Source: Bacteroidales bacterium (GTDB lineage: Bacteria; Bacteroidota; Bacteroidia; Bacteroidales; GWF2-38-335). From it: a DNA stretch of 42,883 bases. The stretch spans positions 1 through 42,883 of the forward strand of contig JAFGXD010000096.1 in the NCBI GenBank assembly GCA_016936815.1, read 5' to 3'. Shown piece after piece: positions 1-42,883 of the stretch (within the stretch, counting starts at the first letter, position 1; each line of letters begins with the position of its first letter). A program made the position numbers and the translations under genes. The notes below the pieces were generated by a model. That model worked only from the letters and a program-made list of their open reading frames with translations, was not told where the DNA came from and did no database searches.

Positions 1-122
1 AATGCTTTTCATTTTTCTTCTTTTTAAGGTTAAAATTAATAAAAAACTCTAATTTTAACTTGTCTTAAAAAAACAGCCTAGTACCCACCCAATGCGGCTC
101 ATACACCAAATTCGAAGGAGGA

Positions 123-350
123 TTGTGTTTGAAATGTTACCGCAATAAGAAAGAAACAGATACGGAAAAACCGGAAATGTTTGAAGAAAAAGAAAGTTTG
201 GGCTTAACGGAAAAAGACCGGAATTATAGATATAATATGATAAAAGGCAGAATAGCTGAAACACTGATTCAAGAATTGTTTCTGAGTTTGGGATATAATG
301 TTTTCAGGTATGGAATGGAGAACACAATTCCCGGAATAATGGAGTTGTAA
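123..350 (+). pseudogene. Truncated N-terminal fragment of an uncharacterised protein
   Basis: This is a 75-codon frame opening with TTG at 123; an in-frame ATG at 177 gives 57 codons. The core reads NMIKGRIAETLIQELF and then LGYNVFRYGMENTIPGI, which has the look of a conserved N-terminal helix-strand module and not of random translation. I believe similar starts occur in longer uncharacterised Bacteroidota proteins, but I could not check this. The frame stops at MEL-TAA, and the stop codon lies directly in the left arm of a cassette-like palindrome (344-359), so the gene appears cut there. Function is unknown. It may instead be a complete small protein. Confidence 0.4.
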
Positions 351-486
351 CCGCTAAAAGCAACCGCAACCAACAAACCTCATTTTCCTTAAAAACCCAT
401 ACATTTTTTCCATATTTGGAAATATAATACTATTTTGCAATCATTTAATAATACATTAAACACGGTTTTAGCGTTTATTGTTGAAC
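344..486. other. attC-like imperfect palindrome between the fragment and the first Fic gene
   Basis: The left arm contains GTAAC followed by CGCTAAAA (352-359). The right arm contains the exact reverse complement TTTTAGCG (466-473), followed by GTTGAAC (480-486), which fits the integron core consensus GTTRRRY. The spacer of about 106 bp holds no gene. The same CGCTA arm follows three other genes of this island. Calling it an attC-like recombination site is inference; a decayed terminator or a regulatory hairpin is possible. Confidence 0.35.
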
Positions 487-520
487 AGAAATCAACATCA
501 CATCAAGAAAGAAATTTTCA

Positions 521-528
521 TAACTTTG
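521..528 (+). promoter_or_regulatory. Putative -7 element (TAACTTTG) for the BRO-N/Fic gene
   Basis: The sequence TAACTTTG matches the Bacteroidota -7 consensus TAnnTTTG and lies 28 bp before the ATG. No good -33 TTTG is seen. The element sits in a small inverted repeat (TTTTCA 515-520 / TGAAAA 527-532). Confidence 0.45.
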
Positions 529-555
529 AAAAAAATCTCAAATAGAAGATAATTA

Positions 556-1440
556 ATGAAGACTAACACAAAAATATCCATACGTTTTTTTAACGACCGC
601 GAAGTGCGTGCTATTTGGGATGAAGAAAATGCCAAGTGGTGGTTTTCGGTGTTGGATATTGTAGCAGTGCTTACTGACCAAGACGACTATACAAAATCCC
701 GTAACTATTGGAAATACCTTAAAGCAAAGTTAAAGAAAGAAAATAGCCAAGTGGTTAGTGCTACTACCCAGTTGAAGTTTCTTGCTCCGGACGGGAAAAG
801 ACGTTTTGCTGATATGTTAGATTACAATGGTATAATTGCATTGGGTAAAGAATTTCCCGGAAAAAAAGCAAACCGATTTATTGAGTGGTTTACTTACAAC
901 GACGAGAGTATAGACGGGAAGAGTAAAACAAAAGCTTATGCCATATTTGAAAGTTCGTTTATCGAAAGCATTGAAGTTGGCACAGCAAAAGGCTTGCAAC
1001 AAATTCATGCGTATTTGTTTGGAGGACTGTATGATTTTGCCGGACAAATAAGACAAAAAAATATTTCCAAAGGTGGGTTCCAATTCGCTGTATCAAGATT
1101 TTTGGGTGACACCTTAAAGCAAATAGAAGCAATGCCTGAAACTTCATTCGACGATATCGTAAATAAATACGTTGAAATGAATATTGCCCATCCTTTTATG
1201 GAAGGAAATGGGCGAAGCACCCGAATATGGCTGGACTTGATGCTAAAAAAACGTCTCAAAAAATGCGTTGATTGGAGCAAAATAGGCAAGCAAGATTATA
1301 TAAACGCAATGATGCTAAGTCCAACAAAAAGTAATACTCTGAAAACTCTATTGAAAAATGCACTTACCACTAAAATAAACGACCGTGAAACATTCATAAA
1401 GGGGATTGACTATTCTTATTACTATGAAGAAAATAATTAA
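556..1440 (+). CDS. BRO-N domain fused to class III Fic domain protein (putative AMP transferase)
   Basis: This 294-aa protein has two parts. Residues about 8-115 resemble a BRO-N domain ([20 protein letters not shown]), a module common in phage-derived DNA-binding proteins. Residues about 125-294 form a Fic domain with the complete active-site motif [12 protein letters not shown] (212-223), where His212 would be the catalytic base and the E/N/R residues would position ATP. The C-terminus reads SYYYEEN; S287xxxE291 matches the C-terminal inhibitory helix motif (S/T)xxxE(G/N) of class III Fic proteins such as NmFic, except that Glu replaces Gly/Asn at the last position. It is therefore expected to transfer AMP (or another nucleotide moiety) to target hydroxyls and to be self-inhibited. 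The target is unknown. It stands alone in the first cassette-like unit, with no separate antitoxin gene beside it, as expected for a class III enzyme. Confidence 0.87.
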
Positions 1441-1721
1441 AGACAAAAACAACAAAACGCTAATCAAGTAGGCTGCCCCACCAAATAGACTGACAGAAAT
1501 ATCCTCTCACATTTTATCCCGACTCATCGGGGTCACTGTACCCACAGGTCTCATAAACACCGGTTCATTAAAAACTAACCCTATTTTCTCCTAACCAGAA
1601 ACCACCCCCCATAATCCCAAAATATTTCAATCAACAAAAACGACAAACGAATTAACGACAAACAACAAACAACTTAACATCAAACGACTTAACAACAAAC
1701 AAACCCAACAAAATAATACCT
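1441..1721. other. Non-coding spacer, G-poor on the + strand
   Basis: No convincing gene. Just after the Fic stop codon lies AACAAAACGCTAATC, another copy of the AAC...CGCTA arm. From about 1560 the + strand is almost free of G. From 1633 to 1712 it consists of degenerate A/C-rich repeats built from AACGACAAAC and ACTTAAC units. Confidence 0.6.
1633..1712. repeat. Degenerate short tandem repeats (AACGACAAAC / ACTTAACA type)
   Basis: Units such as CGACAAAC, AACAACAAAC and CTTAACATCAAACGA recur irregularly over about 80 bp. The tract has almost no G on this strand and no coding potential. Confidence 0.5.
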
Positions 1722-1860
1722 CCAAATCCCAAAAACTCTTCCCACCATTCTAACCCAAAAAAACCACGCAAACATCATTTTTCTATAAACACATACAAAT
1801 TTCCCAATTATTGTATATATTGTACAGTTTTTCAGTGAAATAGTATATATTATCACGTTA
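1722..1860. repeat. Long direct repeat, copy 1, ending at a GTTA core
   Basis: This ~139-bp block recurs at 3975-4115 with roughly 85% identity by eye. It begins CCAAATCCCAAAAA and ends in AGTGAAATAGTATA followed by a few bases and GTTA. Homology between the copies stops at GTTA; beyond it this copy reads GGC (GTTAGGC, fitting GTTRRRY) and leads straight into the next gene. In an integron-like reading this is the attC site of the preceding cassette. Confidence 0.75.
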
Positions 1861-1900
1861 GGCAAAATGTAAAATGAGCGGAACAACTCAGACAACAGTG

Positions 1901-2863
1901 ATGATAAGAACAAGTATATTATTAGTTTTCTTTTCAGTTTTGGCATTAGGACAAAACAATAATGAAAAGGTTTTGCTTGCTTCAGAAGGCAAATATTCTC
2001 AATATTATGTTGAATTAGACAAAAACATGGGATATTTAATAGCTCTAGAAAATTACTATTCTAAAGCTGGAAGATATTATGTAGCAACATATATTGACAC
2101 TTTGGCTAAAAGTGAAGATAATAATGAAATTCTATTTATTGGAAATAAATCCAAAATTCAATTAATCAACAAAGAACCTAATATTGTTATAATGGAGAAT
2201 CTCCAAGAAAGCATAAAGTCATTGAAACTCGACACAGTTAATGATACTACTTATGCATTCATTGACTTAAACAATGGTATTTGGTGGAGTTTTTTCCTTG
2301 AAATGTGCAAAGAAATTAATACAAGTTTTCCTCTATATGATTTTAGTTTCTATGATGGGTTTGGTTATTGGGCATCATTTAATAATAAAAATGAAAACTA
2401 CCAAAGCTTTCAAGCTATTGCAAATAATAAAGCAACCTATATTAAAGATAGCCTGACTGTTTTGAATACTCCATTAGTCGAAATAACTAATGAATTACTA
2501 TTTAAAATAGATACTATAAAATATGACGAATTAAAAGTTAAATTAATGAAACTACCAATGGAATATAAATCGGAAAGTTGGTATTTTGGAACAGTGTTAA
2601 ACGCATTATGTAATAGCCGACCGGAATATTTTTATAAATTAGTTGAAGATATACCTGAAAAAAAAGAAATGCTATTTGGAATGGCTGATTTAGATAAAAG
2701 TACTAGAAAAAAACTTAAAAAAGTAGAAACAAATTCTCCAATGCAAAAGGAATTCATTAAATATAGAAGAGGAGAAACCATGTTTGCAATTTGGGGAACA
2801 ACAATCTATACAGCAGGTATGATAGCTTTTTGGGGTGGAATAATATATTTGATTGTAAAATAA
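1901..2863 (+). CDS. Secreted or inner-membrane-anchored protein of unknown function
   Basis: The 320-aa protein starts at the ATG at 1901, where a signal peptide begins (MIRTSILLVFFSVLALGQ). An earlier in-frame ATG at 1874 would add nine non-hydrophobic residues ahead of it. The body is polar and Asn/Lys/Asp-rich, with no motif I recognise. Near the C-terminus a basic stretch (KFIKYRR-like) precedes a hydrophobic helix of about 20 residues (TTIYTAGMIAFWGGIIYLIV), so the protein is probably exported and anchored by its tail. The gene sits between a GTTAGGC core (1857-1863) and a degenerate partner GCTTAAT followed by AACGCTAT (2870-2884), as a single-gene cassette. Its low GC resembles the neighbouring Fic genes. 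No function is assigned. Confidence 0.75.
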   Translation: MIRTSILLVFFSVLALGQNNNEKVLLASEGKYSQYYVELDKNMGYLIALENYYSKAGRYYVATYIDTLAKSEDNNEILFIGNKSKIQLINKEPNIVIMENLQESIKSLKLDTVNDTTYAFIDLNNGIWWSFFLEMCKEINTSFPLYDFSFYDGFGYWASFNNKNENYQSFQAIANNKATYIKDSLTVLNTPLVEITNELLFKIDTIKYDELKVKLMKLPMEYKSESWYFGTVLNALCNSRPEYFYKLVEDIPEKKEMLFGMADLDKSTRKKLKKVETNSPMQKEFIKYRRGETMFAIWGTTIYTAGMIAFWGGIIYLIVK

Positions 2864-2908
2864 CACTTTGCTTAATAAACGCTATGCTTTAGAAAAACAG
2901 ACACTTAA

Positions 2909-2938
2909 TTGCATTTTGAAATATATTTACTACCTTTG
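2909..2938 (+). promoter_or_regulatory. Promoter of the second Fic gene
   Basis: TTG at 2909-2911, a 19-bp spacer and TACCTTTG at 2931-2938 match the Bacteroidota promoter consensus. The last four bases of the -7 element are also the first four of the palindrome at 2935-2962. Confidence 0.65.
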
Positions 2939-2962
2939 ATACTATCATATGATACTATCAAA
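2935..2962. promoter_or_regulatory. 28-bp near-perfect palindromic operator over the Fic promoter
   Basis: The sequence starts TTTGATACTATCAT and continues with ATGATACTATCAAA. It equals its own reverse complement except at two symmetric base pairs (C at 2942 and 2955). It also contains two direct copies of GATACTATCA three bases apart. It covers the 3' part of the -7 element and the expected transcription start, 10 bp before the ATG, where a bound dimer would block transcription. The downstream protein carries a DNA-binding-like tail, so autorepression is plausible. Confidence 0.7.
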
Positions 2963-2972
2963 ACTTAAATAA

Positions 2973-3929
2973 ATGAAACCACCATATAAAATAACTGGAA
3001 AGATTTTAAAATTGATTGCTTCGATTTCGGAAAAAATTGGAGAGGTAAATTCTGCACATTTAAATAAACCACCAACAGAATTAAGAAAGAAAAACAGGAT
3101 CAAAACTATTCACTCGTCACTTGAAATTGAAGGAAATACCTTGAACATTGAGCAAATAACAGCAATCATTGAAAATAAAAGGGTAATTGGTCCAAAAAAA
3201 GACATTCTGGAAGTTAAAAACGCAATTGCTATTTATGACTATTTGGACAATTTGGACCCGTATAAATTTGAATCATTCTGCGAAGCTCACAGAATATTAA
3301 TGAACGGACTAATAGAATCAGCAGGCAGACTTAGAAATAAATCGGTTGGAATTGTTAAAGGCAGAGAAGTTGCACATATTGCTCCACCAAGTGATATGCT
3401 TAAGCCTCTAATGAACGATTTGTTTGGCTATTTAAAAAATGACGATGATTTAGTCTTAATAAAAAGTTGTGTGTTTCATTATGAAATGGAATTTATCCAT
3501 CCATTCATTGATGGGAATGGTAGAATGGGTAGATTATGGCAAACACTTATTTTAAAGGGCTCCTATCCTGTTTTTGAATTTCTACCAATTGAAACCTTAA
3601 TAAAAGAAAGACAAGAACAATACTATGAATCTCTTGGAAAATCAGACAATACTGGAGAATCGACCGCATTTATTGAATTTATGCTTGAAATTATCCTTGA
3701 ATCACTTGAGGAATTATTAAATATTCAAAATGTAAGCTTAACTAATTTTGACCGGATTAATTTATTCAAGTCAATCGTTAAAAACGACTACTTTACACGA
3801 AAAGAATATTTAAAGAATTTTAGAGAAATTTCTTCAGCGACAGCAAGTCGGGATTTGAATTTTGCTGTTGAGAATGGAATTATTGAAAAGATTGGAGATA
3901 AAAATACAACGAAGTATAAATACAAATAA
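2973..3929 (+). CDS. Class II Fic protein with C-terminal winged-helix-like domain
   Basis: This 318-aa protein has the class II layout. An inhibitory helix motif SLEIEGN lies near the N-terminus (S49xxxE53G54), followed by the Fic core with HPFIDGNGRMGR (176-187; catalytic His176). The residues around GREVAHIAPP (about 131-139) fit the flap that docks the target. Residues about 262-318 (NDYFTRKEYLKNF, SATASRDLNFAVENGIIEKI) resemble a winged helix-turn-helix. The family is expected to transfer AMP to a protein hydroxyl, with the reaction held back by Glu53. The start codon follows a good promoter and a 28-bp operator-like palindrome. The enzyme is complete in all visible motifs. The target is unknown. 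Confidence 0.88.
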   Translation: MKPPYKITGKILKLIASISEKIGEVNSAHLNKPPTELRKKNRIKTIHSSLEIEGNTLNIEQITAIIENKRVIGPKKDILEVKNAIAIYDYLDNLDPYKFESFCEAHRILMNGLIESAGRLRNKSVGIVKGREVAHIAPPSDMLKPLMNDLFGYLKNDDDLVLIKSCVFHYEMEFIHPFIDGNGRMGRLWQTLILKGSYPVFEFLPIETLIKERQEQYYESLGKSDNTGESTAFIEFMLEIILESLEELLNIQNVSLTNFDRINLFKSIVKNDYFTRKEYLKNFREISSATASRDLNFAVENGIIEKIGDKNTTKYKYK

Positions 3930-3974
3930 AAAATAAAACCGTTAACTCTCCCAATCCCCTCAAACCAAAAAATT

Positions 3975-4115
3975 CCAAATCCCAAAAATCTTTTCCCCCC
4001 CTTCTAACCCAAAAAAACCACGCTAACATCATTTTCCTAAAAAACACATACAAATTCCCCAATTATTGTATATATAGTGCAGTTTTTTAGTGAAATAGTA
4101 TAAATAAACAAGTTA
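3975..4115. repeat. Long direct repeat, copy 2, ending at a GTTA core
   Basis: This is the second copy of the block at 1722-1860. The shared segments include TTCTAACCCAAAAAAACCAC, CACATACAAATT, CCCAATTATTGTATATAT and TTAGTGAAATAGTATA (here with T for C at one site). Homology ends at GTTA (4112-4115); this copy then reads CCGCC. The block and the sequence just upstream (from about 3930) are strikingly poor in G on the + strand. Confidence 0.75.
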
Positions 4116-4185
4116 CCGCCAATGCAACCACAGAAACAGCCTTATGTATAGATTTGTGGATTTCTTATACATACCAATCATTAAA

Positions 4186-4228
4186 TGTAAAGAATTTAGT
4201 ATTTTCTTTACAAAAGACCTTATCTTTG
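4186..4228 (+). promoter_or_regulatory. Promoter and operator-like inverted repeat of the third Fic gene
   Basis: TATCTTTG at 4221-4228 is a consensus -7 element 26 bp before the ATG. Just upstream, TGTAAAGAA (4186-4194) and TTCTTTACA (4204-4212) form a perfect 9-bp inverted repeat with a 9-bp spacer, covering the -33 position. A further CTTTACA lies right before the start codon. A second inverted pair, TATGTATA (4143-4150) / TATACATA (4166-4173), lies further upstream. Confidence 0.6.
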
Positions 4229-4254
4229 TATAGAATTTTTAAAATACTTTACAG

Positions 4255-5325
4255 ATGGATACATGGGGATTAACAGAACTGCCGCTAAACATTGAGTTAG
4301 AAACAAAGAAAGTTTTAAAAGCTTTACCTTCGGCACATGCTGCATTAGCAGAACTTAAAGGAATTGCCTCGACAATCCCTAACCAAAAAATTCTGATTAA
4401 TACACTTGGATTACAAGAAGCAAAAGACAGTTCGGCGATTGAGAACATAATCACTACACATGATGATTTATATAAATCGGAATTAAATTTTGATGCATTT
4501 AAATCATTGCAAGCCAAAGAAGTTCAAAATTATATTTCTGCACTTAAAAAAGGATTTGAGTTAATTACCAAAACTGGATTGCTGACAAATAAAAGCATTC
4601 TACTAATTCAAGAAGTGCTGGAAGATAATAAAGCTGGATTTAGAAAACTCCCTGGAACTGCATTGAAAAATGCGGCAACTGGAGAGACCATTTACACTCC
4701 GCCTCAAGATTATGATGAAATAATAAGGCTAATGACAAATCTTGAACGGTACATTAATGATTCGGAAATCCAAGATTGTGATCCTTTAATAAAAATGGCA
4801 ATAATACATTTTCAATTTGAAAGTATTCATCCATTTTATGACGGAAACGGTAGAACAGGTAGAATAATAAATATTCTTTATCTGATTTTGGAAAAACTTC
4901 AAACCTTACCGATTCTATATTTAAGTAATTATATCATAAAACATAAATCTGACTACTATAGGTATTTACAAAAAGTAAAAGATGAGAATTTGTGGGAGGA
5001 TTGGGTTATCTTCATGATTAGAGGAGTTGAAGAAACTGCACGAGAAACTATTGAATTGATTGTCAGGATTAAAGAATTAATGCTCGACTACAAACACCGA
5101 CTTCGTGCCAATTACAAATTTTACAGTCAGGATTTACTTAACAACCTGTTTAAGCACCCTTACACAAAGATTGAATTTGTTGTAAATGACATTGGTGTGT
5201 CAAGATTGACTGCAGCAAATTATTTAAATAAATTATCAGATGATAATATGCTGAGAAAAGATAAGTTGGGGACAGGAAATTATTACATAAATGAAGAATT
5301 ATTTGACTTATTGACAAAGAGATGA
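4255..5325 (+). CDS. Class II Fic protein, BtFic/SoFic-like, with C-terminal winged helix
   Basis: The 356-aa protein follows the architecture of the Bacteroides and Shewanella Fic proteins of known structure. It has an N-terminal Fic_N region (about 5-90) with the inhibitory motif SSAIEN (S59xxxE63N64), a Fic core with HPFYDGNGRTGR (192-203; catalytic His192) and a C-terminal winged-helix region (about 290-356; DIGVSRLTAANYLNKL looks like the recognition helix). The flap region GETIYTPP (143-150) is present. It is expected to be a self-inhibited AMP transferase; some members modify themselves or DNA topoisomerase subunits, but no target can be read here. The start at 4255 follows a consensus promoter with an inverted repeat. 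The gene is alone in a unit with terminal inverted repeats. Confidence 0.92.
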   Translation: MDTWGLTELPLNIELETKKVLKALPSAHAALAELKGIASTIPNQKILINTLGLQEAKDSSAIENIITTHDDLYKSELNFDAFKSLQAKEVQNYISALKKGFELITKTGLLTNKSILLIQEVLEDNKAGFRKLPGTALKNAATGETIYTPPQDYDEIIRLMTNLERYINDSEIQDCDPLIKMAIIHFQFESIHPFYDGNGRTGRIINILYLILEKLQTLPILYLSNYIIKHKSDYYRYLQKVKDENLWEDWVIFMIRGVEETARETIELIVRIKELMLDYKHRLRANYKFYSQDLLNNLFKHPYTKIEFVVNDIGVSRLTAANYLNKLSDDNMLRKDKLGTGNYYINEELFDLLTKR

Positions 5326-5334
5326 AAAAGCACA

Positions 5335-5450
5335 GGCGGTAACACACGCTATACCCCATATGGGCCGTGTCCACGTTGAAAGTGAAAAACTTGAAAAAAG
5401 CAGAACGTCTCGCTAGGACGGGTGAAATTTAAGCCCACACGGGTCATAGC
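5335..5450. other. attC-like imperfect palindrome after the third Fic gene
   Basis: The left arm GGCGGTAACACACGCTATAC (5335-5354) with CCGTGT (5365-5370) is mirrored by ACACGG (5438-5443) and GGGTCATAGC (5441-5450). The arms pair with bulges, as in attC sites with unpaired bases. The outer right core (expected GTGTGTTAC...) is lost. The loop of about 65 bp has no gene. From 5451 to 5573 nothing recognisable is seen beyond repeats of TTGCGA. Confidence 0.4.
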
Positions 5451-5573
5451 TAGAACATTCAACCAAGACTTTCTACATTTGCATAGCCAAACTAACAAAT
5501 AGCCATTAGTGTTTAGGTTTTAAATAACGAGATTGCGATGAAGCGAAATTGCGAAGGCGGGAATTGGGAAACC

Positions 5574-5607
5574 AAAAAAAGGCCGTACCGGGCGATACGA
5601 CCTTTTT
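5574..5607. terminator. Bidirectional intrinsic terminator
   Basis: A-run, GGCCGTA, 8-base loop, TACGACC, T-run: the stem has one mismatch and is flanked by A5 and T5, so it can act on both strands. It separates the + strand Fic island from the convergent gene ending at 5646. A second short hairpin (AACTACGG / CCGTAGTT, 5626-5643) follows. Confidence 0.75.
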
Positions 5608-5645
5608 GTAAACAACCTATTACTAAACTACGGAACCGTAGTTAC

Positions 5646-8600
5646 TTAGAGAATTATTAACCTTTCGGTTTTAATTGTAGTTCCTTCCGAATCTATTATT
5701 TTTACTAAATATACCCCTGAAACAAAAAATGATATATCTATCTGATTATTAATTAATGTTGAATTAAACGTCTGTCCAATACTATTTGTAATTTCTATTG
5801 TCATTTCTTCTCCCTGAATATTTTCCAAAAACAAAGTATTTTTTGCAGGGTTAGGAAATAGTGTTATGGAATTGGTATTTTCCTTACAATCGGGGGAAAT
5901 AATTCTTGAATAGTCTATTGTTCCATCATAATCTACTTGCATAATTTTATAGAAAGCCGACAGTTTAAAATTGTAATCTGTAAATCTGTATCTTATAGAT
6001 TCAGAGCTGTTTCCTGCACCGGCTATTCGTCCTATTGAGTTCCAGTTTTTACCATCTAAAGATTTTAGAATATCAAAATAATCGTTATTTATTTCTGAGG
6101 CTGTTACCCAGTCCAATTCCATATTTCCATTATTACAATTGCCTGAAAAGCTCATAAATTCAACCGGTAAAAATCCTACATTAACTGTAAATCGGTCAGT
6201 TAAAACATTTCCACAAGCATCAATAATTTCCACTGTGTATTCGGTGCTTACATCCGGTGTAAGAACAGGGTTGTAAATATTTGGGTTCGAAATAGATCCA
6301 TCATCCGGTGTCCATGAATATGAAGAAGCTCCTGTTGAAACGGCTACACCAAGCGAGCAACCATCGCAAATTGTTGTATCGCTAATTTGGGTCGAATTCT
6401 GAGGGTATGAAGTAACGCAAACTTCCTGACGATTGTAATACAATCCCGTACCTGCTGTAAAACCCCAAAAAACTTGTGTATTACCTGCAAAAATATCGTT
6501 AATTATATCTCCGGAATATGATAATAAGGGAGTTCCATCAAAACTAACAGAAAGGGTTGAGCTTGCATTATTCCAAGAAACTACTGCACTATGCCAATCG
6601 TTGTCTTCCAGTTCGCTAACTGCGGCAGGACCAGCGAGATTTGTGGCTGCCCAATGATTAACATTTCCGTTACTAATAATTGCCAGATGATCTTCTCCGT
6701 CAAATGGATCACCATTTTCATCGTAGTTTCTGTATGTGTCGAATTCAACAGCCACAGAACCATTTATTCCGCCATAGCCCATCGAACCGCCTGCTCCACC
6801 TGCAGAGGCACAATCGCCTTGCAAGCAAAATACAGCACCATCGGCTCCTTCGCTACCCGATTCATCTCCTAGAAAAATATCGAAAGCAATGGAAAAGTCG
6901 TTTGTTAAATCAACTTTAAAATTCGACCATACCGACCCGCTCTGGTCTTCCAGATTCTCTGTAATTATGTAACAAGAAGTTCCCGATTGATATGAGGTTC
7001 CATTTACTGAAAATTCCATAATGGCTTCGCAATCGGCTGTTCCTGTAGTGTTTACCGGCGTTTGATTGTCGTCTCCGGAAGAAAGAATATAAGCTCCATT
7101 TGGATTGGTAATAAGAAATCTGTTTTGAGCTGAGTTTGCCCCGGCTGTGTAAAATGTTTCAATTACATCGTTTGTTTTTGCAACAAATGTTATTGTTGAA
7201 GAACTTCCTGCTGCAAGAGTTTGATTTGTTAGAACATTGCTGCCATTTACTTTTACTGTAATTGTTCCGCCTTCCCAACCGTTTCCACCCGAATCGAACA
7301 GATTTAGAGTATGATAGCAACCGTCAATTATCATTCTTTCGCCGGCAGGTTCTGAAATTGTGGGATTATAGGTGCTTCCGTTAATTACCACTGACTGAAA
7401 TTTCCCATCTATGTAGTTGCCATCTGTGGCTCCAACCGGAATTGAATATGTTAGCCAGAAATAATTGGTTCCCGTTGCTAGAGTCTGACTTCCTGAAAAT
7501 ACCATATTTGTTCCGGGAGCAGTTGGAGCAACTACTGTAGAACCAAACTGACCTGTTACATTGAATGTTGGGTTTGTACCGGTATACCATATTTTGGCAT
7601 CGGCAATATCAACTGAATAATCGTCGCAGCCATCGGTTCTAAGTCTCAATTCACTTACTGAAAGAGGTGAAAGATTCCCTGAAGTAACAATCTCAATCCT
7701 AATTATCTCTTCATTTATAGAGCCAATCGAAACATCTCCGGTATTAATTTGTGATGAAGTGCAAGAAACAAAAGACATGTTAACTGCATTTTCAACTGAT
7801 ATGGAATAATCTTCAGTTTCTCCATAAGTGTAAGTGCCACAGGCTAAAATTGAAGAAGGGGTAAGATTTTCCTGCAAAACAACTCTCAATCTGGTTGTGC
7901 CACTTGTTGCGCCTGCGGGAACAGTAAAAGAAAATGAATAACTTCCGGTTCCGGCAATTGGTCCATCAAAACCAATTGATTCATTTGAGTCGTCAAAATC
8001 GCCATCCTGATTCCAGTCTATAAATGCACTAATAGATTTGCTATAATCATCACCGCAAGTCCCTGCTGTAACGGTTAATGAATATGTGCTGCCTATAGAT
8101 AAATCAGCAGCAGATAAACCGGTAAAATCTGAATACGTGGCACAAAATCCTGCAGTATTGTTCGAAATATTTACAGAATTCCCCGAAAGGCCAACGAAAT
8201 CAATTTCCGAATCAGATGAGCTTGTGGCATTTGAAGTACAATATGTAATGCCTGTCGTTGAGTTACAATCTGCTGAACCATTCCAGTTCCCTGATGTATT
8301 AGGGTAATAATCATTAAGCAACAAATAGCCATTATCGTTTGAAATATCAAAATAGCATTCTCCTGGGTAACTTCCTGCAGAAAAAAATACTGAAATCGCA
8401 TCTCCATGATTTACTGCAAAAGAAAAATTTTCGGGTCCGCTACCTGCTGCAAGTGTAATATTTGTATAAACAGGGCTACCGTTTACTGATACAGTTACAG
8501 AACAGCCATTCCAGCCATCGCCAAAAGTATCGAAAAAGCTAATTGTGTGGTTGCATTGTGAATTTAAACTTGTCGGTAGAACAAACAATAATATCGCTAT

Positions 8601-8651
8601 CGCAAACTTGTAAATTCGTTTTGAAAAAGTTTTGTTGCTTAAGTTTTTCAT
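5646..8651 (-). CDS. Secreted T9SS protein with GEVED, sialidase-N-like and L-type lectin domains
   Basis: The 1001-aa protein has a signal peptide ending near residue 31 and a C-terminal T9SS type A sorting domain (about 927-1001; SITLFPNPAKNTLFLEN, last residues TERLIIL). Between them are: a FDTFGDGWNGCSVTVSVNG unit (33-130); a GEVED domain (about 200-287; FIDWNQDGDFDDSNE, GETEDYSI); a BNR-associated sialidase N-terminal-like domain (303-442); a second copy of the first unit (445-540; FDSGGNGWEGGTITVKVNG); an L-type lectin domain (about 550-750; DGAVFCLQ, VAVEFDTYRN, EDHLAII, with Asp/Asn/His suited to Ca and sugar binding); a PKD-like domain (755-825); and a LPVEFMSFSGNC domain before the tail. 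It is probably a surface-attached or released glycan-binding protein. No catalytic domain is seen. Sugar specificity is unknown. Confidence 0.85.
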   Translation of the reverse strand: MKNLSNKTFSKRIYKFAIAILLFVLPTSLNSQCNHTISFFDTFGDGWNGCSVTVSVNGSPVYTNITLAAGSGPENFSFAVNHGDAISVFFSAGSYPGECYFDISNDNGYLLLNDYYPNTSGNWNGSADCNSTTGITYCTSNATSSSDSEIDFVGLSGNSVNISNNTAGFCATYSDFTGLSAADLSIGSTYSLTVTAGTCGDDYSKSISAFIDWNQDGDFDDSNESIGFDGPIAGTGSYSFSFTVPAGATSGTTRLRVVLQENLTPSSILACGTYTYGETEDYSISVENAVNMSFVSCTSSQINTGDVSIGSINEEIIRIEIVTSGNLSPLSVSELRLRTDGCDDYSVDIADAKIWYTGTNPTFNVTGQFGSTVVAPTAPGTNMVFSGSQTLATGTNYFWLTYSIPVGATDGNYIDGKFQSVVINGSTYNPTISEPAGERMIIDGCYHTLNLFDSGGNGWEGGTITVKVNGSNVLTNQTLAAGSSSTITFVAKTNDVIETFYTAGANSAQNRFLITNPNGAYILSSGDDNQTPVNTTGTADCEAIMEFSVNGTSYQSGTSCYIITENLEDQSGSVWSNFKVDLTNDFSIAFDIFLGDESGSEGADGAVFCLQGDCASAGGAGGSMGYGGINGSVAVEFDTYRNYDENGDPFDGEDHLAIISNGNVNHWAATNLAGPAAVSELEDNDWHSAVVSWNNASSTLSVSFDGTPLLSYSGDIINDIFAGNTQVFWGFTAGTGLYYNRQEVCVTSYPQNSTQISDTTICDGCSLGVAVSTGASSYSWTPDDGSISNPNIYNPVLTPDVSTEYTVEIIDACGNVLTDRFTVNVGFLPVEFMSFSGNCNNGNMELDWVTASEINNDYFDILKSLDGKNWNSIGRIAGAGNSSESIRYRFTDYNFKLSAFYKIMQVDYDGTIDYSRIISPDCKENTNSITLFPNPAKNTLFLENIQGEEMTIEITNSIGQTFNSTLINNQIDISFFVSGVYLVKIIDSEGTTIKTERLIIL

Positions 8652-8891
8652 AGTAAATGCTATTTTTCATTTCGACATATTAGCTTAGGTTAAAACTAAT
8701 AATCTAGTTTTCAGTTAATAAGTCAAAAATGAGAAAAAAGTCTATCAATACTTAAAATGTATTTCTTTATGCAACAATTAATGACGAATTGAACAATTTT
8801 TTGGAGTTGGAATTAGATGAAAGGTTATAAATTTTGACAAATAGCAAGTTAAAGTATGGAAGCTAAGACTAACATTTTTAATACAATTAAT

Positions 8892-10703
8892 TTATTCCTT
8901 CTTAGCTCTATTCTCCTCATTTCCCCCATAACTATATATTTCTCTTAGAATATGGTCGTATTTTTTGTATAAAATATTCCTTTTCAATTTTAATGTTGGA
9001 GAAAGCTCACCTGTAACAGGAGTCCATTCTTCACAAACAAGACGAAATCTCTTAATCTGTTCAACCTGACCAAGACCTTTGTTTATTTTGGCTATTTCTT
9101 CTTGGTATTTTTTTAGAATAACTGGGTCTTTTATTAATTCCTGATTGTCGCGAAAATGAATTTTGTGCTTTCCTGCAAAAAAGTGTAAATAATTAAAGTT
9201 TGGTGAAATAAGGGCGGAGACAAATTTTTCGGACTCCCCAACAACCATTGCCTGCTCAATAATATCGGATTCTTTAAGCTTATTTTCAATAATTTGTGGA
9301 GCAATATATTTTCCTGCTGAATTTTTAAAAATTGACTTTTTCCTATCCGTAATTTTAAGAAAAATGTCATCCTCAATTCGGCCAATATCGCCCGTATGAA
9401 ACCAGCCTTCCGAATCAATTACCTCTGTTGTTGCTACAGAATCTTTATAATAACCAAGCATAATATGAGGTCCTCTTGTTAAAATTTCCCCATCTTCATC
9501 TATCTTAATTTCAACATTTTGCAAAGCAGGTCCCACGGTTCCAAATTTAAGATTTCCGGGTTTAAAATTATTAACTGCTATTACCGGAGAAGTTTCTGTA
9601 AGACCGTATCCTTCTAAAACAGGAATTCCGGCAGCCCAAAAAATCCTTTCTAATCTGGGTTGTAAAGCGGCTCCTCCCGAAACAACAACCTTAAGGTTTC
9701 CTCCCATTGCCTGATGCCATTTAGAGAAAATAAGCTTTCTTGCTATTTTAAGTTTGAATTCGTAAAACCAACCGTTTCCTTTATTAATTTTGTATTTTAG
9801 TCCAAGTCTTACCGCCCAGAAAAACATAAATCTTTTGTATCCTTTCAAATCCTTTCCTTTGGCAATAATTCTATCGTAAAACCTTTCGAGCAGACGAGGA
9901 ACTGTGTTAAAACCATGAGGCTTAACAGCTTTTAGGTCGTCGGCAATAGTTCCAAGATTTTCGGCATAATAAACTGCAATTCCCCTATATTGAAAAGCGT
10001 AATTCATCATTCTTTCGTAAACATGACAAAGTGGCAAGAAGCTTAAAACCTTATGGTTATTATCAATTGGAAGTAGTTCAGAACTTGGTATAAAATTGCT
10101 AACAAGATTTTTGTGTGAAAGCATCACTCCCTTTGGGTTTCCTGTAGTTCCCGAAGTGTAAATAATTGTAGCTAAATCATCAGGCTTTATTGAATTTCTA
10201 ATTTGTTGAATTTCAGCTTTTTTACTCTCAATATTTTCTCTTCCCAAAGAAATTATTTCTTGCCAGTTTTTCACTCCCTCTATCTCGTTTAGCGAAACAA
10301 TTAACTTTATTTTGGGAATTTCGGAAGCAATAGGAGATAATTTTTTTAAAGTAGATTTATCGGAAACTATCAGCACTTCGGCGTCGGAATGTTCTAAAAT
10401 ATATCTATGTTCCTGATCGCTAATAGTTGGATAAACAGGCACATGTATCATTCCTGCCTGCATCATACCAATGTCGAAAATATTCCATTCGGGACGATTA
10501 TTAAGAAAAACGCTGGCAATTTTTGTTCCCGGCTGTAACCCTAAACTTAGCAAACCTGCTGAGAAACAATCTATTAATTCAAGATATTGAGAAGTAGAAA
10601 AATGATACCATTTGCCTTCATTTTTTCCCCCAAGTGCAATTTCTTTATTTGGGTAAAGAACTCGGTATCTTTCGGTTAAGTCGAATATTCTGCTTATTTC
10701 CAT
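8892..10703 (-). CDS. Long-chain acyl-CoA synthetase (AMP-forming)
   Basis: This 603-aa member of the AMP-dependent synthetase/ligase superfamily is closest in style to FadD15/ACSL-type long-chain fatty acid CoA ligases. It activates a fatty acid with ATP to the acyl-adenylate and then transfers it to CoA. Visible motifs are the P-loop-like YTSGTTGNPKGVMLSHKN (182-199), GYGLTETSPV (365-374), GWFHTGDIG (433-441), TDRKKSIFKNSAGKYIAP (452-469) with the likely catalytic Lys465 in GKYIAP, and a full C-terminal lid. Length is normal for the family, and there is no signal or membrane segment. It stands alone on the minus strand. It probably feeds fatty acids into lipid synthesis or breakdown; the chain-length range cannot be told. 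Confidence 0.92.
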   Translation of the reverse strand: MEISRIFDLTERYRVLYPNKEIALGGKNEGKWYHFSTSQYLELIDCFSAGLLSLGLQPGTKIASVFLNNRPEWNIFDIGMMQAGMIHVPVYPTISDQEHRYILEHSDAEVLIVSDKSTLKKLSPIASEIPKIKLIVSLNEIEGVKNWQEIISLGRENIESKKAEIQQIRNSIKPDDLATIIYTSGTTGNPKGVMLSHKNLVSNFIPSSELLPIDNNHKVLSFLPLCHVYERMMNYAFQYRGIAVYYAENLGTIADDLKAVKPHGFNTVPRLLERFYDRIIAKGKDLKGYKRFMFFWAVRLGLKYKINKGNGWFYEFKLKIARKLIFSKWHQAMGGNLKVVVSGGAALQPRLERIFWAAGIPVLEGYGLTETSPVIAVNNFKPGNLKFGTVGPALQNVEIKIDEDGEILTRGPHIMLGYYKDSVATTEVIDSEGWFHTGDIGRIEDDIFLKITDRKKSIFKNSAGKYIAPQIIENKLKESDIIEQAMVVGESEKFVSALISPNFNYLHFFAGKHKIHFRDNQELIKDPVILKKYQEEIAKINKGLGQVEQIKRFRLVCEEWTPVTGELSPTLKLKRNILYKKYDHILREIYSYGGNEENRAKKE

Positions 10704-10716
10704 AGTTTAAAAGAAA

Positions 10717-10724
10717 CAAATTTA
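10717..10724 (-). promoter_or_regulatory. Putative -7 element for the acyl-CoA synthetase gene
   Basis: On the minus strand the sequence reads TAAATTTG, matching TAnnTTTG, 13 bp before the ATG. No clear -33 TTTG lies at the right spacing. Confidence 0.35.
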
Positions 10725-10773
10725 CATCTTTTTTATACTAATACCTAAATGATGGGATTTTCTTGAAAAAATT

Positions 10774-10793
10774 ATAATTTCTATTGCGGTTAA
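10774..10793 (+). repeat. 20-bp copy of the transposase gene 3' end
   Basis: These 20 bases, including a TAA, are identical to 11684-11703, the last bases and stop codon of the REP-type transposase gene downstream. They may be a remnant of an earlier copy or one border of an inserted unit. The two copies lie 910 bp apart in direct orientation. Confidence 0.65.
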
Positions 10794-11124
10794 CAGATTT
10801 CGCAATAATAAAACCTCCTCAAGGATGCACAAAATCAATTTCTAAAAATATTTATTATGAATATAATATATATCTTTGTAACTAGTTTTTGATTTGTTGT
10901 ATGTTTATGAAGTTTCATCTAATAAAATTTCAAAAATTGCAATTTATAAAAAGCTAAATAAGAGGTTATAAGAATGAATAAACAAAATGTTGAAAGAACA
11001 ATTGAATATTATTACTTTGATGCAATGATTCAATAGATTTACATAAATAATTTAAAATTGGGATACAATTCTGAATTTTAGCAAATGGAGCATAAAGGCA
11101 TAAAATAAAATGGAGAAAAAATAA
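10794..11124. other. Intergenic stretch upstream of the transposase
   Basis: No convincing gene. A -7-like TATCTTTG lies at 10871-10878. A 20-codon frame (10974-11036; MNKQNVERTIEYYYFDAMIQ) and the peptide MEHKGIK (11085-11108) look like gene debris. The stretch is very AT-rich. Confidence 0.4.
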
Positions 11125-11703
11125 ATGGCAGAAAAATATAAAAATAAATATCGCATTGAATCATGCAGGTTGCAAAATTGGAACTATGGGTGGAATGGAC
11201 AATATTTTATAACAATCTGCACAAAAAACAGGGAACATTATTTTGGCGAAATAATTGAAGGAAAAATGCAATTGTCAAATATTGGGGTTATTGCAAATAT
11301 TTTGTGGTATGAAATAAAAAACCATGCAAAAAAAATTAAAATCGACGAATTTGTGGTAATGCCAAACCATATTCACGGGATAATTACAATTGAAAATGAT
11401 GATTTGATGGATAACGTTGTTGTAGAGACAAGGCATGCCTTGTCTCTACAACAACCCCAACCCCAATCCCAATCCATCGGTCAACAACGTTTTCAAAATC
11501 AGGGAAAAAATACAATTTCATCGATTATTGGTGGATACAAATCTGCGGTAACAAAACATGTAAATCGATTGGGGTACATTTTTGCATGGCAACCAAAATT
11601 TTACGACCATATTATTCGAGATGATGACAGTCTACACCGTATTAAAAAATACATATTAGACAACCCAAAAAAATGGAAAAATGATAATTTCTATTGCGGT
11701 TAA
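11125..11703 (+). CDS. REP-associated tyrosine transposase (Y1/HUH family)
   Basis: This 192-aa protein belongs to the Y1_Tnp (IS200-like) group of REP-associated transposases, single-strand DNA endonucleases that act on REP palindromes. The HUH motif is in VMPNHIHGII (His82, His84). Candidate nucleophile tyrosines lie in FYDHIIRDDDSL (Tyr160) and KKYILDNPKKW (Tyr176). The N-terminal YFITICTKNREHYFGEI and the C-terminal block are typical and complete. Residues 98-110 (VVVETRHALSLQQ) are encoded by a 40-bp perfect palindrome, followed by a Pro/Gln-rich run from CAACCC repeats, so a REP-like sequence has been taken into the reading frame between the HUH and Tyr halves. It is a single-gene unit. 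Confidence 0.9.
   Translation: MAEKYKNKYRIESCRLQNWNYGWNGQYFITICTKNREHYFGEIIEGKMQLSNIGVIANILWYEIKNHAKKIKIDEFVVMPNHIHGIITIENDDLMDNVVVETRHALSLQQPQPQSQSIGQQRFQNQGKNTISSIIGGYKSAVTKHVNRLGYIFAWQPKFYDHIIRDDDSLHRIKKYILDNPKKWKNDNFYCG
11416..11455. repeat. 40-bp perfect palindrome (REP-like) inside the transposase gene
   Basis: GTTGTTGTAGAGACAAGGCA at 11416-11435 is followed by its exact reverse complement, with no loop. The inner GTAGAGACAAGGCATG sequence resembles an interspersed repeat that I have seen in many Bacteroidota genomes (memory, not checked). It keeps the reading frame open. Confidence 0.9.
11684..11703 (+). repeat. 20-bp direct repeat, second copy (transposase stop region)
   Basis: Identical to 10774-10793. 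It includes the codons for FYCG and the stop. Confidence 0.65.
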
Positions 11704-11773
11704 TGATGACACAATGGATGGGTTTGGGATAAAAAAAATAACCCCCATAATCATCAACCTCAACGAAAATAAT

Positions 11774-11781
11774 TACTTTTG
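11774..11781 (+). promoter_or_regulatory. Putative -7 element for valS
   Basis: TACTTTTG matches TAnnTTTG. It overlaps the upstream in-frame ATG at 11779, so translation cannot start there from this promoter. This supports the ATG at 11803. Confidence 0.5.
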
Positions 11782-11802
11782 CACATTATTAAAAATTTTA
11801 CA

Positions 11803-14433
11803 ATGGATATTCCTTCAAAATACGATCCGGCTCAAACTGAGGATAAATGGTACGATTACTGGATGAAAAACGGGTTTTTTAAGGCTAAAGCTGACAATAA
11901 CCCCGAGAAATTCTGCATTGTTATTCCTCCTCCAAATGTTACCGGCGTTCTTCACATGGGGCACATGCTTAATAATACTATTCAGGATGTTTTGGTACGT
12001 CGTGCTCGTATGTTGGGAAAAAATACTCTTTGGGTTCCCGGAACCGACCATGCCTCTATTGCCACTGAAGCTAAGGTTGTTGCTAAACTTAAAGATGAAG
12101 GAATTGATAAAAATACTCTTACAAGAGAAGAATTTCTTAACCACGCCTGGGAATGGAAAGAAAAACACGGAGGAATTATTCTTGAACAACTTAAAAAACT
12201 TGGTGCTTCTTGCGACTGGGACAGAACTGCCTTTACAATGGACGAAATACTCTCCGAATCGGTTCTTGATGTTTTTATAGATTTGTATGAAAAAGGTCTG
12301 ATTTACAGAGGTATAAGAATGGTGAACTGGGATCCGCAGGCTAAAACCGCCGTTTCGGATGAGGAAGTTATTTATACCGAAGAAAATTCTAAACTTTACT
12401 ACGTTAAATATAAGGTTGAAGGTAGTGAAGATTTTATTACTGTTGCAACAACCCGCCCGGAAACTATTCTCGGCGATACAGCTGTTTGTGTAAACCCCAA
12501 CGACCAAAGGTTTACAAAGTTTCATGGAAAAAATGTTGTTGTTCCAATGGTAAACCGCGTTGTTCCTTTAATAACCGACGAATATGTTGATATGGAATTC
12601 GGAACCGGAGCTCTAAAAATTACTCCTGCTCACGATATTAACGATTACGAAATAGGTATACGTCATAATTTGCCATCAATAGATATTTTTAACGATAACG
12701 GAACTTTAAGCGAAAAAGCGAGTCTTTTTGTTGGCGAAGATAGATTTGTTGCAAGAAAATCGTCTGTTAAACTGTTGGAAGAACTTCAATGCCTTGTAAA
12801 AAGTGAAGATTACATGAATAAGGTTGGTCGCTCCGAAAGAACCAATTCAGTTATTGAACCAAAACTCTCGCTTCAGTGGTTTCTAAAAATGGAAGAACTT
12901 TCCAAGCCTGCACTGGAAAATGTGATGAACGATACTATTAAACTTTTTCCTTCAAAATATAAGAATACTTATAACCACTGGATGGAAAATGTTAAAGACT
13001 GGTGCATTTCTCGTCAGTTGTGGTGGGGACACAGAATTCCGGCTTGGCATTTACCCAACGGACAATATGTTGTTGCTAAAACCGCTGCGGAAGCCGTTCT
13101 TAAGGCTAAAGAAAAATATAATCTTAGCTTAAATGAAGAGCAGGTAAAACAAGACGAGGATGTTTTAGATACTTGGTTTTCATCGTGGTTATGGCCAATT
13201 TCTGTTTTCGATGGAATAAGAAATCCTGAGAATCCCGATTTCAAATATTATTATCCTACCAACGATTTGGTAACTGCTCCGGAAATTCTCTTCTTCTGGG
13301 TTGCAAGAATGATTATTGCAGGTTACGAATATGCCGGCGACAAACCTTTTGAAAATGTTTACCTAACAGGAATAGTTAGAGATAAGCAAAGACGAAAAAT
13401 GTCGAAATCGTTAGGAAATTCACCCGACCCAATAGAATTAATGAAGATTTACGGAGCCGATGGTGTTAGAGTTGGTATGCTGTTTTGCTCTCCTGCCGGT
13501 GGCGATTTACTTTTCGATGAAAGTATGACCGAACAAGGAAGAAACTTCGGAAACAAAATTTGGAATGCCTTTCGTTTGGTAAAAACCTGGGAAATTGATG
13601 AGAATATTGAACAGCCTTTAGCTTCGAAACAAGCTGTAGAATGGTTTGATGCTAAGCTGAATGAAACAATAGGAGTTTTAAACGAACAATACGAGCAATA
13701 TAGACTTTCGGAAGCGTTAATGACCGTTTACAAACTTTTCTGGGACGAGTTTTCTGCATGGTATTTGGAAATGATTAAACCTGCCTACCAACAGCCTATT
13801 GACAAAAAAACTATTGATTCAACAATAGAATTTTTCGATAAACTTGTTAGATTGCTGCATCCTTTTATGCCTTTTATTACTGAAGAAATTTGGCAATATT
13901 TGTACGAAAGAAAAGATGGAGAAAGTTTAATGATTTCTGCCATGCCGGTGTTTTCGGGCAAGAATGACTCAATAAAAATTGAAAAGTTTGAGGCCGCCAA
14001 AGAAATAATTTCAAGCATTAGAAATATTAGAAAGGAAAAAAATATTCCTCTTAAGGAACAACTTGAACTAAATTTTGTTAGAAGCCGCGATTATTTTGAA
14101 GATTATAATTCTGTAATAGAAAAACTGGGTAATCTTTCTGAAATTAAGGAGGTTAATGAAAAACTGGAAGGAGCCTCATCTTTTATGGCAAAAACAGTTG
14201 AATTTTTTATTCCCCTGGGCGACAAAATTGACGTTGAAGAAGAACTCAAAAAACTTAGAGAAGAGCTTGAATATACAAAAGGCTTTTGTCTTTCTGTAAG
14301 TAAAAAGCTTGATAATCAGAATTTTGTTAGCAATGCGCCTGCAAAGGTTGTTGAAATGGAACAAAAGAAAAAGTCTGATGCCGAGCTAAAAATTAAAGCT
14401 CTTGAAGAGCAGATAAAGTCGCTAATAACGTAA
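11803..14433 (+). CDS. valS: Valyl-tRNA synthetase
   Basis: This 876-aa class I aminoacyl-tRNA synthetase charges tRNA-Val with valine in the cytoplasm. The HIGH signature appears as HMGH (51-54) in [15 protein letters not shown], and KMSKS lies at 532-536. The editing (CP1) domain includes [10 protein letters not shown] and the [12 protein letters not shown] segment. The zinc-independent body, the anticodon-binding domain (FPVF-like ISAMPVF region) and a C-terminal coiled-coil arm (last ~65 residues, Lys/Glu-rich) are all present, as is usual for ValRS. The start at 11803 ([14 protein letters not shown]) is chosen over an in-frame ATG 24 bp upstream because that ATG lies in the promoter element. 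It is a housekeeping gene with no fused partner. Confidence 0.97.
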
Positions 14434-14498
14434 TTTACACTTCATATTTTATTCGTTTTTCCGGAAAAATACCGGAAGCAAATTCCTTATTGTTATAA

Positions 14499-16184
14499 AT
14501 GAAAAAAATTGAAACCATGAAAAATTTTCTACCAAAAATCAGCTTTTCAAACCTAAAAGGTGACACTTTTGGAGGGATAACAGCAGGTATTGTTGCCTTG
14601 CCACTTGCCCTTGCTTTTGGGGTGCAATCGGGACTTGGTGCCAGCGCAGGTATCTACGGGGCAATATTTTTGGGAATTATTGCGGCACTTTTTGGAGGAA
14701 CACCATCGCAAATTTCCGGACCCACAGGGCCAATGACTGTTGTTTCTGCCAGTATTGTTGGCCTGGCTGTTTCCTCTGCAGGAAGTTTGGAACAGGGTTT
14801 TGTTATAGTTATTGGAACATTCTTTTTAACAGGAATTTTTCAAATAATGTTTGGAATAATAAAAATCGGGAATTATATAAAATTTATCCCCTACCCTGTT
14901 ATTTCGGGGTTTATGAGTGGAATTGGAGTAATAATTATTCTGCTTCAGTTGTATCCGTTTATGGGTCATGTTTCACCAAATGCAATAACAGATGTAATTT
15001 ATAATATTCAAAAACCTGTGGCTGAAATGAATTACAGTTCACTTTTACTTGGTTTGGGAACAATAGTTATTATTTACATCTTTCCTTATATAAGTAAAAA
15101 AATTCCGGGAACATTAGTTGCTTTATTGGCAATGACTCTTTTGGCAGCATTTGGTAATATTGAAGTGCCAATTATTGGAAGTATTCCTGCAGGTTTCCCC
15201 GAATTTACAGGAACAGCATTTGCCGGATTAAATATTGAAATGATTGGACTAATGATTATGCCGGCAATAACATTGGCAGGTCTTGGTGCAATAGACTCTT
15301 TGCTTACTTCAGTTGTAGCCGATAATATTACTAAAACCAAACATGATAGCAATAAAGAACTTATTGGTCAGGGTATGGGAAATGCAGTAGCAGCTTTATT
15401 TGGTGGAATTCCCGGAGCCGGTGCAACAATGAGAACTGTTGTAAACGTAAGAACAGGAGGAAGAACCCAGCTTTCCGGAGCAATTCATGGAGTTTTGTTA
15501 CTAGTAATAATGTTAGGATTAGGCAGATACGTCTCGGCAATACCACTTTCTGTTCTTGCAGGAGTTCTAATTACCGTTGGAATAAGCATAATCGATAAAA
15601 AGGGATTAAAAGACATTTTGCATATTCCCAAAGCAGATGCAGTAATAATGATAATAGTTCTTTTGATGACCGTGTTCGTTGATTTGCTTCAAGCTGTTGG
15701 TTTGGGAATGATAATAGCTTCTGTATTATTTATGAAAAAAGCCAGCGATTTAGTTGATACAGGAACTGAGGTAACTTCAATCTCCCATAAAGACCACGAA
15801 CTTCCATGGGATGACGAATGTGATGTGCCGCCGGGAATGAAAGAAGAGGTTTTTATTCAACACCTTAACGGGCCAATATTTTTTGGTTCTGTAAGCAAAT
15901 TTCAGCAAATGACCTCATATTTACCCGAAAATGTAAAAGTTGTTGTAATTAGAATGAAGAAAGTTCCGTACATAGACCAATCCGGTTTATATGCCATGGA
16001 ATCATACATTCACGAATTGCATAGTAAAGGAATTAAGATAGTTTTTACCATGATTCAACCCCAACCTATGTACATGCTGCGCGGAATTAACATTATTCCC
16101 GGCATGGTTCCGGAAGAAAAAGTATTCGACGATTTCGACAGATGTAAAGAATGGTTTAAAGAAAGAAGTTTTGCTAAGGGATAA
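14499..16184 (+). CDS. SulP/SLC26 family anion permease with STAS domain
   Basis: The 561-aa inner-membrane protein has about 10-14 hydrophobic segments between residues 20 and 425 and a cytoplasmic STAS domain at about 445-550 (EVFIQHLNGPIFFGSVSKF, YIDQSGLYAME). N-terminal GGITAGIVALPLALAFGV and PTGPMTVVSASIVG are typical SulP signatures. The family moves sulfate, bicarbonate or other anions, often with Na+ or H+; the substrate cannot be read here. The start at 14499 is the first ATG; an ATG six codons later is equally possible. The gene converges on the PhoH-like gene, with only nine bases between the stop codons and no clear terminator. Confidence 0.93.
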   Translation: MKKIETMKNFLPKISFSNLKGDTFGGITAGIVALPLALAFGVQSGLGASAGIYGAIFLGIIAALFGGTPSQISGPTGPMTVVSASIVGLAVSSAGSLEQGFVIVIGTFFLTGIFQIMFGIIKIGNYIKFIPYPVISGFMSGIGVIIILLQLYPFMGHVSPNAITDVIYNIQKPVAEMNYSSLLLGLGTIVIIYIFPYISKKIPGTLVALLAMTLLAAFGNIEVPIIGSIPAGFPEFTGTAFAGLNIEMIGLMIMPAITLAGLGAIDSLLTSVVADNITKTKHDSNKELIGQGMGNAVAALFGGIPGAGATMRTVVNVRTGGRTQLSGAIHGVLLLVIMLGLGRYVSAIPLSVLAGVLITVGISIIDKKGLKDILHIPKADAVIMIIVLLMTVFVDLLQAVGLGMIIASVLFMKKASDLVDTGTEVTSISHKDHELPWDDECDVPPGMKEEVFIQHLNGPIFFGSVSKFQQMTSYLPENVKVVVIRMKKVPYIDQSGLYAMESYIHELHSKGIKIVFTMIQPQPMYMLRGINIIPGMVPEEKVFDDFDRCKEWFKERSFAKG

Positions 16185-16193
16185 TCGCTTATT

Positions 16194-17525
16194 TTACAAC
16201 AAATTAGAGGCTAGTTCGGCCAAATAGCTTCTTTCTCCCTTAACCAAATTTACATGTGCAAAAATATCCTGACCTTTCATTTTGTCGGTAAGATAGGTAA
16301 GTCCGTTAGATTTAGCATCCAAATAAGGCGAATCAATTTGTTGAATATCTCCTGTAAAAATCATTTTGGTCCCCTCCCCTGCTCTGGTAATAATTGTTTT
16401 TACCTCATGCGGAGTTAGATTTTGGGCCTCATCAACAATAAAGAAAATATTTGAAAGACTTCTGCCCCTAATATAAGCTAGTGGCGTAATAACCAGTTTT
16501 TCAGTCTTTTGCATTTCTTCTATTTTCATGAACTCGCTTGATTGCGGTTTAAATTTGTTTTTAATAACTGAAAGGTTATCGAACAATGGTTGCATGTAAG
16601 GTCCTATTTTCTCCTTTACATCGCCGGGTAAGAAACCTAAATCTCTGTTGGCAAGTGGAACAATTGGTCTTGCCAGAAAAATCTGATGATATCTTTTTCT
16701 TTGGAAAAGAGCTGCAGCCAAAGCCAATAGAGTTTTTCCCGTTCCTGCTTTTCCTGTAAGGGCTATTAACTGAACCTCGGGACGAATAAGAGCATCTATG
16801 GCAAAAGTTTGTTCTGCGTTTCTTGGTTCAATTCCGTAGGCAGGAAGTTTTTCTACTCTGTTAATCATTTTTTCATTTGGGTCGTAATGAGCAAGAGCAC
16901 TGGATTTTGGAGATTTCAAAATAAAATACTCATGTGCAAAAGGTTCAAATTTGAAATCAAAATCATCAACAGGAATACCATGATAATCTTCATACATTTT
17001 GTTTATTAAAACCGGATCTACATCCTCAATTGTCTGAAAGCCTTTATGCAATTCATCAATATTTCTAACCTTATCCGATTCGTAATCCTGAGCCAAATAG
17101 CCCAGAGATTTAGCTTTCATTCTTAGATTAATGTCTTTTGTAATTAGAATAACAGGTTGTTGTGCATTTTTGGTAATATTTAAATAATCTACAATAGACA
17201 ATATTCTATGGTCGGGGGTTTTTTCCGGGAACGATTGCAAAACTTTTTCAGAAAATGCCTTTCCTGTTTCTATAAACAATTTTCCAAGACCTTTACCTAA
17301 AGGAATTCCATCTTCAAGTATTTTATCGCCTGTAAGTTTATCAAGTTCTCTTGTAAACTCCCTTGCGTGCATATTAATTAAGTCTGAACCTTTCTTAAAA
17401 TGATCTAGTTCTTCCAACACCACAATTGGAATTACAATGTCATTATTTTGAAATGCGTAAATGCATTTATAGTCGTGTAGCAGAACATTAGTGTCAATAA
17501 CGAATACTTTTTTCAATTTAGCCAT
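16194..17525 (-). CDS. PIN domain-PhoH ATPase (PhoH2/YlaK-like)
   Basis: The 443-aa protein joins an N-terminal PIN ribonuclease domain (about 5-150) to a C-terminal PhoH-type ATPase. PIN acidic residues are visible in FVIDTNVLL (Asp11), VVLEELDHF, TPDHRIL (Asp105) and ITKDINLRMKA (Asp131). The ATPase has Walker A TGKAGTGKT (257-265), Walker B FFIVDEAQN (361-369) and TGDIQQID. PhoH2 proteins of this layout are described as RNA-unwinding ribonucleases, and PIN-PhoH genes in some bacteria are paired with an upstream antitoxin. No such partner is seen here, so a role in RNA processing or turnover is the safer reading. Length is normal for the family. Confidence 0.93.
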   Translation of the reverse strand: MAKLKKVFVIDTNVLLHDYKCIYAFQNNDIVIPIVVLEELDHFKKGSDLINMHAREFTRELDKLTGDKILEDGIPLGKGLGKLFIETGKAFSEKVLQSFPEKTPDHRILSIVDYLNITKNAQQPVILITKDINLRMKAKSLGYLAQDYESDKVRNIDELHKGFQTIEDVDPVLINKMYEDYHGIPVDDFDFKFEPFAHEYFILKSPKSSALAHYDPNEKMINRVEKLPAYGIEPRNAEQTFAIDALIRPEVQLIALTGKAGTGKTLLALAAALFQRKRYHQIFLARPIVPLANRDLGFLPGDVKEKIGPYMQPLFDNLSVIKNKFKPQSSEFMKIEEMQKTEKLVITPLAYIRGRSLSNIFFIVDEAQNLTPHEVKTIITRAGEGTKMIFTGDIQQIDSPYLDAKSNGLTYLTDKMKGQDIFAHVNLVKGERSYLAELASNLL

Positions 17526-17548
17526 AGGTTAAAAATTTTGAATTTCTT

Positions 17549-17556
17549 CAAAAATA
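17549..17556 (-). promoter_or_regulatory. Putative -7 element for the PIN-PhoH gene
   Basis: The minus strand reads TATTTTTG (TAnnTTTG), 24 bp before the ATG. No -33 element is clear. Confidence 0.35.
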
Positions 17557-17683
17557 CACACAAAAACCACATCAATTTCTTAGCAAGGTTTATAATTATC
17601 AACGAAGTTTTTAACTAATTTGCTTTTAAATAAAAACCCATAATAATAGCCACTGCAAAAACACTGAAAAACATCCTCCCCCA

Positions 17684-17729
17684 CAGCCTGAAAGGCTGAC
17701 TCAACATAGCCCCGAGGCAACGCCCGGGG
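17684..17729. repeat. Interspersed REP-like element with two hairpins
   Basis: CAGCCTGAAAGGCTG (17684-17698) and CCCCGAGGCAACGCCCGGGG (17710-17729) form two short GC-rich hairpins in otherwise AT-rich DNA. Read on the minus strand, the element gives INPGRCLGAMLSQPF, a peptide that I recall from spurious small ORFs annotated in many environmental bacteria, which suggests an interspersed repeat. Confidence 0.5.
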
Positions 17730-17760
17730 TTTATATGATTAAGCCCATTGCTAAAACAAA

Positions 17761-17789
17761 AAAACCACGGCATTTTAGTACCGTGGTTT
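17761..17789 (-). terminator. Intrinsic terminator of the 1775-aa T9SS protein gene
   Basis: AAACCACGG and CCGTGGTTT form a 9-bp perfect stem with a 10-base loop. On the minus strand the stem is followed by a T-run. It lies 28 bp after the stop codon of the gene ending at 17817. Confidence 0.8.
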
Positions 17790-17816
17790 ATATTCATTAA
17801 AAATGTTTTAAACTAA

Positions 17817-20800
17817 TTAATTAGGTATTACAATTTGTTTTGTAATTAATGTTGTTTCCGACTGAATTACAATATTGTACAATCCGGAGCTGAATTGCGA
17901 TTTATCGATTTTAATTTGCTCTCCCGGTTCAGAAACAACCAATTGGTTGGCAAATAATTTTCTTCCAAGCATATCTACAACCGAAATAGTAAATGTTTTG
18001 CCTTCTGCACCATTAAAGGAAACAATAATCTTATCGCTGTCTAAGCCGGTTGAAATAAACAGAACAGCCGACTGATCTAGTGAATAGCAGTCCATAACAA
18101 TAGTTTTGGAAACAGCATTTGTACCATCGTAATCAGTTTGTCTCAATCTGTAGTAAATCGGGCCGCTAAATTCTTTAATATCCATGTCTTTTGCCGAATA
18201 TTCCAGAACCTCATCGGAGTTACCTGCACCGGTTACAGTTGCAATATCAAGCCAAATATTACCATCGCTACTTCTTTCAACAGTAAAGAAATCGTTATTA
18301 ATTTCTGAGGCTGTTTTCCATTTCAAAAGAATATGGTCGTTGTAGCAAGTTCCATTGAAGCTAAGAAGTTCAATTGGAAGAACAAAATCTGAAATACCAA
18401 TTCCAAATTGTGAAAAAGAGACAAGACCGTTTCTTCTTGCATATCCATCGGATCTAAGTCTGCCGTCTGTCGCAGGAAGGGTTCCAATAGATTCGCCGGC
18501 CCAATCTGCTGCGGAAGATGATGAAGAAGTTCTTTTCAAAACTCCAAATTGGTAATCTATAATATTAACAAAACCGTTGCCAAGAGGTGTTCCTCCTCCA
18601 TCGTATCCCAAACCATCATCGAAGGTAAGTTTAATATCATAAGTTCCTCCGGTAGGTTGATTGTCGGGATCAATTTGCCATATACCTTCTGAAGCCAAAG
18701 AGGAATAAGGAGTTCCGGCATCAACAGCTAAAGCAGAAAAAGAACCGGAATTTGTAAACGTTCCCAAAAACTTAGCATCAACATAACTTACTCCTGTAAG
18801 ACCTGTGTTTGATAATTCTGCCAGAGTGTATCTTGTGGCATTTCCAATAGGCATGTAATATATTCCGTTTGTAGAAATATATCTTCTCATTGTTCCGTTT
18901 ACGTAGGAGTTTGTGTTACCCTGATTAACTCCGGTAGTTCCTGTATTTGTAACACTAACCATAAGAACTCCTGCATTAACAATACCATTAGTAAAAGTCA
19001 TTATTCCGCCTGTGCCCGAAATTAAATTACTTGATAAAGTAATTCCTGCACCTGAATTGTTAATTACTACATTGTTAAGAGTAAGATTTGTTCCTGTGCT
19101 ATAATTTTGATTTGCAGTTCCGTTAAATTCTAGAGTTCCTGTTCCAACACCGGTATATGTAGTACTAGCTGCCAGACTCATATTTCCACCCAGAGTTACA
19201 TATCGGTTATCAACATTTAATATACTATTAGTATTGGTAGTTAAGTTACCTTGAATAATGGCATCATCGTTAAGAATTGCATAATTTCCTGTTTTATTAA
19301 TAGTTAGATTATAAAATGGATCTCCGCCGGTTAAAATATCTTGTATCAAACCACCCCTAAATAAGACAGTACCCGTTCCGGCAGTAAAGGTTCCGGTATT
19401 TGTCCAATTGCCATATACATTTAATGTAGAGTTGGTTCCCATAATAAAGTTTGATTCATTAATCAAGCTCTTACAATTTCCTGTAGAAGAAGCGCCAATA
19501 GTAGCAATATTTGTAACACAAGTTCCATAATCTCTAATATACACATTATCGGCAGTAGTAGGCACAACAGAAGCAAAGTCGAAATTTCCTGCTCCTGCAT
19601 ATTCTAGCCAGTTAGAGGCAGTAAGCCAGTTAGTAGTGTTAAGTCCAGACCACACATAATCACCTGCAACTAAACCGGTAATATCGGGGGTAACAACCAC
19701 AACAGTTGTTGTAACCTCATCACTAGTATATCCGCTTGCACTAATAATCAGAGAATAATCCCCTGCATGCGCCTGAGTAACATTAGAAATTGTCGGATTT
19801 TCTATTGAAGAAGTCCAACTTCCCGGACCTGTCCAACTGTAAGTCGCCCCGCTTACAGGATAAGTAGGAGAAAGTTCTAAAGTTCCACCCATACAAATTG
19901 GACCATTGTTATTTATTGGTGGGGCTACAATTCCGCAGTTGGTTGTTGCATCACCTGAAGTTTGAGAGAATTCAATATCAGTAACATCATTTGAAAAGTT
20001 AGTAATAAGTAAGACATAAATCTCGCCTGATTGTGTACCATTTATTGTTACTGTCTCAATTGAGGCAGCATCATAACTACAATCTACAATATCCAAAACA
20101 GGGTAATAAGATGGATCATATGTATTATTCGGACAATAATCACATGGCGTCATAGGTATGTTTCCACAAGCTTCCTCTAATGAGTTATATGGACCCCAAG
20201 CAATAAAATCTACGTCATTACCACTATAACCATCGTTTGATGAGATTTCAATTACTAAATCACCCGACTCATCAATTTCCATGTAATACCAAGCGGGGTT
20301 TGGTGTAGAGCCCAGACATCCAACTTCACCATATCCATCTACATCAACTGAAGCCGGAAACAGATACCCATCTTCATTACAAAAAGCGGTACTATTACCA
20401 CAAGAACCGTCAATTTGGTTTGGAGTAATTGAACAATAGGCAGTATAAACATAAATACTTGGTGACCAATCATCTCCATTAGCAAAATCATATAAGTATC
20501 CATCAGAATCAAATAAATAGAAATTCTCATCAGCATAATCAGTCCCTGATGTAGAATATACAATACTTATGTCATCTCCATCGTCTAAGTCAATAGGAAT
20601 ATTAAAAAAAATAGGTCCTGCACCATCTGCGGCTTCCATCCATGCATAACCTAAAGTCACGCCATTAACTATTATTTGGACATCACTATTATCCCAACCA
20701 TCACCGCCATCATCCGTTAAAGCCAGAATCCAATTGCAACTTGTAGGGGGCAATAAGCTACAATCCAAAGTTGAGAAAGTACTGCTGGTTGCTGTGGCAG

Positions 20801-23144
20801 ATTGAGTATTATCACAACTTGTCTTAGCGTAAACAGTAAAATAATAAGAGGTCTCACAGTCCAAACCATTCACTACCACTGAAGTTCCCGAAGTACTTCC
20901 TGAAGTTTCCAGAACATTTAATGAGGTGTAAACCGCCCAATAAAATGTAACATTTGAGGAACCAGATGGGGTTCCTTCTGACCATGAAATAGTAGCGCTT
21001 GATGTAAGTAAATCAGAACTAGATAATGAGGTTGGGGTTCCAGGTGTAACACACGGCAATGTAGTAAATGTACTACTTGTAGCTTCAGCTGATTGGGAGT
21101 TATTGCAATCAGTTTCTGCATAAACAGTAAAATAATAATCTGTTCCTCCTAATAATCCGGAAACTGAAGCAGTTGTATTGGTTGTATTCCCTGAGGTTAT
21201 TAAAACATCTCCGGAATCAAAAACTTCCCAATAATAAGTAACTGTAGCACTTCCGACTGGACTTCCGGCGGACCAATAAATTGTTGCTGCGGAGGATGAT
21301 AAGTCGGAAACAGATAAGGACGAAGGAGTTCCAGGGGTTTCGCATGAAATACAGTTAACATCCATTACATAATTTCCTGTTGAACCTAAATACCCATTAA
21401 CATAAATGTAATAATCTGTTCCTGATTCGGAAATAAACTCAAATTCAGATTGAGTTCCTGAACAATTTGTACCATCATCATTACCTCCAACACAAGTTAA
21501 GGAACCACAGGAGCCTTCATAAACACTAACTTTTGTATCATAAGAAGAAGCACACAAATCGAAGGTTACAACATTACCGTTACCTTCAAAAACATACCAA
21601 ACACCAGGAGCGCCAATACTAGTGCCACATGTTGCTGGGGCACCCGTTGTAGTAGCTGTATTAGTATTACCTATATAGCTCCCACCACATGAAACGGTAA
21701 TTGCATCCGCACACAAATCATTTGTCGTTGCACAAGCGAGTGTAGAGGTTAATGTTGTTGAAACAGAATTCCCACAAGAATTATAAGCCCACACATATAT
21801 TGTATAAGTTGAACCACAAGTCAAGCCTGTTTGTGTAACAGTAGAAACATTGCCCAAATCTGTAGCCGTGGCATAATTATTTACAGTATTCCATTTATAT
21901 CCAGTAGCACCGGTAACACTATTCCAATCCCATATTATCTGAGTTCCACTTGGGGTATGAGTTGCGGTGGTTGGTGCGGATAATGTTGCTGCTGCTGTCA
22001 AAGTCCAATTGAGAACAAAATCACCTTCTGAAGAACTATAATAACCATCAACTACAAACCAAACTGTTTGAGTAGATCCAGTTGTATTTGTCCAAGTATT
22101 ATGCTGAAGGTCTGTATCCGTGCAATAGAGCTGAGTAGCACCCGGACATGTTGAGCCATATCCCATATAATGATAAGAGTCAAATGTATTTGAAGATTGC
22201 CAAATATCAACTGAATAGCAATTCGGCACCTCAATAAAGAAAATCCTGTCTGCAGCACCTGTCCAACAAGCACTAATATCATCTGCATACCCCGTTGTTG
22301 TTCCAGAATATGGACTAGTCATTGTGGACAAATCTTGAGCATTTGTACAATTCTCTCCTGCTCCGGGAGGTGCAACGCATGCAATATTAGCCGCCCAACC
22401 AGCTCCAAATCCATTATTATCAGACACCCAAACAAATGTTAATTGACCAGATCCGTTAGTTGCGGTGATTGTTCCAGGTGAACCTGTTGCTGCGTTAAAT
22501 GTTCCAATTAAAGTTGAACTAGTATTTGGGCCATCGTAGATTCTTAAGTAATCATCTGCATCACCAATTGCCCAAGTTGTGAAAGTAAATTGCAGACTTT
22601 GACCCGATGTTCCAGGAGTATATGTTTGAGTATAGTCTGATCCATTGTAATTTGAACCAATATTACCATTATCAGTAAAAATGCCACTACATGTGGTTAT
22701 TGCAGTATTACTAATCGGATAATAGGTTGGTGGCGCAACACAAGATATTGCAGCATTCCACCCCGCATAAACAAGGGAGTAATCTGAAGTAAATCTAAAA
22801 GTTAATTGTCCCGTGTTTGTGGCGGTAATAATTCCCGGGCTTGAAGTTCCACTATAAGTGCCAATAAGTGGAGAGGCAGTTGTTGGACCATCATAAATAT
22901 ATAAATAATCACATCCTGACTCAGTTGAAAATGAAGTAAATACAAATTCTAACATATTACCCGCAGTTGAGGGTGTAAAGGTTTTAGTAAAATCCTCATT
23001 GTTATTGTACGTACCTGATGAGCCCCCAGAATCATAAAAAGTCCCACTACATGTGGTAACAGAGGTGTTGCTCATCGTGTAAGTTTGCGAATAAATAAAT
23101 CCACCAACTAACCAGAGTAAAATTATTAACAATATCTTTTTCAT
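17817..23144 (-). CDS. Very large secreted T9SS adhesin-like protein with CUB and FN3 domains
   Basis: The 1775-aa protein has a signal peptide (about 1-20) and a T9SS sorting tail (about 1693-1775, ending KQIVIPN). In order: two CUB-like domains (22-136 and 144-257; both contain YIYDGP or RIYDGP and GQLTF); a Cys-containing PPC-like domain (265-383); an FN3-like domain (388-470); a second PPC-like domain (475-599); two closely similar FN3 domains (602-697 and 700-794; each with YYFTVYA); a DDGGDGWDNSDVQIIVNG unit (803-905) related to units in the T9SS protein at 5646-8651; a Cys-rich module (906-1070); an Ig/PKD-like domain (1076-1150); a repetitive beta-rich region (1160-1480); and a LPIELLSFNGTC domain (1588-1690). 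No enzyme motif is seen. It is probably a cell-surface or released adhesin. It lies 24 bp downstream of the small secreted gene in the same operon. Confidence 0.87.
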   Translation of the reverse strand: MKKILLIILLWLVGGFIYSQTYTMSNTSVTTCSGTFYDSGGSSGTYNNNEDFTKTFTPSTAGNMLEFVFTSFSTESGCDYLYIYDGPTTASPLIGTYSGTSSPGIITATNTGQLTFRFTSDYSLVYAGWNAAISCVAPPTYYPISNTAITTCSGIFTDNGNIGSNYNGSDYTQTYTPGTSGQSLQFTFTTWAIGDADDYLRIYDGPNTSSTLIGTFNAATGSPGTITATNGSGQLTFVWVSDNNGFGAGWAANIACVAPPGAGENCTNAQDLSTMTSPYSGTTTGYADDISACWTGAADRIFFIEVPNCYSVDIWQSSNTFDSYHYMGYGSTCPGATQLYCTDTDLQHNTWTNTTGSTQTVWFVVDGYYSSSEGDFVLNWTLTAAATLSAPTTATHTPSGTQIIWDWNSVTGATGYKWNTVNNYATATDLGNVSTVTQTGLTCGSTYTIYVWAYNSCGNSVSTTLTSTLACATTNDLCADAITVSCGGSYIGNTNTATTTGAPATCGTSIGAPGVWYVFEGNGNVVTFDLCASSYDTKVSVYEGSCGSLTCVGGNDDGTNCSGTQSEFEFISESGTDYYIYVNGYLGSTGNYVMDVNCISCETPGTPSSLSVSDLSSSAATIYWSAGSPVGSATVTYYWEVFDSGDVLITSGNTTNTTASVSGLLGGTDYYFTVYAETDCNNSQSAEATSSTFTTLPCVTPGTPTSLSSSDLLTSSATISWSEGTPSGSSNVTFYWAVYTSLNVLETSGSTSGTSVVVNGLDCETSYYFTVYAKTSCDNTQSATATSSTFSTLDCSLLPPTSCNWILALTDDGGDGWDNSDVQIIVNGVTLGYAWMEAADGAGPIFFNIPIDLDDGDDISIVYSTSGTDYADENFYLFDSDGYLYDFANGDDWSPSIYVYTAYCSITPNQIDGSCGNSTAFCNEDGYLFPASVDVDGYGEVGCLGSTPNPAWYYMEIDESGDLVIEISSNDGYSGNDVDFIAWGPYNSLEEACGNIPMTPCDYCPNNTYDPSYYPVLDIVDCSYDAASIETVTINGTQSGEIYVLLITNFSNDVTDIEFSQTSGDATTNCGIVAPPINNNGPICMGGTLELSPTYPVSGATYSWTGPGSWTSSIENPTISNVTQAHAGDYSLIISASGYTSDEVTTTVVVVTPDITGLVAGDYVWSGLNTTNWLTASNWLEYAGAGNFDFASVVPTTADNVYIRDYGTCVTNIATIGASSTGNCKSLINESNFIMGTNSTLNVYGNWTNTGTFTAGTGTVLFRGGLIQDILTGGDPFYNLTINKTGNYAILNDDAIIQGNLTTNTNSILNVDNRYVTLGGNMSLAASTTYTGVGTGTLEFNGTANQNYSTGTNLTLNNVVINNSGAGITLSSNLISGTGGIMTFTNGIVNAGVLMVSVTNTGTTGVNQGNTNSYVNGTMRRYISTNGIYYMPIGNATRYTLAELSNTGLTGVSYVDAKFLGTFTNSGSFSALAVDAGTPYSSLASEGIWQIDPDNQPTGGTYDIKLTFDDGLGYDGGGTPLGNGFVNIIDYQFGVLKRTSSSSSAADWAGESIGTLPATDGRLRSDGYARRNGLVSFSQFGIGISDFVLPIELLSFNGTCYNDHILLKWKTASEINNDFFTVERSSDGNIWLDIATVTGAGNSDEVLEYSAKDMDIKEFSGPIYYRLRQTDYDGTNAVSKTIVMDCYSLDQSAVLFISTGLDSDKIIVSFNGAEGKTFTISVVDMLGRKLFANQLVVSEPGEQIKIDKSQFSSGLYNIVIQSETTLITKQIVIPN

Positions 23145-23168
23145 ATCTAAAGCTTTATATTATTTGGC

Positions 23169-23597
23169 CTATTGTTGTCTTTCTTGTTTAAGCTGTTTTA
23201 TTTCAATCCTATTTACATCAATTTTTTCTATTTTTTTAATCTCCTTCTTTGGAGTTTGTTCTTCTGTTTCCGTTTTAATAACTTCCGGTATTGCAGCCAA
23301 TTCTCTATTTAGAATTTTAATAATATCATCGTCAGTTAAAGAAACATCTGCAGTAAACATGATTTTACTAAAGTCTTTATTAGTGTAATATGAAAACCTA
23401 TGAATTTTCTCATAGCCTTCCATTTTTGCTCCTATTAACTTGGCAGACTGCATATCAACCGCCGAGCTTAAAGTCATATAAGTAGTTCGTGTTCCTTTTT
23501 CATAAACCTTGGAGGCATCAACTTTAATTGCAGAAACTTGAGCCTGTATTCCGTTTATCCAGAACAAGATAATTATTGAAAAAAGCAGTTTTTTCAT
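23169..23597 (-). CDS. Small secreted protein of unknown function
   Basis: The 142-aa protein starts at the ATG at 23597, which begins a clear signal peptide (MKKLLFSIIILFWINGIQ). An upstream in-frame start at 23639 would add 14 residues and hide the signal. The mature part has a mixed alpha/beta look (VSLTDDDIIKILNREL) and ends in a strongly charged Lys/Glu-rich helix of about 40 residues (EEQTPKKEIKKIEKIDV). I recognise no family. Its gene is the first of a two-gene operon with the 1775-aa T9SS protein, 24 bp away, so it may help that protein fold or reach the surface; this is inference from position only. Confidence 0.7.
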   Translation of the reverse strand: MKKLLFSIIILFWINGIQAQVSAIKVDASKVYEKGTRTTYMTLSSAVDMQSAKLIGAKMEGYEKIHRFSYYTNKDFSKIMFTADVSLTDDDIIKILNRELAAIPEVIKTETEEQTPKKEIKKIEKIDVNRIEIKQLKQERQQ

Positions 23598-23639
23598 AAT
23601 AAGTGGTTTAAATAATAATTCAATTTCGGTTGCTTTCAA

Positions 23640-24413
23640 ATTAACTAGGTAGTACTACCTAATCATTCGACCATAAATATAGGTATTATTTCCTATATAT
23701 TAACACCTATTTGACGTATATTTTACATTAATGGTTGCTTCTTTTACAACAAGAATATATTTTATACACAAAAACAGATAAAAATTAGCAGGGTTTAGAA
23801 AAATTGCAAAAATGTATTAAATTGATAGCTAGCACTATACAAATTTGTTTGTTTCCATAATCTCCATTTTTCATTGATAAAAAATGACAGAATAGGTTTT
23901 TGATAAAAATTAATAAATTGTTGATAAAATGTTGTGGTATAATGGTTAAAGACTATTATTCTTTGGCTTTTGGGCAGTTTCTGTCAATATGGTATTACTT
24001 AATATTCAATCAAAACTAGTTTTGGCTTTCTATTCATGTTTACTTTCAACTTCCCGGTAAGCACTAACACACCTTCTATGGTTGAGCGAAGTCGAAACCA
24101 CCTTTCAAAGCCCCATTGTCCAAACTATCAGATTTATCTTCCGTAGCTTCACCTTTGGGTGAACCATCAAACTATCTTCTCTGTTTTAATTCCCATGGGT
24201 TGAAACCCATGGCTATGATTGGAAAACCACTTCGTGGTTGCAGGTGAACAAACTATACATTTATCTGCCGAAGCTTTTTTCAGACGCCGAAGCTTTAGCT
24301 TAGGTGGTAGCGTAAGTGGTAGCTCAGGTGGACTATCAAATGCCAACTAAAGCCGAGCATCCTCGAAAATTTCATTTTCGGGACTATCAGACTATCACTC
24401 CATCAAACAATTA
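23640..24413. other. Non-coding stretch with a cluster of REP-like palindromes
   Basis: No gene is seen. The first 400 bp are AT-rich. From about 24079 several unrelated short palindromes follow one another: a TGGTTGAGCGAAGTCGAAAC unit (24079-24100), TTCACC/GGTGAA (24148-24163), CCATGGGTT/AACCCATGG (24193-24212), AACCAC/GTGGTT (24225-24239) and CGAAAAT/ATTTTCG (24364-24380). They are linked by phrases such as AAACTATC and GACTATCA. Confidence 0.65.
24079..24380. repeat. REP/BIME-like palindrome cluster
   Basis: At least five different stem-loop sequences occur in 300 bp, higher in GC than their surroundings and downstream of the lipoprotein gene ending at 24414. Such motifs are typical landing or recognition sites of REP-associated transposases, one of which is encoded at 11125-11703. 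That they are its substrates is unproven. Confidence 0.55.
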
Positions 24414-25052
24414 TCATCCCTCAACAACCATCTTCAAATCCCCAATCTTCCAACCTTCTTCGGTATATTCGCCAAATACCAAATAACCTCGATTATGACC
24501 GGCAAAATTAATTGTTAAGAAATATATTCCCAAGGTATTGTCTTTTGTAAAACTTAACGGCGAAATTCTGAAATAGGCCAGACTTGCAAATTTGTCCTTA
24601 TTTTCGGTAAGCTCCTCCTTACTCATTCCTTTTAAATGTGTAAATCGCTTGTCATATTCCAAAGAATCTATTATTGCAGGAAATTCTTTTGTGTTTTCAA
24701 GTAATAAATTTCCTATTAATTCTTTCTGAATTTCATCAGATGTTTCAGCAAACTTTACGTTCTCATGATAGTAGTTGTCGCCGGATAATATATTTAAGTC
24801 CGGATTGAAAAACAAGAAAATAGAATCTGAAATAGCTTCAGGAGAAATTTCTGCCTTTTCAACAATTTCAATATAAGAATTTAAAACCACAAATGGCAAA
24901 GTCGCTTCCAGAAAACCCTTTTCTGCTATATTTCGGTCAAGGGAAATGGCCTCTGCTTTTTCCTCTGTTTTCTTTTCAGTTTTCTTTTCAGTTTCACCAC
25001 AGGAAACAAGAAAAAATAATAGAATTGCTGTTGGATAAATATAGAATTTCAT
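24414..25052 (-). CDS. Lipoprotein of unknown function
   Basis: The 212-aa protein has a lipobox LVSC, so Cys18 would be acylated and the mature protein anchored to a membrane. A short Lys/Glu/Thr-rich linker (about residues 20-35) follows, and then a mixed domain without recognised motifs (FLFFNPDLNILSGDNYYHEN, FASLAYFRISPL). The Bacteroidota rule that an acidic linker favours surface export is not clearly met here, because the linker mixes Lys and Glu. The gene lies 13 bp downstream of the coiled-coil lipoprotein and is surely in the same operon, so the two may act together at the envelope. Confidence 0.75.
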   Translation of the reverse strand: MKFYIYPTAILLFFLVSCGETEKKTEKKTEEKAEAISLDRNIAEKGFLEATLPFVVLNSYIEIVEKAEISPEAISDSIFLFFNPDLNILSGDNYYHENVKFAETSDEIQKELIGNLLLENTKEFPAIIDSLEYDKRFTHLKGMSKEELTENKDKFASLAYFRISPLSFTKDNTLGIYFLTINFAGHNRGYLVFGEYTEEGWKIGDLKMVVEG

Positions 25053-25065
25053 AACGCTTTGTTTT

Positions 25066-25938
25066 TTAATCGATTACAATTACCAAATATTTTGATGTTG
25101 ACCAAAAATCTTTATGATTTAAAATTACAAGCTTATCGAAAGAATCGTCGCAGCAAAACTTATAGGAGTTGGCCGGATGCGTTGTAACTACTCTGGCTTT
25201 CTTGGCGTTAAGAGGAATTTCTTTTAATTCTCTTATGTCTATTTTTGTAAAATAATCTTTGTTAAAATCTTCACGCATTTTTTCTATTTTTCCAATACCT
25301 ATAAAACCACCTTCTTTTGTAATTACTTCATTGTTTTTTAATTCCTTATCTGTTCCGTATACGTAATATGCTGTATTTAACTCTTGGGTTTGTTCTCCAA
25401 TCTTTTCTTCCTGAGCTGTGTTTACTTCTTCCATATTAGCCAGTTCAGTGCTAAGTTTTTCAACAACTATGTCCATGTGAGCTAGTTGGTCTTGCAAATT
25501 ATCAATTTCAACTGTCTTATTTTCAACTATTAATTGCAATTCCTTAATCATTGATTCCAGTTTTCCAATATTTAGGTTTGCAGATTTTAGCTTGCTTTGA
25601 AGATTATTCAACTTTTTCTTATTATCAATCATTAACTCATAAATTGTTTGAATATCTTCATTTATTCTGTCTTTGGCAGATTGTTCCAACTCAATATCTC
25701 CATCTGTTTGCATTGTAATAACCGATTCTTTTTCCTTAATTAAAGCCAGATTTTCCTGAATTTCATCAAAAGATGTCAAAAATTCATTTATTACCTCATC
25801 TTTTTGGGCCGCCTGCTCTTTTAGGGCAGCATTTTCATTTTTCAAACTATCTAAAGTTGCATTACCGGATTCTTCTTTGTTTTCTTCATTGCATGCAAAA
25901 AGAAACAAAAACAGACTAAAGAATAGAATTTTTTTCAT
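25066..25938 (-). CDS. Coiled-coil lipoprotein
   Basis: The 290-aa protein has a lipobox FLFAC (Cys16). Residues about 25-190 are a long, almost unbroken coiled coil with heptad-like spacing (LDSLKNENAALKEQA, LNNLQSKLKSANLNIGKL, IDNLQDQLAHMDIVVEKL). A C-terminal globular domain of about 95 residues starts near NTAYYVYGTDKEL and includes ARVVTTHPANSYKFCC and DKLVILNHKDFWSTSKYLVI. I recall similar proteins in many Bacteroidota, some named as collagen-binding or LysM-associated, but no function is established here. It is the first gene of a two-lipoprotein operon. Confidence 0.75.
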   Translation of the reverse strand: MKKILFFSLFLFLFACNEENKEESGNATLDSLKNENAALKEQAAQKDEVINEFLTSFDEIQENLALIKEKESVITMQTDGDIELEQSAKDRINEDIQTIYELMIDNKKKLNNLQSKLKSANLNIGKLESMIKELQLIVENKTVEIDNLQDQLAHMDIVVEKLSTELANMEEVNTAQEEKIGEQTQELNTAYYVYGTDKELKNNEVITKEGGFIGIGKIEKMREDFNKDYFTKIDIRELKEIPLNAKKARVVTTHPANSYKFCCDDSFDKLVILNHKDFWSTSKYLVIVID

Positions 25939-25967
25939 GGTTGAATTTTTTAAGTTTTTTGTAAAAG

Positions 25968-25975
25968 CAAAATTA
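25968..25975 (-). promoter_or_regulatory. Putative -7 element for the lipoprotein operon
   Basis: The minus strand reads TAATTTTG (TAnnTTTG), 30 bp before the ATG of the coiled-coil lipoprotein. Confidence 0.4.
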
Positions 25976-26014
25976 TTAAATTCTTCGTAATTTATTTATA
26001 ATGAAGACTTTTTT

Positions 26015-26506
26015 TTAACGTTTTATTTCAAGCAGTTCCAAATTTTTAATAATACCATTTTCAATTTGAAATCTAACTGCAGTTCTAACCATATGAAGCC
26101 CCGATTTACCTGCAGCTCCGGGGTTTATATGCAAAAGGTTTAGCTTATTATCGTGAATTACTTTTAAAATATGCGAATGACCTGAAATAAATAATCCGGG
26201 CGGATTTCTTTGAATTTCTGAATAAACAGCCCTGTCGTATCTTCCGGGATAACCGCCAATATGAGTTATCCAAACATCAAGACCTTCACAAATAAATCGT
26301 AAATGTTCGGGGTAAATTCTTCTAATTTCATGTCCGTCAATATTTCCGTAAACGGCTTTTAATGGTTTATGTGCTGCCAGTAAATCTGCTGTTTGAATAT
26401 TTCCAATATCGCCTGCATGCCATATTTCATCGCAATTGTTGAAAAAATTAAGAATCTTATCATCAACAAAGGTATGTGTATCGGAAAGCAAGCCTATGGT
26501 TTTCAT
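26015..26506 (-). CDS. YfcE/MJ0936-family metallophosphoesterase
   Basis: The 163-aa protein is read from the ATG at 26506 (MKTIGLLSDTHTF); the longer frame to 26572 would run through the promoter. It carries the calcineurin-like metallophosphoesterase motifs in order: SDTH, HAGDI, GNIDG and SGHSH. The family hydrolyses phosphodiesters or phosphomonoesters using two metals, and many members are small cytoplasmic phosphodiesterases. The physiological substrate is unknown. It diverges from rsmE over a compact promoter region. Confidence 0.9.
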   Translation of the reverse strand: MKTIGLLSDTHTFVDDKILNFFNNCDEIWHAGDIGNIQTADLLAAHKPLKAVYGNIDGHEIRRIYPEHLRFICEGLDVWITHIGGYPGRYDRAVYSEIQRNPPGLFISGHSHILKVIHDNKLNLLHINPGAAGKSGLHMVRTAVRFQIENGIIKNLELLEIKR

Positions 26507-26531
26507 ATTGTTGTAATTGAGTTTGTTAAAT

Positions 26532-26568
26532 TTTGCAAATAGACGTAAAATTTTTATAGGTTTGCAAA
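26532..26568. promoter_or_regulatory. Overlapping divergent promoters of rsmE and the phosphoesterase gene
   Basis: For rsmE (+): TTTG at 26532-26535, a 21-bp spacer and TAGGTTTG at 26557-26564. For the minus gene: TTTG (complement of 26565-26568), a 21-bp spacer and TCTATTTG (complement of 26536-26543), one base off consensus. Each -33 element of one promoter abuts the -7 element of the other in a TTTGCAAA octamer. Confidence 0.65.
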
Positions 26569-26586
26569 ACAATCAAAGTTAAGAAA

Positions 26587-27324
26587 ATGCACGTATTTTA
26601 CACACCAAAATTAAGCGGAAATTTTTATATACTTAACGAGGAAGAGTCGAAACATTGCGCCCGTTCACTTAGACTGCCTATTGGAGAAACTGTACAATTA
26701 ATTGATGGTGAAGGCGGTTACTATTTGGCTAAACTTGCTGAAAATTCCCCAAAAGCCTGTATTTTAGAAATCTTATCGAATGTACAAGATTACGGCAAAA
26801 GAAATTATTGGCTTCACATAGCAATTGCTCCTACAAAAAACATAGATCGTTTTGAGTGGTTTTTAGAAAAGGCTACCGAGATTGGAATAGATGAAATTAC
26901 ACCAATTTATTGCGACCATTCCGAAAGAAAGCAAATAAAGCCTGAAAGACTCGAAAAAATTCTTGTTTCAGCAGCAAAACAATCGATAAATGCCTTTTTG
27001 CCCAAGCTAAATGAAATGACTGATTTTAAAAAACTTGTAAATCAATTAGATAGTGCAGTAACCTATATTGCTCATTGTGCCGATGGAACAAAAACAGCTT
27101 TGTCAGAAATTAGAAATGAGCAAACAACTGTATTAATAGGTCCCGAAGGCGATTTTTCTCAAAAAGAAATTGATTTGTGCAGAGAAAAAGGAATAACAGA
27201 AGTGAGTTTGGGGAATTCCCGTCTGCGTACCGAAACAGCAGGAATTGTTGCATGTCATACTGTTTGTTTGGTTAATAATTTATCAAACATTTCCATTTCA
27301 AGTGGAAAAAGTGGAAAATATTAG
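26587..27324 (+). CDS. rsmE: 16S rRNA (uracil-1498-N3)-methyltransferase
   Basis: This 245-aa SPOUT methyltransferase uses S-adenosylmethionine to methylate N3 of U1498 in 16S rRNA of the 30S subunit. The N-terminal PUA-like part contains SKHCARSLRLPIGE, and the C-terminal knot has the signatures LIGPEGDFSQKE and SLGNSRLRTETA. Length matches the family. The start at 26587 lies just after a consensus promoter. The gene converges on the Ppx/GppA gene with a single base between the stop codons. Confidence 0.95.
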   Translation: MHVFYTPKLSGNFYILNEEESKHCARSLRLPIGETVQLIDGEGGYYLAKLAENSPKACILEILSNVQDYGKRNYWLHIAIAPTKNIDRFEWFLEKATEIGIDEITPIYCDHSERKQIKPERLEKILVSAAKQSINAFLPKLNEMTDFKKLVNQLDSAVTYIAHCADGTKTALSEIRNEQTTVLIGPEGDFSQKEIDLCREKGITEVSLGNSRLRTETAGIVACHTVCLVNNLSNISISSGKSGKY

Positions 27325-27325
27325 G

Positions 27326-28255
27326 CTATTTTCTGATGCAGGATTGCAAAATAAGACCTTCTTTTAAAGAATAATCCGATTGAATTAAATTTTCAATTGG
27401 AAGTTTTTGAAGCAAATGATTTACAAAAATGCTAGCCAGATGAATCATTTCAACACGCATTAATTCAAGACCCCTCATCTTTTTTCTTTCTTCTGAAGTT
27501 GTGCTAATAAACTGCGAATGAAGATGATAAAACTGGTTTAACGGGATTCTGAAACTTGTAATATTTTCCAAGACTCGGGTTGCATAGTATTCATAAGTTA
27601 TCATTGTTGCAAAGCTATCGAAAGAACCGGAGGAGCCTATAAGTGTTTCAACTTCAAATTTTTTACACTTTTCATATAATTCTGTGAGATGTTCGTCGAA
27701 GTATTTTTCCATTGCAAGAATTTCCTGTGGCAAAATTGGGTCTGAAGGTTGAAATCGTTCTAAAACTCTACTCATTCCAAGCATGTAGGATTTTTTCCAA
27801 ACTATTTCGCTTTCGTTAGCAATAATAAATTCGTTGCTCCCTCCTCCAATATCCAACATAAGCACATATTCCGAATCAAGTTGAACTGCATTTTTAATAC
27901 CATAATAGGTGTATTCGGCTTCCATTTCACCTGTAATTATCTCTATATCAAGTCCAAGCTCGCATTTTACTTGATTAATAAACTCTTCGCTATTGTAAGC
28001 TGTTCGCAGGGCTGAAGTTCCATAAGCACTTATTTTTTCCGGATTAAAGCTTTTGGCAGTAACTAAATGCTCTTGTAATGCAACTAAACCTCTTTCCATT
28101 GCATCGGGCATTATTATTCCTTTGTTTATTCCATTCATGCCAAGTTTAACAGGAATTTTGTCACGATGTTTAATTGTAAAGTGGCAATTTTCATCAACAT
28201 CTGCCACAATAAGATTAAAAGTATTTGTGCCTAGGTCAATTATTGCCGTTCTCAT
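27326..28255 (-). CDS. Ppx/GppA-family phosphatase (exopolyphosphatase-like)
   Basis: The 309-aa protein is of the short Ppx/GppA type (ASKHA fold) without the C-terminal HD domain. Phosphate-binding loops are visible in IIDLGTNTFNLIV at the N-terminus and MLDIGGGSNEFII in the middle, with the conserved Glu in ITGEMEAEYTYYG. It would release phosphate from polyphosphate or convert pppGpp to ppGpp; which of these is not decidable. It lies 4 bp after the ABC permease stop and is the last gene of a three-gene operon with it. Confidence 0.9.
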   Translation of the reverse strand: MRTAIIDLGTNTFNLIVADVDENCHFTIKHRDKIPVKLGMNGINKGIIMPDAMERGLVALQEHLVTAKSFNPEKISAYGTSALRTAYNSEEFINQVKCELGLDIEIITGEMEAEYTYYGIKNAVQLDSEYVLMLDIGGGSNEFIIANESEIVWKKSYMLGMSRVLERFQPSDPILPQEILAMEKYFDEHLTELYEKCKKFEVETLIGSSGSFDSFATMITYEYYATRVLENITSFRIPLNQFYHLHSQFISTTSEERKKMRGLELMRVEMIHLASIFVNHLLQKLPIENLIQSDYSLKEGLILQSCIRK

Positions 28256-28259
28256 TGCT

Positions 28260-29960
28260 CTAACCTTTATATTTCAACCATTTCCAAAGTTCTTTATAGC
28301 TAACTTTTTTGCCGTACATTAGAATTCCGGTACGATAAATTCTTGCTGAAAGCCAAGCAACAAAAAGGAAAGTTATTAAAAGAAGGCTCATAGAAAGGAT
28401 AATTTCTGAAACCGGTATTTCGTAAGGAATTCTGGCCATCATTGCAATTGGTGAAGTAAAAGGAATTATTGAAAGCCAGAAAGCCACCGGGCCATCAGGG
28501 TTTTGTACAATTACCGGAATGCTGATAATACTCAAAATTATTGGAATAGTAATAGGCATCATAAATTGCTGAGTGTCGGTTTCGGCATCAACAGCCGAGC
28601 CCACCGCAGCAAACAGAGAAGCGTAAAGCAAATAACCGAAAACAAAAAAGAAAATAAAAAGCAAAATTACATATCCAAAAACAATATCGCTAAGGCTTTC
28701 TATTTGATCTAGAATACTTTGCTCTGCTGTTGGCATTTGCATAGATTGATCCATATTTACACCATTTACCCCAGGAGTATTCATTAATTGTTCTTGTTGA
28801 GCAATTTGTTGATCGGAAATAACTGCCGGTTCAGATAAATATGATTTTAAACCGGAGATAATTGCAAAAGTAAGCAAGACCCAAAGCAAAAACTGAGTTA
28901 GTCCAACCATTGCAATACCAACAATCTTACCCATCATTAGTTGGTAAGGTTTAACAGAAGATACAATTATTTCTACAATTCTGCTTGTTTTTTCTTCAAT
29001 TACACCCCTCATAACCTGAACACCGTACATAAAAATGAAAATATAAATAAGGAATCCTGCAATAAAGCCAATCATTTGTTTTAGTTCGGCCTGACTTTCT
29101 GAAAATCCATCATCTTGCATTACGCTAAACCCAACGGTGAAGTTTTTTCTTGCTTTATTAAGAACTTCAATATCAACTTTTTCGGAAATTAAAATCATTC
29201 GTTCCACCTCTTTTTCCATAGAAAGTCTTACGTAATTTTGCAAGCCTGTATGTATTTCATCTTTAGAATACATTTGAACGCCCGAGAAGTTTTTGTTGTA
29301 GAAAGTTTCAGGGATTTCGAGGACTGCATCGTATTTCGATTCTCCTGTTTTTAGTTCAGCAAGAAGAGTATCTTTATTTACATCTCTTAGGAAAACAAAT
29401 TTGTAGAATCGGGAATCGGGAATCATATTAACAAAAAACTTATCTCTTTTAATGCAGTTTTCGGCAATAATATCGTAGGCTTCAATATATTGTTCCGAAA
29501 AAAGTTTTTTAAGAGAATCGGCGGGAATGTTTTTGGAATAAGTATCTAAAACCTTAATCTTAAGTTGATCTAAGACTCCTGTAACCTTTTCGGGGTTGAA
29601 AAAGACTTCAAAATCGTCAATTTTGGCAATAAAATAATTTAATGCTTCGAAAATTCCTGCAACACTGTCTTCCGAATATTTTTCATCGAATGGAAGAACT
29701 TGCCTGGATAAATCCATTAAGGTAAATATTGAATCGGTTTTAGAATTGGCATTGTGGTTAAGAGCAGAACTGTTGAACATGTTTTGCTGATCGATTACAG
29801 CAATTAGTTTAGAATCTTCTCCGGCAATTTTTTGCAGCCAAATTGGCACGATAAACAAAGCAGCCAAAAGAAGAGGACCAATAATGGTCATTATAATAAA
29901 AGATTTCTTTTTAATTCTTGAAAAATACTCTCTATTAATAATCAAAGATATTTTACTCAT
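28260..29960 (-). CDS. ABC-2 type transporter permease (NatB-like)
   Basis: The 566-aa membrane protein has one N-terminal membrane segment (about 20-45), a large extracytoplasmic domain (about 50-305) and five or more membrane segments in the C-terminal half (for example IGFIAGFLIYIFIFMYGVQV and VIEEKTSRIVEIIVSSVKPY, the latter a typical ABC-2 signature next to the membrane). This matches the NatB/ABC-2 exporters linked to sodium or drug efflux. The start codon overlaps the end of the ATPase gene by 8 bp, so the two form one transporter. The substrate is unknown. Confidence 0.9.
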   Translation of the reverse strand: MSKISLIINREYFSRIKKKSFIIMTIIGPLLLAALFIVPIWLQKIAGEDSKLIAVIDQQNMFNSSALNHNANSKTDSIFTLMDLSRQVLPFDEKYSEDSVAGIFEALNYFIAKIDDFEVFFNPEKVTGVLDQLKIKVLDTYSKNIPADSLKKLFSEQYIEAYDIIAENCIKRDKFFVNMIPDSRFYKFVFLRDVNKDTLLAELKTGESKYDAVLEIPETFYNKNFSGVQMYSKDEIHTGLQNYVRLSMEKEVERMILISEKVDIEVLNKARKNFTVGFSVMQDDGFSESQAELKQMIGFIAGFLIYIFIFMYGVQVMRGVIEEKTSRIVEIIVSSVKPYQLMMGKIVGIAMVGLTQFLLWVLLTFAIISGLKSYLSEPAVISDQQIAQQEQLMNTPGVNGVNMDQSMQMPTAEQSILDQIESLSDIVFGYVILLFIFFFVFGYLLYASLFAAVGSAVDAETDTQQFMMPITIPIILSIISIPVIVQNPDGPVAFWLSIIPFTSPIAMMARIPYEIPVSEIILSMSLLLITFLFVAWLSARIYRTGILMYGKKVSYKELWKWLKYKG

Positions 29961-30927
29961 GGCTATTTCCCTCCATCTTTAGTTTAAGATTTGTTTCTTC
30001 AACAGCTTTAATAAATACATCGTTCATGCTTGGTATTTGTTCATTAAAAGAAACAATGTTGCCAATATCTAATAAATTGGATATAAGCTGATTAGTTTTT
30101 ACGTTTTCTATTAACTTTAGAGTTAATTTATGGCCTGAGTCAATTTCTTTGTGATTTAGAATTTCATAACTTGAAGAAAGAGTTAATTGAGGAAGATTAA
30201 TTTTTCCGGAAAATTCTATATCGAAAATATTTGCTTTGTACTTATTTCTTATCTCATTAATTTCGCCCTGAAGAATATTTTTCGATTTATTAATTAGAGC
30301 AATGTTGTCGCATAATTCTTCAACAGAGCCCATATTATGTGTAGAGAAAATAATTGTAGAACCTTCGTTTCTAAGATTTAATATTTCCTGTTTCACCAAG
30401 TTGGCATTAATTGGATCGAAACCGCTAAAAGGTTCATCGAATATAAGTAAATCGGGTTTATGAAGAACGGTAATAATAAATTGGACTTTCTGTTGCATAC
30501 CTTTAGAAAGCTCTTCCACTTTTTTGTCCCACCAGGCTGTAATGTCGAATTTTTCGAACCAAATTTTCAGTCTTTTCATTGCCTCTCGTTTGGGCAAATC
30601 TTTAAGTTGGGCAAGATATAAAGCTTGTTCACCAACTTTCATTTTTTTATATAAACCTCTTTCTTCAGGCAAATACCCAATCCTGGAAATATGTGAGGGG
30701 TCAAGTTTTTTACCTTCAAAAAATAGGCTTCCGGAATCGGGGCCGGTAATTTGATTAATAATTCTTATGAGGGTAGTTTTTCCGGCTCCATTGGGTCCTA
30801 ATAGTCCGAAAATTTTTCCTTTTTCCACAGAAATACTCACATCATCTAATGCTAAATGGTTAGAGTATTGCTTTGAAACTCCCTCAGCTTTAAATAGTTC
30901 CATCATTTTCTTTATCTGTTTATTCAT
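29953..30927 (-). CDS. ABC transporter ATP-binding protein (NatA-like)
   Basis: The 324-aa ATPase has Walker A GPNGAGKT (44-51), a signature loop LSKGM (140-144), Walker B LLIFDEP (160-166) and the H-loop STHNMG. The C-terminal third (about 225-324) is the extension typical of NatA-type exporters. It powers the permease encoded directly downstream. An ATG eight codons in would also fit the usual start (MELFKAEGVSK). Confidence 0.92.
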   Translation of the reverse strand: MNKQIKKMMELFKAEGVSKQYSNHLALDDVSISVEKGKIFGLLGPNGAGKTTLIRIINQITGPDSGSLFFEGKKLDPSHISRIGYLPEERGLYKKMKVGEQALYLAQLKDLPKREAMKRLKIWFEKFDITAWWDKKVEELSKGMQQKVQFIITVLHKPDLLIFDEPFSGFDPINANLVKQEILNLRNEGSTIIFSTHNMGSVEELCDNIALINKSKNILQGEINEIRNKYKANIFDIEFSGKINLPQLTLSSSYEILNHKEIDSGHKLTLKLIENVKTNQLISNLLDIGNIVSFNEQIPSMNDVFIKAVEETNLKLKMEGNSHE

Positions 30928-30962
30928 TCAATAGACCGTCAAAAGACTATCTAATAATGCTA

Positions 30963-30970
30963 CAAAGTTA
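30963..30970 (-). promoter_or_regulatory. Putative -7 element for the natA-natB-ppx operon
   Basis: The minus strand reads TAACTTTG (TAnnTTTG), 36 bp before the ATG of the ATPase gene. Confidence 0.45.
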
Positions 30971-30987
30971 GAAATAAGTTTTTAGTT

Positions 30988-33900
30988 TTACTGTTTTTTT
31001 AAGATCGCATTAATCTCCTTATACAAATCGTTTGTTTTAAGTGGTTTGGTAAGAAATTTGTCAAAAAACTTTGTACCCTTTTCAATATCATTGGAGAGCG
31101 CATAGGCAGTAAGTGCTATTATTGGGATTTTATTTTTCTTGTTTATTTCTTCTGCAACTTTGTACCCATCCATATCAGGAAGTTTTATGTCCATCAATAT
31201 TAGGTCTATTTCTTTATTATTTTCAACTACTTTAATTGCCTCTCTACCCGTTTTAGACCATATTAGGTTTACATTAGAGGGCTCCAGAGCAAAATGAAGA
31301 TATTCAAAGTTTGCCGGTTCATCTTCAACAACCAAAATAGTTTTATTAGACCAATTTACACCTGAAATATCATCGGTTACGTCTATAAAATACTTATTTT
31401 CTTCAGGAGGAACAAAAGGTATTTCAACCACAAATTCCGATCCTTTACCTAACATTGAACTAACAAAAATTTTTCCATTTAGTAATTCAACTATTCCTTT
31501 AGAAATGCTTAAACCAAGCCCTGTACCTCCATGTTTACGAGTATCGGAATCGTCGACTTGCGAAAATCTTCCAAAAATATACTCTAACTTATCTTCCGGA
31601 ATTCCTATTCCTGTATCTTTAACAAAGAAGCAAAGATTTTTGTTCTTTATTTTGTAACCAAACTCAATACTTCCTTCTTTTGTGAATTTTAAAGCATTGT
31701 GTAACAAATTATTAAGAACCTGTTCAACTCGCAATTCATCAGAAACAATTTTAGACTCTTCATCTTCAAGGTCGGTATGAAGAATTATTTTTACATCTTT
31801 ATTGTTTGATTTTTTCAGTAAGTCGAATTTCAATTTAAGTTTGCGAAGTAGATCGTTAATTGAGAATTCAAATTTTTCAATTTCAAGTTGATTGGCTTCA
31901 ATTTTTGAAATATCAATAATATCTTCAATAATATTTAGTAATTGATTTCCGCTTGTATTAATAATTTCAACAAACTGATTTCTTTGTTCATAAGGTATGT
32001 CGGGTTTTCTAAGCAAATCGGCAAAGCCAATTATTGCATTCATTGGAGTTCTTATTTCGTGGCTCATATTTGCCAGAAAAGCAGATTTTAGTCTGTCGGC
32101 TTCCTCGGCTTTCTCTTTGGCTAAAATAAGTTCCTGCTCGGTTTCTTTAAGTTTAGAGATATCTATGGTAACACACAAAACGGCATGAACCTCGCCGCGT
32201 GGGTTAAAAATTGGATGAATTGTATAGAGAGCGTCGAATGGTTTACCATTTTTTCTAACCAATTTCTTTTCCATAGAAATACCATGTCTGGTCTTTCCGA
32301 GTTGTTCAATAATATTCGAAAATACTTCCGACTCTGTTTCGGGATGTATTTTTTTTATTGAATTACCTAAAATTTCGTTTCTGTTATAGAGGAAGATATT
32401 TTCGGCTCCGGGGCTAAACTCTAAAATTTTTGGGTTAGAATCTGCTGTTGCGAGAATAAAAGATACATTTTCGGCAGAATCGAAAATTACTTTAAGTTTC
32501 TCTTGTTCAGCTCTAAGAGCCGATTCTGATTCTATTCTTTCTGTAATGTCTTTTGAAATGCCTCTAAATCCAACAATTTTATTTTTATTATCATTAATCT
32601 GTACGGCAGTAGTTTCCATAATTAGTTTTCTGCCGTCCTTTGTAATCATTAGAGTTATTACATCAATAATGTCTCTTTTTTTCCTTATAGCTGAATCAAA
32701 AACAGCTTTAGATTCCTCTGCATTTTCTTTTGGCATTATGCTGAAAATGCTTTTTCCAATTAAATCATTCGGTTCATATCCAAGCAAATCAATAATTTTT
32801 TCTGAAATATTAATAAAAATCGCATTGGAATCAATTTCCCAAATAATATCGGATGAAATTTCCAGAAGCGATCGTAATTTTTCTTCAGATTCTTTAAGAG
32901 CCTTTTGATCTTTTATTCTATCGGAAATATCTTTTGTAATTGCAATTATATGTGGTTTTCCACTAATGTAAATAAGATTAGCAGAAATTAAACCGGTTAA
33001 TGATGAACCATTTATAGATAGAAATTCTGCCTGCATATTTTTTACAAACCCCTGTGTTTGTAGCAATTGCACAAACTTTTTTCTATCGGATGAGTTTTTC
33101 CAAACCTTAACTTCTTCCACAGTTTTTCCGTGAACCAATTCCTGATTAAAGCCGGTCATTTCCTCGAAACCTTTATTTACGGCAATAGATTTTCCATCTT
33201 CAAGGCGACTTATATTCATAGCATCGGGACTTGTTTCGAAAGCAATTCTAAATTTCTCTTCCGATTCTCTAAGAGCAAGTTCTGCCTCTACTTTTTTAGA
33301 GATATCTCGAACAGCAAAAACAATAACTTTTTTTCCCTGATATTTATATGATTTTTTCTGAATTTCAGCAGGGAACAAATCTCCTTTTTTTCTAACACCC
33401 ACACATTCAAAAGGTTCGTTATTATTAATGTTATCCATTGATAGCAAATTACAATCACTTGAAGGGTCGAAAAGACGATTTATTTCCAAGCCAATCATAT
33501 CGAATGATTCGGCAAATCCAAACATTTTTGCGGCAGATTTGTTAGCCTGCACAATTATTCCCTTATCAATAAAAAATAGAGATTCGAAAGTAGCTTCGGA
33601 AAGTGCTCTGTTTTTTTCTTCAATATGAATTCTTTCCGTTAAATCGTGAAAAACACCATAGGAGCCTTTAAAAACTCCATTTTCATCGTAATTGGCAACA
33701 ACCTTTAGCTGACCGTAAATTTTTCTTCCATTTTTAGTTACCCATTCTGTTTCGTAATCAACTCGTCCTTCTTCTAGCAATATCCTATGAACTTCGGGGT
33801 CAAATCTTTGAATTTTTTCTGAGGGAGCAAAAAACGAGGAAACATGCTTGCCTATTACTTCCTCGCGGGTGTAGCCCAAATTATCGCAAAAAGCATCGTT

Positions 33901-35730
33901 TGCATATAGTATTTCTAGTTTTTCATTTGCAATGTTCATCATATCGGAGGCAGTTTCCATAAAAGTTCTGAAACGTTTTTCGTTTTCCTGAAGCTGTGAA
34001 CTTGCATTTTTTCTTTGGGTAATATCAATTATTATACCTCTAAAACCTGTAAGCTTTTTGTTTAAGTAAATTGGAGATGGATAAACAATTACAGGAAATT
34101 TTTTTTCGTCTTTTTTTATAGCAATGTATTCATTATCAATAATTTTATTACCATTAGTGTGTTTTGAAAAATTTTCTTTTACTTTCATTAATTGATCTTC
34201 CGAAAACATATTAAAAATTGTAAGACCTTTTTCAAAGTCTTCCAAAGAATAACCAAAATTTGCTAATCCATTGTCGTTAACGTAGGTGAGATTCCCTTCA
34301 ATATCAGCCTCGTAAACTGTTTGTGGTAAGTGGTTTGCAAAATCACGGAATTTTTTTTCTGATTCAATAAGTCTTATTTCATTTTCCTTTACATTTGTAA
34401 TGTCTCGTGTAATAGAACCAATGTATTTTTTTCCATTTACCTCAATAATGCTGGAAATTGTTTGCACCCACTTGTAACCTGATTTTACAATAATTTTATT
34501 AACCGAAATATTTTCAACTTGAAATTTTTCTTTTCCTGTAATATGATTAATAATGCTTTGCTTAACAAAATCTTTACTTACTACTTCTTTTCTTTCCGGC
34601 AACATTATTTGGTATTGAATGTCCCATAACTTTTTTCCCAATACCTCATTTTCAGATAATTCAAAAATACTTTGTGCGGCTTTGTTCCATTCAATAACAT
34701 CTCCGTTTTTATCAACCAAAATTACCGCATCTAAGCTTTGTTCAATAAAACCTTGATACTTCTGTATTGCTTCAAGTAATTGGTTTTTAATACTCTTTCT
34801 TTCGGTTATGTCGTTAAAAACTACTTGAACAGCTTGCTTTCCAAACATTGGTATTATTCCTGCCGCAACTTCTACATCTCTATACTCGTTATTAAAGTTT
34901 TTAAACTTTTCTTCAAATAATTCAACCTGTTCTCCTTTTAGTAATCTATAAATTCTTTCTTTTGCCAGATGAACAAAATCAGGATGCACATAATCTATAA
35001 CAGGTTTACCAATTAGTTCCTCTTTATTATCAGCTCCAAGAAATTGCATTGCTGCATTGTTTATCATAACTAGTTTTCCGTCAACATGCACAATAATTGG
35101 TAAAGGGGAAATATCGAAAAGGTTTTGATATCTTATTCGAATTTCTTCAATTTCATTACGGTATTTATTACCTTCCTCTAACATTGATCGCAATTCTTCA
35201 TTGCTTGCAATATATTCCTCGTTTAAGGAAGCGTATTCTTTGTTTTGTTCTATTAATCTTTCTTTTATTAATGTAGATTCAGTAATATCTTCAATAATAC
35301 CAACTCCTTCAAATATTTCCCCTTTTTCATTTCTAACTCCGTTAAATAAAGCTCTCACAGGCGTTGTTTTTCCGGCAGTAACAGATGTGTAGTAACCTTC
35401 ATGATAACCCGAACCCTTTTTCAGTGAATTTATTACTTCTCTTTTAATATCCTTGTCTTGTAATCTGTTTGGCATATCAAAACCTACCAAAGCATCTCTG
35501 GATGAACCAATAATTTCAACGAATTTATTATTAACCTCAGTAATTACACCGTTTTTATCGTAGTGCAGAAGACCAACAGGAGAGTTTTCGAAAACATTAC
35601 GGTAAACACTGCTTTCGCTTTTTTTTAGTAATTGGTTTTCAAGCTTAAGTTGCTCAATTTGTTTCTGTAGAGATTCTATTTTTTTTTGATTATCCATAAA
35701 TTGCTCGAAATTTTCAATAAAAATAATCAT
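30988..35730 (-). CDS. Soluble hybrid histidine kinase with about nine PAS domains and a receiver domain
   Basis: This 1580-aa protein has no signal peptide and no membrane segment. A short N-terminal coiled coil (13-40) is followed by about nine PAS domains starting near 43, 201, 325, 461, 587, 710, 827, 951 and 1079; several end in a PAC-like DIT motif (IEDIT, NDITER, RDIT, KDISDR). Then come HisKA (about 1212-1280; phospho-acceptor His1224 in NMSHEIRTP), HATPase_c (N-box NLLHNALKF, G1 DTGIGIP, G2 GGTGLGLSI) and a receiver (1463-1578; ILVVEDEP, phospho-acceptor Asp1514 in LMDIKLPDMDGY, Thr/Lys in TAYAL and LTKPL). No output domain is seen, so phosphate probably passes to a separate Hpt or regulator. 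An alternative start is at 35697. The signals and target are unknown; no regulator gene is adjacent. Confidence 0.92.
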   Translation of the reverse strand: MIIFIENFEQFMDNQKKIESLQKQIEQLKLENQLLKKSESSVYRNVFENSPVGLLHYDKNGVITEVNNKFVEIIGSSRDALVGFDMPNRLQDKDIKREVINSLKKGSGYHEGYYTSVTAGKTTPVRALFNGVRNEKGEIFEGVGIIEDITESTLIKERLIEQNKEYASLNEEYIASNEELRSMLEEGNKYRNEIEEIRIRYQNLFDISPLPIIVHVDGKLVMINNAAMQFLGADNKEELIGKPVIDYVHPDFVHLAKERIYRLLKGEQVELFEEKFKNFNNEYRDVEVAAGIIPMFGKQAVQVVFNDITERKSIKNQLLEAIQKYQGFIEQSLDAVILVDKNGDVIEWNKAAQSIFELSENEVLGKKLWDIQYQIMLPERKEVVSKDFVKQSIINHITGKEKFQVENISVNKIIVKSGYKWVQTISSIIEVNGKKYIGSITRDITNVKENEIRLIESEKKFRDFANHLPQTVYEADIEGNLTYVNDNGLANFGYSLEDFEKGLTIFNMFSEDQLMKVKENFSKHTNGNKIIDNEYIAIKKDEKKFPVIVYPSPIYLNKKLTGFRGIIIDITQRKNASSQLQENEKRFRTFMETASDMMNIANEKLEILYANDAFCDNLGYTREEVIGKHVSSFFAPSEKIQRFDPEVHRILLEEGRVDYETEWVTKNGRKIYGQLKVVANYDENGVFKGSYGVFHDLTERIHIEEKNRALSEATFESLFFIDKGIIVQANKSAAKMFGFAESFDMIGLEINRLFDPSSDCNLLSMDNINNNEPFECVGVRKKGDLFPAEIQKKSYKYQGKKVIVFAVRDISKKVEAELALRESEEKFRIAFETSPDAMNISRLEDGKSIAVNKGFEEMTGFNQELVHGKTVEEVKVWKNSSDRKKFVQLLQTQGFVKNMQAEFLSINGSSLTGLISANLIYISGKPHIIAITKDISDRIKDQKALKESEEKLRSLLEISSDIIWEIDSNAIFINISEKIIDLLGYEPNDLIGKSIFSIMPKENAEESKAVFDSAIRKKRDIIDVITLMITKDGRKLIMETTAVQINDNKNKIVGFRGISKDITERIESESALRAEQEKLKVIFDSAENVSFILATADSNPKILEFSPGAENIFLYNRNEILGNSIKKIHPETESEVFSNIIEQLGKTRHGISMEKKLVRKNGKPFDALYTIHPIFNPRGEVHAVLCVTIDISKLKETEQELILAKEKAEEADRLKSAFLANMSHEIRTPMNAIIGFADLLRKPDIPYEQRNQFVEIINTSGNQLLNIIEDIIDISKIEANQLEIEKFEFSINDLLRKLKLKFDLLKKSNNKDVKIILHTDLEDEESKIVSDELRVEQVLNNLLHNALKFTKEGSIEFGYKIKNKNLCFFVKDTGIGIPEDKLEYIFGRFSQVDDSDTRKHGGTGLGLSISKGIVELLNGKIFVSSMLGKGSEFVVEIPFVPPEENKYFIDVTDDISGVNWSNKTILVVEDEPANFEYLHFALEPSNVNLIWSKTGREAIKVVENNKEIDLILMDIKLPDMDGYKVAEEINKKNKIPIIALTAYALSNDIEKGTKFFDKFLTKPLKTNDLYKEINAILKKQ

Positions 35731-35787
35731 TTTTTCTTAAACTAATAAATAATTGTTTCACGATTTCAATAAGCATTTTTGCATTTC

Positions 35788-35840
35788 ATTGCCATTTGTT
35801 ACACCAACCCTGCCAATGGTTACAAATCTCTTTACTTGCT
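35788..35840. repeat. 53-bp direct repeat, copy 1, upstream of the propeller protein gene
   Basis: The sequence starts ATTGCCATTTGTTACA and ends CTCTTTACTTGCT. It recurs at 37611-37663 with six mismatches by eye. Each copy holds an imperfect inverted repeat (ATTTGT-AC...GGTTACAAAT). It lies in the 301-bp gap before the gene at 36032, which otherwise holds only a promoter. Confidence 0.8.
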
Positions 35841-35939
35841 CGTTTTTATTTACTATTACATAAAAATAGAATAAGTGAAAAACTGACCATTAATAGATAT
35901 TTAATTATCATTTATTTAATTGAATAACAGTTTTTTTTA

Positions 35940-35947
35940 TACCTTTG
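35940..35947 (+). promoter_or_regulatory. Putative -7 element for the T9SS propeller-like protein gene
   Basis: TACCTTTG matches TAnnTTTG, 84 bp before the ATG. A TTG at 35920-35922 is two bases too close for the best -33 spacing. Confidence 0.45.
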
Positions 35948-36031
35948 AATTGGTTTTATAAGATTTTCCCCAAAAATAATGAATTATTGATTTAATCGGG
36001 AAAAAAACCAAAGAACCTAAAACAAATTATC

Positions 36032-37573
36032 ATGAAAAAGCTAGTTTTTTCGCTTTCCTTTCTCCTCAGTTTTTTTGTAAACTATAGTCAATCTGTTTTT
36101 GCAAAAGTTTATGAGCAGGATATGAATATTGAATTAGAGGCAAACTCAATTGCTGAAACTCCCGATTCTAATCTGCTTTTAGCCGGTAATCTGAATAATA
36201 AGCCATGTATTATTAAAACTGACGTAAATGGAAGTTTGTTTTGGGCTAGAACTTTCGGAAACAATGGGTCATTTAATAGAATAATTATTGATTCAGATTC
36301 AACATTTATTGCAACAGGCTATATTACAGAAGATTTCAATAATTCAAATGTATTAATAATAAGAGCCTATTTTAATGGAGATACTATTTGGATTAAAGAA
36401 CTTGAAGACGGACTAAACGAATTAGCTTACAACATAGAAAAAACTTCAGATTCTTGTTATATAATTTCCGGTTTTTCCAGTACTGAAATAATTGATTATT
36501 ACGGGACTCCGTATTATTCCGATTTGCTATTAGCAAAAATTGATGCAGAAGGAAATACTGTCTGGTTCAATAAAATTACCGACAGTAATCCCATAACTCG
36601 TTCAATGGTATTGTATTCAACAAAAGAAATTAACGATTCTGTTTATTTTTCTACCGGGTTTGTTATGGATTCAACGTTTCATCCCGGTAGATTAGCCATG
36701 TTAATTGTAAAATCCGATAACAATGGTAATATTGAATGGGTAAAAAGGCAATCTGATGCCGGTTTATCTTCCTCAATTGGTTATGATTTATTTGCAGATT
36801 CAACAGGAATCTTATTTATGGCTGAGCAAAGTAGTGAAATTAGTTTTATTAAAATGTATATTAACGGAGACTTTGCATATTCCAAGAAAACAGGGCAATA
36901 CGCAGATTATGAAGGAATTCCAAAGCTTCATACAACCAAGGATAGCAGTTTTATTGTTTGCTGTAATAATGGTTTCACAAAGTTTGATGTTTTTGGTAAC
37001 CCTATTTTTTCAAAAGGCATCAATTGTGTTTATTCTCACGATTGCATTGAAACTTACGATAAGGGCTTTGTACATGTAGGCAGCGGACCTTTTTGGTTAG
37101 TAAAAAGCGGTGAATTTAGTCAGATTAGTCTTGTAAAAACCGATTCTTTAGGTACAAGTATTGATTGCACTCAGGAAACCTGGTCTAATGATCCAAGTTT
37201 TTTCTCAGTGGTCTTTAGCGAAATTCCGGTAATAATTAACAGCGGTGGAATATTAATGGCATTTTCGGGAGACATAAACAATGAATATATTTTTGAAAAA
37301 AATGGTTGCGTTGACATTTACGGAAGTTTGGAGGAAAATTCCGGAAATGAAATAAAAATATCCCCCAATCCTGCTAAAGAAGAAATAAATATTGAAGGGG
37401 AAGGAATTGTTTGTGTAGAGATTCTATCAGTTTCAGGAAAGAAACTAATTGAAAAACAAAATGCAATAAGCAATTTCTGTAATATCTCATTATTCATGCT
37501 TCCGAGAGCAATGTATTTTGTTCGAATAAGTACAAAAAATGGGGTTTTTATTAAAAAATTGATGGTTTATTAA
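36032..37573 (+). CDS. Secreted T9SS protein with propeller-like repeats
   Basis: The 513-aa protein has a signal peptide (MKKLVFSLSFLLSFFVNYSQ, about 1-20) and a T9SS type A tail (about 440-513; IKISPNPAKEEINIEGEG, ending KKLMVY). The middle consists of repeats of about 50 residues with the pattern 'D..G...W.K', such as KTDVNGSLFWARTFGNNG, KIDAEGNTVWFNKITD and KSDNNGNIEWVKRQSD. These resemble the beta-propeller repeats of Bacteroidota secreted proteins of unknown role. No catalytic motif is seen. The gene is flanked by the two copies of a 53-bp direct repeat and closed by a strong terminator, so it may have been gained as a unit. Confidence 0.85.
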   Translation: MKKLVFSLSFLLSFFVNYSQSVFAKVYEQDMNIELEANSIAETPDSNLLLAGNLNNKPCIIKTDVNGSLFWARTFGNNGSFNRIIIDSDSTFIATGYITEDFNNSNVLIIRAYFNGDTIWIKELEDGLNELAYNIEKTSDSCYIISGFSSTEIIDYYGTPYYSDLLLAKIDAEGNTVWFNKITDSNPITRSMVLYSTKEINDSVYFSTGFVMDSTFHPGRLAMLIVKSDNNGNIEWVKRQSDAGLSSSIGYDLFADSTGILFMAEQSSEISFIKMYINGDFAYSKKTGQYADYEGIPKLHTTKDSSFIVCCNNGFTKFDVFGNPIFSKGINCVYSHDCIETYDKGFVHVGSGPFWLVKSGEFSQISLVKTDSLGTSIDCTQETWSNDPSFFSVVFSEIPVIINSGGILMAFSGDINNEYIFEKNGCVDIYGSLEENSGNEIKISPNPAKEEINIEGEGIVCVEILSVSGKKLIEKQNAISNFCNISLFMLPRAMYFVRISTKNGVFIKKLMVY

Positions 37574-37610
37574 GCTTATTTATCTTTCTATTAGTTTTTG
37601 CAAATTAATT

Positions 37611-37663
37611 ATTGCCATTCGTTACATCAAACTTGCCTATGGTTACAAACCTCTTTACTTGCT
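37611..37663. repeat. 53-bp direct repeat, copy 2, downstream of the propeller protein gene
   Basis: Partner of 35788-35840, same orientation, with 47 of 53 bases identical by eye. It lies 38 bp after the stop codon. The rest of the 339-bp gap to mutA holds the terminator at 37765-37792 and a promoter. Confidence 0.8.
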
Positions 37664-37764
37664 ATTGTTTTTTCTTTCTCTTTGCAAAACCAATTTAAGA
37701 CATCGGGGTTGTAGAGAAAGGAATTTTTACAGAATTTAAGGAAAACTGAAATTATGAAAACACT

Positions 37765-37792
37765 AAATAAGGCCAATCGGCCTTATTTTTTT
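37765..37792 (+). terminator. Strong intrinsic terminator before mutA
   Basis: AAATAAGGCC and GGCCTTATTT form a perfect 10-bp stem with the 4-base loop AATC, followed by a T-run. It isolates the mutAB operon from the upstream gene. Confidence 0.85.
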
Positions 37793-37881
37793 GTTTTCTC
37801 AAAACGCTTTTATTTATTGAGGTTTGGTAAACCTGTTAATCAACAGTGACAAAAAACATTTCTTATCCTAATCTATTTGAC

Positions 37882-37889
37882 TAATTTTG
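37882..37889 (+). promoter_or_regulatory. Putative -7 element for mutAB
   Basis: TAATTTTG matches TAnnTTTG, 24 bp before the mutA ATG. No good -33 TTTG is seen. Confidence 0.4.
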
Positions 37890-37912
37890 CCGAATACTAA
37901 TATTCAATTTTT

Positions 37913-39778
37913 ATGGATAAAGAAAAGTTGTTTAATGAGTTTCCTCCTGTATCTACAGAACAGTGGGAATCGAAAATTAATGCCGACCTAAAAGGTGCCG
38001 ATTATTACAAAAAATTGGTTTGGAAAACTCTGGAAGGATTTCCGGTTAACCCTTATTACAGACAAGAAGACCTTAAAAAACTTGATTATCTGAATGTTCC
38101 GGTCAATACCTTTCCTTATGTTAGGGCGATCAAAGAAGATAATAACTGGATTGTTCGTCAGGATGTTAAAATTTCCAATATTGATGTTGCAAACTCTACA
38201 GCTTACGAGGCTCTGTTTAAAGGTGCAGATGCTGTTGGATTTATTGGTTCAGGAGAGGTTATTACAAATCAGGCCGCTTTTAACAGATTACTTAGAGGTA
38301 TTCACCTTAACAAAAAAGAAGTGAATTTTATTAGCGGTCATGCCGGCCCCGACTTCCTCTCAATGCTTGTGAATTACGCAGAAGATTATAATTTCGATAA
38401 AAAACAGGTTAGAGGATCTCTGGATTTCGATCCCATAAGATTTCTAAATGCTAACGGAAGATTTTATTACGATTCTTCCGAAAGGGCATTACAAAGAGTA
38501 ACAAGAGTTATTAATTTTGGAAAAGAACATCTACCTCTTTTTAGAGTACTTTCTGTAAACGGACATTATTTTAATAACGCCGGAGCTACTGCCGTTCAAG
38601 AACTTGCCTTTGCTCTTTCTGTTGGAACTGAATATCTCTCCAAATTAACTTACGACAAGGTTAATATTGACGATATTGCTCCAAGAATGCAATTCATTTT
38701 TGGCGTTGGTTCAAATTATTTTCTTGAAATAGCAAAATTTAGAGCTGCAAGATTGCTTTGGGCTCATATAGTTAAAGCCTTTAATCCGGCAAACGAAGAT
38801 ACTTGCAAAATGTTTATTCATGCAGAAACAACAACCTGGAACAAAACAGCTTACGACCCTCATGTTAATATGCTAAGAGTTACAACAGAAGCAATGTCAT
38901 CTGCAATTGCAGGTGTAGATTCTCTTTCGGTAAAATCTTACGATAATATTTTTGCAGAATCCGATGATTTTTCTAACCGTATTGCCAGAAATGTTCAGCT
39001 TGTTCTTAAAGAAGAATCTCATTTCGATAAAGTTACCGACCCGGCTGCCGGTTCCTATTACGTAGAAAACTTAACAAATCTAATTGCAAAAGAAGCTTGG
39101 AATTTATTTCTTAAGGTTGAAGAAAAAGGCGGATATATTGCTGCTTTTACTCAAGGTTATATTCAGGATGCTCTTGAAGAAACTGCTTTGCAGAGAGATA
39201 TTAACATTGCTACCAGAAAAGAAATTTTATTGGGAACAAACCAATTCCCTAATTTTTCTGAAAAGCTTGATGAAAAAGCAAAAGTGCGTAAAATGTTTAA
39301 AACAAGGGTTACAAAAAAGAATATTATTGAACGTCCTCTTTACATGTACCGAGGATCAGAAGCTTTCGAAAAACTTCGCTTAAGTGTTGATAAGGCTGAA
39401 AAAACACCTGTAGCATTCATGTTAACTTTTGGTAATCTTGCTATGAGAAGAGCCAGAGCACAATTTGCTGCAAATTTCTTTGCCTGTGCAGGGTTCGAAA
39501 TAGTTGACAATATAGGATTCAACAGCATTGAAGATGGTGTTAAAGCTGCTTTTAAGAAAAAAGCAGATATTGTTGTACTTTGTAGTGCCGACGATGATTA
39601 TGCTTCTGCAGCAAAAGAAACTCTCGATTTGCTAAACGATAAAGCTATTTTGGTTGTTGCCGGTGCTCCAAGTTTTATGGAAGATTTAAAAGCTCAGGGT
39701 GTTAACAACTTTATAAACGTAAAATCCAATGTTTTACACGAGTTGCAAGGCTATTGTGAGCAGTTGAATATTAATTAG
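37913..39778 (+). CDS. mutA: Methylmalonyl-CoA mutase small (beta) subunit
   Basis: The 621-aa protein has the mutase TIM-barrel fold but a degenerate B12 domain: the C-terminal Rossmann part (VVLCSADDDYASAAKETLDL) lacks the DxHxxG motif that ligates cobalt, as in all small subunits. It pairs with the catalytic large subunit encoded 33 bp downstream to interconvert (R)-methylmalonyl-CoA and succinyl-CoA, linking succinate to propionate metabolism. Typical segments are PYVRAIKEDNNWIVRQDV and DPAAGSYYVENL. Length is normal for the family. The operon has its own promoter after a strong terminator. Confidence 0.95.
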   Translation: MDKEKLFNEFPPVSTEQWESKINADLKGADYYKKLVWKTLEGFPVNPYYRQEDLKKLDYLNVPVNTFPYVRAIKEDNNWIVRQDVKISNIDVANSTAYEALFKGADAVGFIGSGEVITNQAAFNRLLRGIHLNKKEVNFISGHAGPDFLSMLVNYAEDYNFDKKQVRGSLDFDPIRFLNANGRFYYDSSERALQRVTRVINFGKEHLPLFRVLSVNGHYFNNAGATAVQELAFALSVGTEYLSKLTYDKVNIDDIAPRMQFIFGVGSNYFLEIAKFRAARLLWAHIVKAFNPANEDTCKMFIHAETTTWNKTAYDPHVNMLRVTTEAMSSAIAGVDSLSVKSYDNIFAESDDFSNRIARNVQLVLKEESHFDKVTDPAAGSYYVENLTNLIAKEAWNLFLKVEEKGGYIAAFTQGYIQDALEETALQRDINIATRKEILLGTNQFPNFSEKLDEKAKVRKMFKTRVTKKNIIERPLYMYRGSEAFEKLRLSVDKAEKTPVAFMLTFGNLAMRRARAQFAANFFACAGFEIVDNIGFNSIEDGVKAAFKKKADIVVLCSADDDYASAAKETLDLLNDKAILVVAGAPSFMEDLKAQGVNNFINVKSNVLHELQGYCEQLNIN

Positions 39779-39811
39779 AAGAAACAAAATTTAGAATTTA
39801 AACTTTGTATT

Positions 39812-41965
39812 ATGCGTCCAAATTTCCAAAATATAAAAATAGATCAACCGGTTAGTCTAAAACCATCCGGAAAAGATTTTGAGAATCAACAAATTTCAGA
39901 ACCTTGGATGACGGCTGAACAAATTGCCGTTAAACAGGTTTACAATCAGGAAGATATTTCAGAAATGGAACATCTTAATTATGCCGCCGGTTTACCCCCA
40001 TATTTAAGAGGCCCATATTCTTCCATGTATGTAATGCAGCCCTGGACTATTCGTCAGTATGCCGGTTTTTCCACTGCCGAAGAATCAAATGCTTTTTACA
40101 GAAGAAATCTTGCTTCGGGGCAAAAAGGACTTTCTGTTGCTTTCGACCTGGCAACTCACCGAGGATACGATTCCGACCACGAAAGAGTAGTTGGCGATGT
40201 TGGAAAAGCAGGTGTTGCTGTTGATTCCATTTTAGATATGAAAATATTGTTCGACCAGATTCCTCTAAATAAAATGTCGGTTTCTATGACTATGAACGGT
40301 GCTGTTTTGCCCGTACTGGCTTTTTATATTGTTGCAGGACTCGAACAAGGTGCCAGTCTGGAAGAACTTTCAGGAACCATTCAGAACGATATTCTAAAAG
40401 AATTTATGGTAAGGAATACTTACATTTATCCACCCGAATTCTCAATGAAAATTATTGCCGACATTTTCGAATTTACTTCACAGAAAATGCCGAAATTTAA
40501 TTCTATTTCAATTTCTGGTTACCACATGCAGGAAGCAGGTGCTACAAACGATATTGAGCTTGCTTACACTCTTGCCGATGGTTTGGAATACCTAAGAACA
40601 GGTGTTAAAGCCGGCTTAGATATTGATGCTTTTGCTCCCCGTTTATCTTTCTTCTGGGCTGCAGGAATGAACCATTTTATGGAAATTGCCAAAATGCGCG
40701 CTGCAAGAATGTTATGGGCAAAAATTGTTAGTCAGTTTAACCCAAAAAATCCAAAATCTCTTGCTCTTAGAACTCATACACAAACATCGGGATGGAGTTT
40801 AACCGAGCAAGATCCTTTTAATAATGTGGCAAGAACATGCGTTGAAGCTATGGCTGCAGCTTTGGGACATACTCAGTCGTTACACACCAATGCCCTTGAT
40901 GAGGCCATTGCTCTACCTACCGATTTTTCGGCTCGTATTGCCCGTAACACCCAAATTTACATTCAAGAAGAAACAAATATTTGCAAAGCAGTTGACCCTT
41001 GGGCAGGTTCTTACTACGTGGAATCTCTAACTCACGAAATTGCTCATAATGCATGGAAACTAATTCAGGAAGTTGAAGAACTGGGCGGAATGGCAAAAGC
41101 TATTGAAACCGGCGTTCCTAAAATGAGAATTGAAGAGGCTGCTGCAAGAAAACAAGCCAGAATTGATACAGGAAAAGAAGTAATTGTTGGAGTAAACAAA
41201 TATCGCCTCGACAAAGAAGATCCTATTGATATTTTGGATGTTGATAATACTGCTGTTCGCGAATCTCAACTAAAAAGACTGGCAGAACTAAGAGCAAACA
41301 GAAACGAAAACGAGGTTCAGGAAGCTCTTAATGCAATTACAAAAGCTGTTGAAACCGGAAAAGGAAACCTTTTGGAACTTGCAGTTGATGCTGCAAAAAA
41401 GAGAGCTACCTTAGGTGAAATATCGTATGCTTGTGAAAAAGTAGTTGGAAGATATAAAGCAGTAATCCGTTCTGTATCGGGTGTTTATAAAGAAGAATCT
41501 ATGAATGATAACGATTATCAGGATGCCAGAGATTTGGTTGAAAAATTTTCCAATCTCGAAGGCCGTCAACCTCGTATTATGATTGCAAAAATGGGTCAGG
41601 ATGGCCACGACCGCGGTGCGAAAGTTGTTGCTACAGGTTATGCCGACATAGGTTTCGATGTAGATATCGGACCTCTTTTCCAAACTCCTGCCGAAGCTGC
41701 ACGTCAAGCCGTTGAAAATGATGTTCATATTCTCGGAGTTTCCAGCTTGGCTGCCGGACATAAAACTCTTATTCCACAAGTAATTGCCGAACTTAAAAAA
41801 CTAGGTAGAGAAGATATTATGGTTATTGCCGGAGGTGTTATTCCTGCTCAGGATTATAAGTTTCTTTACAACGAGGGAGTTGCTGCAATTTTTGGTCCCG
41901 GAACTTCAATTTCTAAGGCTGCTATTAAAATCCTGAAGATTTTGCTGGCATCCTATTCTGTGTAA
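39812..41965 (+). CDS. mutB: Methylmalonyl-CoA mutase large (alpha) subunit
   Basis: This 717-aa adenosylcobalamin enzyme is the catalytic subunit. The N-terminal barrel has [20 protein letters not shown] for substrate binding and [10 protein letters not shown] (Tyr237, His238), the usual catalytic pair region. The C-terminal B12-binding domain (about 585-715) has MGQDGHDRG with the axial ligand His599, then GVSSLAAGH and [11 protein letters not shown]. All key residues are present. In Bacteroidota the enzyme normally serves the succinate-to-propionate pathway or its reverse. No meaB or epimerase gene is seen in the window. Confidence 0.97.
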
Positions 41966-42059
41966 AAATTCTTTTTACCTACTAAAAATAGTATTTCACC
42001 GAAAAACTGTTTTGCAGGCATAATTATTGAAAGACCTTTGAGCAAAAAAATAATACATT

Positions 42060-42883
42060 ATGAAAGCAAAATTTGTTTTTTTCTTATTGGTCTTATCAGG
42101 CTTTGCAGCTTTGTCGCAACAGAATTATTCCCAAACAATTAGAGGTAAAGTTGTAGATAAACACTCACAAAATCCTTTACCCGGCGCACAAATTGTGTTG
42201 CTTAATTCAGAACCACTTAAGGGCACTGTTAGCGATGGAAATGGCGATTTTATTATTAAAGAAGTGGCAGTTGGACGACACAACTTGCAGGTTTCTTTTC
42301 TAGGATATTGTACCATTAAATTGAATAATGTTTCCTTGTCTTCGGGCAAGGAACTCATTTTAAATATTGAATTGGAAGAACAGGTAATTACAACAGAAAC
42401 CGTTGAAATAAAAGCCAATAGAAGAAAGGACGAAACAATTAACAAAATGGCCGTTGTTTCTGCAAGAAGTTTTTCTGTGGAAGAAACCGAAAGATTTGCC
42501 GGAAGTCTGGGTGACCCCAGTCGCATGGTTGCCAATTATGCCGGTGTTATGTCGGTTAGCGATTCAAGAAACGATATTGTAATAAGAGGAAACTCACCCG
42601 CCGGATTGCTTTGGAGATTAGAAGAAATTGAAATTCCAAATCCAAATCATTTTGGTGCTGCCGGAACAACGGGAGGCCCCGTTAGTATGCTAAATAACAA
42701 TTTGTTAACCAATTCAGATTTTTTTACCGGAGCTTTTCCTGCAGAATACGGCAATGCCATGTCGGGGGTTTTCGATTTAAAAATGCGTGCAGGAAATAAT
42801 CAGCAAAGCGAATATTTGGGACAAATTGGTTTTAATGGCTTTGAACTCGGTGCAGAAGGCCCTTTTAAAAAAGGAAATCAATC
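42060..42883 (+). CDS. TonB-dependent outer-membrane receptor (partial, 5' end)
   Basis: The reading frame opens with ATG at 42060 and stays open to the end of the window (274 codons). A signal peptide (MKAKFVFFLLVLSGFAALSQ) is followed by a carboxypeptidase-regulatory-like beta-sandwich (about 26-110; TIRGKVVDKHSQNPLPGAQI, GDFIIKEVAVGRHNLQVSFL) and a TonB plug domain (from about 130; VIRGNSPAGLLWRLEEIEIP, EYGNAMSGVFDLKMRAG). This is the layout of Bacteroidota TonB-dependent receptors that take up ligands across the outer membrane. The barrel is outside the window. The ligand and any SusD partner cannot be judged. Confidence 0.9.
   Translation, partial: MKAKFVFFLLVLSGFAALSQQNYSQTIRGKVVDKHSQNPLPGAQIVLLNSEPLKGTVSDGNGDFIIKEVAVGRHNLQVSFLGYCTIKLNNVSLSSGKELILNIELEEQVITTETVEIKANRRKDETINKMAVVSARSFSVEETERFAGSLGDPSRMVANYAGVMSVSDSRNDIVIRGNSPAGLLWRLEEIEIPNPNHFGAAGTTGGPVSMLNNNLLTNSDFFTGAFPAEYGNAMSGVFDLKMRAGNNQQSEYLGQIGFNGFELGAEGPFKKGNQ

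Follow-up and report, generated by a model that had tools for sequence, protein, structure and literature searches.

Did the Fic genes near one end of contig JAFGXD010000096.1, from a Bacteroidales bacterium (assembly GCA_016936815.1), arrive one by one as gene cassettes of an integron? The window, i.e., the whole stretch of 42,883 nucleotides that was analysed, had been read in a preliminary description as carrying an array of attC-type cassettes, mostly of Fic enzymes and without a visible integrase. Mobile single-gene cassettes of integrons spread antibiotic resistance. In Bacteroidetes, integrons are reported to be rare: the part of the IntegronFinder 2.0 paper drawn on here names a single complete integron, that of Salinibacter, besides integrase-only elements carried over from the authors' previous study (PMC9024848). 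The integrase IntI is, according to the section of the source used, held to be defined by its IntI-specific domain (PMC9668308). In the following, a cassette denotes a unit bounded by a GTT (R') at its start and by an R'' plus attC of its own at its end.

Layout and cargo of the Fic island

The island at about 464-5463 is very probably a decayed, integrase-less set of integron-type cassettes, each Fic gene having arrived as a cassette through an enzymatic step that we infer. Its features are listed in Table 1.

Table 1. Positions of leader copies, cassettes, genes and the degraded attC site in the window
Feature	Position	Strand	Evidence or content
S0, leader element copy (attI-like by its end, decayed), 5' of first Fic unit	360..463	+	alignable to S1, S2 and further copies (own contigs C136, C85); R2 match 79.5 bits
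Cassette U1	464..1464	+	junction GGTTTTAGCG at 464-473; own R'' ACGCTAAT at 1457-1464; order-genome matches within 468-1473; attC after U1 in L115
Gene of U1	556..1440	+	BRO-N plus Fic domain; PADLOC PDC-S04
S1, leader element copy	1742..1856	+	leader alignment, R2 match; homology to C136 from 1557 on
Cassette U2	1857..2876	+	R' GTTAGGC at 1857; R'' TTGCTTAAT at 2868-2876; leader end at GTT
Gene of U2	1874-2863	+	no known domain
Cassette U3	2881..3946	+	start GCTATGC (G097: GTTAGGC); end AAAACCGTTAAC (G097: AAAGCCTAAC); both attC sites lost
Gene of U3	2973..3929	+	Fic protein; weaker SoFic match
S2, leader element copy	3995..4111	+	ends AATAAACAA before GTT; one mismatch to TATAAACNA
Cassette U4	4112..5343	+	R' GTTACCGCC at 4112-4120; own R'' GGCGGTAAC at 5335-5343; 9/9 complementary
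Gene of U4	4255..5325	+	Fic_N, Fic, SoFic C-terminal domain; PADLOC SoFic
Degraded attC of U4	5335..5463	+	arms ~5347-5365 / 5433-5450; ATT in place of expected GTT; hairpin in bottom-strand fold; R3 8.7 bits

The arm and core letters named in the preliminary description are all present in the sequence; they do not form one repeated feature. What had been taken for a common arm of the type AAC-n-CGCTA is four different things: a piece of the degraded attC in which R'' ends and L'' begins (5341-5351), a stretch (1452-1465) that contains U1's own R'', the join at 2876-2884 where the end of U2 runs directly into the start of U3 with no attC between, and a site at 349-356 without support as attC. 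One attC is missing from the island relative to that scheme. The GTT cores at 1857 and 4112 are true cassette starts, since leader copies S1 and S2 end exactly there and the U4 copies in two relatives (G321 and G028) begin at 4112. GTTGAAC at 480, proposed as the core before the first Fic gene, is not where that unit starts: the junction lies at 464-473, and there the only two relatives with a match extending so far, L115 and L117, read TAAGCGTTTATTG and TTAGCATTTATTG. What fills the long spacers is the leader, a repeated element in its own right, which is dispersed and also lies on contigs C27 and C56, there without attC.

The proteins of U4 (SoFic, 390.9 bits) and U1 (PDC-S04, 538.6 bits) match these PADLOC families over nearly their full length, U3 gives a weaker SoFic match (156.9 bits), and the U2 protein matched no Pfam or PADLOC family. 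By family name, i.e., by a likeness known here from sequence, the cargo consists of anti-phage candidates. The genome's other two Fic genes (on C23 and C94) had no cassette trait by eye.

attC sites in the window and in the genome

The window by itself is insufficient to settle the cassette nature of the units; the relatives settled the question. The attC model R3 gave 8.7 bits (E 4.4) on 5337-5463 and nothing on the other units, which indicates that the attC sites of the window have decayed, and the window holds no group of at least two scored attC sites close together. Two imperfect palindromes had been proposed as attC-like. That at 344-486 folds weakly (bottom strand of 344-490 folded as DNA, z -1.15; 24 of 200 shuffles fold as well), and that at 5335-5450 is the degraded attC of U4, visible as a hairpin in the fold, with 66 of 200 shuffles folding as well as the bottom strand of 5330-5460 (z -0.47). 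A crude AAC/GTT stem scan over 87,911 bases found no excess over shuffles, and the degraded attC used as DNA query against 198 genomes matched its own genome only. Counted against the cassette reading were the lack of a significant attC in the window, the weak folds, the stem scan, and the weak start/end match of U1 and U2 reported below.

The attC covariance model matches 124 of 198 genomes of the order, which contrasts with the rarity in Bacteroidetes reported in the part of the literature cited above. The own genome is included, with matches on contigs C136, C93, C85 and C161, the last three outside the model seeds; C93 carries two attC sites, one of them cut off by the contig end. Across 13 attC sites, 84.0% of cells were paired (64.9 ± 2.0 when shuffled) and the covariation score was 0.419 (0.142 when shuffled), a value reached by 0 of 500 shuffles. 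An earlier covariance model, R1, built from six hand-made seeds, had no match in the whole genome and gave background in other DNA (E 0.4 or worse), probably because the model treated N columns as a base. A written consensus pattern matched three contigs titled as other groups among genome_contigs and none in viral_contigs, and was discarded as wrong.

Single units among relatives

In a DNA comparison with 393 genomes of the order, for which mostly two candidates were scored per genome, 174 genomes matched the Fic units one at a time (~468-1473, 2891-3940, 4104-5344) at up to 85-90% identity. Among the matches listed, none outside the own genome spanned two units, and U2 had no DNA match in relatives. 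The units occur alone in other genera, nearly always between unrelated neighbours, and the flanks of 29 unit copies are almost all unrelated to one another, as for single-gene units that move on their own. Comparison of 1-5640 with plasmids and phages gave just matches of 60-80% identity, plus one phage match of 58 bases at 84.5%.

Copies of the units in relatives adjoin attC sites with paired arms: U3 in L113 and U1 in L115, both among the model seeds; the cases that were not seeds are U1 in L118, U3 in L120 and U4 in L114. The copy of U3 in G097, 90% identical over 2891-3940, sits between two attC sites. For the comparison of cassette starts with their own R'', 110 attC matches were entered (19 of 28, 56 of 59 and 35 of 35 from three sets; partial, weak and opposite-strand matches excluded), and the comparison was confined to pairs less than 2600 bases apart that had AAC and GTT; the start matched the own R'' perfectly in 45 of 54 neighbouring pairs. 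For own units the match was weak in U1 (p 0.16) and U2 (p 0.23) and stronger in U4 (p 0.004) and on C136 (p 0.016; combined 0.001).

The array proposed at the outset is thus borne out by lone units in other genera, attC beside units in relatives, attC elsewhere in the genome, and a search of the own genome for the integron-integrase family, in which no match was above cut-off. Three observations had been named in advance as speaking against it. Lack of an attC score is true of the window and false for the genome; an intI is found among relatives, in 5 of 295 genomes; and the units do lie beside different genes.

That the island is an ordinary Fic island, formed by horizontal transfer and homologous recombination between leader copies, with attC-like traits by chance, is very improbable and already disfavoured. 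The dispersed leader, present on two contigs without attC, and the missing significant attC score in the window would fit such an origin; however, relatives have the units and not the leader (the leader model R2 gave background alone in 59 other genomes), and there the units adjoin attC sites. We regard the island as a CALIN-like vestige of a variant integron: as in a CALIN, attC cassettes occur in the own genome, where an integrase was not found, whereas attC sites within the window have decayed too far to score.

Recombinases and putative insertion sites

The genomes of four relatives encode an IntI-like tyrosine recombinase 5' of an array. Of 33 stretches retrieved for their attC sites, 4 had a recombinase 5' of and co-directional with the array, vs none of 15 retrieved around Fic matches, and in three of the four genomes (G025, G103, G096) the first cassette begins 23, 70 or 179 bases past the stop codon. 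Five such proteins (G096 left out) scored 186-238 bits with the IntI family TIGR02249, below its cut-off of 265. They resemble IntI in a SPLDxL-like C-terminus, and IntI4 is the best solved relative of the G199 enzyme; unlike IntI, they lack the IntI-specific insertion before patch III (between profile positions ~180 and 237, in an alignment with two classical IntI) and have 90-390 extra N-terminal residues ahead of the recombinase part. NF040815 (site-specific tyrosine recombinase/integron integrase, XerA type) is exceeded at its cut-off by G131 and G199 and outscores TIGR02249 in G103 and G143; in contrast, that family has a length of 263 without the N-terminal part, and G025, G103 and G143 stay below its cut-off of 220. 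The majority of the array stretches examined had no recombinase. This majority, the lack of attC in the five classical-intI stretches described below, and the lack of the IntI-specific insertion were likewise counted against the cassette reading.

The order-wide intI search at E ≤ 1e-40 lists G131 and G199 and misses G025, G103, G143 and G096; the figure of 5 in 295 genomes above cut-off hence covers classical intI, not the array-type family. Classical intI was rejected as the array partner, as none of the five intI stretches (L039-L043) held an attC match.

An attI-like core, TATAAACNA followed by GTT, stands at 9 of 20 array starts vs 0.9% of GTT sites, the core having been read from the very 20 starts tested and one of the nine positives (L220) probably lying inside a gene. 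The starts derive from 30 first-site rows, of which 21 matched at least 9 of 11 and one was too near a contig edge; all 20 were used, unlike in an earlier, biased comparison in which 10 of 21 starts had been picked by eye and G131 and five own sites added. The core also directly follows the recombinase gene in G103, where TATAAACAA precedes the first cassette, and in G131, and recurs with two mismatches in G025 and four in G096. The idea that the whole leader is a conserved attI was rejected, as R2 found background alone in other genera; the leader's last bases alone recur.

Mechanism and alternatives

An IntI-like tyrosine recombinase, carried 5' of the array by some relatives, would excise and insert the order's cassettes, joining the folded attC to an attI-like site that ends in the core before GTT, and several such starts may exist in one genome. 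In the own genome the search found no such enzyme and the island's attC sites have eroded; the Fic genes are therefore probably now stuck. We consider it rather probable that the order harbours a separate Bacteroidota-type integron lineage, whose integrase has no IntI domain and an extra N-terminal part and acts partly in trans at several dispersed attI sites, passing single, often anti-phage genes round the order, with the window as a worn outpost.

Alternatively, a classical IntI that acted in trans, or was present in an ancestor, could have inserted genuine cassettes, the array-adjacent recombinase being a bystander. Three of the five genomes with intI above cut-off (G008, G083, G186) do have attC sites elsewhere; yet the fetched intI stretches are without attC, and it is the other recombinase that lies 5' of arrays in four genomes, close to the first cassette in three, which leaves this account unlikely. 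Doubtful to a similar degree is entry at scattered attG-type GTT sites, with the core as a target preference and no dedicated site: several array starts per genome (G001, G194, G025), most without recombinase, and the 11 of 20 starts without the core speak for it, whereas the enrichment of the core over background and its position directly after the recombinase gene in two genomes speak against it.

The relatives' arrays resemble a chromosomal integron in attC fold, GTT starts, cognate R'/R'' and a first cassette near the recombinase gene; they differ in that the recombinase lies upstream of the array in the same direction and in the several array starts. Should the array-adjacent recombinase prove to be the enzyme responsible, it would handle folded attC without the domain that the cited section holds to define IntI, and a descent of IntI from Xer-like enzymes could then be tested. 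The same reading, if true, would explain the travel of single defence genes between families in the order.

Distribution of the cassette units in related genomes

Window positions 1-5640 were searched as DNA against 393 genomes of the same order (E ≤ 1e-6), and matches were obtained in 174 of them. Among the matches listed outside the own genome, each lay within one unit (~468-1473, 2891-3940 or 4104-5344, with best identities of 88%, 90% and 85%, respectively, the hosts belonging to other genera and families), none spanned two units, and none fell on U2. For 29 fetched copies (20 U1, 6 U3, 3 U4), the comparison covered 53 flanks with a length of 200 bases or more: four U1 copies had no more than 127 bases in common on their upstream side, one locus repeated its own flank, and the remaining flanks had no matches to one another. 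The preliminary description proposed looking for its spacers joined to other genes in relatives; the units were seen there beside different genes.

attC model and sites

In genome G097 the contig with the U3 copy measures 11,161 bases; its 13 frames share one strand, and it has nine attC matches, all of which are seeds of the attC covariance model (R3). In its alignment of thirteen attC sites, one of them from own contig C136, 84.0% of cells were paired in the named structure (shuffled, 64.9 ± 2.0), both sides changed in 16 of 21 pairs, and the covariation score was 0.419 vs. 0.142; none of 500 shuffles reached the values of the structure, which when slid along the alignment scored at most 0.187. 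With a threshold of E ≤ 0.001 (E-values are rough), R3 had matches in 124 of the 198 genomes scanned. A covariance check proposed in the preliminary description came out positive elsewhere in the own genome, with 110.9 bits on C136 (seed) and, outside the seeds, 52.3 bits on C93, 42.3 on C85 and 30.4 on C161 (E 0.001), as well as 37.9 bits for an attC site cut off at the start of C93, but not in the island itself, where nothing was significant (5337-5463, 8.7 bits, E 4.4). The same-genus genome G001 had 20 attC sites on 11 contigs (E < 0.003). In neighbouring attC pairs, the six bases after GTT at the cassette start agreed perfectly with the cassette's own R'' arm in 45 of 54 cases (on average 5.28 of 6, against 2.32 after shuffling and at most 2.89 in any of 2000 shuffles). 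In relatives, U1, U3 and U4 are integron cassettes, and the earlier reading of the island as a cassette array was upheld by way of these copies.

Features of the island and attC sites at copies of its units (R3, attC covariance model)
Feature	Position	Strand	Match
BRO-N/Fic gene (U1)	556-1440	+	PADLOC PDC-S04, 538.6 bits
Gene without known domain (U2; domain search)	1874-2863	+	
Fic gene (U3)	2973-3929	+	PADLOC SoFic, weaker match, 156.9 bits
Fic_N/Fic/SoFic_C gene (U4)	4255-5325	+	PADLOC SoFic, 390.9 bits
U3 copy in L113	attC both sides		114 and 95.6 bits (R3 seeds)
U3 copies in L120, L133	attC adjoining		57.5, 34.3 bits
U1 copy in L115	attC adjoining		98.6 bits (R3 seed)
U1 copy in L118	attC on upstream side		60.4 bits
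U4 copy in L114	attC adjoining		49.8 bits

State of the island in the window

Contig C33 supplies the window, which begins at base 1; the assembly comprises 192 contigs (3.58 Mb, completeness 95.5%). A short frame 5' of the four-gene row stops near 350, and the Por secretion tail domain PF18962, which points to Bacteroidota, was found in the window by Pfam domain search. All motif letters named in the preliminary description are present in the sequence; they differ in meaning from one another. The GTT cores at 1857 (GTTAGGC) and 4112 (GTTACCGCC) are indeed cassette starts. The GTT at 480 is not, as comparison with relatives' copies places the start of U1 at GGTTTTAGCG (464-473). The palindromes were not exceptional in folding, and a stem scan showed no excess.

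The 4112 start pairs without mismatch, over nine bases, with GGCGGTAAC (5335-5343), which stands directly 3' of the U4 gene. In an ungapped start/end match test against 2928 other GTT sites in own-genome DNA, p was 0.004 (U4, start at 4112), 0.016 (unit on C136), 0.16 (U1) and 0.23 (U2, start at 1857), and 0.001 for these four combined; a local version gave 0.01, 0.034, 0.009 and 0.15, respectively. Read against relatives' copies, U1 has ACGCTAAT as its R'', up to position 1464. The last bases of U2 are TTGCTTAAT (2868-2876); immediately after them, GCTATGC (2881-2887) occupies the position of the GTTAGGC start of U3 in G097; read against G097, there is no attC between U2 and U3. The U3 end is AAAACCGTTAAC in the window and AAAGCCTAAC in G097, and U4 has retained R', R'' and the attC arms. 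Because the unit ends read in this way against relatives' copies, the island is a decayed remnant: the Fic row is an eroded piece of an integron variant, and within the window it does not qualify as a CALIN with scored sites. An inverted repeat with TTTGATACTATCATATGATACTATCAAA at 2921-2974, upstream of the third Fic gene and near-identical in G097, is perhaps an operator or promoter travelling with the cassette.

Leader and putative docking sites

A leader of ~120 bases, belonging to a larger dispersed repeat, precedes U1, U2 and U4 as well as cassettes on C136 and C85, and always ends at GTT. In three of the genomes in which a recombinase gene precedes an array, the first cassette starts 23 (G025), 70 (G103) or 179 bases (G096) after its stop codon, with the cognate R'' at the first attC. 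The core TATAAACNA directly before GTT (at most two mismatches) was present at 9 of 20 array starts vs. 0.9% of 11,223 GTT sites in the same loci; the binomial p (6e-14) is optimistic, the core having been derived from these very starts. Own leader copy S2 and C136 have one mismatch to the core, and leader copies S0 and S1 and C85 have three; across 88 kb of own DNA, a looser form was confined to S0, S2 and C136. Two core-bearing starts each were found in G001, G194 and G025, which therefore suggests several putative attI-like sites per genome.

On C27 (L108, 4631-6260), three small genes, one acetyltransferase-like by eye, stand in a row between frames resembling metH and hisG, each preceded by the leader repeat without attC. 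On C56, the left portion of this leader (window 1459-1650) stands after an ordinary gene. C85 and C56 may abut, because a BRO-N-type gene cut at the C85 end (L077) seems to continue at the C56 end (L218, reverse strand, 14-634). G054 has a repeat in four copies (L047, L060, L063, L065), whose end, TTTTTTAGTAAAATGCTATAAATAAACATG, resembles that of S2.

Candidate recombinase

The preliminary description saw no integrase, and the integron integrase profile TIGR02249 had five matches in the own genome, none over cut-off. The best stretch (55.4 bits) belongs to a XerC-type protein whose gene neighbours are EF-Tu and a hibernation-factor-like gene (whole protein 109.8 bits vs. 324.5 for XerC). In the order, classical intI exceeded the cut-off in 5 of 295 genomes, and the stretches fetched around these genes (3 to 14 kb) had no R3 match. 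In 4 of 33 attC-fetched stretches (G025, G103, G143, G096), another recombinase, co-directional, flanks the array on its 5' side; these stretches (20, five of them own, plus 13) were not sampled at random, and many arrays begin outside the contig. None of this type was found in 15 stretches around Fic matches. G131 and G199 encode the same type with the gene 3' end 277 and 365 bases from the contig end, so close that an array may be cut away there; the 15 kb of the opposite flank had no attC match.

Five of these recombinases scored 186-238 bits against TIGR02249 (cut-off 265). NF040815 (XerA type) scored above TIGR02249 in G103 and G143; in G131 and G199 it exceeded its own cut-off. Among solved structures, IntI4 ranked first for the G199 protein, followed by XerA. 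The five proteins share with IntI an SPLDxL-like C-terminus, but are without the insertion between profile positions ~180 and 237. Their recombinase part follows a stretch of about 90-390 residues in which no Pfam match exceeded its cut-off; this stretch has a weak DUF5710 match in G025 (E 0.003) and a second SAM-like stretch in G143. Judged by sequence, the candidate enzyme is IntI-like, yet fails the IntI-specific test.

Integrons carry anti-phage genes. The first cassette after the recombinase in G025 (L223, 1095-4876) contains frames that PADLOC assigns to a restriction enzyme and type II methyltransferases; a cassette can therefore hold a whole operon.

In the parts consulted of the open-access literature, which mostly leaves out subscription papers, no report of attC arrays or of such a recombinase in Bacteroidales or Flavobacteria was found. 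For Bacteroidetes, in which integrons have been reported as rare, the IntegronFinder 2.0 paper (PMC9024848) lists integrase-only elements of its earlier study and a single complete integron, from Salinibacter. attC models for 11 taxa are given in PMC8352920 ("bacteroid" unmatched in the text portion consulted), Bacteroidota are among the phyla with integrons in PMC8618304, the IntI-specific domain and CALINs usable in trans are described in PMC9668308, and attG sites are treated in PMC12444791. Acinetobacter plasmid recombinases (TnpF in FJ012881; plasmid hits H16-H28), which are without the N-terminal part of the G199 recombinase, are 60% identical to its C-terminal 65%.
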